Position numbers and translations under genes: made by a program. A stretch of DNA of 49,749 bases from Bacillota bacterium (GTDB lineage Bacteria > Bacillota > Sulfobacillia > Sulfobacillales > JAIMBI01), in contig JAKATP010000008.1 of assembly GCA_021818685.1 (NCBI GenBank), forward strand, positions 1-49,749, given 5' to 3'. The notes below the pieces were generated by a model. It made no database searches. It saw only the letters and a list, made by a program, of their open reading frames with translations, and had not been told where the DNA came from. The first letter of the stretch is position 1; every line of letters starts with the position of its first letter. Below, piece by piece: positions 1 through 49,749 of the stretch.

Positions 1-564
1 CAAATAGAGGGCGACGGGGATGGCCATCGCCCAGTACGGGTGGCGCACTACCGCGGAAACCGGAAACGCCGTACAGATAGTCCAAGCAGCGGAGGCCAGG
101 CACAACACACCCAGGTTGGCGACTGTGAGCACCCAGTCAGGACCACCGTAACTGGCCAACGCTCCGGTAAACGGCACACGCTTCCAGGGGAACGTAGCTA
201 GCGAGACGATGAACACGGGGAGTAAGCCCATGAGCACGATCGCGACCGTTCCCATGGTCGATGCTAAAAGCCGGGCGACAACCAGCGTCGACGGGCGGAC
301 CCTCACCAGAGTTAGGGCGAGGTACCCGGTCCGAGCGTCCGTGGACACTCTTTCCCCAAAGGCTATGGCGCCGATGAGAGGCGCCAGGACGCCAACGGGG
401 CTGACCGCTTGCGCGAGCGCCAGCCAACCTGCTCCACCGCCCATCGCGGCTAAGTTCAAGCTCACATACTGGTGGAACCCAAGAAAACTCAGACCGACAG
501 TGACCACGAGCGCGACGCGTGTATTCGGAGACCGGACACTGCGGAGTAAGTCCATCCGAATCAT
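1..564 (-). CDS. Multi-pass membrane protein, ABC-2-type permease-like (3' end outside window)
   Basis: The reading frame is open on the minus strand from an ATG at 564 to the window edge, 188 codons without a stop. The ORF track misses it because no stop lies in the window. The product begins MIRMDLLRSV and then has a hydrophobic segment (VALVVTVGLSFLGF). A glycine/alanine-rich stretch, a loop with GERVSTDARTGYL, and at least three more hydrophobic segments follow (LVVARLLASTMGTVAIVLMG, VLTVANLGVLCLASAAW, YWAMAIPVALYL). The short cytoplasmic N-terminus before TM1 and the conserved-looking cytoplasmic loop resemble ABC-2-type exporter permeases. The family call is inference and no ATPase gene is visible beside it. 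The codon pattern and membrane topology make a real gene very likely. Confidence 0.6.
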   Translation of the reverse strand, partial: MIRMDLLRSVRSPNTRVALVVTVGLSFLGFHQYVSLNLAAMGGGAGWLALAQAVSPVGVLAPLIGAIAFGERVSTDARTGYLALTLVRVRPSTLVVARLLASTMGTVAIVLMGLLPVFIVSLATFPWKRVPFTGALASYGGPDWVLTVANLGVLCLASAAWTICTAFPVSAVVRHPYWAMAIPVALYL

Positions 565-812
565 CGATCCCACAGGAGCGTCCCCCCACGTTTACCTCTG
601 CCACGAGTGGGCGCGGAGAATTCACAGGGCCGGCGCCCGTTTCCCGGAGCACCCGCGCGACCTTGCACTCTGTTGCCACTCCGTATTCGGGCTCCAGTAT
701 CCGGACACCTTCACTGTAACGGTTGCATCGCATTTGCTACCAAACGCAACACGCCCCTACTATTGGCCAGCGATGTTGCACCTTGTAACGTAATCGTCGT
801 ACTCGCCCATCC

Positions 813-844
813 CTTGATATGTCGTGATATCATCACCTATCAAG
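813..844. promoter_or_regulatory. Inverted repeat upstream of the permease gene, possible operator
   Basis: CTTGATA (813-819) is repeated in inverted form as TATCAAG (838-844). Between them is a direct repeat GATAT-N5-GATAT. The stretch is AT-rich in a GC-rich region and lies about 250 bp upstream of the minus-strand permease start. Such an arrangement could bind a dimeric regulator (GntR or ArsR type). No regulator gene is adjacent, so this is only a candidate. Confidence 0.25.
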
Positions 845-904
845 CTCGGATGTTCACGGTTGCTGGCTGGCCATGCTGTCGCCACTTAGCTCATCTTCCG
901 CATG

Positions 905-2029
905 TCACCGCAGCGAATGTCGTGAGGGGTCGAAGCGGACCGCAGGCATAAAGAGGCAAGTTGACCTCCGCGAGATACTGGGCATGGGGAGCAGCCGCGG
1001 GGAGTCGGGTGGTGTGCCATTCCGTGCCGATCCCATCGTCGCTGGATCCCGGTCTCCCGCACGGCGAGGGCGGTGAATCGCGGACAGCCAGCGAGGGGCA
1101 CGCTCTTCAGGGCGAGGATAGGAGCGGTGCCCGCGGCTGCCGAGCCAGCAACGGCGGCTGGGCCCAGACGGCGCCGGCTGCTGACTGCAGGGCCGCCCGT
1201 TCGTGGGCGATGTCCCGCTGGAGGGTCCGCTCGCGATGCCGGTCGCGGTAATCGCACACCGGACGGGGTAGATGGACAAAGTGTCAGGGTGGATCTCCAC
1301 CCTATATCTCGCCGCCCCCGTTTTGGGGAAAACCCGGCCGAGGTGGTCTGCTCTGGAATCCGCCCCACCCAAGGCTCCGGACGCGGTGATCCCGGCGCTG
1401 CCGTTGGCGTAGAGGGCTTGTTTTCAGGCATCTTCTGGGACGTCCTGATCCAGGGTCGCGAACTCCGTCGACGTCCAGGGTCTGTTACTCGTGTTCCTGG
1501 CCAAGGGATTCCCTAATGGTACCGGTTCGTCCCATCGGTGGTGAAGTGCAACAGAATCGGGTTGAGGTCCGTGCCGTGCCCGTTTCTACTTCCCGCACGA
1601 GAAGTGGGGTGGGGAGCTTCGGCGAGGACTCCTGTGTCATCTCCGCACGGGGAAAACGCGGTCGTAGCGGCATCCAGGATGGCAGGATCCGCCGCCTCGC
1701 TGGCCCGCACGCGTACGCCGAAGAAGCCGACCAGCGTCCGGCCGTGCACGCCCGCGCTTCTCTAACACTCGGCTCAAGGCGTAGTCGTTCAACGCTGCGG
1801 GGGAGACGCCCGGGCCACAACCGCTCCACAGGCACGGTGGCGGATCAGGCCCCGACGTGACTCCGGGGGGTCCGTTGGAGCCGATACGTTCATGACCCAG
1901 TAGCGCCGGTGTCGACGGCGGCGTCTTCTTGTGGGCCGCATACGGGGTAGCGCCTCCATCACTGCACACCAGTTCCACTCCTGCGCCGGGAGGGGGACGG
2001 GCAGGGGGAAGTCGCCCCCGGTAACGCAT
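905..2029 (-). pseudogene. Decayed IS1634-family (IS4-like DDE) transposase
   Basis: No intact frame covers this stretch, but pieces in different minus-strand frames read in the order of an IS1634-type transposase. A piece near 1790-1830 contains GPGVSPAALNDYALSRVLEK, resembling the 'GPGVSPxxLNDyxLGRvLe' region. The next piece (1513-1749) reads ATTAFSPCGDDTGVLAEAP then SRNGHGTDLNPILLHFTTDG. This matches the pattern DTTSFSLxGDYxG...GYSRNGRPDLxQIL. A later piece reads RTLQRDIAHERAALQSAAGA, like the arginine/alanine-rich region further on. The catalytic Asp of DTT is replaced (ATT) and several frameshifts and stops are present, so it is a fossil. I saw no clear terminal inverted repeats. It fills the gap upstream of ylxY, where rpsO/pnp often sit in relatives. 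Confidence 0.5.
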
Positions 2030-2197
2030 TCAGCTCCCCGTGTCCCACAGAGGTTTCGAGGGAGATGAACCGCTCCATTGCGTCGTAGGGGCTAATTTGG
2101 GGACTCTTAAAGTGCCGCCCATCCAGAATCCGACCTACCGGAGCTGAGCTGCGGTCCGTGAAGCTCGCTTGGGCATATCAGGGCGCGTCCTGCGTAG

Positions 2198-2216
2198 CCT
2201 CATAGGGGAGGCGGGG
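2198..2216 (+). repeat. 19-bp translation-initiation element, copy 1 (before ylxY)
   Basis: CCTCATAGGGGAGGCGGGG ends one base before the ylxY ATG and contains its Shine-Dalgarno sequence. An 18/19 identical copy precedes ymxH at 4702-4720. GCCTC (2197-2201) can pair with GAGGC (2208-2212), partly covering the ribosome-binding site. Confidence 0.45.
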
Positions 2217-2217
2217 T

Positions 2218-2958
2218 ATGCGCATACGAATCGTCTCGCGGCGGCAGGCGGTTCGGGACCTGCTTTTCACCGTAGTGGCCTTGCTGACGGTCGGTGCGGC
2301 CGCCCTGGTGGGGGAATATGCGCGGGCTGCGTATGCATTGCCACCCGCCGGCGCCGTCTACGCCGTACGCACGTCTCAAAAGGTGGTAGCACTGGCTATC
2401 AATGTCGTGTGGGGAACCGAATACGTAAAGCCCATCCTTCAGGAGCTCACCCGATCGTCGGATACGGCCACCTTCTTTCTCGGCGGCCGTTGGGCGGAGA
2501 CGAATCCGGCCTTGGCCCGGAGCCTGGCGGTGGCGGGCATGGAGATCGGCAACCACGGATTTGCCCACCGGCACCAATCCCTGCTGAATTTTGATGAGAA
2601 CGTGGCGGAAATAGCGCGGGCCAGCCGCGCGATTGAACTGGCGACCGGCGTCCGCCCCACGCTCTATGCGCCGCCGTACGGGGAGTTCAACGCGATGGTA
2701 TTGGACGCGAGCCGGAGTCTGCACCTTACCCTCATCATGTGGACTATCGACACGATTGACTGGCGGCCGGCCTCTACCGCGGCCGTTATTACGAGTCGGG
2801 TATTGAAGAAGGTTCGGCCCGGGGCCATCATCCTCATGCATCCGACGGACCGGACCATGCAAGCTCTTCCCGGCCTTTTGGCCGCCCTCCATCGGGATGG
2901 TTACCGGGTGGTGAGCGTATCGACCCTGCTCCACGCGGGCATCCCCCAGGGGGAGTGA
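2218..2958 (+). CDS. ylxY: YlxY-type polysaccharide deacetylase family protein
   Basis: This 246-residue protein has an N-terminal signal/anchor (LLFTVVALLTVGAAALVGEYA) and a NodB-type deacetylase domain, so it should act outside the membrane. Motif 1, normally TFDD, reads AINVVWGTEY and lacks both the catalytic-base Asp and the metal Asp. The second motif NHGFAH keeps the H-x3-H metal pair, and RPTLYAPPYGEF resembles the usual RPPxG region. The C-terminal PGAIILMHPTD and YRVVSVSTLL match the family. The same INVxWG variant is, to my knowledge, typical of YlxY, and the position before an M16 peptidase gene supports the symbol. The ATG at 2218 has a strong RBS (GGGGAGGCGGGG). It may be a structural or carbohydrate-binding relative rather than an active deacetylase. 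Confidence 0.85.
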   Translation: MRIRIVSRRQAVRDLLFTVVALLTVGAAALVGEYARAAYALPPAGAVYAVRTSQKVVALAINVVWGTEYVKPILQELTRSSDTATFFLGGRWAETNPALARSLAVAGMEIGNHGFAHRHQSLLNFDENVAEIARASRAIELATGVRPTLYAPPYGEFNAMVLDASRSLHLTLIMWTIDTIDWRPASTAAVITSRVLKKVRPGAIILMHPTDRTMQALPGLLAALHRDGYRVVSVSTLLHAGIPQGE

Positions 2959-4328
2959 CCCCGGCCTCCCTGCGGCTTGCTACAATAGCCGCAAGAGACG
3001 GGGGGAGTTTTCTGCAACGAGGATTTGAGCGGTCGCCACGCGGCGACCGCCTGGTTTATGAGGAAAGTACCGAGGCAGGTTCAGCTGCGCTGGCCCTGTT
3101 CGTCGATGTTGGCAGCCGTGATGAAGGTTCGGGCGAGCGGGGCTGTGCGCACCTGCTGGAACATCTCGCGTTTCGGGGTGCCGGGCCCTTTGACCGCCAG
3201 GCCATTGCCGACCGTATGGACCGTCTGGGCGCGGATGTGAATGCCTTTACAACCCGCGACCTCACCTGTTATCACGCCCATGTGCTGGCACAGGACCTGG
3301 AGGCAGCGTGGGACCTCCTGTGGGCCATGACTATGTCGCCGTGGCTGACCGCCGAGGACCTGGAGCGGGAACGGGGCGTCGTGGCCGAGGAGCTTCGCGA
3401 GGCGGAGGACGACGTGGAGGATCGGGCCGACCAGGCCTTCACCGAAGCACTGTGGGGACGCCACGCGCTGGCGCGCGACGTCCTCGGCACCCGCGCCAGT
3501 CTGGACCGCATGCGGGTGACCACCGTTCGCCGCTTTCACGCCCGCCACTATGGGGCCAACCGACTGACCGTGGTGCTGGCCGGGTCCGGTGTCTCGCGAA
3601 TCCTGGACCGCGTCCGGGCGGCCTTGGCGGAAGCGCCCTCCGTCCCGGATCTGACGCGTACGCCCCCCGCGGCCATGAGCGCCATCCGTCGACGGCTGGT
3701 CCCCGGGCAGGAGGTGTACCTGTCACTGGGCATCCCCGCACCTCTCATGGGTGAGCCGGACGAGCAAGCCTGGCGCCTTTTGGGTATCATCCTCGGGGGG
3801 CAGAACTCCTCACGTCTTTGGCAGCGAATCCGAGAAGAGATGGGCCTGGCCTACCAGGTGGGTGCTCAGTACAACGCTTACGCCGACTACGCGGACTTCA
3901 GCGCATCGGCGGGGGTGGCCGCCGAGCGGGTGCGCGAAACCTGGTCGGCGATGGCCGAGGAGTGGGTGGGCCTCGTCCGGAATCCGGTGACGGCCCTTGA
4001 GCTCGAGCGGGCCAAGCGGCAAGCCTCCACGGGCCTGGTCTTTGGCCGGGAGACCGTGGAAGGCGTACTCCATTACCTCGCCCGTTGGGCAACGGTGGGG
4101 GTTTGCCCTCCGGAGCCCGGTGAGGTGATAGCCGCCCTCACGGACACGTCCCTGGAGGCCGTGCGGAGAGCTGCCGCCGAGGCGGTCGCCCGGTTTGAGT
4201 CGGCGGCCGCGGTCGGCATGGCCGGACCACAGCGGGCCTTGCGGGGCGATCCCCGTCCGACCTTTTCCCGTCCATGCGCAACGGAAACGATGTCACCAGC
4301 CAGGGGAGGCGAGCACGCTGGCCAATGA
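2955..4328 (+). CDS. M16 family zinc metallopeptidase (MlpA/YmxG-like)
   Basis: This is a processing-protease-like protein of about 457 residues. The inverted zinc motif is AHLLEHLAFRG (HxxEH), followed by a Glu-rich stretch (EEAEDDVEDRADQ region) that supplies the third metal ligand. GTRASLDRM and FHARHYGANRLTVVLAG are typical of the first M16 domain. The second, inactive domain includes LGGQNSSRLWQRIREEMGLAYQV. The GTG start at 2955 overlaps the ylxY stop (GTGA), which suggests translational coupling. Family N-termini usually start nearer VYEEST, so the first roughly 30 residues are uncertain. In Bacillus the homologue follows ylxY and precedes ymxH and the spoVF genes, as here. The substrate is unknown. 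Confidence 0.9.
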   Translation: MTPASLRLATIAARDGGSFLQRGFERSPRGDRLVYEESTEAGSAALALFVDVGSRDEGSGERGCAHLLEHLAFRGAGPFDRQAIADRMDRLGADVNAFTTRDLTCYHAHVLAQDLEAAWDLLWAMTMSPWLTAEDLERERGVVAEELREAEDDVEDRADQAFTEALWGRHALARDVLGTRASLDRMRVTTVRRFHARHYGANRLTVVLAGSGVSRILDRVRAALAEAPSVPDLTRTPPAAMSAIRRRLVPGQEVYLSLGIPAPLMGEPDEQAWRLLGIILGGQNSSRLWQRIREEMGLAYQVGAQYNAYADYADFSASAGVAAERVRETWSAMAEEWVGLVRNPVTALELERAKRQASTGLVFGRETVEGVLHYLARWATVGVCPPEPGEVIAALTDTSLEAVRRAAAEAVARFESAAAVGMAGPQRALRGDPRPTFSRPCATETMSPARGGEHAGQ

Positions 4329-4344
4329 GGAGAGATCCGACCGG

Positions 4345-4689
4345 TTGGCGGAGGTGTTCGAACGCCAGCGTCGTTTCCAGGAGGACCTGGTGCGGCGCCG
4401 GGGGCTCCGCTTCGACGAGACGGCCTGGATCGAGAAGCAGGCGCTCGCCCTCATCGTGGAGTTGGGCGAGGTGTTGGAAGAGGCGGGATACAAGTGGTGG
4501 AAGAATCCCGAACCGGTCAATCGGGCGGCCCTTCACGAAGAACTGGTGGATGTGTTCCACTTTTTCGTCGCCCTCTGCCTGGCCGCCGGCATGTCGGCGG
4601 ACGACCTCTACGCGGGGTACCTGGCCAAGAACGCGGAAAACCAGAGGCGGCAGGATGGGGAGAGCGACCGCCCCGGCTACCGGGTATGA
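4345..4689 (+). CDS. Dimeric dUTPase-like (MazG-fold) nucleotide pyrophosphohydrolase
   Basis: The all-helical product of about 114 residues carries ALIVELGEVLEEAGYKWWKN and LHEELVDVFHFFVALCLAAG. These fit the metal-binding ExxE and ELVDxxHF motifs of the dimeric dUTPase_2 group. Such enzymes hydrolyse dUTP (and dUDP) to dUMP, keeping uracil out of DNA. The ORF in the track begins inside the upstream peptidase gene. I chose TTG 4345 because it follows AGGAGAG and starts just before the conserved FERQRRFQ helix. CTG 4318, behind GGGGAGG, is an alternative. It lies 16 bp after the M16 stop, so co-transcription is likely. Other MazG-type activities cannot be excluded. Confidence 0.7.
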   Translation: MAEVFERQRRFQEDLVRRRGLRFDETAWIEKQALALIVELGEVLEEAGYKWWKNPEPVNRAALHEELVDVFHFFVALCLAAGMSADDLYAGYLAKNAENQRRQDGESDRPGYRV

Positions 4690-4701
4690 CCGCTTCGGGC
4701 A

Positions 4702-4720
4702 CCTCATAGGGTAGGCGGGG
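4702..4720 (+). repeat. 19-bp translation-initiation element, copy 2 (before ymxH)
   Basis: CCTCATAGGGTAGGCGGGG matches the element before ylxY (2198-2216) at 18 of 19 positions. It again overlaps the ribosome-binding site, four bases before the ATG at 4725. Confidence 0.45.
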
Positions 4721-4724
4721 AGGG

Positions 4725-4991
4725 ATGGATCTGCGCATGGCGGAACTGTCCGGTAAGGAACTCATCAATCTGAAAGACGGTCAGCGTTTGGGACGTCTTG
4801 GCGAGTGTGACCTGGAGGTGGAGGAAGGGACGGGTCACGTGGCGGCCGTGCTGGTCCCGACCCACCCCCGGGCGCGGACCCGGGGAGACGCGTCCCGGAT
4901 TCCCTGGTCGGCGATCCGCCGCGTGGGGCCGGAAGTCCTCATTGTCGAGCTTGACCTGCCAGAACTTCCGCGCCGCGGGGCTCGCCTTTAG
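4725..4991 (+). CDS. ymxH: YlmC/YmxH-family PRC-barrel protein
   Basis: This small protein (88 residues) contains the PRC-barrel signature ELSGKELINLKDGQRLGRLGECDLEVEEGTG. A second strand-rich part with IPWSAIRRVGPEVLIVEL follows. YlmC/YmxH proteins are widespread in endospore formers. Their exact role is poorly defined, although they are usually linked to sporulation gene clusters. The position directly before dpaA matches Bacillus ymxH-spoVFA. ATG 4725 has the RBS nearby; ATG 4737 (MAELSGKE) would fit the usual family N-terminus and is a possible alternative start. Confidence 0.85.
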   Translation: MDLRMAELSGKELINLKDGQRLGRLGECDLEVEEGTGHVAAVLVPTHPRARTRGDASRIPWSAIRRVGPEVLIVELDLPELPRRGARL

Positions 4992-5103
4992 TTTTCCCCG
5001 ATCCGGCCGCTGCGCCCGCGTCCCTGCTGGCGACGGCTTCATCCGCCGCCACAGGCGCGGCCGCCAACCCCTGCTCTCTGGCATCCGCTGACATCCACTT
5101 CCA

Positions 5104-5132
5104 GACACCCCCGAATTTGGGCCTCGTATATT
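5104..5132 (+). promoter_or_regulatory. Candidate sigma-K promoter for the dipicolinate synthase operon
   Basis: CGTATATTG (5124-5132) resembles the sigma-K -10 pattern CATAnnnTA. An AC dinucleotide at 5104-5105 or 5106-5107 lies 18 or 16 bp upstream, as sigma-K -35 elements do. It sits in the 209-bp gap before dpaA, and spoVF is known to be mother-cell (sigma-K) controlled in Bacillus. The match is imperfect. Confidence 0.3.
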
Positions 5133-5200
5133 GGACCATCCAGCGACGCCCGATCGGTCTACCCGCAAGAAGACCGGTCGCCTGCCGAGGAGGGGTCCCG

Positions 5201-6016
5201 GTGACACGCATGACAGGATCGGAGGCGTCCGCGCTCCCCCCCCTCGCCGTGCTGGCGGGAGACCCGCGCGCTGCAGCCCTGGTCCGCAGGGTGTGCGCGC
5301 TGGGGAACTCGGCCCGGCTCGTCGATCCGGAGGTACCGGGGGCCGCGATCTTAAGCCACGAATGGCTCGTACTCCCCCCCGGATCCGGAGCTCCTTCTCG
5401 CCGTCTGGCCTCGATGGCGAATGCAGGGCGGGGCGTTTTGGCGCCCCATCCCTTGCCGTGGCCCGGGGATCTGCGGGTCCCGGCCGTGTCTTACGCCGGT
5501 CCCGCATTTTTATGGGCCAATGCGCGCCTGACAGCGGAGGGCGCCCTCCTCTGGGCACTCGGCGGCGGCCGGGACAGCCTCTGGGGAGCACGGGTCGTCG
5601 TGTACGGCTTTGGACGGGTAGGGCTGTCCGTAGCCCTGCAACTGGGCGGTGGAGGAGCGCGGGTCACCGTGCGCTGCCGGGACCCGGAGGAGCGGGGCAG
5701 AGCCGTCGTCATGGGCTACGAGGGGGAGACCCTGCGGGCCTCCTCAGGGCCGGCAGTCCTTGTCATCAACACGATTCCGGCGCCGATCCTCGATCGCGTG
5801 ACCTGTGAGGCGTTTGGGCACGCAGCCCGGGTCTTGGACCTCGCATCGCCGCCCGGAGGGTTTCTGCCTGAGGGAGCCGCCATTTTGGGTGCCCAGCTGG
5901 AGCGGAGGTCCGGCCTTCCGGGGCAGGTGGCGCCGGAGGCGGCGGCACGCATTCTCGTGCAGGCGCTCGCGGAGGCCCTGGCCAGCGGCGGAGAGCATCG
6001 CACGGACTTAGGATGA
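5201..6016 (+). CDS. dpaA: Dipicolinate synthase subunit A
   Basis: DpaA (SpoVFA) with DpaB converts dihydrodipicolinate to dipicolinic acid, the calcium-chelating core solute of spores, in the mother cell. The C-terminal half has a clear Rossmann dinucleotide site (VVVYGFGRVGLSVALQL), followed by strand/helix repeats and LVINTIPAPILDRV. DLASPPGG matches family members. The start is set at GTG 5201 because GAGGAGGGG lies five bases upstream. The longer ORF start at 5117 adds a non-family extension that overlaps the candidate promoter. The length of about 271 residues is slightly short of the usual ~295. Its stop overlaps an upstream in-frame ATG of the dpaB ORF, so the two are co-translated. 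Confidence 0.9.
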   Translation: MTRMTGSEASALPPLAVLAGDPRAAALVRRVCALGNSARLVDPEVPGAAILSHEWLVLPPGSGAPSRRLASMANAGRGVLAPHPLPWPGDLRVPAVSYAGPAFLWANARLTAEGALLWALGGGRDSLWGARVVVYGFGRVGLSVALQLGGGGARVTVRCRDPEERGRAVVMGYEGETLRASSGPAVLVINTIPAPILDRVTCEAFGHAARVLDLASPPGGFLPEGAAILGAQLERRSGLPGQVAPEAAARILVQALAEALASGGEHRTDLG

Positions 6017-6069
6017 CGCAGCAAGATTCTCACCTGCGACGCGCAGGTGTCCGAAAAGGGGTGAAGGCA

Positions 6070-6666
6070 ATGGCGTTGAGCGGAGTCAAAGTCGGTCTCG
6101 CGGTCGGCGGATCGCATTGCAACATGAGTCGGGCCATCGCTACAATGGGAGAGCTTGTCGAGCTTGGGGCGGACTTGACGCCTATCATGTCCGGCGCGCT
6201 GATGCGCGATACAACCCGCTTCGGCACTCCCGACGACTGGTGGGGGGCCGTGAGCCGGGTCACCGGCAAGGAGCCTCTCACCGAGATACCCGAGGTAGAA
6301 CCGAGTGGCCCTCAGCACTGGTTCGATGTGCTCCTGGTGATGCCCTGCACGGGCAACACCATGGCCAAGATCGCCAATGCCATCAACGACAGCGCGACGA
6401 CCATGGCCGTCAAGGCGCAGCTCCGAAACGCACGGCCGGTCGTGCTGGCCATCACGACCAACGATGCGCTCGGCATGAACGCGATGAATCTGGGGCGACT
6501 CTTGGCCTGTCGGAGCATCTATTTTGTACCATTCGGCCAGGATAACCCGATCGTGAAGCCGCGCTCTGTGGACGCGCATTTGGAGAGGGTGCCGGAGACT
6601 CTGGAAGCGGCCCTGGAGGGACGCCAGCTGCAGCCCATCTTGATGGAGTGGAGGAATCCGGCGTGA
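6070..6666 (+). CDS. dpaB: Dipicolinate synthase subunit B (flavoprotein)
   Basis: This 198-residue flavodoxin-like/HFCD-type protein pairs with DpaA. Visible family motifs are VGLAVGGSHCNMSRA, DTTRFG, VMPCTGNTMAKIANAINDS and VVLAITTNDALGMNAMNL. The C-terminal FVPFGQDNPIVKP and LQPILMEW are also typical. The start at ATG 6070 is preceded by AAGGGGTGAAGG and matches the family N-terminus (short leader then KVGLAVGGSH). The ORF start at 6013 would add 19 unrelated residues. The stop codon overlaps the GTG of asd. Confidence 0.93.
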   Translation: MALSGVKVGLAVGGSHCNMSRAIATMGELVELGADLTPIMSGALMRDTTRFGTPDDWWGAVSRVTGKEPLTEIPEVEPSGPQHWFDVLLVMPCTGNTMAKIANAINDSATTMAVKAQLRNARPVVLAITTNDALGMNAMNLGRLLACRSIYFVPFGQDNPIVKPRSVDAHLERVPETLEAALEGRQLQPILMEWRNPA

Positions 6667-7667
6667 CAAGACCGTCCCGTGTCGCCGTCGTCGGTGCGAC
6701 CGGGCTTGTGGGTCAGACGCTCCTCACCGTGCTGGGGGAGCGGTTTCCGGGTCTAGAGCACGTTCGCGCGCTGGCGGAGTGCGGCGGCGGACGGACCGTG
6801 CAGTTTGCCGGCCGTACGCTTCCGGTGGAGGCCATTTCGGAGGAAGCGCTCGCGGAGGCCGACGTGGTGTTCCTTGCGGCCACGAGTGCCGTCTCGGAGC
6901 GTTTCGGGCCGTGGGCGGCCGCCCGGGGCGCGCTCGTGGTTGACAAGTCGAGTCGGTTTCGCATGGACCCGGAGGTACCGCTGGTGGTGCCCGAGGTCAA
7001 CGGGCACCTGATACAGAGGGGGGGACAGCTCGTTGCCAGCCCCAACTGCTCGACCATCGCCCTGGTGCTGCCCCTCCATGCCCTCTTGCGCCATCGGAGG
7101 GTGACGCGTGTGCTGGTCAGCACTTACCAGGCCGTCTCCGGGACCGGACGCGAGGCGCTCATGCAGCTGGAGGCGGAGATGGCGGACGGGCTGGGCGGAG
7201 AGGTGAGGGGCACGGCCTACCCCAAACCTATCGCGGGCAACGTCTTAGCGCAGTGTGACCACCTGGATGATGCCGGCTACACCCTCGAAGAGTGGAAGCT
7301 CACGCGGGAGTCGGAAAAGATCCTGGGCACGCGCCTTCGACTCTCGGCAACGGCCGTCCGGGTGCCCGTGCGGATCGGGCATGCCGAGGCCGTGTACGTA
7401 GAGCTTGATCGGCCCGTGGATCCGGAGGCGGTGCGCGACTGGCTTCGGGCCACGCCGGGCATCGTCGTGGTCGAGGATCCGGACTATCCGACTCCGCGGG
7501 AGGCCGCCGGGTCCGACGCCGTCTATGTCGGCCGGGTCCGCCGCGATCTGCATGAGCCTACCGGACTTCATCTCTTCATCGTGGCCGACAATCTCCGCAA
7601 GGGTGCGGCGACGAACGCGGTCCAGATTCTCGAGCAGAGTCTCTTCGGGGAGTCGGTGCGATCGTGA
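6663..7667 (+). CDS. asd: Aspartate-semialdehyde dehydrogenase
   Basis: Asd reduces aspartyl phosphate to aspartate semialdehyde with NADPH, the branch point to lysine/DAP, threonine, methionine and dipicolinate. The N-terminal nucleotide-binding motif is VAVVGATGLVGQTLL. The active-site cysteine lies in VASPNCSTIALVLPL. YQAVSGTG and the substrate/His region RVPVRIGHAEAVYVEL are present. Start GTG 6663 overlaps the dpaB stop (GTGA) and has GGAGG upstream; the track start at 6648 is inside dpaB. Length (about 334) is normal. The location between dpaB and aspartokinase is the Bacillus order and places DAP supply with spore dipicolinate synthesis. Confidence 0.96.
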   Translation: MTRPSRVAVVGATGLVGQTLLTVLGERFPGLEHVRALAECGGGRTVQFAGRTLPVEAISEEALAEADVVFLAATSAVSERFGPWAAARGALVVDKSSRFRMDPEVPLVVPEVNGHLIQRGGQLVASPNCSTIALVLPLHALLRHRRVTRVLVSTYQAVSGTGREALMQLEAEMADGLGGEVRGTAYPKPIAGNVLAQCDHLDDAGYTLEEWKLTRESEKILGTRLRLSATAVRVPVRIGHAEAVYVELDRPVDPEAVRDWLRATPGIVVVEDPDYPTPREAAGSDAVYVGRVRRDLHEPTGLHLFIVADNLRKGAATNAVQILEQSLFGESVRS

Positions 7668-8908
7668 AGGTCATCGTGCAGAAGTTCGGGGGTACCTCGC
7701 TTGCGACGATTCCACAGCGGGAGCGTGCTTGTGACTGGGTGGAAAAGGCGGAAGAAGATGGCTACCGTCCGGTGGTGGTCGTGTCGGCCATGGGCCGGCG
7801 CGGGGATCCGTACGCGACCGACACTCTTCTATCGCTGGTGGAGGACAGTGCACCGAGCCCTCAGGATCGGGACCTCTTAATGAGCTGTGGCGAGATTGTG
7901 AGCGCGGTCGTGATGGCCTCGCGGCTTCAAGCTCGCGGACACCGCGCGCGGGCTCTGTCCGGGGGCGCGGCCGGCATCATCACGGACGCCTGCTACGGCG
8001 AGGCGCGGATCCAGACGATCGACCCGGAGCCGTTGGAGAACCTGCTCGCCAACCGTATCATCCCCGTGGTCGCCGGCTTCCAGGGCATGACCGAGACCCG
8101 CCAGGTCACCACCCTCGGCCGCGGCGGTTCTGACACCACGGCCGTCGCTCTCGGCGCCGCCCTGCATGCCGACCTCGTCGACATTTTTACGGATGTCGAC
8201 GGGGTGAAGACCGCAGATCCGGCCCTCGTCCCCGATGCGCGCACCCTGGCCACGCTCGACTATGACGAGGTGTTCCAGATGGCCAATAGCGGCGCACGCG
8301 TGATTCATCCGCGGGCCGTGGAGATTGCCCGTCACTTCGCCCTGCCCCTCAGAATCCGCAGTCCCTTTGCCGCCACGGACGGGACGCTGGTGGCGATGGG
8401 GGCTGTGGGGCTCGACCATTGGGCCCATCGCGACCCCGAGCGCGCTGTCACGGGGATCACCTCGCTCGCCCAACTGGTGCAGTTCCGCCTGCGGCGCCCA
8501 GAAGGAGCCGGCGCCGACTGGATGTACCGCGTGTTTCAGGCCCTCGGAGCGGAGGGCGTGTCCGTAGACCTCATCAACATCTTTCCCGATCGGGCCTACT
8601 TCTGCGTCTTGCCGGACGCGCGGGAGGCGGTCGAGCGGGTCCTGCGCGCCCTGTCGATGGCGTACGAGTGTTCCGACGACCGGGCTAAGGTGTCTTGTGT
8701 CGGTACGGCGATTCACGGTCTGCCGGGTGTCATGGGCCGATTCATGCAGGCGTTGAGCGACGCCCAGGTCGATGTGCTGCAGACCGCGGACAGCCTCTCG
8801 ACCATTTCGTTTTTGGTGCGACAGGCCGATGTGGAGCGGGCTGTCAGGGCCTTGCACCGCCAGTTCCACCTGGCAGGGGAGCGCGAACCAGATGATGCAG
8901 GTGAGTGA
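7664..8908 (+). CDS. dapG: Aspartokinase (DapG/LysC type)
   Basis: This enzyme phosphorylates aspartate, the committed step of the aspartate family. It begins with the kinase signature VQKFGGTSLATI and continues with VVVVSAMGRRGDPYATDTLL. GFQGMTETRQVTTLGRGGSDTTAVALGAAL and FTDVDGVKTADP are the amino-acid-kinase nucleotide and substrate sites. The C-terminal third carries tandem ACT-like regulatory parts (VTGITSLAQLVQFRL; KVSCVGTAIHGLPGVMGRFMQAL). At 414 residues it is the size of the monofunctional group. By its position between asd and dapA it corresponds to Bacillus dapG (DAP-inhibited aspartokinase I). The effector is inference. GTG 7664 overlaps the asd stop. Confidence 0.93.
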   Translation: MKVIVQKFGGTSLATIPQRERACDWVEKAEEDGYRPVVVVSAMGRRGDPYATDTLLSLVEDSAPSPQDRDLLMSCGEIVSAVVMASRLQARGHRARALSGGAAGIITDACYGEARIQTIDPEPLENLLANRIIPVVAGFQGMTETRQVTTLGRGGSDTTAVALGAALHADLVDIFTDVDGVKTADPALVPDARTLATLDYDEVFQMANSGARVIHPRAVEIARHFALPLRIRSPFAATDGTLVAMGAVGLDHWAHRDPERAVTGITSLAQLVQFRLRRPEGAGADWMYRVFQALGAEGVSVDLINIFPDRAYFCVLPDAREAVERVLRALSMAYECSDDRAKVSCVGTAIHGLPGVMGRFMQALSDAQVDVLQTADSLSTISFLVRQADVERAVRALHRQFHLAGEREPDDAGE

Positions 8909-9812
8909 ATGGCCGGCACTGTTTACGGCCATGGCGACCCCCTTTCAACCCGACGGAACCCTTGACGTCGGTGGGGCGGAGGACCTGGCGCGGGTCCTGG
9001 CTGAGGAGTCGGCGCCCGGGCTCGTGGTGGCCGGCACCACCGGTGAGGGGCCTACCCTTTCAGCGGCGGAACGCCGGGAACTGTTTCGGGCGGTGCGGGC
9101 CGGCACGAAACGGCGGGTGCCGCTCTTCATGAGCACCGGCCATCATGACACCCGGCAGGCCGTCGAGCTGTCGCGGGAGGCGGAGCTGTTTGGCGCTGAC
9201 GGGATCATGGTGGTCGCTCCGTACTACAACAAGCCCCCGCAGGCAGGTCTGGAAGCCCATTTCGATGCCGTCCTGCGGGCCGTGCGCTGTCCGGTGATGC
9301 TATACAACGTGCCCGGGCGGACGGGCGTCAGCGTCGAGCCCGACACGGTGCTGCGGCTCCTGCGCCGCTGGCCGCACCTGAAATTGGTGAAAGAAGCGGC
9401 GGGCCGTGTCGAGCCTATCGCCCGCCTGGCGGCGGAGGCTCCGCCCGGGCGCACGATTCTCACGGGAGATGACCCACTTCTGCTGCCGGCTCTCGCTGTC
9501 GGCGCCGGGGGTGTCGTCAGCGTGGCGGCCAATGTGGCCGCGCCGGTCATGACGGCCCTGATGGAGGCGTACGCCGCAGGACGCGTGCGTGAAGCCTGCG
9601 AACGCTTCTGGCAGTTTAGCCGGTTGTGCCGTGAGCTCTTCCGACTCACCAATCCGATTGGCATCAAACACGCGTTGAACCTCGTCGGGCGTCCGGCGGG
9701 GCCACTGCGGCTCCCGTTGGTGGAGCCGGGTGGGTACGACTGGACGCCCCTCGACCGGCTCATCGATGGACTCCTGGGTCGGCCGCTTGCCGAGTCGACG
9801 GGGGTCCACTAG
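8892..9812 (+). CDS. dapA: 4-Hydroxy-tetrahydrodipicolinate synthase
   Basis: DapA condenses aspartate semialdehyde with pyruvate, making the precursor of DAP/lysine and of dipicolinate. TTGEGPTLSAAERRELF carries the conserved Thr pair. YYNKPPQAGLEAHF, MLYNVPGRTGVSVEPDTV (catalytic Tyr) and LKLVKEAAG (Schiff-base Lys) are all present, followed by LTGDDPLLLPALAVGAGGVVSV. The start is ATG 8892 (or the adjacent 8895). GGGGAG lies about ten bases upstream, and the gene overlaps the aspartokinase end by 17 bp. The longer ORF in the track starts inside the kinase gene. Length of about 306 is slightly above the usual 290-300. Confidence 0.95.
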   Translation: MMQVSEWPALFTAMATPFQPDGTLDVGGAEDLARVLAEESAPGLVVAGTTGEGPTLSAAERRELFRAVRAGTKRRVPLFMSTGHHDTRQAVELSREAELFGADGIMVVAPYYNKPPQAGLEAHFDAVLRAVRCPVMLYNVPGRTGVSVEPDTVLRLLRRWPHLKLVKEAAGRVEPIARLAAEAPPGRTILTGDDPLLLPALAVGAGGVVSVAANVAAPVMTALMEAYAAGRVREACERFWQFSRLCRELFRLTNPIGIKHALNLVGRPAGPLRLPLVEPGGYDWTPLDRLIDGLLGRPLAESTGVH

Positions 9813-9821
9813 TGGTATAAT
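9794..9821 (+). promoter_or_regulatory. Sigma-A-type promoter (extended -10) before the RNase J gene
   Basis: A perfect TATAAT (9816-9821) is preceded by TGG, giving an extended -10 (TGnTATAAT). A weak -35 (GTCGAC) lies 16 bp upstream. The dapA stop overlaps this promoter. The transcript would carry a leader of about 115 nt before the RNase J start. Confidence 0.6.
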
Positions 9822-9855
9822 CCTCTCGACGACTGTGTGCGGCGGTTGTTTTTGA

Positions 9856-9933
9856 GGGTAGCCGGCGGCAACGGGCAGACTCTGGCCGGCTTCTGGACGA
9901 CGAAACCCCCAGCACCGAATAAGGGCTGGGGGA
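9856..9933 (+). promoter_or_regulatory. Structured 5' leader of the RNase J gene with sequestered Shine-Dalgarno
   Basis: Two perfect stems are visible. AGCCGGC (9860-9866) pairs with GCCGGCT (9885-9891), and CCCCCAGC (9906-9913) pairs with GCTGGGGG (9925-9932). The second stem buries the only good ribosome-binding site (GGGGGA), eleven bases before the ATG. GGGT (9856-9859) can alternatively pair with ACCC (9905-9908), which competes with the second stem. This looks like translational or autoregulatory control. It matches no riboswitch class I recognise. Confidence 0.45.
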
Positions 9934-9943
9934 CTATTCCTGT

Positions 9944-11641
9944 ATGGGCAACGAAGCCCAGGAGGTGGGATTCCTGGACAATCCAGGACAGCAGAAACTC
10001 CGATTCATTCCGCTCGGCGGAGTGGGCGAGATTGGCAAGAACCTGTCCCTGATCTGGGTCGGGGACGACATCATCGTGGTGGATTGCGGACTGGCTTTTC
10101 CCGACGACGACATGCCTGGCGTAGACTTGGTGCTGCCCGACATGGCATTTCTCCTCGAACATCGCGACCATGTGCGCGGCGTTTTTCTGACCCATGGGCA
10201 TGAAGACCATGTGGGCGCTATTCCCTACCTGCTGCGGGAAATGTCCGTTCCGGTCTATGGCACCCGCCTTACGATGGGCATCGTGGACCTGAAGCTGCAG
10301 GAGCACAAGCTGACCCTGCCCAAGGGATCACGGGAAGTGACGCCGGGAGAACGGGTGCCGGCCGGCCGCTCGACGGTCGAATTCTTCCGGGTCAATCATT
10401 CCATTCCGGACGCGACCGGGCTCATTATCCGCACCCCCGCCGGAACGGTTGTGCACACCGGAGACTTCAAGATTGACCACACGCCGGTAGATGGCCGGGT
10501 CGCTTCGTTTGACCGGCTGGCCCAGGCGGGCGACGAGGGGGTCCGTCTCCTGCTGGCGGACAGTACCAACGCCGAGCGCTCCGGGTTCACGCCCTCCGAG
10601 CGCACGGTAGGCGACGCCCTGGAGCGAGTCATCAGAAATGCCGCCGGCCGCGTTCTGGTCGCATCGTTTGCGAGCCATGTGCACCGCATTGCCCAGACCA
10701 TCGAGATTGCCGCGCGCCACGGCCGCCGGGTGGCCGTCGTCGGCCGCAGCATGGAGAACGTCGTGGCCAAGGCGCAGGAACTTGGGTATCTAACCTTTCC
10801 GCCCGGGGTCAAGATGGAAGTGGAAGAAGTTCAGCGGATGCCGGCCAACCGCGTGTGCATCCTGACCACGGGAAGCCAGGGGGAACCGATGTCTGCCCTG
10901 TCGCGGATGGCGCTGGCCGACCATCGCAAGGTGGAAATCCTGCCCGGCGACACGGTGGTGGTGGCAGCTTCGCCGATTCCGGGCAACGACAAGCTGGTGG
11001 CGCGCATGATTGACGGTCTGTTCCGGCGGGGCGCCAGTGTCGTGTATGGCATTCCCATGGGCGTGCACGTCTCCGGGCACGCTGCCCAGGAAGAGCTGAA
11101 GCTCATGCTGAATCTGGTGCGGCCCCAATTCTTTATCCCTGTCCACGGCGAATACCGGCATCTCGTGCACCATGGCGAGCTGGCTCGGGCGACCGGCGTC
11201 CCGAGTGACCATATCTTCATTGGCGAGAATGGCACCGTGTTCGAATTCACACCTGACCAGGGTCGGGTCGTGGGGCAGGTTCCGTGGGGCAAGGTGCTGG
11301 TGGACGGCATGGGTGTCGGCGATGTTGGCCACATCGTGCTTCGCGACCGTCGGCAGCTGTCCCAGGACGGCGTCCTCATTGTCGTCCTCGGCATCGACTC
11401 GCAGTCAGGCGAACTGGTTTCGGGACCGGACGTCGTCTCGCGCGGGTTCGTATACGTGCGGGAATCAGAGGCGTTGATGGAGGAGGCTCGCCAACGCGTG
11501 CGTTCGGTGGTGGAAGGACTCGGCGAAGGGTACACCGAGTGGGCGACCATCAAGGCCGCCGTCCGGGATGCCATGGCCAAGCTCATGTTCGAGCGCACCC
11601 GCCGGCGTCCCATGGTGCTGCCCATTGTCATGGAGGTCTAG
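9944..11641 (+). CDS. rnjB: Ribonuclease J
   Basis: RNase J is a 5'-3' exo- and endoribonuclease of the metallo-beta-lactamase/beta-CASP group, acting in mRNA decay and rRNA processing. The N-terminal FIPLGGVGEIGKNL and the metal motif FLTHGHEDHVGAIPYLL are canonical. VNHSIPDATG, VVHTGDFKID and LLADSTNAERSGFTPSE follow. The beta-CASP part has TTGSQGEPMSALSRMA and HVSGHA, and FFIPVHGEYRH holds a metal-binding His. Length (565) is normal. The symbol rnjB follows from the position after dapA (as in Bacillus); J1 and J2 cannot be told apart by sequence reading alone. The upstream leader is unusually structured. Confidence 0.93.
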   Translation: MGNEAQEVGFLDNPGQQKLRFIPLGGVGEIGKNLSLIWVGDDIIVVDCGLAFPDDDMPGVDLVLPDMAFLLEHRDHVRGVFLTHGHEDHVGAIPYLLREMSVPVYGTRLTMGIVDLKLQEHKLTLPKGSREVTPGERVPAGRSTVEFFRVNHSIPDATGLIIRTPAGTVVHTGDFKIDHTPVDGRVASFDRLAQAGDEGVRLLLADSTNAERSGFTPSERTVGDALERVIRNAAGRVLVASFASHVHRIAQTIEIAARHGRRVAVVGRSMENVVAKAQELGYLTFPPGVKMEVEEVQRMPANRVCILTTGSQGEPMSALSRMALADHRKVEILPGDTVVVAASPIPGNDKLVARMIDGLFRRGASVVYGIPMGVHVSGHAAQEELKLMLNLVRPQFFIPVHGEYRHLVHHGELARATGVPSDHIFIGENGTVFEFTPDQGRVVGQVPWGKVLVDGMGVGDVGHIVLRDRRQLSQDGVLIVVLGIDSQSGELVSGPDVVSRGFVYVRESEALMEEARQRVRSVVEGLGEGYTEWATIKAAVRDAMAKLMFERTRRRPMVLPIVMEV

Positions 11642-11682
11642 CCGCAGCGACCGGATCCTCCGCAGGGGATTGGGACCGGACG

Positions 11683-11706
11683 GCGCCTGGCTTTTGAGCC
11701 GGGCGC
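11683..11706 (+). terminator. Hairpin terminator after the RNase J gene
   Basis: GCGCCTGGCT (11683-11692) pairs with AGCCGGGCGC (11697-11706) across a four-base TTTG loop, giving ten pairs with one G-T. It lies 42 bp after the stop. The following CCCCTTT is only a weak T-run, so termination may be partial. Confidence 0.5.
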
Positions 11707-11722
11707 TCGCCCCTTTAGGCCG

Positions 11723-12178
11723 TCAGTGTGGCGGCTTGATGGCCACTGCGGCGGTGGTGCGGGCCCGCACCACCGCGCGGAGGTCAAGCGGGTACCGGGG
11801 CCTGCGTACCAGGACCGCCCGGCGTTGGACGCTAGGAAACGCCACGTCGCATGGCACCCGGTCGGGTGCGGTACCGAGGAAGCTGCTGGCTCGTGCGACC
11901 CGGTAGGAGAGGCGGGCGCGATCGTCTGCCTCCACCGCCAGGCCAGCGAAAAACGCTGCGACGGCCAGGGCGATGTGCCTCGTCGCGCGACCAGGACCCG
12001 GACGATCGGTCGGGCGCCCAGATCGGTCACGCCGGCTAGGGCCAACTCGCGGAACAGGCGAAAGACGCCTCGTGAGGCCCTCGCGTTCCGCATTTTCGAA
12101 GGCGGTCATGGCCCCGCCGATGGCTATGACGACCGCCCAGATCCGGATTGGAAAGGCCCGTGCCGCATCATCGGGCAT
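11723..12178 (-). pseudogene. Frameshifted small membrane-protein relic (holin-like?)
   Basis: An ATG at 12178 follows a good RBS (GGGAGAGG) and opens MPDDAARAFPIRIWAVVIAIGGAMTAFENAE, with one strong membrane segment. The plausible continuation then changes frame (FRLFRELALAGVTDLGARPIVRVLV) and returns to RHIALAVAAFFAGLAVEADDRARL, which again looks membrane-spanning. Together they would form a two- to three-segment protein similar in style to small phage holins. The two compensating frame changes suggest decay. The remaining tail (to 11723) is arginine-rich and has no recognisable family. Identity is a guess; the frame switching is visible. It abuts the IS605 remnant, supporting an accessory origin. 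Confidence 0.3.
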
Positions 12179-12277
12179 CGCCTCTCCCACCGTCCCCTGA
12201 CTCGGTGCGCGGCAAGCCCCGCCGTTCAGGGCGGGAAAGGATAGCGCGGACGGCGTTGCCGCCCTTGAGGTTTCGGG

Positions 12278-12562
12278 AAGCGTCTGTTGCTGTTCGATGT
12301 ACCGACGCACGATGGAAATGGGCGCACCGCCGCAGCTTAAGGCGAAGTAGGACGGCGACCACCACCCACCCTGCCAGTAGCGTTTTTGGATGTCTGGGCG
12401 CTCCTTGCGCAGCAAGCGGCGGGAGACGCCCTTGAGGCTGTTCACCAAATTCGAGACCGCGATCTTGGGCGGATACTCCACCGACAGGTGTACGTAATCA
12501 TCCTCGCTGTCCATCTCGATCAGGTGTGCCTCGAAACCGTCGCAGACCTTGGCGAAGATGGT
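12278..12562 (-). pseudogene. tnpA: TnpA (Y1 HUH transposase) 3' fragment of the IS605-type element
   Basis: The fragment reads FAKVCDGFEAHLIEMDSEDDYVHL, then VEYPPKIAVSNLVNSLKGVS, WWSPSYFALSCGGAPISIV and RRYIEQQQ. All are hallmarks of IS200/IS605 TnpA. The N-terminal third is missing, cut off at the junction with tnpB. The HUH motif (normally HVH) reads YVH, so one metal-binding His is lost. The catalytic Tyr in RYIEQQ remains. No stop follows the usual C-terminus. It cannot act as a transposase. Confidence 0.85.
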
Positions 12563-12565
12563 TCG

Positions 12566-12729
12566 CCTGGGTCGAATGCGGTTTCGAGGACCACGCCGCT
12601 CTGGTTGGCGCGATCAATGTGCTAAGGGCGGAACGCGCCCGGTTCGCCTGTGACGTGAGCGGTGCAGGCATGCCACCAGCAGCAGGAACCCACCGCAGCG
12701 CCTCAGGGGCGTCTCTACGCCGCGCCTGA
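12566..12729 (+). pseudogene. tnpB: TnpB C-terminal fragment of the IS605-type element
   Basis: The last ~54 codons read VECGFEDHAALVGAINVLRAERARFACDVSG and end in AAGTHRSASGASLRRA. This matches the end of IS605 OrfB/TnpB: the last cysteine of the zinc finger, the RuvC-III DxxxxxxN region and the usual tail. Everything upstream, including RuvC-I/II and the rest of the zinc ribbon, is absent. It is not functional as an RNA-guided nuclease, and I saw no separate full-length tnpB in the window. Confidence 0.8.
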
Positions 12730-12909
12730 GCGCCGTAGGAATCTTCGGCTTCAGGCCGGGGAGGATGTCGTCAGCAGATTCCCACGCAGGCCGCCACCCT
12801 GGGGCACGCCCCTCGTTATCATGAACGGCGGCCCGAGGGCCCGCACCGCCCGGCCTGCCCACACGATGCTTTTTCTCTTCGAAGGGGCGCTCTGGAAGAC
12901 GCCGCCCCA

Positions 12910-12918
12910 TGGCATAAT
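12910..12918 (+). promoter_or_regulatory. Possible extended -10 promoter before tepA
   Basis: TGGCATAAT (12910-12918) fits TGnTATAAT at all but one position and lies about 58 bp before the tepA start. No convincing -35 is present. The IS remnant separates tepA from rnjB, so a local promoter would be needed. Confidence 0.3.
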
Positions 12919-12975
12919 CGCCGGTCCCTTTCACCGACACTAGGGGCACCGCCCTGCGGGGAGAGGGGGAGCTTG

Positions 12976-13737
12976 GTGGCCAGAGACTCGAAGACTGCGC
13001 ATGCAGAGGCTCCCGAAGCCGGGAGGAACCGGCAAGCCGACGCCAAGAGCAGTATTCACACCTTGGTGATTATCGGTCAGATTGAAGGGCATATTATTCT
13101 GCCCTCCCAGAACAAGACCACGAAGTACGAACACGTGATTCCACAGCTGGTAGCGCTCGAAGAGGACCCGGAGGTAAAGGCGCTACTGGTCATCTTGAAC
13201 ACCGTGGGCGGGGACGTCGAAGCGGGTCTGGCGTTGGCGGAAATGATTGCGAGCCTCACGAAACCGACCGCATCCCTGGTGCTCGGGGGCGGGCACTCCA
13301 TCGGTGCGCCGGTGGCCGTGGCTGCCGACCATACTTTCATCGCCCCGACTGCCACCATGACGATCCATCCCATCCGGATGAACGGACTCGTCATCGGCGT
13401 GCCGCAGACCTACGAGTATCTGGACAAGATGCAAGACCGGGTCGTGGACTTCGTCGTCCAGCACTCCCACATCACGGAGGCGCACTTTCGCGAGCTCATG
13501 CTGCGGACGGGGGAGCTGGCCCGCGATGTCGGTACCGTGCTGGTGGGGGAGGACGCGGTGCGGGCTGGTTTGATAGGGGCCGTGGGCGGGGTGGGCAGCG
13601 CCCTCCAGATGCTGCACGACCGGATGAGCCGGATGAAGGCTCCGCGGAGCCGTCGGAGCGGTCGTGTCAACAAACGCTCGCTGCCGTCGGCGGGGGGATC
13701 TCCGGAATCGGGCCCTTGGGAAGGAGATGGCTCTTGA
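12976..13737 (+). CDS. tepA: ClpP-like translocation-enhancing protein TepA
   Basis: This is a ClpP-fold peptidase relative of about 253 residues, reported in Bacillus to assist protein translocation. Visible parts are [26 protein letters not shown] and [22 protein letters not shown]. The nucleophile Ser lies in [16 protein letters not shown] and the His in [30 protein letters not shown] follows. GTG 12976 has AGGGGGAG four bases upstream; the track start (TTG 12973) is too close to that site. The basic, poorly conserved tail after about residue 215 is odd. It overlaps the next gene (TGATG), as tepA-ylzJ do in Bacillus. Confidence 0.9.
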
Positions 13738-13940
13738 TGTTCTACACTCCGCTTCCCTTCGAAGACGTCTGGGGCCCCCTGCAGGACAGTGCGCTGGACC
13801 CGCTGGAACTGGTCGACCTCGGTCGGGTGTGCCTGTTGGTTCGCCGTGAGCCCGACGGACGGCGCCGCATTGAGCGTCTCCTGTCCACTGATCCTCAACA
13901 TTTTCTCGACTCTCGCTACCAGCCGGGCACCGTCTACTAG
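13737..13940 (+). CDS. ylzJ: YlzJ-like small protein
   Basis: This 67-residue protein begins [12 protein letters not shown] and ends with LSTDPQHFLDSRYQPGTVY. The ending closely matches the YlzJ pattern 'LSTNPQHYLDSRLQPG'. The function is unknown; it is conserved between tepA and spoIIIE in spore formers. The ATG at 13737 shares its first base with the tepA stop and is preceded by AAGGAG at a good distance, so the longer ORF starts in the track are not needed. Confidence 0.85.
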   Translation: MFYTPLPFEDVWGPLQDSALDPLELVDLGRVCLLVRREPDGRRRIERLLSTDPQHFLDSRYQPGTVY

Positions 13941-13957
13941 CGCTTGTCTTCCCCCGT

Positions 13958-13985
13958 CCTCCCCGGCATAGGAATCCGGAGGAGG
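13958..13985 (+). promoter_or_regulatory. Hairpin sequestering the uppP ribosome-binding site
   Basis: CCTCCCCGG (13958-13966) pairs with CCGG-a-GGAGG (13976-13985) across a nine-base loop, nine pairs with one bulged A. The 3' arm is the Shine-Dalgarno sequence of uppP. It could damp uppP translation or act as a weak terminator for the upstream operon. Confidence 0.45.
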
Positions 13986-13992
13986 GGCGGAT

Positions 13993-14757
13993 GTGATGGG
14001 GGCCGCGCTTTTGGGTCTGGTTCAGGGCCTGACCGAGTTTCTGCCGGTGAGTTCCTCGGGACATCTCGTTCTGGTGCGTGCCCTCCTGCACTGGCAAAGC
14101 TCTGGCGCGAGCCTAGAAGTCTGGCTGCACGCGGCTACCCTGGTATCGGTCCTCGTCGCGCTGCGATTCCAGATGGCGGCCTTGTTCCGGGGACTCTGGC
14201 GGCGCGAGCGATCGAGCATGCGGCTCCTGCTCGCCATCATCGTGGGGACACTGCCCGCGGCCACGGCTGGCTTCTTCCTGCGCCCCTTCGTGCCCGGCCT
14301 TTTCCAGCTGCCCGTAGCGGCCGTCGGCTTCCTCCTGACAAGCCTCCTTCTCTTCACGGCCCCCGGTGGCTCGCGTGACGGGGGGCGGGAGCTCGCCGAT
14401 CTCACGGCGCTTGATGCACTTATCATCGGAGGCATGCAGGCTTGCGCCCTCCTTCCGGGCCTCTCGCGTTCGGCCAGTACGATGGCCGCCGCACGCTGGT
14501 GCGGGTTATCGCCCCGTGCCGCGGCCGAATTCTCCTTTCTGCTGGCGATGCCCGTGATCGCAGGCGCCTTCGTCCTCACCGGGGTGCCGGCACCGCCTAT
14601 GGCGACGGCGGTACTCATCGGGGCACTCACAGCAGGCACAGCTGGGGTGCTGGCGGTACAATGGGCCATGCGAGGCATCGTAAAGCCGCAATGGTGGCGG
14701 GGATTCGGTATCTACACTCTGGTCATGGCGATCTTGGCGTGGGGGATCGGACGCTGA
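13993..14757 (+). CDS. uppP: Undecaprenyl-diphosphatase UppP (BacA)
   Basis: UppP dephosphorylates undecaprenyl diphosphate at the outer membrane face, recycling the lipid carrier for peptidoglycan. The signature [17 protein letters not shown] and the second active-site motif [15 protein letters not shown] are both present, along with about seven hydrophobic segments. At about 254 residues it is slightly short. GTG 13993 or the next codon ATG 13996 is the start, behind GGAGGAGG. It sits between ylzJ and the translocase gene, an insertion relative to the Bacillus order. Confidence 0.93.
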
Positions 14758-14768
14758 AGGGGGACGGT

Positions 14769-16937
14769 GTGGTGGCGCAGGGCACGCGGCACGAAGTCTC
14801 CGGCATCATATTGGTGGCGGCGGCCATCGTGGCGTACCTGGCCCTCGGCGGCCAGTCCGAGGGGGCGCTCGGAAGCGTCGTAGCGCACGGGTTGAAAGCG
14901 GGTCTGGGACTCACCGCCTGGTGGATTCCCGGGTTTGTCGGCCTCGTGGGGGTCTTTGCGATCGTCGGCCGTCCGGCCTGGGCGACCCCGAGCCGCGTAT
15001 GGGCGGTACTCGGCCTCACGCTGGTGCTGGACGGTCTGACAGGACTCGGAGGGCGCAGACCCGGGGGATTTATTGGCTACGGCATCGCGCACAGCCTTCG
15101 GTTTCTTGTCGGTCCCGCTGGCGCCGTCGTGCTCCTGGCGGCGTTTTTTCTGGCGCTGCTCGTCCTGCTCACCGGGGGCAGTGTGGCGGAGGCCGGACGG
15201 GTGTCCGGGCGCGGCCTACTCTGGGCCGCCAACCGTACCGGGGCGGGGGGGCTACGGGCTATGCGCGGGCTGGCGGACTGGGTGTTTCCGGTGGCCGATC
15301 GGGAGCCGGAACCGGCCGGCCCGGATGCAGGCGCCGAAAGCACCGTGGCAGCCCGCTCAGATGAGGGATCCGGCCCGCCCTCGTCTATCCTGCCGGCCCC
15401 GATCGCTGCCGTCGATCCCGTGTCGAAGGCCGCGGACCCGCCCCCGCTGGTCCCACTCCGGCGCACCCGCGTGTCCGCCCCCGGCCTTTTGGGTCAGGTG
15501 GAAGGAACGGGGCCGGGGCCCGATCTCCCACCCCTCCGTCTCCTGGCGGCGGGGGAGCCGGCCTCACTCCGGGGTCGTGAACCGGAAGTGCGGGCCGACC
15601 TTCTGTTGGAAACGCTGCGACATTTCGGGATTGAGGCACGTCTGGCCGAGGTCACCCAGGGTCCCGCCGTCACCCGTTTCGAGGTGGTGCCGCCGCCGGG
15701 TGTGAAGGTGTCGCGCATCGTGAACCTGGCTGACGACATCGCCCTGTCGCTGGCGGCGTCCGGTGTCCGCATGGAGGCTCCCATTCCGGGTAAGAGTGCC
15801 ATTGGCATCGAGGTGCCCAATCAGGCTGTCTCCGTGGTGCGCCTGCGGGATGTTCTGGAGGCGCCCGCCTTCCAAATGGCTCGGTCCCCGTTGTCGGTAG
15901 CCCTCGGCAAGGACATCGCCGGCAAGCCGGTCGTGGCCCAGCTCGACCAGATGCCGCACCTGCTGGTAGCCGGGGCCACCGGCTCGGGCAAGAGCGTACT
16001 CATCAATGTTCTGATTGCGAGTCTCTTGTTTCGCGCCACGCCGGAGCAGGTACAGCTGCTCCTCATCGATCCGAAGGTGGTGGAACTGTCTGGCTTCAAC
16101 GGCATCCCCCACCTGGTCACCCCCGTCGTCACCGACCCTAAGAAGGCGAGTCAGGCGCTCCGTTGGGCCGTCCGGGAGATGGAGCGGCGCTATCAGATGT
16201 TCGCGGAACGCGGTGTGCGCGACATTGCCCGGTACAACAGCCAACGCCAGGAAGAGGACCCGCTCCTCCCCTACACCGTGGTGGTGATTGACGAGCTGGC
16301 CGACCTCATGATGGTGGCGCCGGTGGAGGTGGAAGAGTCCATCAACCGCCTGGCCCAGATGGCCAGGGCGGCCGGCATCCATCTGGTGGTGGCGACCCAA
16401 CGCCCTTCCGTCGACGTCATCACGGGCACGATTAAGGCCAATATCCCGAGCCGGATCGCGTTTGCGGTTTCAAGCCAGGTAGACTCCCGCACCATCCTCG
16501 ACGGGAGTGGGGCGGAGAAACTCCTCGGGCGGGGAGACATGCTGTACAGTCCGGTCGGAGCGGCCAAACCGCAGAGGGTCCAGGGCTGTTACGTGACCGA
16601 GACGGAGATGGAAGCCCTCGTGTCGTATCTGCGCGATCGGGCACCGGACGAGCTTCCGAGCCTGGAATTCCAGGGAGAAGAGGAGGCCGACGTCCCGACC
16701 GATACTGACAGCCTGTTTCAGGATGCCCTGCGGGTAGTGGTGGAGAGCCGCCAGGCCTCCGCCTCCATGTTGCAGCGGCGGCTGCGTGTCGGGTATACGC
16801 GTGCGGCCCGCATCATTGATCAGATGGCCGAGCGAGGCTATGTGGGACCGCAGGACGGAGCCCGTCCCCGTGACGTCTATCTTTCCCTCGATCAATACCA
16901 CCGCTTGTTTGCGGACGGGGATACTGAAGCGCGCTAG
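14769..16937 (+). CDS. spoIIIE: DNA translocase of the FtsK/SpoIIIE family
   Basis: This protein of about 722 residues has four N-terminal membrane segments (from [16 protein letters not shown] to [18 protein letters not shown]). A proline-rich linker leads to a RecA-like motor with Walker [13 protein letters not shown] (~residue 402) and Walker [14 protein letters not shown]. The C-terminal winged-helix gamma domain ([26 protein letters not shown]) reads DNA polarity sequences. It pumps chromosomal DNA through the septum. The symbol rests on the position after tepA-ylzJ; an FtsK/SftA role is possible. The start is set at GTG 14769 (AAGGGGG upstream). The track ORF begins inside uppP. Confidence 0.93.
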
Positions 16938-16951
16938 CGACGTCCCCGTCT

Positions 16952-16983
16952 TCGTGCAAGTGCTGGCGCCTCCCGCATATCCT
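16952..16983 (+). promoter_or_regulatory. Candidate sigma-E promoter for yhbH
   Basis: CATATCCT (16976-16983) resembles the sigma-E -10 (CATACAnT), and GTGCAAG lies about 15 bp upstream in the -35 position. The gap precedes yhbH, whose Bacillus homologue is sigma-E controlled. The match is moderate only. Confidence 0.25.
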
Positions 16984-17071
16984 GTATCACTCTCTCTCCC
17001 TACGGCTTGGCAAGAGCCGACAACGGGGGACAAGAAGCGCGACAGGAACGCTCCTGCGAGGAGGTGCAGAC

Positions 17072-18217
17072 ATGGCGCCCACGCCGCTTGATTGGTCGCT
17101 GCAACGTAAAGGTCTGGTGGACCAGGCCCGTCACCTGGGCCGCATCAAGCAGGCGCTCAGAGAGCGCCTGCCCGACCTCATCACGGAGGAGACGCTCATC
17201 GCCTCGGATGGCCGCCGGGTTGTGCGCGTGCCGCTCAAGGCGTTGGAGGAGTACAAGTTTCGTTACCACCCTTACCAGGGCGAGCATGTCGGGCAGGGAG
17301 CCGGCGACACGGCACCGGGGGATGTGCTGGGCCGGGTGCCCCGGACGGGAGCGAGCAGCGGACGGGGCCGCGATGCGGGCGATGCTCCGGGCACCGATGT
17401 GTATGAAGTCGATATCGCCGTGGATGACGTGGCCGCCCTCCTGTTTGACGACCTGGGCCTGCCCTATCTGGAGCCGAAGACAGCTTTACGTGACCGGGAG
17501 CGGGCCGAAACGTTCCAGGACATCAGTAAAGTGGGGCTCTTGGGGAACCTCGACAAGCGGCGGACACTGCGAGCCAACCTCGCTCGGCAAGCCCGGGCGG
17601 GCATACCCACCGTGGGCCCTATTACCGAAGATGACCTCCGCTTCAAGACCTGGCGGTGGGAGGAGAAGCCATCGCACGACGCTGTGGTCGTCGCGATGCG
17701 TGATGTGTCGGGATCGATGGGCGACCAGAAAAAGTTTCTGGCCCGGTCCTTTTTCTTCTGGATGCTGAGGTTTTTGGAGACGCGCTACCAGCAGGTGGAG
17801 GTCGTGTACCTCGTCCACCATACCCAGGCCCGGGAAGTGGATGAGGAGGCGTTCTTCAAACTCGGCGAGAGCGGCGGCACCAAGGTGTCCTCGGTGTACG
17901 AACTCTGTCGGGATGTAATCGCCCAGCGCTATCCACCGGCCCACTGGAACATTTATCCGATTCATTTCTCGGACGGCGACAACTGGTCCGATGCCGACAA
18001 CCGCCGGGCGGTCGAGCTGCTAGAAGGGATCCTGCCGCAGGTCAATGTGTTCGGTTACGGGGAAATCCGGGAAGGGGGTTACACGTCGACGCTCATGGCG
18101 GCGTTCGGCAAGATCCGTCACCCTCGCTTTCTCACACTGACGATTCAGGGTCGCCGCGACGTGTACTCGGCCCTGAAGCACTTCTTCCACAAGACGCCGG
18201 AGGGAGGCGAGGGATGA
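17072..18217 (+). CDS. yhbH: YhbH/YeaH family sporulation protein (DUF444, VWA-like)
   Basis: This 381-residue protein has the DUF444 pattern. The N-terminal half is basic and interrupted by a Gly/Arg/Ser-rich linker (GASSGRGRDAGDAPG). A VWA-like domain follows with the MIDAS motif MRDVSGSMGDQKKFLA at about residue 211. VYLVHHTQAREVDEE, GGTKVSSVYELC and IHFSDGDNWSDAD follow. YhbH works with PrkA and SpoVR in stress adaptation and sporulation, through a mechanism that is not settled. ATG 17072 follows AGGAGGTG. CTCCT-gcg-AGGAG can form a small hairpin over part of that site. The stop overlaps the spoVR start. Confidence 0.93.
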   Translation: MAPTPLDWSLQRKGLVDQARHLGRIKQALRERLPDLITEETLIASDGRRVVRVPLKALEEYKFRYHPYQGEHVGQGAGDTAPGDVLGRVPRTGASSGRGRDAGDAPGTDVYEVDIAVDDVAALLFDDLGLPYLEPKTALRDRERAETFQDISKVGLLGNLDKRRTLRANLARQARAGIPTVGPITEDDLRFKTWRWEEKPSHDAVVVAMRDVSGSMGDQKKFLARSFFFWMLRFLETRYQQVEVVYLVHHTQAREVDEEAFFKLGESGGTKVSSVYELCRDVIAQRYPPAHWNIYPIHFSDGDNWSDADNRRAVELLEGILPQVNVFGYGEIREGGYTSTLMAAFGKIRHPRFLTLTIQGRRDVYSALKHFFHKTPEGGEG

Positions 18218-19533
18218 TGCGCGCCGTGCCTGACGCCCGCACCATCTGGGAGGCTGCGCGCTCGCTGGGACTTGATCCCCGCCCGGTCCAATTTGAGTCG
18301 GTGCCCGCCTCTGTGCTCTACGAGTTCGCCGCCTACGTGATTCCGGGCCGTATGAGCCACTGGAGCTACGGCAAGGCCTTTTGGTCTATGAAGACCCGTT
18401 ATGACTACGGACTGGCCAAACTGTACGAGATGGTCATCAACTCCAACCCGGCGCTGGCGTTTCTACTTGAAACCAACACCCCCCTGGAGGACGTTTTTGT
18501 CATGGCACACGTGATGGGCCATGTCGATTTCTTCACCCATAACCGCACCTTCGAGCACACCGCGGAGGACATGCCGGAACGAGTGGCCCGTCATGCGGAG
18601 CGCATCCGCCAGTATGAATTCAGCCACGGGCAGGAGACGGTGGAACGCCTGCTGGACGCGGTGCTCGCCATTCAGGAGCACGTGGACGCGAGTCTTCCCA
18701 AACCCCTGTCCGCCGGCCTGCCGCGACGTGCTCCTCAGCAAGCCCAGCCGGACTACTCCGATCTGAATCCGTCGGCGGAGGCGCCGCACACCCCTCGGGA
18801 CATCCACATAAAAGAAGGAACGGAAGACCTCTTGGCTTTCATTGCCGAGCACTCCACCGAACTGGAGGACTGGGAGCGCGACCTCGTGCAGATGGTGCGC
18901 GAGGAGATGCTTTATCTGTGGCCCCAGATCCGTACGAAAATCATGAACGAAGGTTGGGCCACGTTCTGGCACGCGCGATTGATGCGGATTTTGGATCTGG
19001 ACGACGAGGATATCACAAACTTCGCCCGCCTTCACAGCTCCGTCCTGCAGTCGCCGCGCGTTGGGATCAATCCCTATCTGGTCGGCTTTCGACTATGGGA
19101 GCGGATTGCCGAGGTGGAGGGCCTGGACGCTCTGTGGCTCATCCGGGAGGTGGAGGACGATGTCGCCTTCATCCGCAATCATCTTGACCGCGAGACCGTA
19201 GAGGCTCTTGACCTGTATACATTTTCCCTGCATCAGGACGAGGTGCTGGTGGACAGTACGGAGTTCCACAACGTGCGTCAGCGCCTCGTAGAGGAACTGA
19301 CCCATGGTGGTATCCCCGTCATCCATGTGGAGGATGGTGACTACAATCGCCGGGGAGAGCTTTACCTAAAGCATCGCCATGAAGGGCGCGATCTGGACGT
19401 TCCCTACGCCGAGCGGACCCTGCAGCACGTGCAGCGGCTCTGGGGGCGGCCCGTGCACCTCGAGACCCGGCAGGACGAACGCCGGGTGGTCCTGACCTAC
19501 GACGGACGGCAGAGCAGCAAGGTGGTCATCTAA
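18214..19533 (+). CDS. spoVR: SpoVR family protein
   Basis: This 439-residue protein contains the SpoVR signatures GRMSHWSYGKAFWSMKTRYDYGLAKLYEMVINSNP (read in parts), NTPLEDVFVMAHVMGHVDFF and MLYLWPQIRTKIMNEGWATFWHARLMR. NPYLVGFRLWERI and the C-terminal VDSTEFHNVRQRLVEEL and HRHEGRDLD are also typical. In Bacillus SpoVR is needed for proper spore cortex; the enzymology is unknown. The start ATG at 18214 overlaps the yhbH stop, so the two are coupled. Confidence 0.93.
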   Translation: MMRAVPDARTIWEAARSLGLDPRPVQFESVPASVLYEFAAYVIPGRMSHWSYGKAFWSMKTRYDYGLAKLYEMVINSNPALAFLLETNTPLEDVFVMAHVMGHVDFFTHNRTFEHTAEDMPERVARHAERIRQYEFSHGQETVERLLDAVLAIQEHVDASLPKPLSAGLPRRAPQQAQPDYSDLNPSAEAPHTPRDIHIKEGTEDLLAFIAEHSTELEDWERDLVQMVREEMLYLWPQIRTKIMNEGWATFWHARLMRILDLDDEDITNFARLHSSVLQSPRVGINPYLVGFRLWERIAEVEGLDALWLIREVEDDVAFIRNHLDRETVEALDLYTFSLHQDEVLVDSTEFHNVRQRLVEELTHGGIPVIHVEDGDYNRRGELYLKHRHEGRDLDVPYAERTLQHVQRLWGRPVHLETRQDERRVVLTYDGRQSSKVVI

Positions 19534-19549
19534 CGCCTGGCACCCGCAT

Positions 19550-19565
19550 GGCCGCGCCCGCGGCC
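19550..19565 (+). other. Intergenic hairpin between spoVR and prkA
   Basis: GGCCGC-gccc-GCGGCC is a perfect six-pair hairpin in the 69-bp gap. There is no T-run. It could tune the ratio of prkA to upstream genes or stabilise the mRNA end; its effect is unknown. Confidence 0.35.
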
Positions 19566-19602
19566 CATACCGGGGACTTTTACACCAAGGGAGGGTCATC
19601 CG

Positions 19603-21495
19603 TTGGATCTCAAACAACGTCTTACGCAGTTGCGCGAGGATGAGGCCCAGCTGCACTGGCGGGGCACGTTCTGGAATTATCTGGCGATGGTGCGCGAAAA
19701 CCCCCGGCTGGCTCGCCTGTCCCACGCACGGGTTTACGACATGATCGCGGACATGGGGAGGGTCGGGGAGGGTCCCGACGGGCGTTTGCGGTTCTTTGAG
19801 GAGGAACTGTTCGGTCTTGACCACACCCTGGAACAGTTGATGGATTACCTTCACTCGGCCGCCCGCCGACTCGAAGTGCGAAAGCGGATTCTCCTGTTGA
19901 TGGGGCCGGTGGGCGGGGGCAAGTCCACGATTGTCACCCTCCTCAAACGCGGTCTCGAGGCGTACACGCGAACGGCCGAAGGGGCGCTGTACGAGATCGA
20001 GGGCTGTCCCATGCACGAGGAGCCCCTGCACCTCATCCCGGATGCCCTGCGGCGTGACCTGGAGGCGGAGTACGGCATCTATGTGGAAGGTGAGCTCTGC
20101 CCCGTCTGCCAGCACCGAATCGAACATGAGTGGGAAGGTCGTATCGAGGAGGTGCCCGTCCGTCGTCTCGTGTTCTCGGAGAAGCACCGCGTGGGTATCG
20201 GCACCTTCGCTCCCAGTGACCCGAAGTCCCAGGATATCGCCGAGCTGACCGGGTCTATTGATCTGGCGACCATCGGCGCCTATGGGAGTGAGTCAGACCC
20301 GCGGGCCTATCGGTTTGACGGGGAGCTCAACATTGCCAATCGGGGTCTGATGGAATTTATCGAGCTCCTGAAGAGCGATGAGAAGTTCCTGTATGGTCTC
20401 CTGACCCTTTCGCAAGAGCAAAATATCAAAACGGGCCGATTCGCGCTGATTTACGCCGACGAAATGGTGCTGAGCCACACTAACGAAGCGGAGTACCGTC
20501 AATTTGTGGCCAATAAGCGCAACGAGGCCCTCAGAGACCGCATGATCTTGGTCCGGGTCCCGTACAACCTCCGGGTCAGCGACGAGGAGAAGATCCATGC
20601 GAAACTCATTCGCGAGTCGGGGTTAGCCGACGTCCACCTGGCCCCCCATACCCTGCGAGTGGCCAGCATGTTCGCCGTTCTCTCCCGCCTCAAGGATTCC
20701 AAAAAGCAGGGCCTCTCGCCGATGAAGAAACTGAAGCTCTATGACGGGCAGTCCGTGGAGGGCTATACCTCAAAGGATGTTCGTGAGCTCAGGGAGGAAC
20801 ATCCCGAGGAGGGGATGGACGGCGTTTCGCCGCGCTACATCATCAACCGCCTCGCGACGGCCCTCGTCCAGCCTGGTGTGAGGTGCATCAACCCCATCGA
20901 TGCACTCCGGACCTTAAAGGATGGCCTCGAGCAGCACACCGGCATATCGGCGGAGGAAAAGGAACGCCTACAGAACCTGATTTACGAAACGCGCAAGGAG
21001 TATGACGAGCTGGCCAAAGTGGAAGTGCAAAAGGCGTTCGTCTACTCGTTTGAGACGTCGGCCCGGGCGCTCCTGAACAACTACCTGGACAACATTGAGG
21101 CCTATATCAACAAGACCCGTCTCACGGACCCAATCACGGGCGAGGAGCTGGAACCGGACGAGAAGCTGATGCGGTCTATCGAGGAGCAGATCGGCATCAC
21201 CGAAAACGCGAAACGCGCGTTTCGCGAGGAGATCTTGATCCGCATTTCATCGCTGGCCCGCCGCGGTCTTCACTTCGACTACACTGCCCATGCGGGGCTG
21301 CGAGAGGCGATCGAGACCAAGCTGTTTACCGATCTGAAGAATGTGGTCAAGATCACGACGTCCACCAAAGCTCCCGACCAGGAGCAACTCCGCAAACTGA
21401 ACGAGGTGGCGGCCCGGCTGACAGAGCAACACGGGTATTGCTCCGACTGCGCCAACGCGATCCTCCAGTACGTAGGGACGCTTCTTGGTCGCTGA
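19603..21495 (+). CDS. prkA: PrkA family serine protein kinase / AAA+ protein
   Basis: This 630-residue protein has the PrkA layout. An N-terminal AAA part carries Walker A LLMGPVGGGKSTIVTLLKRG (~residue 100). HLIPDALRRDLEAEYGIYVEGELCPVCQHRIE contains a CxxC pair. IGTFAPSDPKSQDIAELTGSID and GLMEFIELLKSDEKFLYGLLTLSQE follow. The C-terminal PrkA domain includes RYIINRLATALVQP and the helical EEKERLQNLIYETRKEYDELA. PrkA is annotated as a serine kinase, and AAA-protease-like activity has also been proposed. TTG 19603 follows AGGGAGGG. The cluster order here is yhbH-spoVR-prkA, whereas prkA often comes first elsewhere. Confidence 0.95.
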   Translation: MDLKQRLTQLREDEAQLHWRGTFWNYLAMVRENPRLARLSHARVYDMIADMGRVGEGPDGRLRFFEEELFGLDHTLEQLMDYLHSAARRLEVRKRILLLMGPVGGGKSTIVTLLKRGLEAYTRTAEGALYEIEGCPMHEEPLHLIPDALRRDLEAEYGIYVEGELCPVCQHRIEHEWEGRIEEVPVRRLVFSEKHRVGIGTFAPSDPKSQDIAELTGSIDLATIGAYGSESDPRAYRFDGELNIANRGLMEFIELLKSDEKFLYGLLTLSQEQNIKTGRFALIYADEMVLSHTNEAEYRQFVANKRNEALRDRMILVRVPYNLRVSDEEKIHAKLIRESGLADVHLAPHTLRVASMFAVLSRLKDSKKQGLSPMKKLKLYDGQSVEGYTSKDVRELREEHPEEGMDGVSPRYIINRLATALVQPGVRCINPIDALRTLKDGLEQHTGISAEEKERLQNLIYETRKEYDELAKVEVQKAFVYSFETSARALLNNYLDNIEAYINKTRLTDPITGEELEPDEKLMRSIEEQIGITENAKRAFREEILIRISSLARRGLHFDYTAHAGLREAIETKLFTDLKNVVKITTSTKAPDQEQLRKLNEVAARLTEQHGYCSDCANAILQYVGTLLGR

Positions 21496-21538
21496 CGCCG
21501 CGGGGGGTGAGCGAGATCTCGACATAGAGGAGAAGCGC

Positions 21539-21573
21539 GGGCAGGCCGGGTCGTGATCGTACCCAGCCTGCCC
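21539..21573 (+). terminator. Strong hairpin after prkA
   Basis: GGGCAGGC (21539-21546) pairs with GCCTGCCC (21566-21573), continued inward by GGGT/ACCC after one mismatch, around a nine-base loop. It lies about 45 bp past the prkA stop and is followed by a second small stem (CCGGG-tctt-CCCGG). There is no T-run, so it may be a 3'-end stabiliser or a rho-independent terminator of unusual form. Confidence 0.5.
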
Positions 21574-21586
21574 ACTGATCGTACCC
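21554..21586 (+). repeat. Direct repeat TGATCGTACCC (two copies, 22-bp period)
   Basis: The 11-mer TGATCGTACCC occurs at 21554-21564 and again at 21576-21586. The first copy lies within the loop and stem of the hairpin after prkA. The spacing of two helical turns would suit a DNA-binding protein. No function is known. Confidence 0.4.
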
Positions 21587-21629
21587 GGGTCTTCCCGGAG
21601 AGCGCCGGCTGGCCACTCGGCGGAGCTTG

Positions 21630-21746
21630 TTCGCCTGAGGCGAAGGTCCTGGCTTTCCGGATGCGGCGCGGACAGCCAGGGTCCGCGGCCGATGCGTGCG
21701 GGGCGGGACGGAGGGGGAGGGCGGACGCGATGCGCTGGGCGCGTCC
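21630..21746 (+). other. Hairpin-rich non-coding stretch downstream of prkA
   Basis: Three further perfect stems follow each other: TTCGCC-tga-GGCGAA (21630-21644), CCTGGCT/AGCCAGG (21648-21654 with 21674-21680) and GGACGCG/CGCGTCC (21723-21729 with 21740-21746). No convincing protein frame covers the region. It could be a small structured RNA or a decayed sequence. I do not recognise tmRNA, RNase P, SRP or 6S RNA motifs. Confidence 0.3.
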
Positions 21747-21862
21747 CCCTTGACCAAGGCACCCAAGTCCGTCCAAGGCGCGGGGAACCCTGCCCTGGTG
21801 TCGATTGCCCGGCCGTCTCCTCCTTCCCGCACTTCCCGCGCACTGTGAGGAGGGGAGGACCC

Positions 21863-22000
21863 ATGATACGGTCTTCGGGTCAGCCCTGTCCTTCCGGTCG
21901 CCATTATCGGCCAGACGACCGACGGGTACGCAGATGCTCCGGTCACGGGGTTCTTCCGCGAACGGGCGGACGGCGCGGCGGCGTGCAACGGGATCACGTG
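21863..22000 (+). pseudogene. Small YjzC-like protein relic, frameshifted
   Basis: An ATG behind an excellent RBS (GAGGAGGGGAGG) opens MIRSSGQPCPSGRHYRPDD. This resembles the start of small Firmicutes proteins of the form 'SGxPCPxSGxYRP'. The expected continuation appears in another frame (APVTGFFRERADGAAACNG). The in-frame ORF continues only as low-quality arginine-rich sequence to 22099. A frameshift is therefore likely, and the family assignment is tentative. Confidence 0.3.
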
Positions 22001-22094
22001 CGGCGCCCACTACACGGGGCTACGCTCGCGCCCTATAGGCGCCGGGACACGACCCCCACTGTCCCTTGGGGACGGGTCATCCTTCCGGGCTCGG

Positions 22095-22100
22095 TATAAT
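22095..22100 (+). promoter_or_regulatory. -10 element before the tryptophan-rich gene
   Basis: A perfect TATAAT lies 27 bp before the ATG at 22128. No good -35 sequence is seen at 16-18 bp, so this is a single-element call. Confidence 0.4.
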
Positions 22101-22127
22101 GACGGCGAGGAACGTGAGGTGGTCCGG

Positions 22128-23369
22128 ATGTGGTGGAGCCGCCGCTTTGAGCGGGAGCCGGTCTTCTGGCCGGAACTGGTTCGTCCCGTGGCGTCGGCGC
22201 CGTGTCGCCTGACGGCATGGGGCGAGGCGGCCGCGGCGATCCCCGACTGGCTGTCCGCGTTCCCCGGAGACGTCGAGGCAGAGGTGGGCTGGCCTCGCGC
22301 TCCGGCCGATACGGCCTCCCTGGTGGCACTGCTGGGCCTGGGCGATCTCCGCGAACTGGATGTCCGGGCCGGAGTGGAGACGCGCATGCGATGGTGGGCG
22401 CCGGGCCGTCTTCAAATTCGGGCACCCCGGGAAGCCCGGTTCTGGCGGGGCCTTCAGGCACGTTTTCGCGATCCGGGCCGGGTGGAGGCGGAGGTCCGGT
22501 GGCTGCAGGGGCACCGACGCCATGAAGCCTGGTTGATGGGACGTACGGCGGGGCTGGAGATGATCGATGGGCGCGGTTATCGCGAATGGACACTCTGGGC
22601 CGATGTCCTGCCGGCCCCGGACCTGGCGCCCGAAATCCGGATGCTGGGTCCCAACCGCTTGACGGCGCGGATTTCGCACCTGCGGCCGAAATCTTTCGAT
22701 CTGCCGCGCGAACCGGCTCGAGTGCGCCGCTGGCTCTTGCATTGGGAGGGCTATGGTCCCCTGCATCGCGACCGCATACCGCGACTGCTTCCCTCCTGGC
22801 ACTATCGTGTCGCGTGCACTGTCTCGGCCTTCGGACACCCGATCCGGCTGGAAGAAGCCCATACGTTGGGGAAGGATCCCTCCGTACGTCTTGAACTGGA
22901 AGCGGGCGTGCGGGACGGCGTGTTTTCTCCCGGCGAGATGCGGGCCATGGTGCGGCGGGTCGGGGTCGGCCGGAGCTTTTGGCATCCGGAAGCGCTTCCC
23001 CGCGATCCGGTGGAGCTATTTGCACTCTGGCAGGCGCGCGCGGCGGCGCACGAGCTATCCACACGGCTCAGACGGCCCGAGCTCGTGAGCGGCGGCCCGC
23101 GGCCCGTGTGGTGGATCCGCTGGCCGGGTTCGGAGGACGGCCTGTGGTTCGCCGCGCATCCCCGCTGGCCAGAACAGGCCTTTTTGGTGCGCTATCCCGC
23201 GGTGGGACCATATGCGGCCCGCCTTGAGGTGCGGTGGGGATGGCACGGTCCCCGGCTTCTCTATGCGGCGGGCTCGCTTGGCGACGACCTCCGCGGACTT
23301 CGGGGTGCGGAGAGTGTCCTTTTGACGTGGTGGGAGGGGCTTAGCGCCGTGGCGCCCGAGCTCCTCTAG
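22128..23369 (+). CDS. Unknown tryptophan- and arginine-rich protein
   Basis: The 413-residue product belongs to no family I recognise. It has about 27 tryptophans (roughly 6-7 percent) and is rich in Arg, Gly and Pro. There is no signal peptide or membrane segment, so it is probably cytosolic. WW or WxxW patches recur (RMRWWAPGRL, VRRWLLHWEGYG, RPVWWIRWPG, LEVRWGWHGP, LTWWEGL), suggesting a repeated beta-rich fold. ATG 22128 follows GTGAGGTGG; the track start GTG 22119 is less well placed. It has its own TATAAT and stands alone, running into the convergent HTH gene with a 29-bp overlap. Codon use resembles its neighbours, arguing for a real resident gene. Confidence 0.7.
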   Translation: MWWSRRFEREPVFWPELVRPVASAPCRLTAWGEAAAAIPDWLSAFPGDVEAEVGWPRAPADTASLVALLGLGDLRELDVRAGVETRMRWWAPGRLQIRAPREARFWRGLQARFRDPGRVEAEVRWLQGHRRHEAWLMGRTAGLEMIDGRGYREWTLWADVLPAPDLAPEIRMLGPNRLTARISHLRPKSFDLPREPARVRRWLLHWEGYGPLHRDRIPRLLPSWHYRVACTVSAFGHPIRLEEAHTLGKDPSVRLELEAGVRDGVFSPGEMRAMVRRVGVGRSFWHPEALPRDPVELFALWQARAAAHELSTRLRRPELVSGGPRPVWWIRWPGSEDGLWFAAHPRWPEQAFLVRYPAVGPYAARLEVRWGWHGPRLLYAAGSLGDDLRGLRGAESVLLTWWEGLSAVAPELL

Positions 23370-23625
23370 CGGCACGTGGTCCCGCGGTCGCGCCGAGACC
23401 GAGGGGTCCTTTCTCGTAAAAGTAAAGGGAGTAGAGATAGGGGTCCACGACCGCACGGTAGGCTTTGATGATGCCAATCTGCTCGAGCCGCGCGATACGC
23501 TGTTCCACGTCGGCGGGCTCCAGTTCGAGATCCTCGGCCAGCACTTCCACCGGGATGCGGGCGTTGTCCACCAGTCGCTCCATAAGCTCCCGGTCCTTCG
23601 CATCGGTCTCGTACGCCTCAGCCAC
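23341..23625 (-). CDS. Lrp/AsnC-type winged-helix DNA-binding protein (short)
   Basis: The product has an Lrp/AsnC-style helix-turn-helix: RELMERLVDNARIPVEVLAEDLELEPADVEQRIARLEQIGIIKAYRAVVDP. It lacks the C-terminal RAM effector domain and ends in a basic tail (PRAARGARAPRR). GTG 23625 follows GAGGAGG at eight bases. The track start (23754) lies within the upstream LON-domain gene and is less likely. It follows that gene on the same strand by about 85 bp, so they may be co-transcribed. The regulated genes are unknown. Confidence 0.65.
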   Translation of the reverse strand: MAEAYETDAKDRELMERLVDNARIPVEVLAEDLELEPADVEQRIARLEQIGIIKAYRAVVDPYLYSLYFYEKGPLGLGATAGPRAARGARAPRR

Positions 23626-23710
23626 GCGCGGGTCCTCCTCTAAGTGCTGAATGTCCACCTGAGGCGCCGGACGGGACCCATAACGGAAGGCCCGGCGCCT
23701 TGTCGGAGCC

Positions 23711-24343
23711 TTACGGGTGCCAACCGCCGTTCTGCTGGGGCTGGCGGAGCTCATCCAGGAGTTGGCGCAGAAATCCGACTTCCCAGGCCAACCGCTGGCT
23801 TACCTGGCGCTGTTCCAGAAGCTCTTGCTGATCGGACGGCTTCATCGGGAGCCGCTGGGCAATCCAATAGGAAAGCGCTTCCGGCTCCGTCGGGACCGCC
23901 CCGCGCGCCTCCTCCGCGTCCACGAGAAAACTTTGATACTCCGACGCGAGCGCATAAGCTTCGTCGCGCAGGACCCGGCCCGGACGTTCCTCCACATCCG
24001 GCTGGAAGCGCACCTGCCCCACCAGGAGACCGCCCGCCTGGCGGTAAGACAGCAGGCTGAAGCGTCCCGTCCCCACGACTCGGATGAGCATGCGCCCGTC
24101 CTCAAACACCTCGTGTTCAAGAATCCGGGCCAGTGTCCCGATGTTGTGCGGCTCCTGTGGCCCGCCCACCTCCGGACCCGACCGGATGGCTACCACCCCG
24201 AAGGCCGCATCGCGGTCCAGGCAGTCGCTTACCATCATCCGATACCGGTCTTCGAAGACGTGCAGGGAAAGGCGCGTGCCCGGAAACAGGACGGCGTTCA
24301 ACAAGAACAGGGGGACGGTAATGGTATCGCGCGAAACGGCCAC
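23711..24343 (-). CDS. LON substrate-binding (PUA-like) domain protein
   Basis: This stand-alone LON N-domain of about 210 residues begins TITVPLFLLNAVLFPGTRLSLHVFEDRYRMMVSDCL (read in parts). It continues with HNIGTLARILEHEVFEDGRMLIRVVGTGRFSLL, and an all-helical C-terminal half follows. Such proteins lack the ATPase and protease parts of Lon; their function is not defined (substrate recognition is the usual guess). The track places the start at ATG 24382, but that ATG lies in the -10 hexamer of a good promoter. I therefore place the start at GTG 24343, preceded by GCGAGGA. Confidence 0.8.
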   Translation of the reverse strand: MAVSRDTITVPLFLLNAVLFPGTRLSLHVFEDRYRMMVSDCLDRDAAFGVVAIRSGPEVGGPQEPHNIGTLARILEHEVFEDGRMLIRVVGTGRFSLLSYRQAGGLLVGQVRFQPDVEERPGRVLRDEAYALASEYQSFLVDAEEARGAVPTEPEALSYWIAQRLPMKPSDQQELLEQRQVSQRLAWEVGFLRQLLDELRQPQQNGGWHP

Positions 24344-24380
24344 GGCATCCTCGCTTTCGCAAAACCTGGCGTCACTCCCC

Positions 24381-24410
24381 ATTTTACAAAATCGGGCCCC
24401 GCGGTGCCAA
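24381..24410 (-). promoter_or_regulatory. Sigma-A-type promoter of the LON-domain gene
   Basis: On the minus strand TTGGCA (24410-24405) and TAAAAT (24386-24381) are separated by 18 bp. Transcription would begin around 24374, about 30 bases before GTG 24343. This rules out the ATG at 24382 as the start. Confidence 0.55.
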
Positions 24411-24515
24411 ACCGGATTCCGTCAGACCCGAGGCCGAAAGTTGCCTTTCCACGTCGGTGTTGCCACCATAGGGTTGAGTGGTTTCCAATCGGTGCCGCGT
24501 GTGGGGAGCGTCGTC

Positions 24516-25682
24516 ATGAGTTATGACCTGACCGATGAGCAGCGCCTGTTTCGTGATACGGTGCGGCGGCTCGCCCGCGAGCGGGTGGAGCCGCGTGCGG
24601 CGGATATTGACAGCACGGGTGCCTACCCTTTCGATGTGTATCACCTGTTTCAAGAGTACGGGCTTTTGGGCCTCGGGATGCCGGAACCGTACGGTGGCGG
24701 TGGTGCTGATCTGCTTACCCTGACCATCGCCATCGAGGAGGTGGCGCGCGTCTGCGCGACCTCAAGCCTCATCATCGCGGCGCAGCATCTGGGTGCCATG
24801 CCGTTGATCCTGGCGGGGACCCCGGAGCAGAAGGAGCGCTTTCTGCGTCCCATTGCCACCGGGGAACACATGGCGGCGTTTGCGCTGACCGAACCCGAAG
24901 CGGGTTCGGATGCCGCCGCGGCGCGGACGCGCGCCGTGCCGGAGCCCGGGGGCGGATTCTCCCTATCCGGCCAGAAGGTGTTCATCACCAACGGAGGCCT
25001 GGCCGATACGACGATCGTGTTTGCCGCAACCGGCGCTCGGAGCGGCGCTTCCGGGATGAGCGCCTTCGTGGTCGACAAGGGTATGCCGGGTTTTAGCGTG
25101 GGCCGGGTGGAAAAGAAGCTGGGCATTCGGGGATCGCAGACCGCTGAGCTGCGCTTTGACCACGTGCATGTCGATGCCGATCGGCTCCTCGGGCAGGAGG
25201 GCGACGGATTCAAGATTGCCATGCGGACACTGGACCGCACCCGCCTCGGCATTGCGGCGCAGGCGCTCGGCATCGCGCAGGGGGCGTTCGACCTGGCTTT
25301 CGCGCACGTCCGCGAGCGGCGGCAGTTCGGCCGCGCGCTTACCGACTTTCAGGGCTTGCAGTGGATGCTCGCAGACCTGTCGGTCCAGATCGAGGCGAGC
25401 CGGCAGCTCCTGTACCGGGCCTCGGAGGTCGTGGAACGCGCAGGATTTGCCATTGAGTCCTCCCGGGAGGTCACGCGCCTGTCGGCCATGGCCAAGCTTC
25501 AGTGTTCGGACACCGCCATGCGTGTGACCACCGAGGCGGTCCAGCTGTTTGGCGGTTATGGTTATATCGAAGACTACCCGGTCGCTCGTATGATGCGTGA
25601 CGCCAAGATCACACAGATTTATGAGGGGACCAACCAGGTGCAGCGCATCGTCATCTTCCGAAATCTGGAGGCGGACGCGTGA
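24516..25682 (+). CDS. Acyl-CoA dehydrogenase
   Basis: This FAD enzyme of 388 residues introduces the alpha-beta double bond in acyl-CoA oxidation. Motifs are GLLGLGMPEPYGGGGAD, FALTEPEAGSDAAAA (flavin site), KVFITNGGLADTTIVFA and LGIRGSQTAELRFDHVHV. RTRLGIAAQALGIAQGAFDLA, QLFGGYGYIEDYPVARMMRDAKI and the catalytic Glu in QIYEGTNQVQR follow. The sequence is most like short-chain/branched-chain types; chain length cannot be fixed here. ATG 24516 follows GGGGAG. The track ORF has an artificial extension through the LON promoter region. Its stop overlaps the asnS start. Confidence 0.93.
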   Translation: MSYDLTDEQRLFRDTVRRLARERVEPRAADIDSTGAYPFDVYHLFQEYGLLGLGMPEPYGGGGADLLTLTIAIEEVARVCATSSLIIAAQHLGAMPLILAGTPEQKERFLRPIATGEHMAAFALTEPEAGSDAAAARTRAVPEPGGGFSLSGQKVFITNGGLADTTIVFAATGARSGASGMSAFVVDKGMPGFSVGRVEKKLGIRGSQTAELRFDHVHVDADRLLGQEGDGFKIAMRTLDRTRLGIAAQALGIAQGAFDLAFAHVRERRQFGRALTDFQGLQWMLADLSVQIEASRQLLYRASEVVERAGFAIESSREVTRLSAMAKLQCSDTAMRVTTEAVQLFGGYGYIEDYPVARMMRDAKITQIYEGTNQVQRIVIFRNLEADA

Positions 25683-26974
25683 AGGAATGGCAGCGGATCG
25701 CACAGTTGTCCCATCGGACTGACGGCAGCGCGACGATTCTCGGGTGGGTGACCCATCACCGCTCCTCCGGTCGCATCCAGTTTGTGACCATTCGTGACGG
25801 GACGGGGGAGGTCCAGGGGGTGGTGCGGGCTGACGAAGTTAGCGCCGAGACCTGGGAGACCACCCGCGCCCTGAGCCAGGAAGCGGCTGTGAAGATCTCG
25901 GGCCAGGTCCGCGCCGATCCCCGAGCACCCGGGGGCGTGGAACTCGTGGTAGCGGGGTTAGAGCTCGTGGGCGCGTCCGCTGACTATCCCTTGACACCGA
26001 AAGAGCACGGCACCGACTTTTTGATGGAGCACCGGCACCTGTGGGTACGGACGCCGCGACAGGCGGCCATCTTGCGGCTTCGGGCCCGCATCATCCACGC
26101 CATCCGGGGATTCCTGGACGATCACGGCTTTGTCCTGGCGGACCCGCCCATCATCACGCCGGCGGCTGCTGAAGGCACCACCACCCTCTTTGGCCTCGAT
26201 TACTTTGGAGAGCCTGCCTACCTCTCCCAGAGCGGGCAGCTTTACATGGAAGCGCTGGCCATGGCGCTCGGCCGTGTGTATTCTTTCGGCCCCACCTTCC
26301 GGGCCGAGAAATCAAAAACCCGTCGGCATCTGAGTGAATTTTGGATGGTGGAGCCGGAGATGGCGTTTTGTGACTTCGAGGAGAATCTCCTCTGGCAGGA
26401 GGAGCTGGTAACCTACGTGGTGGAGGAGGTTCTCCGCCACGCGCCCAGAGAGCTTGAGATCCTCGGGCGCGATCAGGAGCCACTCCGGAAAGTGCGGCCG
26501 CCGTTTCCCCGCCTCTCTTACGATGAGGCGCTCGAGCGCCTGGCGGAGGCCGGCATGCCTCTGACATGGGGGGAGGATTTCGGCGCCGCCCACGAAACGT
26601 ATCTGGGAGGGCTCTACCCAGCACCCGTTTTTATTCACCGATTCCCGGCCGCGCACAAGGCGTTCTACATGAAGCCAGATCCCGATCGTCCGGAGGTCGT
26701 CCTGGCGGCAGACTTGTTGGCGCCCGAAGGATATGGGGAAATTGTCGGCGGCAGCCAGCGCATCGACGACCTCGATTTGCTGGAACGACGACTCTTTGAA
26801 CATCATCTGCCCGCCGATACCTACGCCTGGTATTTGGACCTGCGCCGCTATGGCAGTGTGCCCCATTCCGGATTCGGACTCGGTGTCGAGCGCCTGGTGG
26901 CCTGGATCGGCAGGCTCGAGCATGTGCGGGAAACCATACCGTTTGCTCGGACGTTGACGCGGGTATGGCCTTAA
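25679..26974 (+). CDS. asnS: Asparagine-tRNA ligase
   Basis: This class IIb synthetase (431 residues) charges tRNA-Asn. The N-terminal OB fold (ATILGWVTHHRSSGRIQFVTIRDGTGEVQGVV) binds the anticodon. The catalytic part has YLSQSGQLYMEALAMALGRVYSFGPTFRAE, motif 2 with HLSEFWMVEPEMAF, EIVGGSQRIDD, and motif 3 in SGFGLGVERLVAWIGRLEHVRETIPFAR. The ending is typical of AsnRS rather than AspRS or LysRS. GTG 25679 overlaps the acyl-CoA dehydrogenase stop (GTGA), so its expression is tied to a lipid-catabolism gene. No T-box leader is present. Confidence 0.92.
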   Translation: MKEWQRIAQLSHRTDGSATILGWVTHHRSSGRIQFVTIRDGTGEVQGVVRADEVSAETWETTRALSQEAAVKISGQVRADPRAPGGVELVVAGLELVGASADYPLTPKEHGTDFLMEHRHLWVRTPRQAAILRLRARIIHAIRGFLDDHGFVLADPPIITPAAAEGTTTLFGLDYFGEPAYLSQSGQLYMEALAMALGRVYSFGPTFRAEKSKTRRHLSEFWMVEPEMAFCDFEENLLWQEELVTYVVEEVLRHAPRELEILGRDQEPLRKVRPPFPRLSYDEALERLAEAGMPLTWGEDFGAAHETYLGGLYPAPVFIHRFPAAHKAFYMKPDPDRPEVVLAADLLAPEGYGEIVGGSQRIDDLDLLERRLFEHHLPADTYAWYLDLRRYGSVPHSGFGLGVERLVAWIGRLEHVRETIPFARTLTRVWP

Positions 26975-27050
26975 GCTTTAGATCGGGACGGTCTAGGGTC
27001 GGACCGCTTTGGTCCTGAAGGCGACGACCTGACCGGGAACAGGAGGGGGA

Positions 27051-27884
27051 ATGGGGGTAGGAGATTCGACCCGTCCATCCATCGGGGCCGTGCTGAAGGC
27101 CCGACGCGAAGAGCGGGGCGAGACGTTTCGCGACGTCGAGAATGCCACCAAGATCCGGACCCGCTATCTAGCAGCCCTGGAAGCGGACGATATCGAGATG
27201 TTGCCAGCGGAAGTGTACGCCCTCGGGTTCCTGCGGTCGTACGCGCGGCATCTGGGCCTTGATGCGGAAAGCCTCGTACGCGCGTGGCGCGCCCGCCTAA
27301 AAGAGGTGGCGCCGCCCGAGCCGCCATCACCGGCCTATACCGCGCCTCCGGTGGCCGAACCACCGCCAAGGCCCGCCGAGCGTGAACGTCGGCGGCGAGA
27401 GGCGGTCCGCCCGCCGCGCCCTGCCGGAGTGGTGGTAGCGGCGGTCGCCCTGGTTCTTATCCTGGTCGCCGTCCTTTACGGCATCCGCCATCATGCGCCC
27501 GCCGCACCGGCAGCGGTGTCGCACCCGAGCCCCGCGGCCCGATCGTCGCGGCATCATCACCACTCGGCGTCCAGTTCCGGCCCTACGCTGGCGACGACCG
27601 TCAACACGCCGAGTCAACTCACAATGACGATCAAGAACGCATCCCCGGCCCTGACCCTCGCCTTCAGCGGCAACTGCTGGGTCGAGGTGTGGGTCAACGG
27701 GGTCACACAGAATCCCTATGGCCATACGTACACGGCAGGTCAGACCTTCAGCGTATCGGGCTCGCAGTCCGTGGAGGTGCGGCTCGGCAATCCGGGCGTC
27801 GTGCAGGCCACGGTCAATGGCCATACCCTCGGCCCCATAAGCCAAGGCCTGGTCCGGAACCTGCTGGTCGAGACCGCGCCCTGA
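27051..27884 (+). CDS. rodZ: RodZ-like membrane protein (HTH_25 + DUF4115)
   Basis: The N-terminal Cro-like helix-turn-helix (IGAVLKARREERGETFRDVENATKIRTRYLAALE) ends with LPAEVYALGFLRSYARHLGLD, typical of RodZ/YmfM. A Pro/Arg-rich linker and one membrane segment (VVVAAVALVLILVAVLYGI) follow, then a His/Ser-rich spacer. The outer domain resembles DUF4115 (CWVEVWVNGVTQNPYGHTYTAGQTF, SVEVRLGNPGVVQATVNG). RodZ links MreB filaments to the envelope for rod shape. ATG 27051 follows AGGAGGGGG. The downstream carboxypeptidase gene also acts on the wall. Confidence 0.85.
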   Translation: MGVGDSTRPSIGAVLKARREERGETFRDVENATKIRTRYLAALEADDIEMLPAEVYALGFLRSYARHLGLDAESLVRAWRARLKEVAPPEPPSPAYTAPPVAEPPPRPAERERRRREAVRPPRPAGVVVAAVALVLILVAVLYGIRHHAPAAPAAVSHPSPAARSSRHHHHSASSSGPTLATTVNTPSQLTMTIKNASPALTLAFSGNCWVEVWVNGVTQNPYGHTYTAGQTFSVSGSQSVEVRLGNPGVVQATVNGHTLGPISQGLVRNLLVETAP

Positions 27885-27961
27885 CGCATGAGGCGGGCCA
27901 CGACCGGTGAGGATCCCAACCGGGGGCGATCAGCGTCGGGACCCTATGGACGTGGTTTCTC

Positions 27962-29029
27962 ATGACGCTTGCGAGCACCGGGGTCACGGCGCCACCCGCG
28001 CTCCACTGTCGGTGCGAAGCAGCTATTGTCATGCGGGTGAGTACGGGGCAGGTGCTGGGGAGCTTTCACGCGTACCGCCAGCGCGACCCCGCGAGTCTCA
28101 CGAAGATCATGACCGCCTATGTCGTCCTCAAAGACGGCCACCTAAATCGGATCGTCACGGTGAGCCGCCGCGCCGCCCGTACCAACGGGTCGCGCCTGCA
28201 CATCCGGGCTCGTGAGCGCTATACCCTCCTCGATCTGCTCCGGGGGCTCCTGCTCCGCTCGGGCAACGATGCGGCCGTGGCGCTCGCGGAGGGGGACTCG
28301 GGGAGCGTGGAGCGCTTCGTCGCCTCCATGAACCACATGGCCCGCTCACTCGGGGCCTACAATACACACTTTGCCAATCCGAACGGGCTCACGGAGCCCG
28401 ACCACTACAGCTCGGCCTATGACCTGGCCCTCATTACCCGTGCAGCCCTGGCCCTGCCCCTCTTCCAGCACCTGGTCAGCACGCGAGAGGACCTGGTCCA
28501 TGAAGAAGTGTCGGGGCAGATCCGCCACATCATCACGACCAACCGCCTCCTGGAGGCCTTTCCGGGTGCGGACGGCGTCAAGACCGGGACGACCCAGGCG
28601 GCCGGTCACTGTCTCATTGCCACGGCCACTCAGAGCGGGGTACAGCTCCTGGCCGTCATCCTTGACTCCCGCGATCGGTGGGCGGATGCGGCCCACGCCC
28701 TCAGCTGGGGCTTTCGCGACTTCCACGTGGTGAGTGCGGCCCGAAAAGATGCCCCCCTCGACCATCTGCGAGTGGCGGGTGGACGGCAAGCATGGGTCAC
28801 CCTGGTGGGCGCGCATGCGTTGTCCGTGATGCTGCCCCGCTCACAGTCGTACCGTCTGGTCGTAACCGCCCCGCCGGCTGTGGCCGCCCCGGTGCGGCGA
28901 GGGCAGATCCTGGGCACGGCGTATGTGGTCTCCGCAGGCCAGATTGTTGCCCACACGCCCCTGGTGGCAGAACGATCTGTCGGCCAGAGATTCTTCAAAT
29001 GGGCGCCGACTGTGTCTCAGCCGCGGTAA
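27962..29029 (+). CDS. D-alanyl-D-alanine carboxypeptidase (S11), N-terminus apparently frameshifted
   Basis: This penicillin-binding protein 5/DacF-type enzyme trims peptidoglycan pentapeptides. The three active-site motifs are intact: PASLTKIMT (SxxK), LRSGNDAAV (SxN) and DGVKTGTT (KTG). A C-terminal beta domain follows. From ATG 27962 the protein has only a stub leader and no clear RBS. In the same frame upstream, AISVGTLWTWFLMTLASTGVTAPPA reads as a Sec signal peptide without a start codon. Starts in the other two frames (GTG 27907 or ATG 27888) would join this frame with a one-base change at the GGGGG run 27922-27926. Either the reference has an indel or the locus is truly frameshifted. 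The 3' end overlaps the convergent deacetylase gene by 13 bp. Confidence 0.85.
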   Translation: MTLASTGVTAPPALHCRCEAAIVMRVSTGQVLGSFHAYRQRDPASLTKIMTAYVVLKDGHLNRIVTVSRRAARTNGSRLHIRARERYTLLDLLRGLLLRSGNDAAVALAEGDSGSVERFVASMNHMARSLGAYNTHFANPNGLTEPDHYSSAYDLALITRAALALPLFQHLVSTREDLVHEEVSGQIRHIITTNRLLEAFPGADGVKTGTTQAAGHCLIATATQSGVQLLAVILDSRDRWADAAHALSWGFRDFHVVSAARKDAPLDHLRVAGGRQAWVTLVGAHALSVMLPRSQSYRLVVTAPPAVAAPVRRGQILGTAYVVSAGQIVAHTPLVAERSVGQRFFKWAPTVSQPR

Positions 29030-29775
29030 TTGGGTGTACCGAGCTTCAGCAGGGTACCCACGGTGACGAGCCGGTAGCCCTCCGCGCGTAGCGTCGTGAT
29101 GATGCCAGGCAGGGCGAGGTTGGTCTGCCTGCAGGTGTCGGAGGCATGCAGGAGGACGATGTCGCCCGGGTGCGCGCCCCTCAATACGCGCCGGATGATG
29201 GTATTGACTCCGGGATTCATCCAGTCGAGGGAGTCCGTGCCCCAGGTCACGACGGTGACCCCGAGACTTCGCGCCGCTGCGATGACCTTCGGATCGAAGT
29301 CGCCGTTGGGCGGTCGCATGAGGGTCACGGGCTGTGTCGTGAGGGCGCGCAAGACCTGATTGGCGCGGGTGATGTTGTCAACGACCTGGGCAGGGCTTAA
29401 GGCGGAGTAGTTAAGATGGGCCCAGCCATGACTTTCCACCTGGAATCCATCCTGCACGAGACGACGGACGTACTCGGGATGCATCTTGGCCCATGGTCCG
29501 GAGAGGAAGAAGGTGGCCGGTGCGTGTTCATGCACCAGCACCGCCAATACCTTGCCCGGCATCACGGTGCCCCAGGAGATGTCGAACGTGAGCGCGATGG
29601 CCTTGGTGGAGGTCACGATATCGCGCAGCGCATAACGCTCGGCAACCTGCCCCGTGGCCGCCGGAGCCACGCTCGGTCGGGCCTGGAATCCGATCCCGGC
29701 CGCGACGGCGAGTGCCAGCAGGGCTACCACAAGCGTGCGGCGCAGCCACCGGGCAGGCACGGTGTAAGTACGCAT
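29017..29775 (-). CDS. pdaB: PdaB-type polysaccharide deacetylase family protein
   Basis: The product has a signal/anchor segment (LVVALLALAVAAGIGFQA) and a NodB domain of the PdaB kind. Motif 1 is AIALTFDISWGTVMPG (one Asp kept, the second replaced by Ile, as in PdaB). Motif 2 is ESHGWAHLNY (H-x3-H), with LMRPPNGDFDPKV and DIVLLHASDTCRQTNLALPGIITTL downstream. In Bacillus PdaB is needed to keep spore cortex after its formation. The ATG at 29775 follows GGGAGG. Upstream, GATATC and CGTAGGGAT might form a weak sporulation promoter. Compared with YlxY at 2218 it keeps the first catalytic Asp. Confidence 0.85.
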   Translation of the reverse strand: MRTYTVPARWLRRTLVVALLALAVAAGIGFQARPSVAPAATGQVAERYALRDIVTSTKAIALTFDISWGTVMPGKVLAVLVHEHAPATFFLSGPWAKMHPEYVRRLVQDGFQVESHGWAHLNYSALSPAQVVDNITRANQVLRALTTQPVTLMRPPNGDFDPKVIAAARSLGVTVVTWGTDSLDWMNPGVNTIIRRVLRGAHPGDIVLLHASDTCRQTNLALPGIITTLRAEGYRLVTVGTLLKLGTPNYRG

Positions 29776-29913
29776 GCAAGCCTCCCGGCTTATCCCTACG
29801 CACGACCGTCAGAGGATATCCCGGTATCTTAGACCTCAGAAGACTACCCGATTGGAGGGGTACGGAGAGGAGATCGTTCCGGTTTCCAGAATTTTGCCTC
29901 CGGGGGGCAAGTG

Positions 29914-31182
29914 ATGGCCGGACGCGCCGAATCTGTCTTTCGATCGGCCAACTTCCGCCGCCTGTGGTTCAGCCAGGTCGTGTCCAAAGCCGGGTCCAAT
30001 CTCACCGAAATCGCCCTAGCCGTGTTTGCCTTCAACGCCTCGGGCGGCAAGCCGTTGGCCTATGCGACCGTGCTAGCGCTCAGTACGGTTCCCCCCGTGC
30101 TGTTAGGGTGGCTCGCGGGAGGTTTTGTCGACCGCTGGGACCGCCGTCGCACCCTGGTGACCGGGGACGTCATCCGCGCCGTGCTGGTCGCGTCCATCCC
30201 CTTTGTGGGGCACCTGTGGTGGGCCTATGTCGTGGTCTTTCTGAGTCAGTGCATCGGCCTTCTCTACACCCCCAACCAACGAGCGGTGCTGCCCGACATG
30301 GTGGGGGAGGGAAGGATCACGGCCGCTGCCGCCGCCATCAATGCGGGTACCAGCGCGGTCGACATCCCGGCGTATCTCCTCGGGATCGGCCTCTTGACGC
30401 GCGTGGGCCTCAAACCGACCTTTTTAGGCGACGGCCTCTCGTATGCGGTGGCAGCGGTGGCTCTCTTCGGTCTGGCCCTTCCGGCGGACGCGCGCGGGGA
30501 GAGTCGATCGCGCCACACGGCCGACTTCTGGCTTCGCTTTCGATCCGAGCTTCGTGGCGGCTTTGAATACTACCGCGACCATGCTCTGGTCCAGAAGTTC
30601 TTGTGGCTCGGCATTGTCGGTGCCATCGGGCTCGAGGGATTGAACCTTCTTACGGCGACCTTGATGCGGACGCTTCTGCATCGGCCGGAAGCGAACCTGG
30701 GCTTGTTGCTGGCGGCACAGGCCGCGGGGGTGCTCGGGGGGTCGGCCCTTCTTGGGGATCGACTCCGACAGCGTCGTTTCTACCCCTGGGTGATTGGCCT
30801 CGGGTTCTTCCTACTGGGAGCGTCGGACGCCGGCCTGGCGACCGGACGGCTTATAGTCGTCGACTTGTTATTTTCCGTCCTGGCAGGCATCGGCGTGGCC
30901 CTGGTAAACGCGCCCACCCGAGGCTGGCTTCTGGCCGTGGTGCCTGCGACCGTCCGCGGCCGGGTGTTTGTGGCTCGTGGCATCGGACTCGGCGTGGCGA
31001 GCGTTGTCTCGGTGCTGGGCGCAGGACTCATCGCCCAGATCTTCGGGACCGAATCGGCCCTGTGGGCACTGACACTGGTACTCCTGCTGACCTCCGCTAT
31101 GACCCTGCTCGCCCTGATCCCGGAAGCGCGCCGGGAGCGGCTCTTAGAGGATGCCGGCCGCGCGCGGGCCGCCATAGACTGA
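29914..31182 (+). CDS. Major facilitator superfamily transporter
   Basis: This twelve-helix transporter of about 422 residues opens with ESVFRSANFRRLWFSQVVSKAGSNLTEIAL, as in the enterobactin-exporter/tetracycline-type MFS group. The loop 2-3 motif is GGFVDRWDRRRTLVTGDVIRA, and RWAVLPDM-like text (QRAVLPDMVGEGRITAAAA) follows TM4. A central cytoplasmic loop (ARGESRSRHTADFWLRFRSELRGGFEYY) links the halves. The substrate is unknown; drug or metabolite efflux is likely. ATG 29914 has GGGGGG six bases upstream; GTG 29911 is the track start. It is divergent from pdaB. Confidence 0.88.
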   Translation: MAGRAESVFRSANFRRLWFSQVVSKAGSNLTEIALAVFAFNASGGKPLAYATVLALSTVPPVLLGWLAGGFVDRWDRRRTLVTGDVIRAVLVASIPFVGHLWWAYVVVFLSQCIGLLYTPNQRAVLPDMVGEGRITAAAAAINAGTSAVDIPAYLLGIGLLTRVGLKPTFLGDGLSYAVAAVALFGLALPADARGESRSRHTADFWLRFRSELRGGFEYYRDHALVQKFLWLGIVGAIGLEGLNLLTATLMRTLLHRPEANLGLLLAAQAAGVLGGSALLGDRLRQRRFYPWVIGLGFFLLGASDAGLATGRLIVVDLLFSVLAGIGVALVNAPTRGWLLAVVPATVRGRVFVARGIGLGVASVVSVLGAGLIAQIFGTESALWALTLVLLLTSAMTLLALIPEARRERLLEDAGRARAAID

Positions 31183-31228
31183 TGGCGGCAGCCTTCCAGA
31201 TCTGTGGTTTCGCACCGGGACTGGCAAA

Positions 31229-31266
31229 GGTTTTAAACCAAGCGCGCGCATGATCGATGCTATACT
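31229..31266 (+). promoter_or_regulatory. Promoter with palindromic operator-like site
   Basis: TATACT (31261-31266) is a good -10 for the next gene. The perfect palindrome GGTTTTAAACC (31229-31239) lies at the -35 position and could bind a dimeric regulator. It is AT-rich against a GC-rich background. Confidence 0.4.
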
Positions 31267-31302
31267 CCCGCCAGACGTGGACAGGGAGGGGGCGCACGTG
31301 AG

Positions 31303-31815
31303 ATGGATCGCATGCGGCAGTGGCCCTGGGCGGTCTTGGCCTTCTTGATGACCACGGCCCTCTTGTTCGGCGCTCATGCCCTTTATGTGCAGCACGCGGA
31401 AGAGGCTCCATTCCTGACGGCGGCGCGGCGTGTGCCGGGTGTGCGCGGCGTACGGGTTCAGGCGAAAGCGCACGTTGACGTGTGGCTTTGGGGTTGGGGA
31501 CACCCGAGCGTGGTTTACCCTGCGGTGAGCGCGCTCGCCAATCAGGACCTCGGACAGCACACCGACGTGCGGCTTATGGACAACCCCACCCGGGCGCAGA
31601 CCGCGCTCGAGCGCCAGTTGGCGCTCCTGGTGGCCGAGGCGGAGGCTCGCGGCAACTATCCCGCCATGGCCCAGCGTGCCGAGCACCTGGCGGCCGCGCA
31701 CCACGAGGCGCTGGTCTTTACCGTGGGCCCCCACAACATCTTTGTGAGCGTCAGCGATGGCGCTCACCGACTGTTTTTAGTGTATCCCCTGCGATGGATC
31801 CTACCGGCGTCCTGA
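31303..31815 (+). CDS. Unknown protein with N-terminal membrane anchor
   Basis: This 170-residue protein has one N-terminal hydrophobic segment (WAVLAFLMTTALLFGAHALYV) that could be a signal anchor. An extracytoplasmic alpha/beta domain of no recognised family follows. VHVDVWLWGWGHPSVVYP-like text, a helical ERQLALLVAEAEARGNYPAMAQRAEHLAAAHHEAL and a final beta stretch (NIFVSVSDGAHRLFLVYPLRW) can be seen. ATG 31303 follows GGGAGGGGG. It precedes an FtsH-like protease gene by 117 bp and may be a membrane partner of it; this is inference. Confidence 0.65.
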   Translation: MDRMRQWPWAVLAFLMTTALLFGAHALYVQHAEEAPFLTAARRVPGVRGVRVQAKAHVDVWLWGWGHPSVVYPAVSALANQDLGQHTDVRLMDNPTRAQTALERQLALLVAEAEARGNYPAMAQRAEHLAAAHHEALVFTVGPHNIFVSVSDGAHRLFLVYPLRWILPAS

Positions 31816-31911
31816 CAGGGTCGTGAGGGCGGTTCGGAGAAATCCTGCCAACCGCTGTGTTGAGGCCGCCCGCCAGGAGTTCCCCGAACACAGGAACAGA
31901 ACCCGAAGTAC
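31801..31911 (-). pseudogene. Fragment of an LMW-phosphatase/arsenate reductase-like protein
   Basis: On the minus strand VLRVLFLCSGNSWRAASTQRLAGFLRTAL ends at a TAG. It carries the phosphatase P-loop C-x5-R (CSGNSWR) after a beta strand, just as in LMW-PTP/ArsC proteins ('VLFLCTGNSCRSQMAEGFLR'). Only about 30 residues remain and no start codon is near, so it is a relic squeezed between two genes. A chance match is possible but the agreement is close. Confidence 0.4.
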
Positions 31912-31932
31912 GGACGAAAGAAGGCGTGGTAC

Positions 31933-33456
31933 ATGGGGGAGCGTGACCGTCTTTACGCGATCCTGGCCGGCGCCGTCGGGGCAGGACTCACGTTTTCGGC
32001 TTGGATGGGCGTGAACATCCTCCCCGTTTTGCTCATTGCGGGGCTCATCGGCGTCGTGCTGGCGAGCCGGATGTTCTATCAGGGCGGCTTTAAGAGTCGG
32101 CTCGTCGCCGCGCCTCGACTGGCGTCCGGCTCCGTGCCGGGAGTCGGATTCGCTGACGTCGGGGGACAAGAGGCCGCCAAACGCGAACTCATGGAAGCCC
32201 TCGAGTTTATCCGGGCACCGGAGCGCATCCGCGAGCTCGGCATCCGCCCCTTGAAGGGTGTCCTATTCAGCGGTCCTCCCGGAACCGGGAAGACCCTTCT
32301 GGCGAAGGCGGCCGCCAACTATACCCAGTCAAGCTTTCTCGCGGCCAGCGGCTCCGAGTTTGTGGAAATGTACGCGGGCGTGGGCGCCCAGCGCGTTCGC
32401 CAGTTGTTTGCAGAGGCCCGGCGGCTCGCACGTCGGGAAGGCCACGGGACCGCTATCATCTTTATCGACGAAATCGAAGTGATGGCCGGGAGGCGGGGAC
32501 GTCACGAAAGCCACCTCGAGTACGACCAGACCTTAAACCAGCTGTTGGTGGAAATGGACGGCATGGAGAGTACGGGCGGCACCGGGGGCCGTGAAGGGTC
32601 TGATGCGGTTCGCATCCTCGTGATGGCAGCCAGCAACCGGCCGGATCTTCTGGACGCGGCCCTGATGCGACCGGGCCGGTTTGACCGGGTGGTACGCGTG
32701 GACCTTCCGGATCGCCACGCCCGTGAGCACATCCTACGCATCCACTGCCAGAATAAGCCGCTCGAGTCTGATGTGAACCTCACCGCCCTGGCTGCTGAGA
32801 CCTGGGGATTCTCGGGTGCCCACTTGGAAAGCGTCACCAACGAGGCAGCAATCGCGGCGCTCAGGCGCGGCGCACGCCGCCTATCGCGCGTCGACTTCGC
32901 CGAGGCGATCGACAAGGTGATGCTCGGGGAACGGATGGACCGTGCGGTGTCGGAAGGGGAGCGCCGACGGGTGGCGGTGCACGAAGGGGGCCACGCCCTG
33001 GTCAGCGAGCTCGTGCGCCCAGGGTCGGTGGCGACGGTGACGGTAGTGCCCCGGGGCCTTGCGCTCGGGCATGTCCGCCAGGGTCAGGATGAAGATCCAG
33101 TGCTGAAGACGCGCGTCGATCTGGAAGCCGAGATGGCCGTGTGTCTGGCGGGCGCGGCGGCCGAAGAGCTCTTGCTGGGCGCCCGCTCCACCGGAGCGTC
33201 GAGCGACTTTGAGCAGGCGACCGAAATCGGGCGCCGTCTGGTGCTGGCGGGGTTGTCCGATCTCGGTCCCCTCGATCCTGACCTTATCGGGCAAGGCGAG
33301 CTCTGGGAGGCGGTTCGCGGTCTGTTGAATGGCGCTCGGCAGCGGGCGAGCACCTTGCTGGAGGACCGGACCGAGCTGTTGTCGTGGTTGGCCGACCGAC
33401 TCCTCGAACAGGAGACCGTTGCCGGCTCTGAGCTGCGATCGTGGCTGGCCGCCTAA
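31933..33456 (+). CDS. FtsH-like AAA+ zinc metalloprotease with reduced membrane region
   Basis: This 507-residue protein has two closely spaced membrane segments at the N-terminus (LYAILAGAVGAGLTFSAW; ILPVLLIAGLIGVVLAS). An AAA module follows with GVLFSGPPGTGKTLLAKAAA (Walker A), AIIFIDEIEVMAGRRG (Walker B) and ALMRPGRFDRVVRVDLPDR (second region of homology). The protease domain has zinc site VAVHEGGHALVSEL (HExxH, about residue 350) and SSDFEQATEIGRRLV. Normal FtsH has ~70 extracytoplasmic residues between its helices and is over 600 long; here that domain is absent. It may be a specialised second FtsH. ATG 31933 follows AAGAAGG. Confidence 0.9.
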   Translation: MGERDRLYAILAGAVGAGLTFSAWMGVNILPVLLIAGLIGVVLASRMFYQGGFKSRLVAAPRLASGSVPGVGFADVGGQEAAKRELMEALEFIRAPERIRELGIRPLKGVLFSGPPGTGKTLLAKAAANYTQSSFLAASGSEFVEMYAGVGAQRVRQLFAEARRLARREGHGTAIIFIDEIEVMAGRRGRHESHLEYDQTLNQLLVEMDGMESTGGTGGREGSDAVRILVMAASNRPDLLDAALMRPGRFDRVVRVDLPDRHAREHILRIHCQNKPLESDVNLTALAAETWGFSGAHLESVTNEAAIAALRRGARRLSRVDFAEAIDKVMLGERMDRAVSEGERRRVAVHEGGHALVSELVRPGSVATVTVVPRGLALGHVRQGQDEDPVLKTRVDLEAEMAVCLAGAAAEELLLGARSTGASSDFEQATEIGRRLVLAGLSDLGPLDPDLIGQGELWEAVRGLLNGARQRASTLLEDRTELLSWLADRLLEQETVAGSELRSWLAA

Positions 33457-33513
33457 AGCCCCCTCCCAAAACCAGTAAGATAGAGGAAACGGACGCGGCG
33501 GGGGGCTTCGCCG

Positions 33514-34773
33514 ATGTGGGAGACGAGCGTGATCGTCGCGGTCGGGGACGAGGTGTTGACGGGGGAGGTCCTCAACACCAACGGCGCCTGGCTTGGTCAG
33601 GCGTTGCTGGCGGCCGGATCGCGGGTGACACAGCAGGTGCTGGTGCCCGATGATGAGGCGGCTATCCGGGACACGCTCCTGTCCGCATGGCAGACGGCCG
33701 ACCTCGTCGTCCTGGTGGGTGGGCTCGGGCCCACCCCGGACGACCGAACGCGCGACGGGGTGGCGGCCGCTCTGGGTGTTGGCATGGCGGTGGACCCGCT
33801 GCTGGAAGCCCGGATTCGCCTGCGACACGGACGTCACCCTGGCAGTGAGGCCTCAATCCGCCGTCAGAGTCTGGTGCTGGACACGGCCACGGTGCTGCCG
33901 AACCGGGTCGGTACCGCCCCCGGACAACTACTCCTCCGCCAGGATAAAGCCGTGGCGCTCTTACCGGGCCCTCCCTGGGAATGTCGCGACGTGGCGGAGG
34001 GCTTCCTCCGTGAGGTGGAGCGCCGCACCGGTCGTCGCATCGTACGGGCCACCTGGCGCTGCTACGGTCTTACGGAGTCCGAGTTCGCCCATCATTTGGG
34101 CGATCTGCTCACCTCCGGGTCCTTTAGGGCGGGCGTGTACGTGCGACCTGGGGTCGTCGAGCTCCGTCTTGAGGCATCCTTAGGCGACGATGCGGCCGAG
34201 GCCATGGAACTTCTGTCCCGCGCCGGCGCGGAGGCCCGGTCGCGGGTACCCGTACCGCTGTATGACGACCAGGTGCCCATCGAGCCCGCACGCCTCATCG
34301 ACGCGCTCGCCCGACGGGGTGAGACCGTGAGTCTGGCCGAGTCGCTGACCGGCGGGTTGCTCGCGGCCGAGCTCACGGACGTGCCGGGGGCGTCCGCGGT
34401 GGTCCTCGATGGACAGGTTGTGTATACTGACGAGGCTAAAGTCCGGTTGGGCATCGATCGGCACCTCCTGGCGGAGGCCGGTGCGGTCAGCGAACCGGTG
34501 GCGCGGGCCTTGGCGGAATTGAGCCGGCAGCGGAGCGGGGCAACTTGGGGCCTCGGCCTGACAGGATACGCCGGACCGTCGGGAGGAACGACGAGCGACC
34601 CCGTGGGCACATACTATTGCGCGGTGGCGGGGCAGAACGGCACCGTGGTTCATCGGCGCCGAACGAGGTCCGGCCGGGAAGTTGTGCGCCTGGCTGCGGC
34701 AGAGACGGCCCGCTTTCTTTTGGCCAGGGAGCTCGTCACTGGCCCCAATTTAGATAGTGAGGATGACAGATGA
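33514..34773 (+). CDS. cinA: CinA-like protein (MoaB-like domain + NMN deamidase-like domain)
   Basis: This 419-residue two-domain protein starts with the MoaB/MogA-like half (VAVGDEVLTGEVLNTNGAWLGQALL; VVLVGGLGPTPDDRTRDGVAAAL; LLPGPPWECRDV). The C-terminal CinA domain has SLAESLTGGLLAAELTDVPGASAVVLDGQVVYTDEAKVRLGI and WGLGLTGYAGPSGG. CinA proteins act in pyridine-nucleotide salvage (NMN deamidase, ADP-ribose pyrophosphatase). The usual AESCTGG reads AESLTGG. It lies before recA, as in Bacillus, and overlaps the helicase start. Confidence 0.92.
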   Translation: MWETSVIVAVGDEVLTGEVLNTNGAWLGQALLAAGSRVTQQVLVPDDEAAIRDTLLSAWQTADLVVLVGGLGPTPDDRTRDGVAAALGVGMAVDPLLEARIRLRHGRHPGSEASIRRQSLVLDTATVLPNRVGTAPGQLLLRQDKAVALLPGPPWECRDVAEGFLREVERRTGRRIVRATWRCYGLTESEFAHHLGDLLTSGSFRAGVYVRPGVVELRLEASLGDDAAEAMELLSRAGAEARSRVPVPLYDDQVPIEPARLIDALARRGETVSLAESLTGGLLAAELTDVPGASAVVLDGQVVYTDEAKVRLGIDRHLLAEAGAVSEPVARALAELSRQRSGATWGLGLTGYAGPSGGTTSDPVGTYYCAVAGQNGTVVHRRRTRSGREVVRLAAAETARFLLARELVTGPNLDSEDDR

Positions 34774-36380
34774 CGTCAGACACGATAGTGAGCGGATTTA
34801 AGGAAATGGGTCTGAGCGCCGCGGTCATGCGCGCCGTTCAGGACATGGGGTTCGAAGAACCGTCGCCGATCCAGGCACAGACCATCCCCACCATCATGGA
34901 GGGGCGGGACCTCATAGGGCAGGCTCAGACCGGGACGGGCAAGACGGCCGCGTTCGGTATCCCGATCGTGGAGCGCATCGACCATCGAAGCCGGAAGGTG
35001 CAGGCGCTGGTCTTGGCCCCCACCCGTGAACTGGCGGTGCAGGTGGCGGAGGAGCTGACCAAGATCGGCCGTCACACGGTGCTGCGCGTCCTGCCGATCT
35101 TCGGCGGACAATCGTACGATCGTCAAATCCGGGCGCTCGAGCACGGGGTTCAGGTCGTGATTGGCACGCCGGGCCGCGTCATTGACCACATTCATCGAGG
35201 GACTTTGAAGCTGGATCAGGTGCGCATGGTCGTGCTGGACGAAGCTGACGAGATGCTCGATATGGGCTTCATCGAGGACGTGGAGTTTATTCTCCAGCAG
35301 CTGCCGGCGGAACGGCAGACGCTGTTGTTCTCCGCCACCGTTCCGCCACCCATCGCGCGGCTTGCGCAGCGCCATCTGAACAACCCCGCGCATGTGGAGA
35401 TTAATCCGGAACGGTTGACGGTGCCGCAGACCGAACAGTGGTATTACGAGGTGCGCGAACACGAAAAGGCCGAGACCCTGTCCCGGGTACTGGACGTCGA
35501 GGGGGCGGAGCGCACCATCGTGTTCTGTCGCACCAAGCGCCGCGTCGACGAGCTGACGGAGGCACTGCAGGCGCGTGGTTATTCGGCCGAGGCCTTGCAC
35601 GGCGATCTCAACCAGACCCAACGCCTGCGGGTGTTGAAGCGCTTTAAGGATGGTTCCACCGAGATCCTGGTGGCTACTGATGTGGCGGCCCGGGGACTTG
35701 ACATTGAAAACGTCACCCATGTGGTCAACTACGATTTGCCGCAGGACCTGGAGGGATACGTGCACCGCATCGGCCGTACCGGACGGGCGGGCCGCTCGGG
35801 AACGGCCATCAGCATGGTCCACCCGAAGGAACTCCGCCAGATCCGGACGATGGAGCGGGTGCTCCGCATCCACATCGCCCGCCGCCCGGTGCCGAGTCCG
35901 GCCGACGTGGCCGAAAAGCAAAGGGAGGCACTGCGGGCCCGACTCAGCGAGGAGATCGAACGGGGAGTCTTGCCCGAGTACCGGGAAGTGGCCCTCGAAT
36001 TGGCGGATGACTACGATTCCGTTGATGTGGCCGCGGCGGCGCTAAGGCTCCTGAACGACCGCGGGCGGGAGACCAAGGAGACGGCCTCCTTTGGTGACAC
36101 CGGCGCCGAGCGGGGCATGGTGCGGCTCTTCATGAGCCTGGGCCGCATCGACCGAGTCGGACCGTCCGACATCGTCCGTGGCATCGCGGAGGGCTCCGGC
36201 ATCGCGGGCAGCGTGATTGGCCTTATCGACATCTACGACCGCTTCACCTTCGTGGAGGTGCCGGTCGACGTGGCCGACAAGGTACTGGCGTCCCAGCCAC
36301 ATCTGTCGATCCGCGGCAAGCCGGTCAACATGGAGCCGGCGCGGCCGCGGGAGGAGTCTATGGGTCGATCGCGAATATAG
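34770..36380 (+). CDS. cshA: DEAD-box ATP-dependent RNA helicase (CshA/DeaD-like)
   Basis: This 536-residue helicase starts with Q motif [86 protein letters not shown] and [13 protein letters not shown] follow. The C-terminus ([30 protein letters not shown], with [15 protein letters not shown]) resembles the DbpA/CsdA RNA-binding fold. It unwinds RNA during decay or ribosome assembly and may work with RNase J. It is inserted between cinA and recA, which are usually neighbours. ATG 34770 overlaps the cinA stop. Confidence 0.92.
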
Positions 36381-36387
36381 TCGCGAT
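36368..36387. promoter_or_regulatory. Inverted repeat upstream of recA
   Basis: ATCGCGA-atatag-TCGCGAT is a perfect 7-bp inverted repeat with an AT-only-core spacer. It spans the cshA stop and ends 22 bp before the recA ATG. It does not match the Bacillus LexA box (CGAAC-N4-GTTCG). It could be an operator or an mRNA hairpin in the leader. Confidence 0.4.
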
Positions 36388-36409
36388 TCAAGCCGAGGGA
36401 GGACGCCCG

Positions 36410-37444
36410 ATGGCGATGGAGCGCGAGAAGGCCCTGGACCTTGCCCTGGCCCAGATTGAAAAGCAGTTCGGCAAGGGTTCCATCATGCGGATGGGCGAAG
36501 CCGCCGGCCGGTTGACCGTGGACGTCATCGCGACCGGCGCCCTCGCCCTGGATCTGGCGCTCGGCGTCGGGGGACTGCCTCGCGGCCGGGTGGTGGAGAT
36601 TTTCGGGCAGGAGTCATCCGGCAAAACCACGGTCGCCCTGCACGTGATTGCCGAAGCGCAGCGCAACGGGGGCATTGCGGCCTTCATTGACGCCGAGCAC
36701 GCTCTCGACCCGGGCTATGCCGCCCGCGTGGGAGTGGACCTCGATCAGCTCCTCATCTCCCAGCCGGACACGGGGGAGCAGGCCCTCGAGATTGCCGAAG
36801 CCTTGGTACGTTCCGGTGCGGTCGACGTCGTGGTGGTGGACTCCGTGGCGGCCCTCGTGCCACGGGCGGAGATTGAGGGAGAAATGGGAGATGCGCACGT
36901 CGGCCTGCAGGCCAGGCTCATGAGCCAGGCCCTGCGCAAGCTGACGGGGGCGATCTCGAAGTCCCACACCATCGCCATTTTCATCAACCAGATCCGGGAG
37001 AAGGTCGGGGTCATGTTCGGCAACCCCGAGACGACTCCGGGAGGTCGGGCACTCAAGTTTTACGCCTCCGTGCGGCTGGAAGTGCGTCGAGCCGAGACCT
37101 TGAAGAGCGGTAATGACGTCATCGGCAACCGTACGCGCGTGAAGGTGGTCAAGAACAAGGTGGCACCGCCCTTCCGCCAGGCGGAATTTGACATTCTGTA
37201 CGGAGAGGGTATTTCCCGTGAGGGAAGCCTGCTCGACATGGCGACCGACGGCGGGCTGGTGCAGAAGAGTGGCGCGTGGTATTCCTACGGGGACTTGCGC
37301 CTCGGCCAGGGGCGCGAGAGTGCCCGTGACTACCTCAAAGAAAATCCTGATCTCGCTCGTGAGATCGAAACGAAGATCCGGGCGTCTATGCTACCGGCGC
37401 CCGAGGCGCCAGATGTGCCGGACGCGGATGTTGACAAGCAGTGA
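36410..37444 (+). CDS. recA: Recombinase RecA
   Basis: RecA (344 residues) forms nucleoprotein filaments for homologous recombination and SOS induction. Canonical parts are [11 protein letters not shown], Walker [16 protein letters not shown] (~residue 65), [25 protein letters not shown] and Walker [25 protein letters not shown]. Loop 2 is [37 protein letters not shown], and [15 protein letters not shown] is typical of the C-terminal domain. No intein or truncation is seen. ATG 36410 follows GAGGA. The end overlaps recX by 17 bp, which ties the regulator's translation to recA. Confidence 0.97.
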
Positions 37445-37913
37445 TGAGGGATACAAGGCCGCCCTCCGCTGGTTAGCTCGACGCTCTCTGACCCGCGCTG
37501 AGGTCACCCAGCGCCTGCAGCGGGCGGGCGTGGCCGATGTTGATGCCGTCCTCGACCGTTTGGTGCAAAATCGCTGGCTCTCCGATCAGGCTGTTGCAGA
37601 CTCGGAGGCCCATGAAGCCGCACGCCGCCGTCTTGGGCCCGCACGGCTTGCCGCTCGTCTGCGGCACCGGGGAGTGGATCCTGCCGTGGCCCGGGAGGTG
37701 CTGGAGGCCCTTTCGCCCGCAGAGGTAGAAGAGCGCGCGCGCCAGGCTGTCAAAGGCGTAATATCAAAAGAGGGTGTACCCCGCGACCCGCGTACCCGTG
37801 AGAGGCTGGTTCGCCGACTCCTGCGGCTCGGGTTTTCGGGCCCGGTGGTGGCCAAGGTTCTGGCCGGGATGCCGGAGGCGTCGTCTGCAGATGAAGGGGG
37901 GACCGAATGGTGA
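37428..37913 (+). CDS. recX: RecX family regulator of RecA
   Basis: This basic helical protein of about 161 residues has the tandem three-helix repeats of Rec[77 protein letters not shown] and [21 protein letters not shown] are visible. RecX binds RecA filaments and limits their growth. The start is set at ATG 37428 inside the recA end; the upstream part of the track ORF is a recA shadow. No strong RBS is present, consistent with translational coupling to recA. Confidence 0.85.
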
Positions 37914-38020
37914 AAAGACCCCTGATCCGAAACCTGAAAGAGGGGCAGACCCGGTCGATGCGGGCCTTCGCCATAACGGTCACCGAGGAGACGCCTTTTA
38001 CGACGCCTCCTCTCGTATGA
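37907..38020 (+). pseudogene. Small ORF, N-terminal fragment resembling a YhaM-type OB fold
   Basis: The 37-codon ORF reads [29 protein letters not shown] and then TPFTTPPLV. It starts behind AAGGGGGG and overlaps the recX stop. 'IRDLKEGQxVxGxFxVxExE' is how YhaM-like 3'-5' exoribonucleases begin. In another frame, just past the stop, SRMSLLLRLQERGLT resembles the next OB strand ('YLxLxLQDRTG'). This suggests the stub of a nuclease gene, cut short and frameshifted. A genuine short peptide cannot be excluded. Confidence 0.35.
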
Positions 38021-38054
38021 GCCTTCTGCTGCGGCTCCAAGAAAGGGGTTTGAC

Positions 38055-38576
38055 ATGGGGCAGTTCCGTAGTCCGAACGGCTGGGGCACCAGCCCGCGCG
38101 GCGTCGGTGCGCTGATTGCCGTGCTCGTGCGGTACCCGGAAGTATCGAGCCTCGACTACCAGGCCGATCAGGGTGTCCTCACCCTGACAGTGTCGTGCCG
38201 GAGCGCGCTCACGTCCGAATCGTTCGCCCACATCCAAACTGCTTGGACCGAAGGGCTCGGCATGTATCGGGACTGCCTTCACCAGGCGCCGCCCCGCATT
38301 GCGGCGCTGGCGGTGGACGTCATGGACTCGGTTTCCAACCTGATCGTCACTCGCGACGTCGAGTCGTTGACGGTAGAGGAAGTTGGACTCACCATCGAAA
38401 TCCTGCGGGAGGAGACCGGCGGAGATCTCGTTTCGGATCCGGCGGATCTGGTCGAGGAAGAACTGTTGGCGCAGGAAGAAAATATTCAAGCCACCCTCGA
38501 AAGTCTCCGGGACAGTCCCGGTGGCCGTCTCTTCGCCCTGCGCGAAGAAGGTCGTGTGCTGGTCTTTAATAGCTGA
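38055..38576 (+). CDS. Unknown conserved-looking acidic protein between recX and ymdB
   Basis: This 173-residue cytosolic protein is not from a family I recognise. The first half is predicted alpha/beta (VGALIAVLVRYPEVSSLDYQADQGVLTLTVSC) and the second half is acidic and helical (VDVMDSVSNLIVTRDVESLTVEEVGLTIEIL; DLVEEELLAQEENIQATLESL). It ends with RLFALREEGRVLVFNS. ATG 38055 follows AAAGGGG at six bases. It is ten bases upstream of ymdB and likely co-expressed. In Bacillus this slot holds rny; this is not RNase Y. Confidence 0.75.
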   Translation: MGQFRSPNGWGTSPRGVGALIAVLVRYPEVSSLDYQADQGVLTLTVSCRSALTSESFAHIQTAWTEGLGMYRDCLHQAPPRIAALAVDVMDSVSNLIVTRDVESLTVEEVGLTIEILREETGGDLVSDPADLVEEELLAQEENIQATLESLRDSPGGRLFALREEGRVLVFNS

Positions 38577-38586
38577 GGTGTCGTCG

Positions 38587-39363
38587 ATGCGGGTGCTCCT
38601 GATTGGCGACGTGGTGGGACGGCCCGGCCGGCGCATTGTGCATGAGCGCCTCCCGGAACTCATCGACCGGTACGCCATCGACTTCGTTGTCGCCAACGGT
38701 GAGAACGCCGCCGGGGGCAATGGGCTTACGCATGAAGTGGCGGATCAGCTGTGGGCAGATGGTATCGACGTCCTGACCTCCGGCAATCACATCTTCGACA
38801 AGCGCGAGGTTCTCGACTTCATCGATGACAGTGAACAAGTTGTGCGTCCACTCAACTACCCGACCGGAGTCCCGGGGCGGGGCCTGACGGTGCGGACGGC
38901 GCGCAATGGGGAGCGCGTCGCGGTCTTAAACGTGTCCGGCCGAAGCTTTATGCCGGCCCAGTACGAAGATCCCTTCACGGCGGTGGACGAGGCCCTCACG
39001 AGCCTCGAGCCAGTGGACGCCTTGTTGGTGGACATGCACGCGGAGACGACCTCGGAGAAAATGGCGCTGGGCTGGTATCTCGATGGCCGGGCATCCGTTG
39101 TGGTCGGTACGCATACCCACGTGCAGACGGCCGACGAACGGATTCTTCCGCGAGGCACCGGCTTCCTGACCGATCTGGGCATGACGGGGCCCTACAACTC
39201 CGTCCTCGGTGTGCGTACGGAGCTCGTATTGGAAAAGCTGCGCCGGCAGATGCCGGTCCGCTTCGAGACCGCGAACGGACCGGCCCAGCTGTGCGGACTG
39301 ATGGCGACCGTAAAAGGCGGCCTGAGTACCGAACTCGAGCGCTTATTCATCCGAGAAAGCTAA
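38587..39363 (+). CDS. ymdB: YmdB family metallophosphoesterase
   Basis: This 258-residue enzyme is a TIGR00282-type phosphodiesterase. In Bacillus it acts on 2',3'-cyclic nucleotides and influences biofilm and nanotube behaviour. Metal-site motifs are LLIGDVVGRPGRR, VVANGENAAGGNGLT, LTSGNHIFDKREVLDFI, DMHAETTSEKMALGWYLDG and VVGTHTHVQTADERILP, and FLTDLGMTGPYNSVLGV is typical. The start at ATG 38587 has GAGGTG upstream; the track start lies in the previous gene. It is part of the recA-recX downstream group. Confidence 0.93.
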   Translation: MRVLLIGDVVGRPGRRIVHERLPELIDRYAIDFVVANGENAAGGNGLTHEVADQLWADGIDVLTSGNHIFDKREVLDFIDDSEQVVRPLNYPTGVPGRGLTVRTARNGERVAVLNVSGRSFMPAQYEDPFTAVDEALTSLEPVDALLVDMHAETTSEKMALGWYLDGRASVVVGTHTHVQTADERILPRGTGFLTDLGMTGPYNSVLGVRTELVLEKLRRQMPVRFETANGPAQLCGLMATVKGGLSTELERLFIRES

Positions 39364-39377
39364 GGGGGACGGCCGAT

Positions 39378-40352
39378 ATGCAGTGGCACGGACGGACGCT
39401 TCATACCGTGGATACGCATGCCGACAGCCTGGGTGCCACGGTGCGTGGGGAGCGCCGGGTGACCGAGCGGCACGAAGAGGGGCAGCTCGATCTCCCACGC
39501 ATGCGGGAGGCAGGACACACCCTCCAGTTCTTTTCCTGCTTTGTGGAGCCCGCCTACAAACCCGAACGGTCGCTTCCGCGTCTTCTCCAGTACATCGACG
39601 CCTTCTGGCAGGAGGTGGGGGAGGATGCCTCCGCCGTGGTGGTGACCGGCCGCGAAAGTCTCGACCGGCTTCTTACCACCACCGGGGCCGTGGGGGGCGC
39701 CATATCCGTGGAAGGTGCCGAGGCCCTCGCGACCGATGAGTTCCGTCTTCGCACGCTCTGGCGCCTCGGGGTCCGTCTCGTGTCCTTTACCTGGAACCAG
39801 CGCAATGCGCTGGCTGACGGTGCCGGCGAGGACCCGGGCGGCGGAGGTCTGTCCCGCGCCGGCCGCACCATGGTCCAGGCCATGAACCGGATAGGCATGG
39901 TGCTGGATGTGTCCCATATCGCTGAGCGAGGATTTTGGGACATCATGGACGTGACGGAGAGGGCGCCCATCGCATCCCATTCCAACTGCCGCGCCCTGTG
40001 CGACCATCGGCGGAACCTGTCTGACGCGCAAGTGCGGGCGCTGGCGGAAAAGGGCGGCGTCCAGGGGATCGCGTTCGTCACGGACTTTCTGGGCGGCCGG
40101 CACGATTTGGAGCGGGTCGGTGACCACGTCCTCCACCAGCTAGAGGTGGTGGGAAACGACCGCCACATCGGGCTCGGTTCGGACTTTGATGGCGTGGAGG
40201 AGTATGTGGCGGGGCTCGAAGACGTGACCCGCCTGCCGGCTCTCTTTGACCATCTGAGCCACCGCGGGCTGTCCGACGAGACCATCGCCCGCATCGCCGG
40301 GCAGAATTATATCGACTTTCTATACGAAGCCTGGCCCGCAGGCTCGGAATAA
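39378..40352 (+). CDS. M19 membrane dipeptidase-like metallohydrolase
   Basis: This protein of about 324 residues belongs to the renal dipeptidase family. VDTHADSLG takes the place of the usual DGHND metal motif. VGGAISVEGAEAL (Glu bridging the metals), LGVRLVSFTWNQRNALADG, IGMVLDVSHIAERGFWDIMD, PIASHSNCRALCDHRRNLSD and HIGLGSDFDGVEE follow. It probably cleaves dipeptides containing D- or dehydro-amino acids, perhaps from peptidoglycan turnover. ATG 39378 follows AGGGGG. It begins 15 bp after ymdB. Confidence 0.9.
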   Translation: MQWHGRTLHTVDTHADSLGATVRGERRVTERHEEGQLDLPRMREAGHTLQFFSCFVEPAYKPERSLPRLLQYIDAFWQEVGEDASAVVVTGRESLDRLLTTTGAVGGAISVEGAEALATDEFRLRTLWRLGVRLVSFTWNQRNALADGAGEDPGGGGLSRAGRTMVQAMNRIGMVLDVSHIAERGFWDIMDVTERAPIASHSNCRALCDHRRNLSDAQVRALAEKGGVQGIAFVTDFLGGRHDLERVGDHVLHQLEVVGNDRHIGLGSDFDGVEEYVAGLEDVTRLPALFDHLSHRGLSDETIARIAGQNYIDFLYEAWPAGSE

Positions 40353-40370
40353 TTTCCCAGATGGTGGGTA

Positions 40371-40390
40371 TCCTCCGGTAAAGAGGAGGA
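40371..40390 (+). promoter_or_regulatory. Hairpin sequestering the RBS of the small coiled-coil gene
   Basis: TCCTCC (40371-40376) pairs perfectly with GGAGGA (40385-40390), the Shine-Dalgarno sequence, across an eight-base loop. The start codon follows five bases later. This could switch or damp translation. Confidence 0.45.
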
Positions 40391-40395
40391 AGCGC

Positions 40396-40674
40396 ATGGC
40401 GCAGAAGCCACCGGAGCGCTCGGAGGAGGATACCTTGGAGTGGTGCCTCCTGGAGCTGGAGCGCCTGCACAAGCAGAATCGCGAGCTCCAAGACCGGCTG
40501 CAGATGTTGCGCCTCGGTCGACGCGTCCTCTTGACCCTGCTCGTGCGGGAGGCAGGCGGGCGACATGGACGGCTTCGGGTCGATCCCGCGCACCGGAACT
40601 CGGAGCCGGGTCGGGCCACGCGCACCAAAGTCGTGCGACTCACGGATCTGGTGGACTCGCCGCCATCCGAGTAG
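40396..40674 (+). CDS. Small coiled-coil protein of unknown function
   Basis: This 92-residue protein has a charged N-terminus and a heptad-like helix (EWCLLELERLHKQNRELQDRLQMLRLGRRVLLTLLV). A basic tail ends in RTKVVRLTDLVDSPPSE. The helix suggests dimerisation. It resembles no family I can name with confidence. A strong RBS (GAGGAGGAAG) lies within a hairpin. It is 43 bp after the dipeptidase gene. Confidence 0.65.
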   Translation: MAQKPPERSEEDTLEWCLLELERLHKQNRELQDRLQMLRLGRRVLLTLLVREAGGRHGRLRVDPAHRNSEPGRATRTKVVRLTDLVDSPPSE

Positions 40675-41024
40675 GCGTGGGTTCGCGCATCGGTTTCCCG
40701 ATCATCCCCGTAGCCGCCCAGACTCCGGCGGTTCTTGCGGGCGGCAGCATGGCGCCCGTGGCCGATGGCGTCATCCGACCCCCGTGTATGGCACGAGCGG
40801 GAGGGTTGCCGCGTCGCCATCCCGCACGGCCGAGAGAGGGTGGCCTCGACGGTTCGCATCCGCGGTCCGGCGGCGGGGCGACCCTCCCCCGAACGATCAC
40901 GGGCCTTGGTGCCCATCCGGTCGGGATCCATCAAAGATTGGCGTTCGGATAGTTGGCGCCCCGGATGACCGATTGTGGGGCTTACCGCCGTCGCCTCCGG
41001 GCAGCAAAGAGATCGGAGCGATGG
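40675..41024. other. Intergenic stretch without a recognisable gene
   Basis: This 350-bp gap lies between convergent genes. Several overlapping ORFs exist in all frames but none has a family signature, good RBS or consistent codon use. One plus-strand frame reads IGFPIIPVAAQTPAVLAGGSM, which is protein-like, but it has no start. I saw no clear terminator for either gene. It may be decayed coding sequence. Confidence 0.4.
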
Positions 41025-41606
41025 TCAGGCCTGACGGCGTCGCCGATGCTGCCAGAACCAGAGCGCCCAGCCCACCACGATTACGATCCCCACCAGGATC
41101 ACCCAATGTTCGAAATGAACCGCTCGGGTCCAGTGCCGGCCGCCCTGAAAGCCCAGCACCATGAACACCACCGTCCACGGCAGGGCACCCAGGACACTGT
41201 ACAGGACAAAGCGGGCAAATGGCATCGCCGTGAGGCCGGCCGGCAGAGAAATATAGGTGCGCACTCCCGGCACGAGACGTCCGAAGAAGACGGCCCGGTC
41301 GCCGTAGCGCCGAAACCAGGACTCCGCACGGTCCAGCTCGTGGCGGCGAATGAGGGGCGAGAACAGGGCGCGACCGCCAAAATAGGCGATGGCATATGAC
41401 ACCACGGACCCGAGGAGCCCGCCCAGCATGGCGGCCACGCCGGCTTCGATCCATCCCGCGCGGCCGACGGCCACCAGATAGCCTGCATAGGGCAGGATCA
41501 CCTCGCTCGGGATGGGAATGGCGGCGCTTTCGAGAAACATCCCGATGAGAACTCCGATGACGCCAAGGCCCACAATATTGTTGGCGAGTGCGGTAAGAAG
41601 ATGCAT
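41025..41606 (-). CDS. DedA family membrane protein
   Basis: This 193-residue integral membrane protein belongs to the DedA/SNARE-associated group. Family features are FLESAAIPIPSEVILPYAGYL, GGLLGSVVSYAIAYFGGR, FRRYGDRAVFFGRLVPGVRTYISLPAG (conserved Arg/Pro/Gly re-entrant motif) and MPFARFVLYSVLGALPW. Some DedA proteins are now known to translocate undecaprenyl phosphate or phospholipids. The start ATG 41606 follows AGGCGGAG. It is the last gene of a minus-strand cluster with a carboxypeptidase and two nitrilase-like proteins, 47 bp after the nitrilase, suggesting an envelope-related role. Confidence 0.92.
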   Translation of the reverse strand: MHLLTALANNIVGLGVIGVLIGMFLESAAIPIPSEVILPYAGYLVAVGRAGWIEAGVAAMLGGLLGSVVSYAIAYFGGRALFSPLIRRHELDRAESWFRRYGDRAVFFGRLVPGVRTYISLPAGLTAMPFARFVLYSVLGALPWTVVFMVLGFQGGRHWTRAVHFEHWVILVGIVIVVGWALWFWQHRRRRQA

Positions 41607-41653
41607 GAAAACGTTCTCCGCCTTTCGTCGCGGTCAGCCCGCAGAAGTCGGGG

Positions 41654-42688
41654 TCAAGTCAATCTCGTCAGCGCGCGGTATCGTGGTAAGAGCCAGGATC
41701 GGAGAAGCTCCGGCGCGGGAACCGGGCGCGCCTCTTGTCGGAAGCGAGCCAGGGCGTCCAGATCGAGGGTGCCTGCGACGACGCCTTCGCCGTGCGCCTC
41801 CCGACTCTCCGCGACGACCCCGGAACCGTCCGGCGTCAGCTCGCGGGGAATATAAATGCCCGCCTTGCCCGTGAAGCGGACCCCGTAAAGCTCGCCGGTG
41901 CCGGCCGCCACCACCGACGCCATCCCCGTCTCCTGGGTACGCGCCCAAGCACCGCGCCGAGCCTTGGCTTCACTCCAGTCGGACTCGGGATCGGCGGACG
42001 GGACGGCCATGACCTCTACCCCCAGGGCCTCGGCCATCCGGTAGGTCTCAAAAAAGCTCGCGTCGTGGCACACGGCCACTCCTAGTGGCAGCGTGAGACC
42101 GCCGGGCCGGTCGAGTCGGCTTCCCGCCTGAACACCCCAGCTCCTTTCCATGGGCATCGGATGGAGTTTCGGTTGACGCAACGTGAGGCGGCCGTCCGGA
42201 CCAAATACCACCGCTTGGTTGAAAACACCCGTCCGCCGCCGGTAGACGGTAGAGCCGGCCACGACCACCATACCGTAGTTCCTGGCCGCCCGCCGGAAGC
42301 ACTCCTCGTACAGGGGGGCAACCAGGGGAGCCCAGGCCGCCAGATACCGCGAGGTCTGCGACGGGCTCAACGACTCGGCCGAACGGGGGCCCCCATAACG
42401 GGTCAGGAGTCCCAACAGGCATAGGCCCAGATCCTCCGGAAACACGACCAGGGCCGCTCCCACATGATGCGCGGCGTCCATCACGGCGGTGATGCGCTCC
42501 GTGAAGTCGGTCACCCCGGTTACGGGCCGCATGTCCCACTGAACAGCCGCCGCCACGAGTTGCCGCCGGCTCCACGTCATCGGGGCGACCCCGGATTCCG
42601 AACCAATACCCACCTGCCGCCGACCCCGCGCCACCAAACCCGCCAGGACCAGTCGGCCGAAGGCGATCTCCATAGTGGTGCGGTCCAT
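41654..42688 (-). CDS. Carbon-nitrogen hydrolase (nitrilase superfamily), catalytic triad intact
   Basis: This protein of about 344 residues contains a nitrilase domain. The Glu-Lys-Cys triad is visible in order: LVVFPEDLGLCLLG (Glu), RQPKLHPMPMERSW (Lys) and LGVAVCHDASFFETYRMAEALG (Cys). RGAWARTQETGMASVVAAGTGELYGVRFTGKAGIYIP matches the later strands. It should hydrolyse an amide or nitrile; the substrate is unknown. A 40-residue N-terminal helix-rich extension before MTWSRRQLVAAAVQWD is unusual. ATG 42688 shares a base with the upstream gene's stop (TGATG), so the two are translationally coupled. The track start (GTG 42703) is less likely. Confidence 0.85.
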   Translation of the reverse strand: MDRTTMEIAFGRLVLAGLVARGRRQVGIGSESGVAPMTWSRRQLVAAAVQWDMRPVTGVTDFTERITAVMDAAHHVGAALVVFPEDLGLCLLGLLTRYGGPRSAESLSPSQTSRYLAAWAPLVAPLYEECFRRAARNYGMVVVAGSTVYRRRTGVFNQAVVFGPDGRLTLRQPKLHPMPMERSWGVQAGSRLDRPGGLTLPLGVAVCHDASFFETYRMAEALGVEVMAVPSADPESDWSEAKARRGAWARTQETGMASVVAAGTGELYGVRFTGKAGIYIPRELTPDGSGVVAESREAHGEGVVAGTLDLDALARFRQEARPVPAPELLRSWLLPRYRALTRLT

Positions 42689-43323
42689 CAGACGTCCCAC
42701 CACGGTTGGATGAGGTAGGCGTCAGGATTCAGGTCCCGGAGAACCGGGCCGGCTTCCAGACCCTGAGCTCGGCGCTCCCACGGGAGCACCGCTACAGCCC
42801 ACCCCCCATGTACTTCCAGCGGATGAACACCGCTGCCGTCCGCGGACATCTCACAGGGAAGGTACAGCGCGGGTTCACCGCTCACTTCGAGGGCGAGGAA
42901 CTGATTTTGCTGGGTGTAAGCCCACAGAGGTCCGTAGGGCTTTGGTTCCGCTCCGAACCCTAGCACCAGATCCACCCCCATGAGGGCCATGGCTCGCGCC
43001 TTCTCCGGCACATAGCGATCGGCACCGCTCAGCAGGCCCACGAGCCGCCCCCCCAGGCGATGGACGACCAGTGTTCCCCCGTGGGCGGAAGAGGGTGTCG
43101 GGGCCACACGCCCCCACCGGTCCAGCACCACTGAGCGCGCCTCCGGCTCCGTCGTACCTACGATGACGGGGCGGTTCATGCGCGCCGTGAAGATCGCCAG
43201 TTCCGGCAGCGGCGGCAATTCCGGAAGGCTCAGGGCAACCAGAGCGGAGGCGGGAGGCGCGTGCAGGCGCGATCCCTCCGCCGCCGCGACGGCTACCATG
43301 CCCAACGGCGTCTCAAGCGGCAT
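42688..43323 (-). CDS. Nitrilase-like pseudoenzyme (catalytic residues lost)
   Basis: This 211-residue protein aligns by eye with its downstream neighbour. LVGLLSGADRYVPEKARAMALMGVDLVLGFG corresponds to the nucleophile region. QQNQFLALEVSGEPALYLPCEMSADGSGVHPLE corresponds to ASVVAAGTGELYG...IYIPRELTPDGSGVV. The Cys position reads Ser/Gly (SGADRY), the FPED Glu region is absent, and the protein is about 100 residues shorter. The conserved fold core and tight coupling (TGATG) to an intact nitrilase suggest a non-catalytic subunit in a mixed oligomer. ATG 43323 follows AAGGAG. Without the neighbour for comparison I would have called it unknown. Confidence 0.6.
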   Translation of the reverse strand: MPLETPLGMVAVAAAEGSRLHAPPASALVALSLPELPPLPELAIFTARMNRPVIVGTTEPEARSVVLDRWGRVAPTPSSAHGGTLVVHRLGGRLVGLLSGADRYVPEKARAMALMGVDLVLGFGAEPKPYGPLWAYTQQNQFLALEVSGEPALYLPCEMSADGSGVHPLEVHGGWAVAVLPWERRAQGLEAGPVLRDLNPDAYLIQPWWDV

Positions 43324-44512
43324 GCCGCTTCTCCTTCATCCACCATAGATACCCGAGGACGGTCAGACCCGCAAGGAGGGGCCATTGGGGAGTCCAGCGC
43401 ACCGGCGGGACGGCCGGGGGATCAACCCAGGCCCGCGCGGCCAAAAGCGTGCGCTCGACCAAAGGGCGTTCCTGCCCATCGCTGACGGTCAGCAGCCCGA
43501 CCACCATCCCCCGACGTCCGGAGGGGGGAGCCGTGACGAGAACTTGCTGGCGTACCGACCCGTAAGCCCGGCGACTCCCGTCGGCGGCCAAGAGCGTCAC
43601 GCTGTCCGCGACCGTCAGGGGAATCCGGGCGCCATGGCGGCGGACAACAGTAAAGATCCGGCCGCGGGCAATCACGGTCACCGGGTGAAAGTGTGAAAAG
43701 CCCCAGTCCAAAAGGGCGGCACCATCTCCCCACAAGGCGTAGGGACTGTCGTGCAGCAGCACCGCAATCAGGAAGGTCCCATGTCGGGAGGCAGACGCGA
43801 CCAGCGTTTCGCCAGCCTCGATGGTGTAACCCAGCTTGATGCCGTTCGCCCCCGGAAAACTGTAGAGGAGTTGGTTCTGACTGTAGAAGATGCGGGGCGC
43901 CGGATCCGGAGGGAGGGAGGCTTGGCGGGTATCAACGAGGTGCCGGAAGATAGGGTTTTGCATCGCGTGCTGAGCAATGACGGCCATCCCGAGCGCCGTC
44001 ACCACGTGGCGGGGGTCGGGTAGTCCGGTCGGGTTATCGAAGTGAATGCCGGGGGCACCCCACGCCGCCGCCGTCCGGTTCATCAGCTGGACGAACGCCC
44101 GCTCACTCCCCGATACCGCCTGAGCCAGGGCCCACGCGGAATCATTCCCAGACGTCAGCATCATGGCCTGTGCGACGGCTGCGACGGGTAGCCGCTGACC
44201 CGCCAGGAGGTAGTTGCTGGAGCCCGGCTGCAGCGCCGCCTCTTCGGACACGGTTAGCGTACGGCTCCAGGCGGGTGACACAATGGCCAGATAGGCCGTC
44301 ATGATCTTGGTAATCGACGCTGGATAGAGCGGTTTTTCGGCGTTTTTCTCATACAGGATCTGGCCCGTGGTGCCGTCAATCAGCACGGCCGCCTCCGCGG
44401 ACAGGGCGGGCGGGGTGAGCGGCCCGGCCGCCTGCGCAGGTACTCCCGTCCATCCCATGAGCGTGACAAAAAAGAGGAGCACGGGCAGACCCACTCCGAG
44501 GGCACGGTGCAT
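43313..44512 (-). CDS. D-Ala-D-Ala carboxypeptidase-like protein (S11) with KLG third motif
   Basis: This 399-residue protein has a signal peptide (LPVLLFFVTLMGWTGVPAQAA) and a C-terminal membrane segment (WPLLAGLTVLGYLWWMKEKRH), so it is anchored outside. SxxK is PASITKIMTA and SxN is LTSGNDSAW. The KTG motif reads NGIKLGYTIEAGE, so the central Thr is Leu. Family members normally carry KTG (or KSG), so activity or beta-lactam binding may be altered. The overall order is that of DacF/PBP5. It starts at ATG 44512 behind GGGAGGAG and overlaps the next gene by 11 bp. Confidence 0.88.
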   Translation of the reverse strand: MHRALGVGLPVLLFFVTLMGWTGVPAQAAGPLTPPALSAEAAVLIDGTTGQILYEKNAEKPLYPASITKIMTAYLAIVSPAWSRTLTVSEEAALQPGSSNYLLAGQRLPVAAVAQAMMLTSGNDSAWALAQAVSGSERAFVQLMNRTAAAWGAPGIHFDNPTGLPDPRHVVTALGMAVIAQHAMQNPIFRHLVDTRQASLPPDPAPRIFYSQNQLLYSFPGANGIKLGYTIEAGETLVASASRHGTFLIAVLLHDSPYALWGDGAALLDWGFSHFHPVTVIARGRIFTVVRRHGARIPLTVADSVTLLAADGSRRAYGSVRQQVLVTAPPSGRRGMVVGLLTVSDGQERPLVERTLLAARAWVDPPAVPPVRWTPQWPLLAGLTVLGYLWWMKEKRHAA

Positions 44513-44586
44513 AAAACTCCTCCCGGCCGGTCTTTCTCCTGTCCCGTATTCGACATGAGGTCAGGCAGACCCCTCCGTCGCTCCGG

Positions 44587-44592
44587 TATAAT
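44587..44592 (+). promoter_or_regulatory. -10 element of the GppA-like gene
   Basis: TATAAT lies only eleven bases before ATG 44604, so the transcript would start within a few bases of the start codon. No good -35 is evident. The GAGGA near 44595 would be lost or only just included, suggesting a nearly leaderless mRNA. Confidence 0.4.
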
Positions 44593-44603
44593 CGAGGACA
44601 ATC

Positions 44604-45383
44604 ATGAATCCATGCGACAGTCACAGCGCGAAGCCTCTGGCCGTGATCAAAGTGGGGTCAACCAGCATCAGCGTGCTGGTGGCGGCCACGCTCACCCATC
44701 CGTTGTATGACGACGTGCAGATTCGTCATCTCATCCGACACCAGGACGGACCGGCTGTCCTGCGTGAAAGCCTCCGCCACCTCAAGCGGGACGTGCAAGC
44801 TCTCGCTCCGCGCGGGGGATTGGTCGCCTTTGGCGAGGCGGGTCGACACAACCCGGCATTGCCCGCCGAAGCGGTGCGAGCCGGATACGCGGTGTGGGTC
44901 TTATCCGGCGAGGAGGAGGGAGCGTGTTCCTGGTGGAGCGAGCAACCGTGGCGGACGGTACCCATCACCGTGCTGGACGTAGGCGGTGGCAGCACGGAGT
45001 TTGCAGGTCCCTGGGGCTCCGTGAGTACCCCGTTTGGTGCCGAACAACCTCCCCCTCCGGACACACCCGTACCCGCAGCGGTCAGACGGGAGGGCCCTCT
45101 CGTGGCCATGGGGGGCACGGCTCGCGCACTGGGTACCGTCTTCGGCAGCCCGATTGCGCGCCAGACGCTGGCCGCCCACGCCGACCGGCCGTTTTCCACC
45201 TGGCCGCGCGTCCATCTGGTCGAAGCCGACCGGCGGCCGCTTCTGTCCGGCGGTCTCGCCACCATGCTGTGGGCCATGGACGGGCTCCGGGCGGATGAGG
45301 TGGCGGTCACCCCGCGCGATCTCCGGTGGGGGTTGTGGCTGGCCGCCTGTCTCGGGCGGGCCGGGAGGTGGCCGGGTGGCTGA
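44604..45383 (+). CDS. Divergent short Ppx/GppA-like phosphatase family protein
   Basis: This 259-residue protein has the ASKHA-fold motifs of exopolyphosphatase/pppGpp phosphatase. The phosphate-1 region is AVIKVGSTSISVLVA, then VWVLSGEEEGACS (catalytic Glu), VLDVGGGSTEF (phosphate-2), LVAMGGTARAL and a final DLRWGLWLAACLG. The Asp normally in the first motif (DIGSNS) is Lys, and the protein lacks 40-50 residues found in typical members. Activity is uncertain. It is adjacent to mutS, overlapping by eight bases, where miaB normally lies in Bacillus. Confidence 0.75.
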   Translation: MNPCDSHSAKPLAVIKVGSTSISVLVAATLTHPLYDDVQIRHLIRHQDGPAVLRESLRHLKRDVQALAPRGGLVAFGEAGRHNPALPAEAVRAGYAVWVLSGEEEGACSWWSEQPWRTVPITVLDVGGGSTEFAGPWGSVSTPFGAEQPPPPDTPVPAAVRREGPLVAMGGTARALGTVFGSPIARQTLAAHADRPFSTWPRVHLVEADRRPLLSGGLATMLWAMDGLRADEVAVTPRDLRWGLWLAACLGRAGRWPGG

Positions 45384-47856
45384 GACGGCGACGCCTCTCA
45401 TGCAGCAGTGGGAGAGTCTGAAGGACGAGGCCGGTGACGCTTGGCTGTTTTTTCGCCTAGGCGATTTCTATGAACTTTTTGGCCGCGATGCCGAAGAGGC
45501 TGCCCCGGTTCTCGATGTTCAGCTGACGACTCGCGATGGGACCACACCCATGTGCGGCGTGCCCTATCACGCACTGGACACGTATGTGGGGCGGGCCCTG
45601 CAAGCCGGGTTCTCCGTGGCCGTGGCCGAACAGCTCGAGGACCCGCGGTCGGCACGCGGCCTCGTGCAGCGGGGCATTATTCGGCATGTCACTCCGGGCA
45701 CCTTCGTGCCGGACGACGGGGAGGTCGGACCGTTGGTGGCCGTCGTCGAGCGGCAGGACGCCTTTGGTCTGGCCGTCGTGCAGGCGGCAAGCGGGCATGT
45801 GGACGTCTTGGAATACCGCGGCCGTGATGCCGGGGACCGCCTGCGTCGGGAATGGGATCGCCTGCGTCCGGCGGAAGTAGTGGGGGAGCGTCGGCCGGAG
45901 GGGGTCGAGGCCCCCACGGTTGTCCGACCGGATTTGTTTTCCGGGCGCGATCCGGGGCGGATTCTCGCCCGCCGGCTCACCGCGGGGTTGCGAACGCTCG
46001 CGCTCGAAGAGGAACCCCTGGCACAGCGAGCACTCCTCGGGGCACTGCGCTATCTCGAGGGGACGCAGCGGAACGTACGTCCGGAGCTTCTGGACTATCG
46101 CCGCCTCACGCCCGCGGGGGTGTTCTTTACCACCGAACGGACCCGGCGCCAACTGGGGGTGACGGCACCGGATGGGCCCGATCTTTTTAAGCTCCTGGCT
46201 GAGACGAAGACACCCGGGGGACTCCGCCGGCTTAGGGACTGGACTCTGCGCCCCGAACGGGATCCCTCCCTGATTGCCACGCGCAGTGATCTGGTGGCGG
46301 CGTGGAAGGAGGCCCTGCCGCGGCGGTCCCGTCTGCGTCAGATCCTGCAGGGCGTGGGTGATCCGGAGCGGCGACTGGCTCGCGTGCTGCTGGGGGTGGG
46401 GGAGCCTCGCGACCTGACGCGCCTCACCCTGGCGGGACAGGCCGCGCGCGCCTTGGCGGAGCTCGTGGCTGCCTCCGCCCATCTTCTCCCGTTTCCAATT
46501 CCCAATCTGGATGGCGCGTTCAGTCTGCTCGCCAAGCTTCATCCGGATGCGGGAACCTCGTGGGACGAGGGCCCGCTCATCGCCGCCGGGGTGTCAGACG
46601 TCCTCGACGAACGGCGGGCGCTCGTCGAGGACCGTCGCGGGGCGCTGCACGCCCTGGAGGCAGAACTTCGCGACGAAACCGGTATCAAGACGCTGAAAGT
46701 GGGGCAGCACCGCACCTTTGGCCTGTTTGTGGAGGTTCCCCGCGCTCAGCTCGATCGGGTGCCAAAAGAGTGGCGGCAGAAACAGACGCTCGTATCCGCC
46801 GCTCGTTTCACCCTTCCCCGCCTGGAGGCTTTAGCGGTCTCCCTGGAGCAGGCGGCGGCCGAGGTGCTGATGCTGGAACAAAACTTGGCGGCCACCGTGC
46901 GAGCCGGACTGCCCGACCACATTCCAGCCCTGTTCCAGCTGGCCGAGCTTCTCGCCGTGCTGGACGCCGTGCAGGCGCTGGCCGAGGTCGCAGACAAGAA
47001 CGGGTGGACGCGGCCGCGGTTTGGCGAATCGGGGTTTCAGGTCCGGGGGCTCCGCCATCCGGTGGTGGAACACGCTGTTCCGAGCTACGTGCGCAGCGAT
47101 CTCCAACTGGCCGACCCCGTGCGATCCGCCCTCATTACCGGGCCCAACATGGGCGGCAAGTCCACGTTTATGCGGGCCGTGGCGTTAAACGCCTGGATGG
47201 CCCAGATGGGGGGATTTGTGGCCGCCGAAGACTGGGAGCAGCCCCTCTTAGACGGTATTTTTGCCCGGGTGGGGGCCGATGACGATCTGGCGCACGGCCA
47301 GAGCACGTTTATGGTCGAAATGGAAGAAATGGCGCATATCCTCCGCCATGCCGGCCCCGAAAGCCTGATTCTCTTGGACGAGCTCGGCCGGGGCACCTCC
47401 ACCTTTGACGGGTTGGCGCTGGCCTGGGCGATCCTCGAACATCTGATGGCGGACGCACCCGGCCCCTACACCCTGTTTGCGACCCACTATCACGAATTGG
47501 CCGACCTCACGGGTGAGCATCTCCGCGCGCTCCGGACGGAGGGAGTGGTGGCCGAAGGACGGCTCGTGCTCCTCCATCGGGTGGAGGAGGGTATCACCTC
47601 CGAGTCCTTTGGCATTGAAGTGGCTGCCCAGGCCGGGATCCCCCGTTCAATCGTTCTGCGGGCAGGCCGTCTACTGCGCCAGTGGGAGCGAGTGGGACGG
47701 CCTGGACGCCTAAAGGGCCAACACCAGGTCCGCTTGTTTGAGATCGACCCCGTACATGACGAGATCATCCGGGAAATCCGCCGCCTCGACCCGGGGCGTC
47801 TCACTCCGCTCGAAGCCCTGACACTGCTCACGGAATGGCATGGGAAGCTGTCGTGA
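45376..47856 (+). CDS. mutS: DNA mismatch repair protein MutS
   Basis: MutS (about 826 residues) recognises mismatches and recruits MutL. The N-terminal mismatch-binding motif is LFFRLGDFYELFGRDAEEAAP, with TPMCGVPYHALDTYVGRAL following. The lever/clamp region is normal. The ATPase has Walker A ALITGPNMGGKSTFMRAVALN (~residue 588), LILLDELGRGTSTFDGLALAWAI and LFATHYHELADL. The start is GTG 45376 behind GGGAGG, overlapping the GppA-like stop; the track's earlier start is a shadow. The C-terminal end is a short helical dimerisation tail (DPGRLTPLEALTLLTEW). Confidence 0.96.
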   Translation: MAETATPLMQQWESLKDEAGDAWLFFRLGDFYELFGRDAEEAAPVLDVQLTTRDGTTPMCGVPYHALDTYVGRALQAGFSVAVAEQLEDPRSARGLVQRGIIRHVTPGTFVPDDGEVGPLVAVVERQDAFGLAVVQAASGHVDVLEYRGRDAGDRLRREWDRLRPAEVVGERRPEGVEAPTVVRPDLFSGRDPGRILARRLTAGLRTLALEEEPLAQRALLGALRYLEGTQRNVRPELLDYRRLTPAGVFFTTERTRRQLGVTAPDGPDLFKLLAETKTPGGLRRLRDWTLRPERDPSLIATRSDLVAAWKEALPRRSRLRQILQGVGDPERRLARVLLGVGEPRDLTRLTLAGQAARALAELVAASAHLLPFPIPNLDGAFSLLAKLHPDAGTSWDEGPLIAAGVSDVLDERRALVEDRRGALHALEAELRDETGIKTLKVGQHRTFGLFVEVPRAQLDRVPKEWRQKQTLVSAARFTLPRLEALAVSLEQAAAEVLMLEQNLAATVRAGLPDHIPALFQLAELLAVLDAVQALAEVADKNGWTRPRFGESGFQVRGLRHPVVEHAVPSYVRSDLQLADPVRSALITGPNMGGKSTFMRAVALNAWMAQMGGFVAAEDWEQPLLDGIFARVGADDDLAHGQSTFMVEMEEMAHILRHAGPESLILLDELGRGTSTFDGLALAWAILEHLMADAPGPYTLFATHYHELADLTGEHLRALRTEGVVAEGRLVLLHRVEEGITSESFGIEVAAQAGIPRSIVLRAGRLLRQWERVGRPGRLKGQHQVRLFEIDPVHDEIIREIRRLDPGRLTPLEALTLLTEWHGKLS

Positions 47857-49571
47857 GCAAAATTCGCGAGCTTCCACCCCTGGTGGCGGATCAAATTGCC
47901 GCCGGGGAGGTCGTCGAACGCCCGGCTTCGGTGGCGAAGGAACTGGTGGAAAATGCCCTGGACGCCGGCGCGCGCCGGATTTGGGTTACGCTCGAAACGC
48001 TGGCCGAAGGTAGTGCACCTCCCAGCATTACCGTGGACGACGATGGCGCTGGCATGGATAGGACAGATCTGGAGCTGTCGATACGACGGCATAGCACCTC
48101 TAAAATTGCGGCCTTTGAGGACCTTGCCAGGCTGTCCACCCTCGGCTTCCGGGGAGAGGCCCTCGCCTCGATTGCCGCCGTCTCCCGTCTGACGCTCGAG
48201 AGCCGGGATCACGGGAGTGCCCTCGGTTACCGGCTGGTCGTGGAGGGTGGTGGGATCCGTGAACGGGGTCCCGTCAGCCGCGCTGTCGGCACCCGTGTGA
48301 GTTCGGAGGATCTGTTTCAGGCCGTGCCGCCGCGCCTGAAGGCCTTGCGGAGCGTGGCTGCAGAGGTATCGCTCATCCGGGAGGTGGTGGGAGCTCTCGC
48401 CGTCATCCGCCCGGAGGTGGCGGTTGTCCTGGTGCAGAACGGAGACACCCTGTTCGCCACCCCCGGCGATGGACACCTGCGGGCGGCGGTGGCGGCCGTG
48501 TTTGGCGCGGACCGCGCGGACAAGGCCCTGTCGGTGAGCGGATCTGCTCTCGGGGGCGCCATTGAGGTCACGGGCCTCATCCTGCCTCCCGATCAGGCGC
48601 GGGGTAATCGCAGCGCTCAGGTGCTGGGCGTGAACGGGCGTCTGGTCCGAAACTTCGGCCTCCGGCTGGCCGTCGAGCAGGCCTACGGCCCGCTCTTGGC
48701 TGAGCGGCGCTACCCGCAGTTTTTCCTGGGCGTGAAGCTCGATCCCGCCGACGTGGATCCGAATGCCCATCCCACCAAGGCTGAGGTGCGCTTCACCCAC
48801 GAGCGGGCGGTGCAAGGGGTGGTGCGCCAGGCCGTGGCGGAGGCGCTTCGGACCGCACCGGCATTTTCGCTTCCGATCGAGAGCGAGGGCCAGCACGGGG
48901 GGAGGGCGGCCGAGCCCTACGGTCTGGTGCAAGCGGACTGGCTTACGATCGACACTAAGGCGCCCGCAGAACGGCCGGTTCTCCATGAGGAACTGGCGTC
49001 GCTGGTGCCGATCGCCCAGTGGGCCCTGCGCTACATCATCGCCCAGGGTCCAGACGTACTCTATGTTATCGATCAGCATGCCGCCCAGGAACGCGTGTTC
49101 TATGACCAGCTGCGCACGAGTACGACCGACTCCCGCTACAGCCAACCGCTCTTAGAGCCCCTGCGCGTGAGGCTCACGCCGCGCGAAGAGGCCCTGTTCC
49201 ATCGTGCGGAGGCGGCATTGACGTCGGCGGGCTTCCGCATCCGGGCTGACGGCGCGGGCACGATGGTGATCGAGGAAGTGCCGGCCCTGCTCGTCGACAC
49301 TGCCGACCTGCGTCTCGCCGACCAGGTGCTGGCGTCGCTGGAAGCGGGGGAGGCGGGGGAACATCCCGTGTCCTGGGCTCTGGACCATAGGCTTGCCACC
49401 GCGGCCTGCAAGGCGGCGGTTAAGGCCAACCGTCCGCTCTCTCATCTCGAGATGGCGGACCTCCTGCGGGCCATGGCCGCGACCGAGAATCCGCGCGCAT
49501 GCCCACACGGGCGTCCGGTCATCCTGGCCCTCACACTGGATGGGGTGGACCACCACTTTGGACGTCGCTAA
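47853..49571 (+). CDS. mutL: DNA mismatch repair protein MutL (endonuclease type)
   Basis: This GHKL ATPase of about 572 residues works with Mut[68 protein letters not shown] and [20 protein letters not shown] give the N-domain. The C-domain carries the nicking-endonuclease motif [15 protein letters not shown] (~residue 406; DQHAx2Ex4E with Asp for the last Glu). ACKAAVKAN and CPHGRPVIL (zinc-binding) are also present. So strand nicking by MutL, not MutH, is expected. GTG 47853 overlaps the mutS stop (GTGA). Confidence 0.95.
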
Positions 49572-49749
49572 GTCCTCACCGCTCCTGGTCCTGCTAGGTC
49601 CGACCGCAGTCGGCAAAAGTGAGCTCGCCCTCAGTTGGGCGGAGGCAGTGGACGCCGAGATTATTCAGGCCGACTCCACCACCGTCTACCGGGGTTTTGA
49701 CATCGGAACCGCGAAACCGGGTCCCGAGGAGCAGCGTCGGGTCCCACAC
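49558..49749 (+). CDS. miaA: tRNA dimethylallyltransferase MiaA (5' part, cut by window end)
   Basis: Sixty-four codons are visible. [20 protein letters not shown] is the P-loop, and [23 protein letters not shown] is the substrate/catalytic region. The enzyme adds an isopentenyl group to A37 of tRNAs reading UNN codons. The usual ADSMQVYRG reads ADSTTVYRG, altering the position next to the catalytic Asp. TTG 49558 follows GGGGTGG and overlaps mutL by 14 bp; ATG 49540 is an alternative without a good RBS. Confidence 0.9.

Follow-up and report, generated by a model that had tools for sequence, protein, structure and literature searches.

A conserved pair of intact and degenerate nitrilase homologues in Bacillota, set between carboxypeptidase and DedA genes in Sulfobacillales

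The four-gene cluster and its outer members

The window, by which we mean the whole stretch of DNA analysed here (49,749 nucleotides, from contig JAKATP010000008.1 of a member of the Sulfobacillales), contains four minus-strand open reading frames lying head to tail and coding for an S11 carboxypeptidase, two nitrilase homologues that we call NitA and NitB, and a DedA-family protein (Table 1). The S11 and NitA genes overlap by 11 bp, the TGA of NitA and the ATG of NitB have one base in common (TGATG), and a spacer of 47 bp (41607-41653) separates NitB from DedA; coordinates and junctions agree with the original prediction, which was made from the sequence of the window. The open reading frame of NitB opens further upstream, at a GTG at 42703, and its residue numbers below are counted from this longer frame. 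Scanning the cluster for sigma-70-type promoters found none, the scan being uninformative at this GC content. In 14 Sulfobacillales genomes, close homologues of the four genes are arranged in this same order, and the arrangement is, hence, more than a chance one.

Table 1. Genes of the cluster, with their positions in the window and their domain assignments
Feature	Coordinates	Strand	Product length	Domain evidence
S11 serine carboxypeptidase	43313..44512	-	399 aa	Pfam PF00768 (Peptidase_S11), 177.8 bits, above cut-off
NitA pseudo-nitrilase	42688..43323	-	211 aa	CN_hydrolase (PF00795), 13.7 bits, below the cut-off of 23.2; predicted nitrilase-type fold
NitB nitrilase-superfamily amidase (predicted)	41654..42688	-	344 aa, counted from the ATG (42688)	Pfam PF00795 (CN_hydrolase), 50.5 bits, above the cut-off of 23.2
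DedA-family (VTT domain) membrane protein	41025..41606	-	193 aa	Pfam PF09335, 90.9 bits, above the cut-off of 33.9

Motif alignment confirmed that the S11 protein of the window has the changed third motif noted in that prediction, KLG instead of KTG, together with SITK and SGN motifs; inspection by eye added a signal-like N-terminus and a C-terminal membrane segment. Its closest solved sequence is that of DacB from Bacillus subtilis (3mfd), which it resembles in SxxK, SxN and overall sequence, although the third motif of DacB is KTG and that of the Sulfobacillales S11 clade is K[L/I/M]G. Indeed, all the intact S11 proteins encoded at this locus in Sulfobacillales (the window and L052-L098) show K[I/L/M]G, equally with or without neighbouring NitA and NitB, and so does an S11 homologue encoded near mutSL in a genome from another family (G057), which argues that the altered motif characterises this S11 clade as such. 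A tie between the KLG motif and the nitrilases was considered and rejected, because the motif is just as frequent without them. In related enzymes the Thr/Ser of KTG makes contact with the carboxylate of the substrate, so by analogy the activity of these S11 proteins may be altered. A DNA pattern encoding G[I/V]K-x-GYT, its third codon being T-centred, had matches in six of the 399 genomes: three are S11 genes in Sulfobacillales, those in G268 and G366 are not S11 genes, and the remaining one is in G368. In five genomes (G008, G011, G021, G027 and G029) the open frame of the S11 gene at the mutSL locus is also shorter, with the C-terminal part absent. The window also contains a second S11 gene, at 27962-29029, with an intact KTG and a PBP5_C domain.

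The last gene of the cluster codes for a DedA membrane protein, as had been proposed. Its best NCBIfam model is UptA (NF052604), with a score of 141.3 bits that lies below the cut-off of 250; it has the VTT domain in common with the UptA-type DedA undecaprenyl-phosphate flippases (PMC11474028), while falling under the UptA cut-off.

NitB, an intact nitrilase homologue, and NitA, a degenerate one

NitB was expected to be an intact nitrilase, and it keeps Glu90, Lys179, Glu186 and Cys212. These residues are invariant in both of our alignments, which have 32 and 112 rows (some genomes being represented twice in the larger one, under G and L names, as they come from two collections). NitB was modelled with a pLDDT of 90; its nearest solved relatives are amidases and carbamoylases, and both the fold and the Glu-Lys-Cys(-Glu) site are as in the nitrilase of P. 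abyssi (3ivz), the amidase of P. horikoshii (6ypa), Nit2 (2w1v) and a D-carbamoylase (6lei). After the Cys-x-Asp sequence NitB reads Ala-Ser/Thr, where several of its relatives have a carboxylate-binding Arg.

NitA had been described as a nitrilase-like protein without the catalytic Cys and Glu; we found this to hold, and the Lys is lost as well. Among 31 NitA homologues, 12 match PF00795 at E <= 0.001, and none of 101 aligned rows (again with some genomes entered twice) shows Glu, Lys and Cys together, the commonest replacements being Ala or Gly for Glu (68 rows), Gln for Lys (77) and Gly for Cys (70). Five rows (L110, L118, L126, L127 and L135) keep the Cys without the Glu or the Lys, and are perhaps intermediates in inactivation. 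Residues outside the triad are, on the other hand, conserved across families: P106, E107, R110, W134, Q138, Q141, G165 and Y203, plus N140, P156, C157 and E158 in 90% or more, which make up the motifs PE..R, W...Q.NQ and PCE and a C-terminal Tyr. As judged from this conservation, NitA is a maintained protein and not a decaying gene.

In other families of the class NitA has around 300 aa, whereas that of Sulfobacillales is some 90 residues shorter, its N-terminal part, including the Lys region, being gone. The NitA of the window is a shortened late form, whose role may differ because the Lys-bearing region was lost. An AlphaFold2 model of this form (pLDDT 85.5) retrieved nitrilase-superfamily structures in Foldseek searches with E values of about 1e-9, among them the Drosophila beta-alanine synthase (2vhh; E 2.6e-9, probability 1.00, TM-score by query 0.64). 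These matches support an alpha-beta-beta-alpha fold, although the structures superpose only loosely (rmsd 6-9 Å, TM-score about 0.6). Compared with members such as 2vhh, NitA is without the triad and the window form is also without much of the N-terminal half.

Distribution and common origin of the pair

A search of 61 relatives showed that NitA adjoins NitB in other families of the class too. Profiles built from the sequences of these relatives (A1 for NitA, A3 for NitB) were run over 399 genomes sampled from the phylum, and a NitA gene was found directly upstream of, and on the same strand as, 68 of the 72 NitB-type genes. In three of the four exceptions, no more than 460 bases lie between the gene and the start of its contig, leaving G364:C1:3046008-3046940, in a complete genome, as the only NitB gene away from a contig end that had no NitA detected directly upstream. 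Named records with NitB include Thermosediminibacter, Dethiobacter, Syntrophomonadaceae, MAGs labelled as Symbiobacterium and Thermaerobacter, and Halanaerobiales.

In a tree of 70 rows, whose inner details are unsure owing to the long NitA branches, the NitA sequences all lie on one side of a branch (99/96), the NitB sequences on one side of another (98/99), and ordinary nitrilases stand apart. This topology indicates that, subject to rooting, the two families arose by one early split. Several sub-groups recur in the NitA and NitB halves of the tree, which is expected if nitA and nitB travel together. Moreover, both proteins are fused in a single open frame, joined by a linker, in six of 80 named loci (L108, L123, L125, L157, L162 and L175). 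Fusions and near-obligate adjacency are classical evidence for a shared complex and, with the early split, they bear out the suggestion in the original prediction that the two nitrilases form a functional pair. Members of the superfamily are described as having in common a Glu-Lys-Cys-Glu site and a basic dimer, formed through a shared A-surface (PMC4700190), and a NitA-NitB heterodimer would thus be the simplest model.

Based on these sequence comparisons, we consider it likely that NitA and NitB form an obligate, cytosolic, heteromeric enzyme-pseudoenzyme amidase with NitB as its catalytic member, derived from one early duplication. The two proteins would be subunits of one nitrilase-superfamily enzyme, in which NitB, carrying the Glu-Lys-Cys site, would perform the chemistry through the thioester intermediate by which this superfamily operates. 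NitA, as a degenerate paralogue, would stand in for one of the two subunits of an ordinary nitrilase dimer and would presumably be kept for assembly, stability or the shaping of the active site. The duplication would have occurred in non-Bacilli Bacillota, to go by the tree and subject to its rooting; in Sulfobacillales, the pair lies between the S11 and DedA genes at a mutSL-linked locus, where it would be translationally coupled to S11 and gained and lost independently of it.

Genomic context and possible role

The genes adjacent to the pair vary by lineage, and the set with S11 and DedA appears only in Sulfobacillales. Of the 80 named pairs, one has an S11 gene nearby and none has a DedA gene; 28 have a GH125-like gene and 21 a gene for a GPH/MFS transporter, on either strand. 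From this context we give high weight to a cytosolic heteromeric amidase, modest weight to a sugar-derived amide as its substrate, and low weight to the wall. We propose tentatively that the substrate would most likely be an amide that is small and neutral, or derived from a sugar, and not a component of the wall outside the cell.

A role in carbohydrate metabolism, in which a GPH-type transporter imports a glycoside, a GH125-like glycosidase cleaves it and the NitA-NitB enzyme deamidates a sugar amide, for instance a uronamide or a mannosylglyceramide-like solute, fits the two-subunit model and differs from it only in naming a pathway. Apart from the frequencies just given, it agrees with the finding that, in the relatives set, the eight genomes giving a strong GH125-like match all have NitB; however, in Sulfobacillales, G047 and G057 the pair occurs and a strong GH125-like gene does not, and the GH125 assignment spans only about the last 200 residues of the protein, so that we regard this pathway as possible but doubtful. 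The GH125-like proteins beside the pair have 600-700 aa (L146, 3703-5577, and 27 other named loci), and often occur with a GPH-type transporter. Equally tentative is a bolder version of the two-part enzyme, according to which it would be a widespread bacterial nitrilase of two obligatory parts that needs its dead paralogue for catalysis or specificity; its substrate would be an amide, linked to a sugar or to a lipid carrier, that belongs to no pathway known so far.

Alternatively, NitA could be an independent pseudoenzyme, such as a ligand-sensing regulator, that is co-transcribed with nitB but enters no stable complex. The strong divergence of the Sulfobacillales NitA and the loss of its N-terminal part would agree with this, but the fusions in several lineages and the near-obligate adjacency point to one unit and make independence unlikely.

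The original prediction had leaned towards an envelope role for the four genes, in which the nitrilase pair may process an amide group on a molecule related to the wall or the carrier; spelled out as a dedicated system, S11 would trim peptides, DedA would recycle the lipid carrier and NitA-NitB would remove the amide group. The locus lies in a region syntenic throughout the order, with Ppx-like, mutS and mutL genes on one side and M19 dipeptidase, ymdB, recX and recA genes on the other. That part of the prediction concerning gene order stood, since the order recurs with tight overlaps in several genera of Sulfobacillales: in nine genomes a start codon for NitA can be placed 8 or 11 bases within S11, and nearly all the pair-bearing genomes of the order offer a start codon that overlaps the stop of NitA by 1-4 bases. 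Further, in a second lineage (G048, L168 and L178; positions 8354-8893 in L044) NitB is immediately followed by a gene for Amj, a family of alternate lipid II flippases. Mutual dependence, however, was not supported. By hand tally, S11 and the pair are both at the locus in 14 genomes, the pair without S11 in six (G003-G006, G010 and G017), S11 without the pair in seven (G009, G012, G016, G020, G024, G027 and G028), and neither in eight, so that both come and go separately (Fisher p = 0.19, the genomes not being independent). DedA, in turn, is present in every Sulfobacillales genome with a readable locus, with or without the rest. S11 and DedA are virtually missing near the pair outside the order, as detailed above, and inspection by eye suggests export for S11 but, in view of their missing export signal, a cytosolic location for NitA and NitB. 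We thus find a dedicated envelope pathway improbable. The tight junctions, combined with independent presence and absence, suggest that S11 and the pair, where both occur, are probably co-expressed neighbours instead of a mutually dependent set, and that the wall-related genes beside the pair in the window are probably only local neighbours.

Other neighbours were examined and discarded. A Mur-ligase-like gene next to NitB in G056, a candidate link to the wall, turned out to be FolC (283 bits), and the remaining conserved neighbours elsewhere (RuvAB, Fpg, CoaE, isocitrate dehydrogenase and tryptophanase) are housekeeping or unrelated genes. SpoIVA occurs in 69 of the 72 genomes with NitB and in 265 of the 327 others, in a hand tally that was not corrected for relatedness; we do not claim a role in sporulation, because the pair also occurs in three genomes that lack SpoIVA (G047, G362 and G406).

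Finally, the low Pfam score and the shortened N-terminus of the window NitA might be taken for signs of a decaying pseudogene, but this is very hard to reconcile with a frame that is open in every Sulfobacillales genome having this NitB, 81% identity in a sister species, the conserved motifs and the confident predicted fold.

We return to the two-subunit enzyme and what it would mean. To our knowledge, the nitrilase-superfamily amidases and carbamoylases described so far are homo-oligomers in which all the subunits are active. A literature search, with most subscription journals outside its scope, retrieved no paper on nitrilase pseudoenzymes or on a bacterial enzyme-pseudoenzyme nitrilase pair. 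The nearest parallel would be the heteromeric nitrilases NIT4A and NIT4B of grasses (Poaceae; Jenrich et al. 2007, as relayed in PMC3537687 and PMC5154151), where, according to these accounts, two nitrilase paralogues must join for activity, as we propose for NitA and NitB; these are, however, plant enzymes, whereas NitA and NitB are paired in bacterial operons, one of the two is catalytically dead throughout, and natural fusions exist. That live and dead copies are inherited together across many families, and are sometimes fused, suggests a previously undescribed two-part enzyme. In all, a conserved enzyme-pseudoenzyme pair present in many families of Bacillota, with fusions, would offer a clean system to learn what keeps a dead subunit from being lost, and for many genes that are now labelled only as carbon-nitrogen hydrolases the pair provides a function that can be tested.
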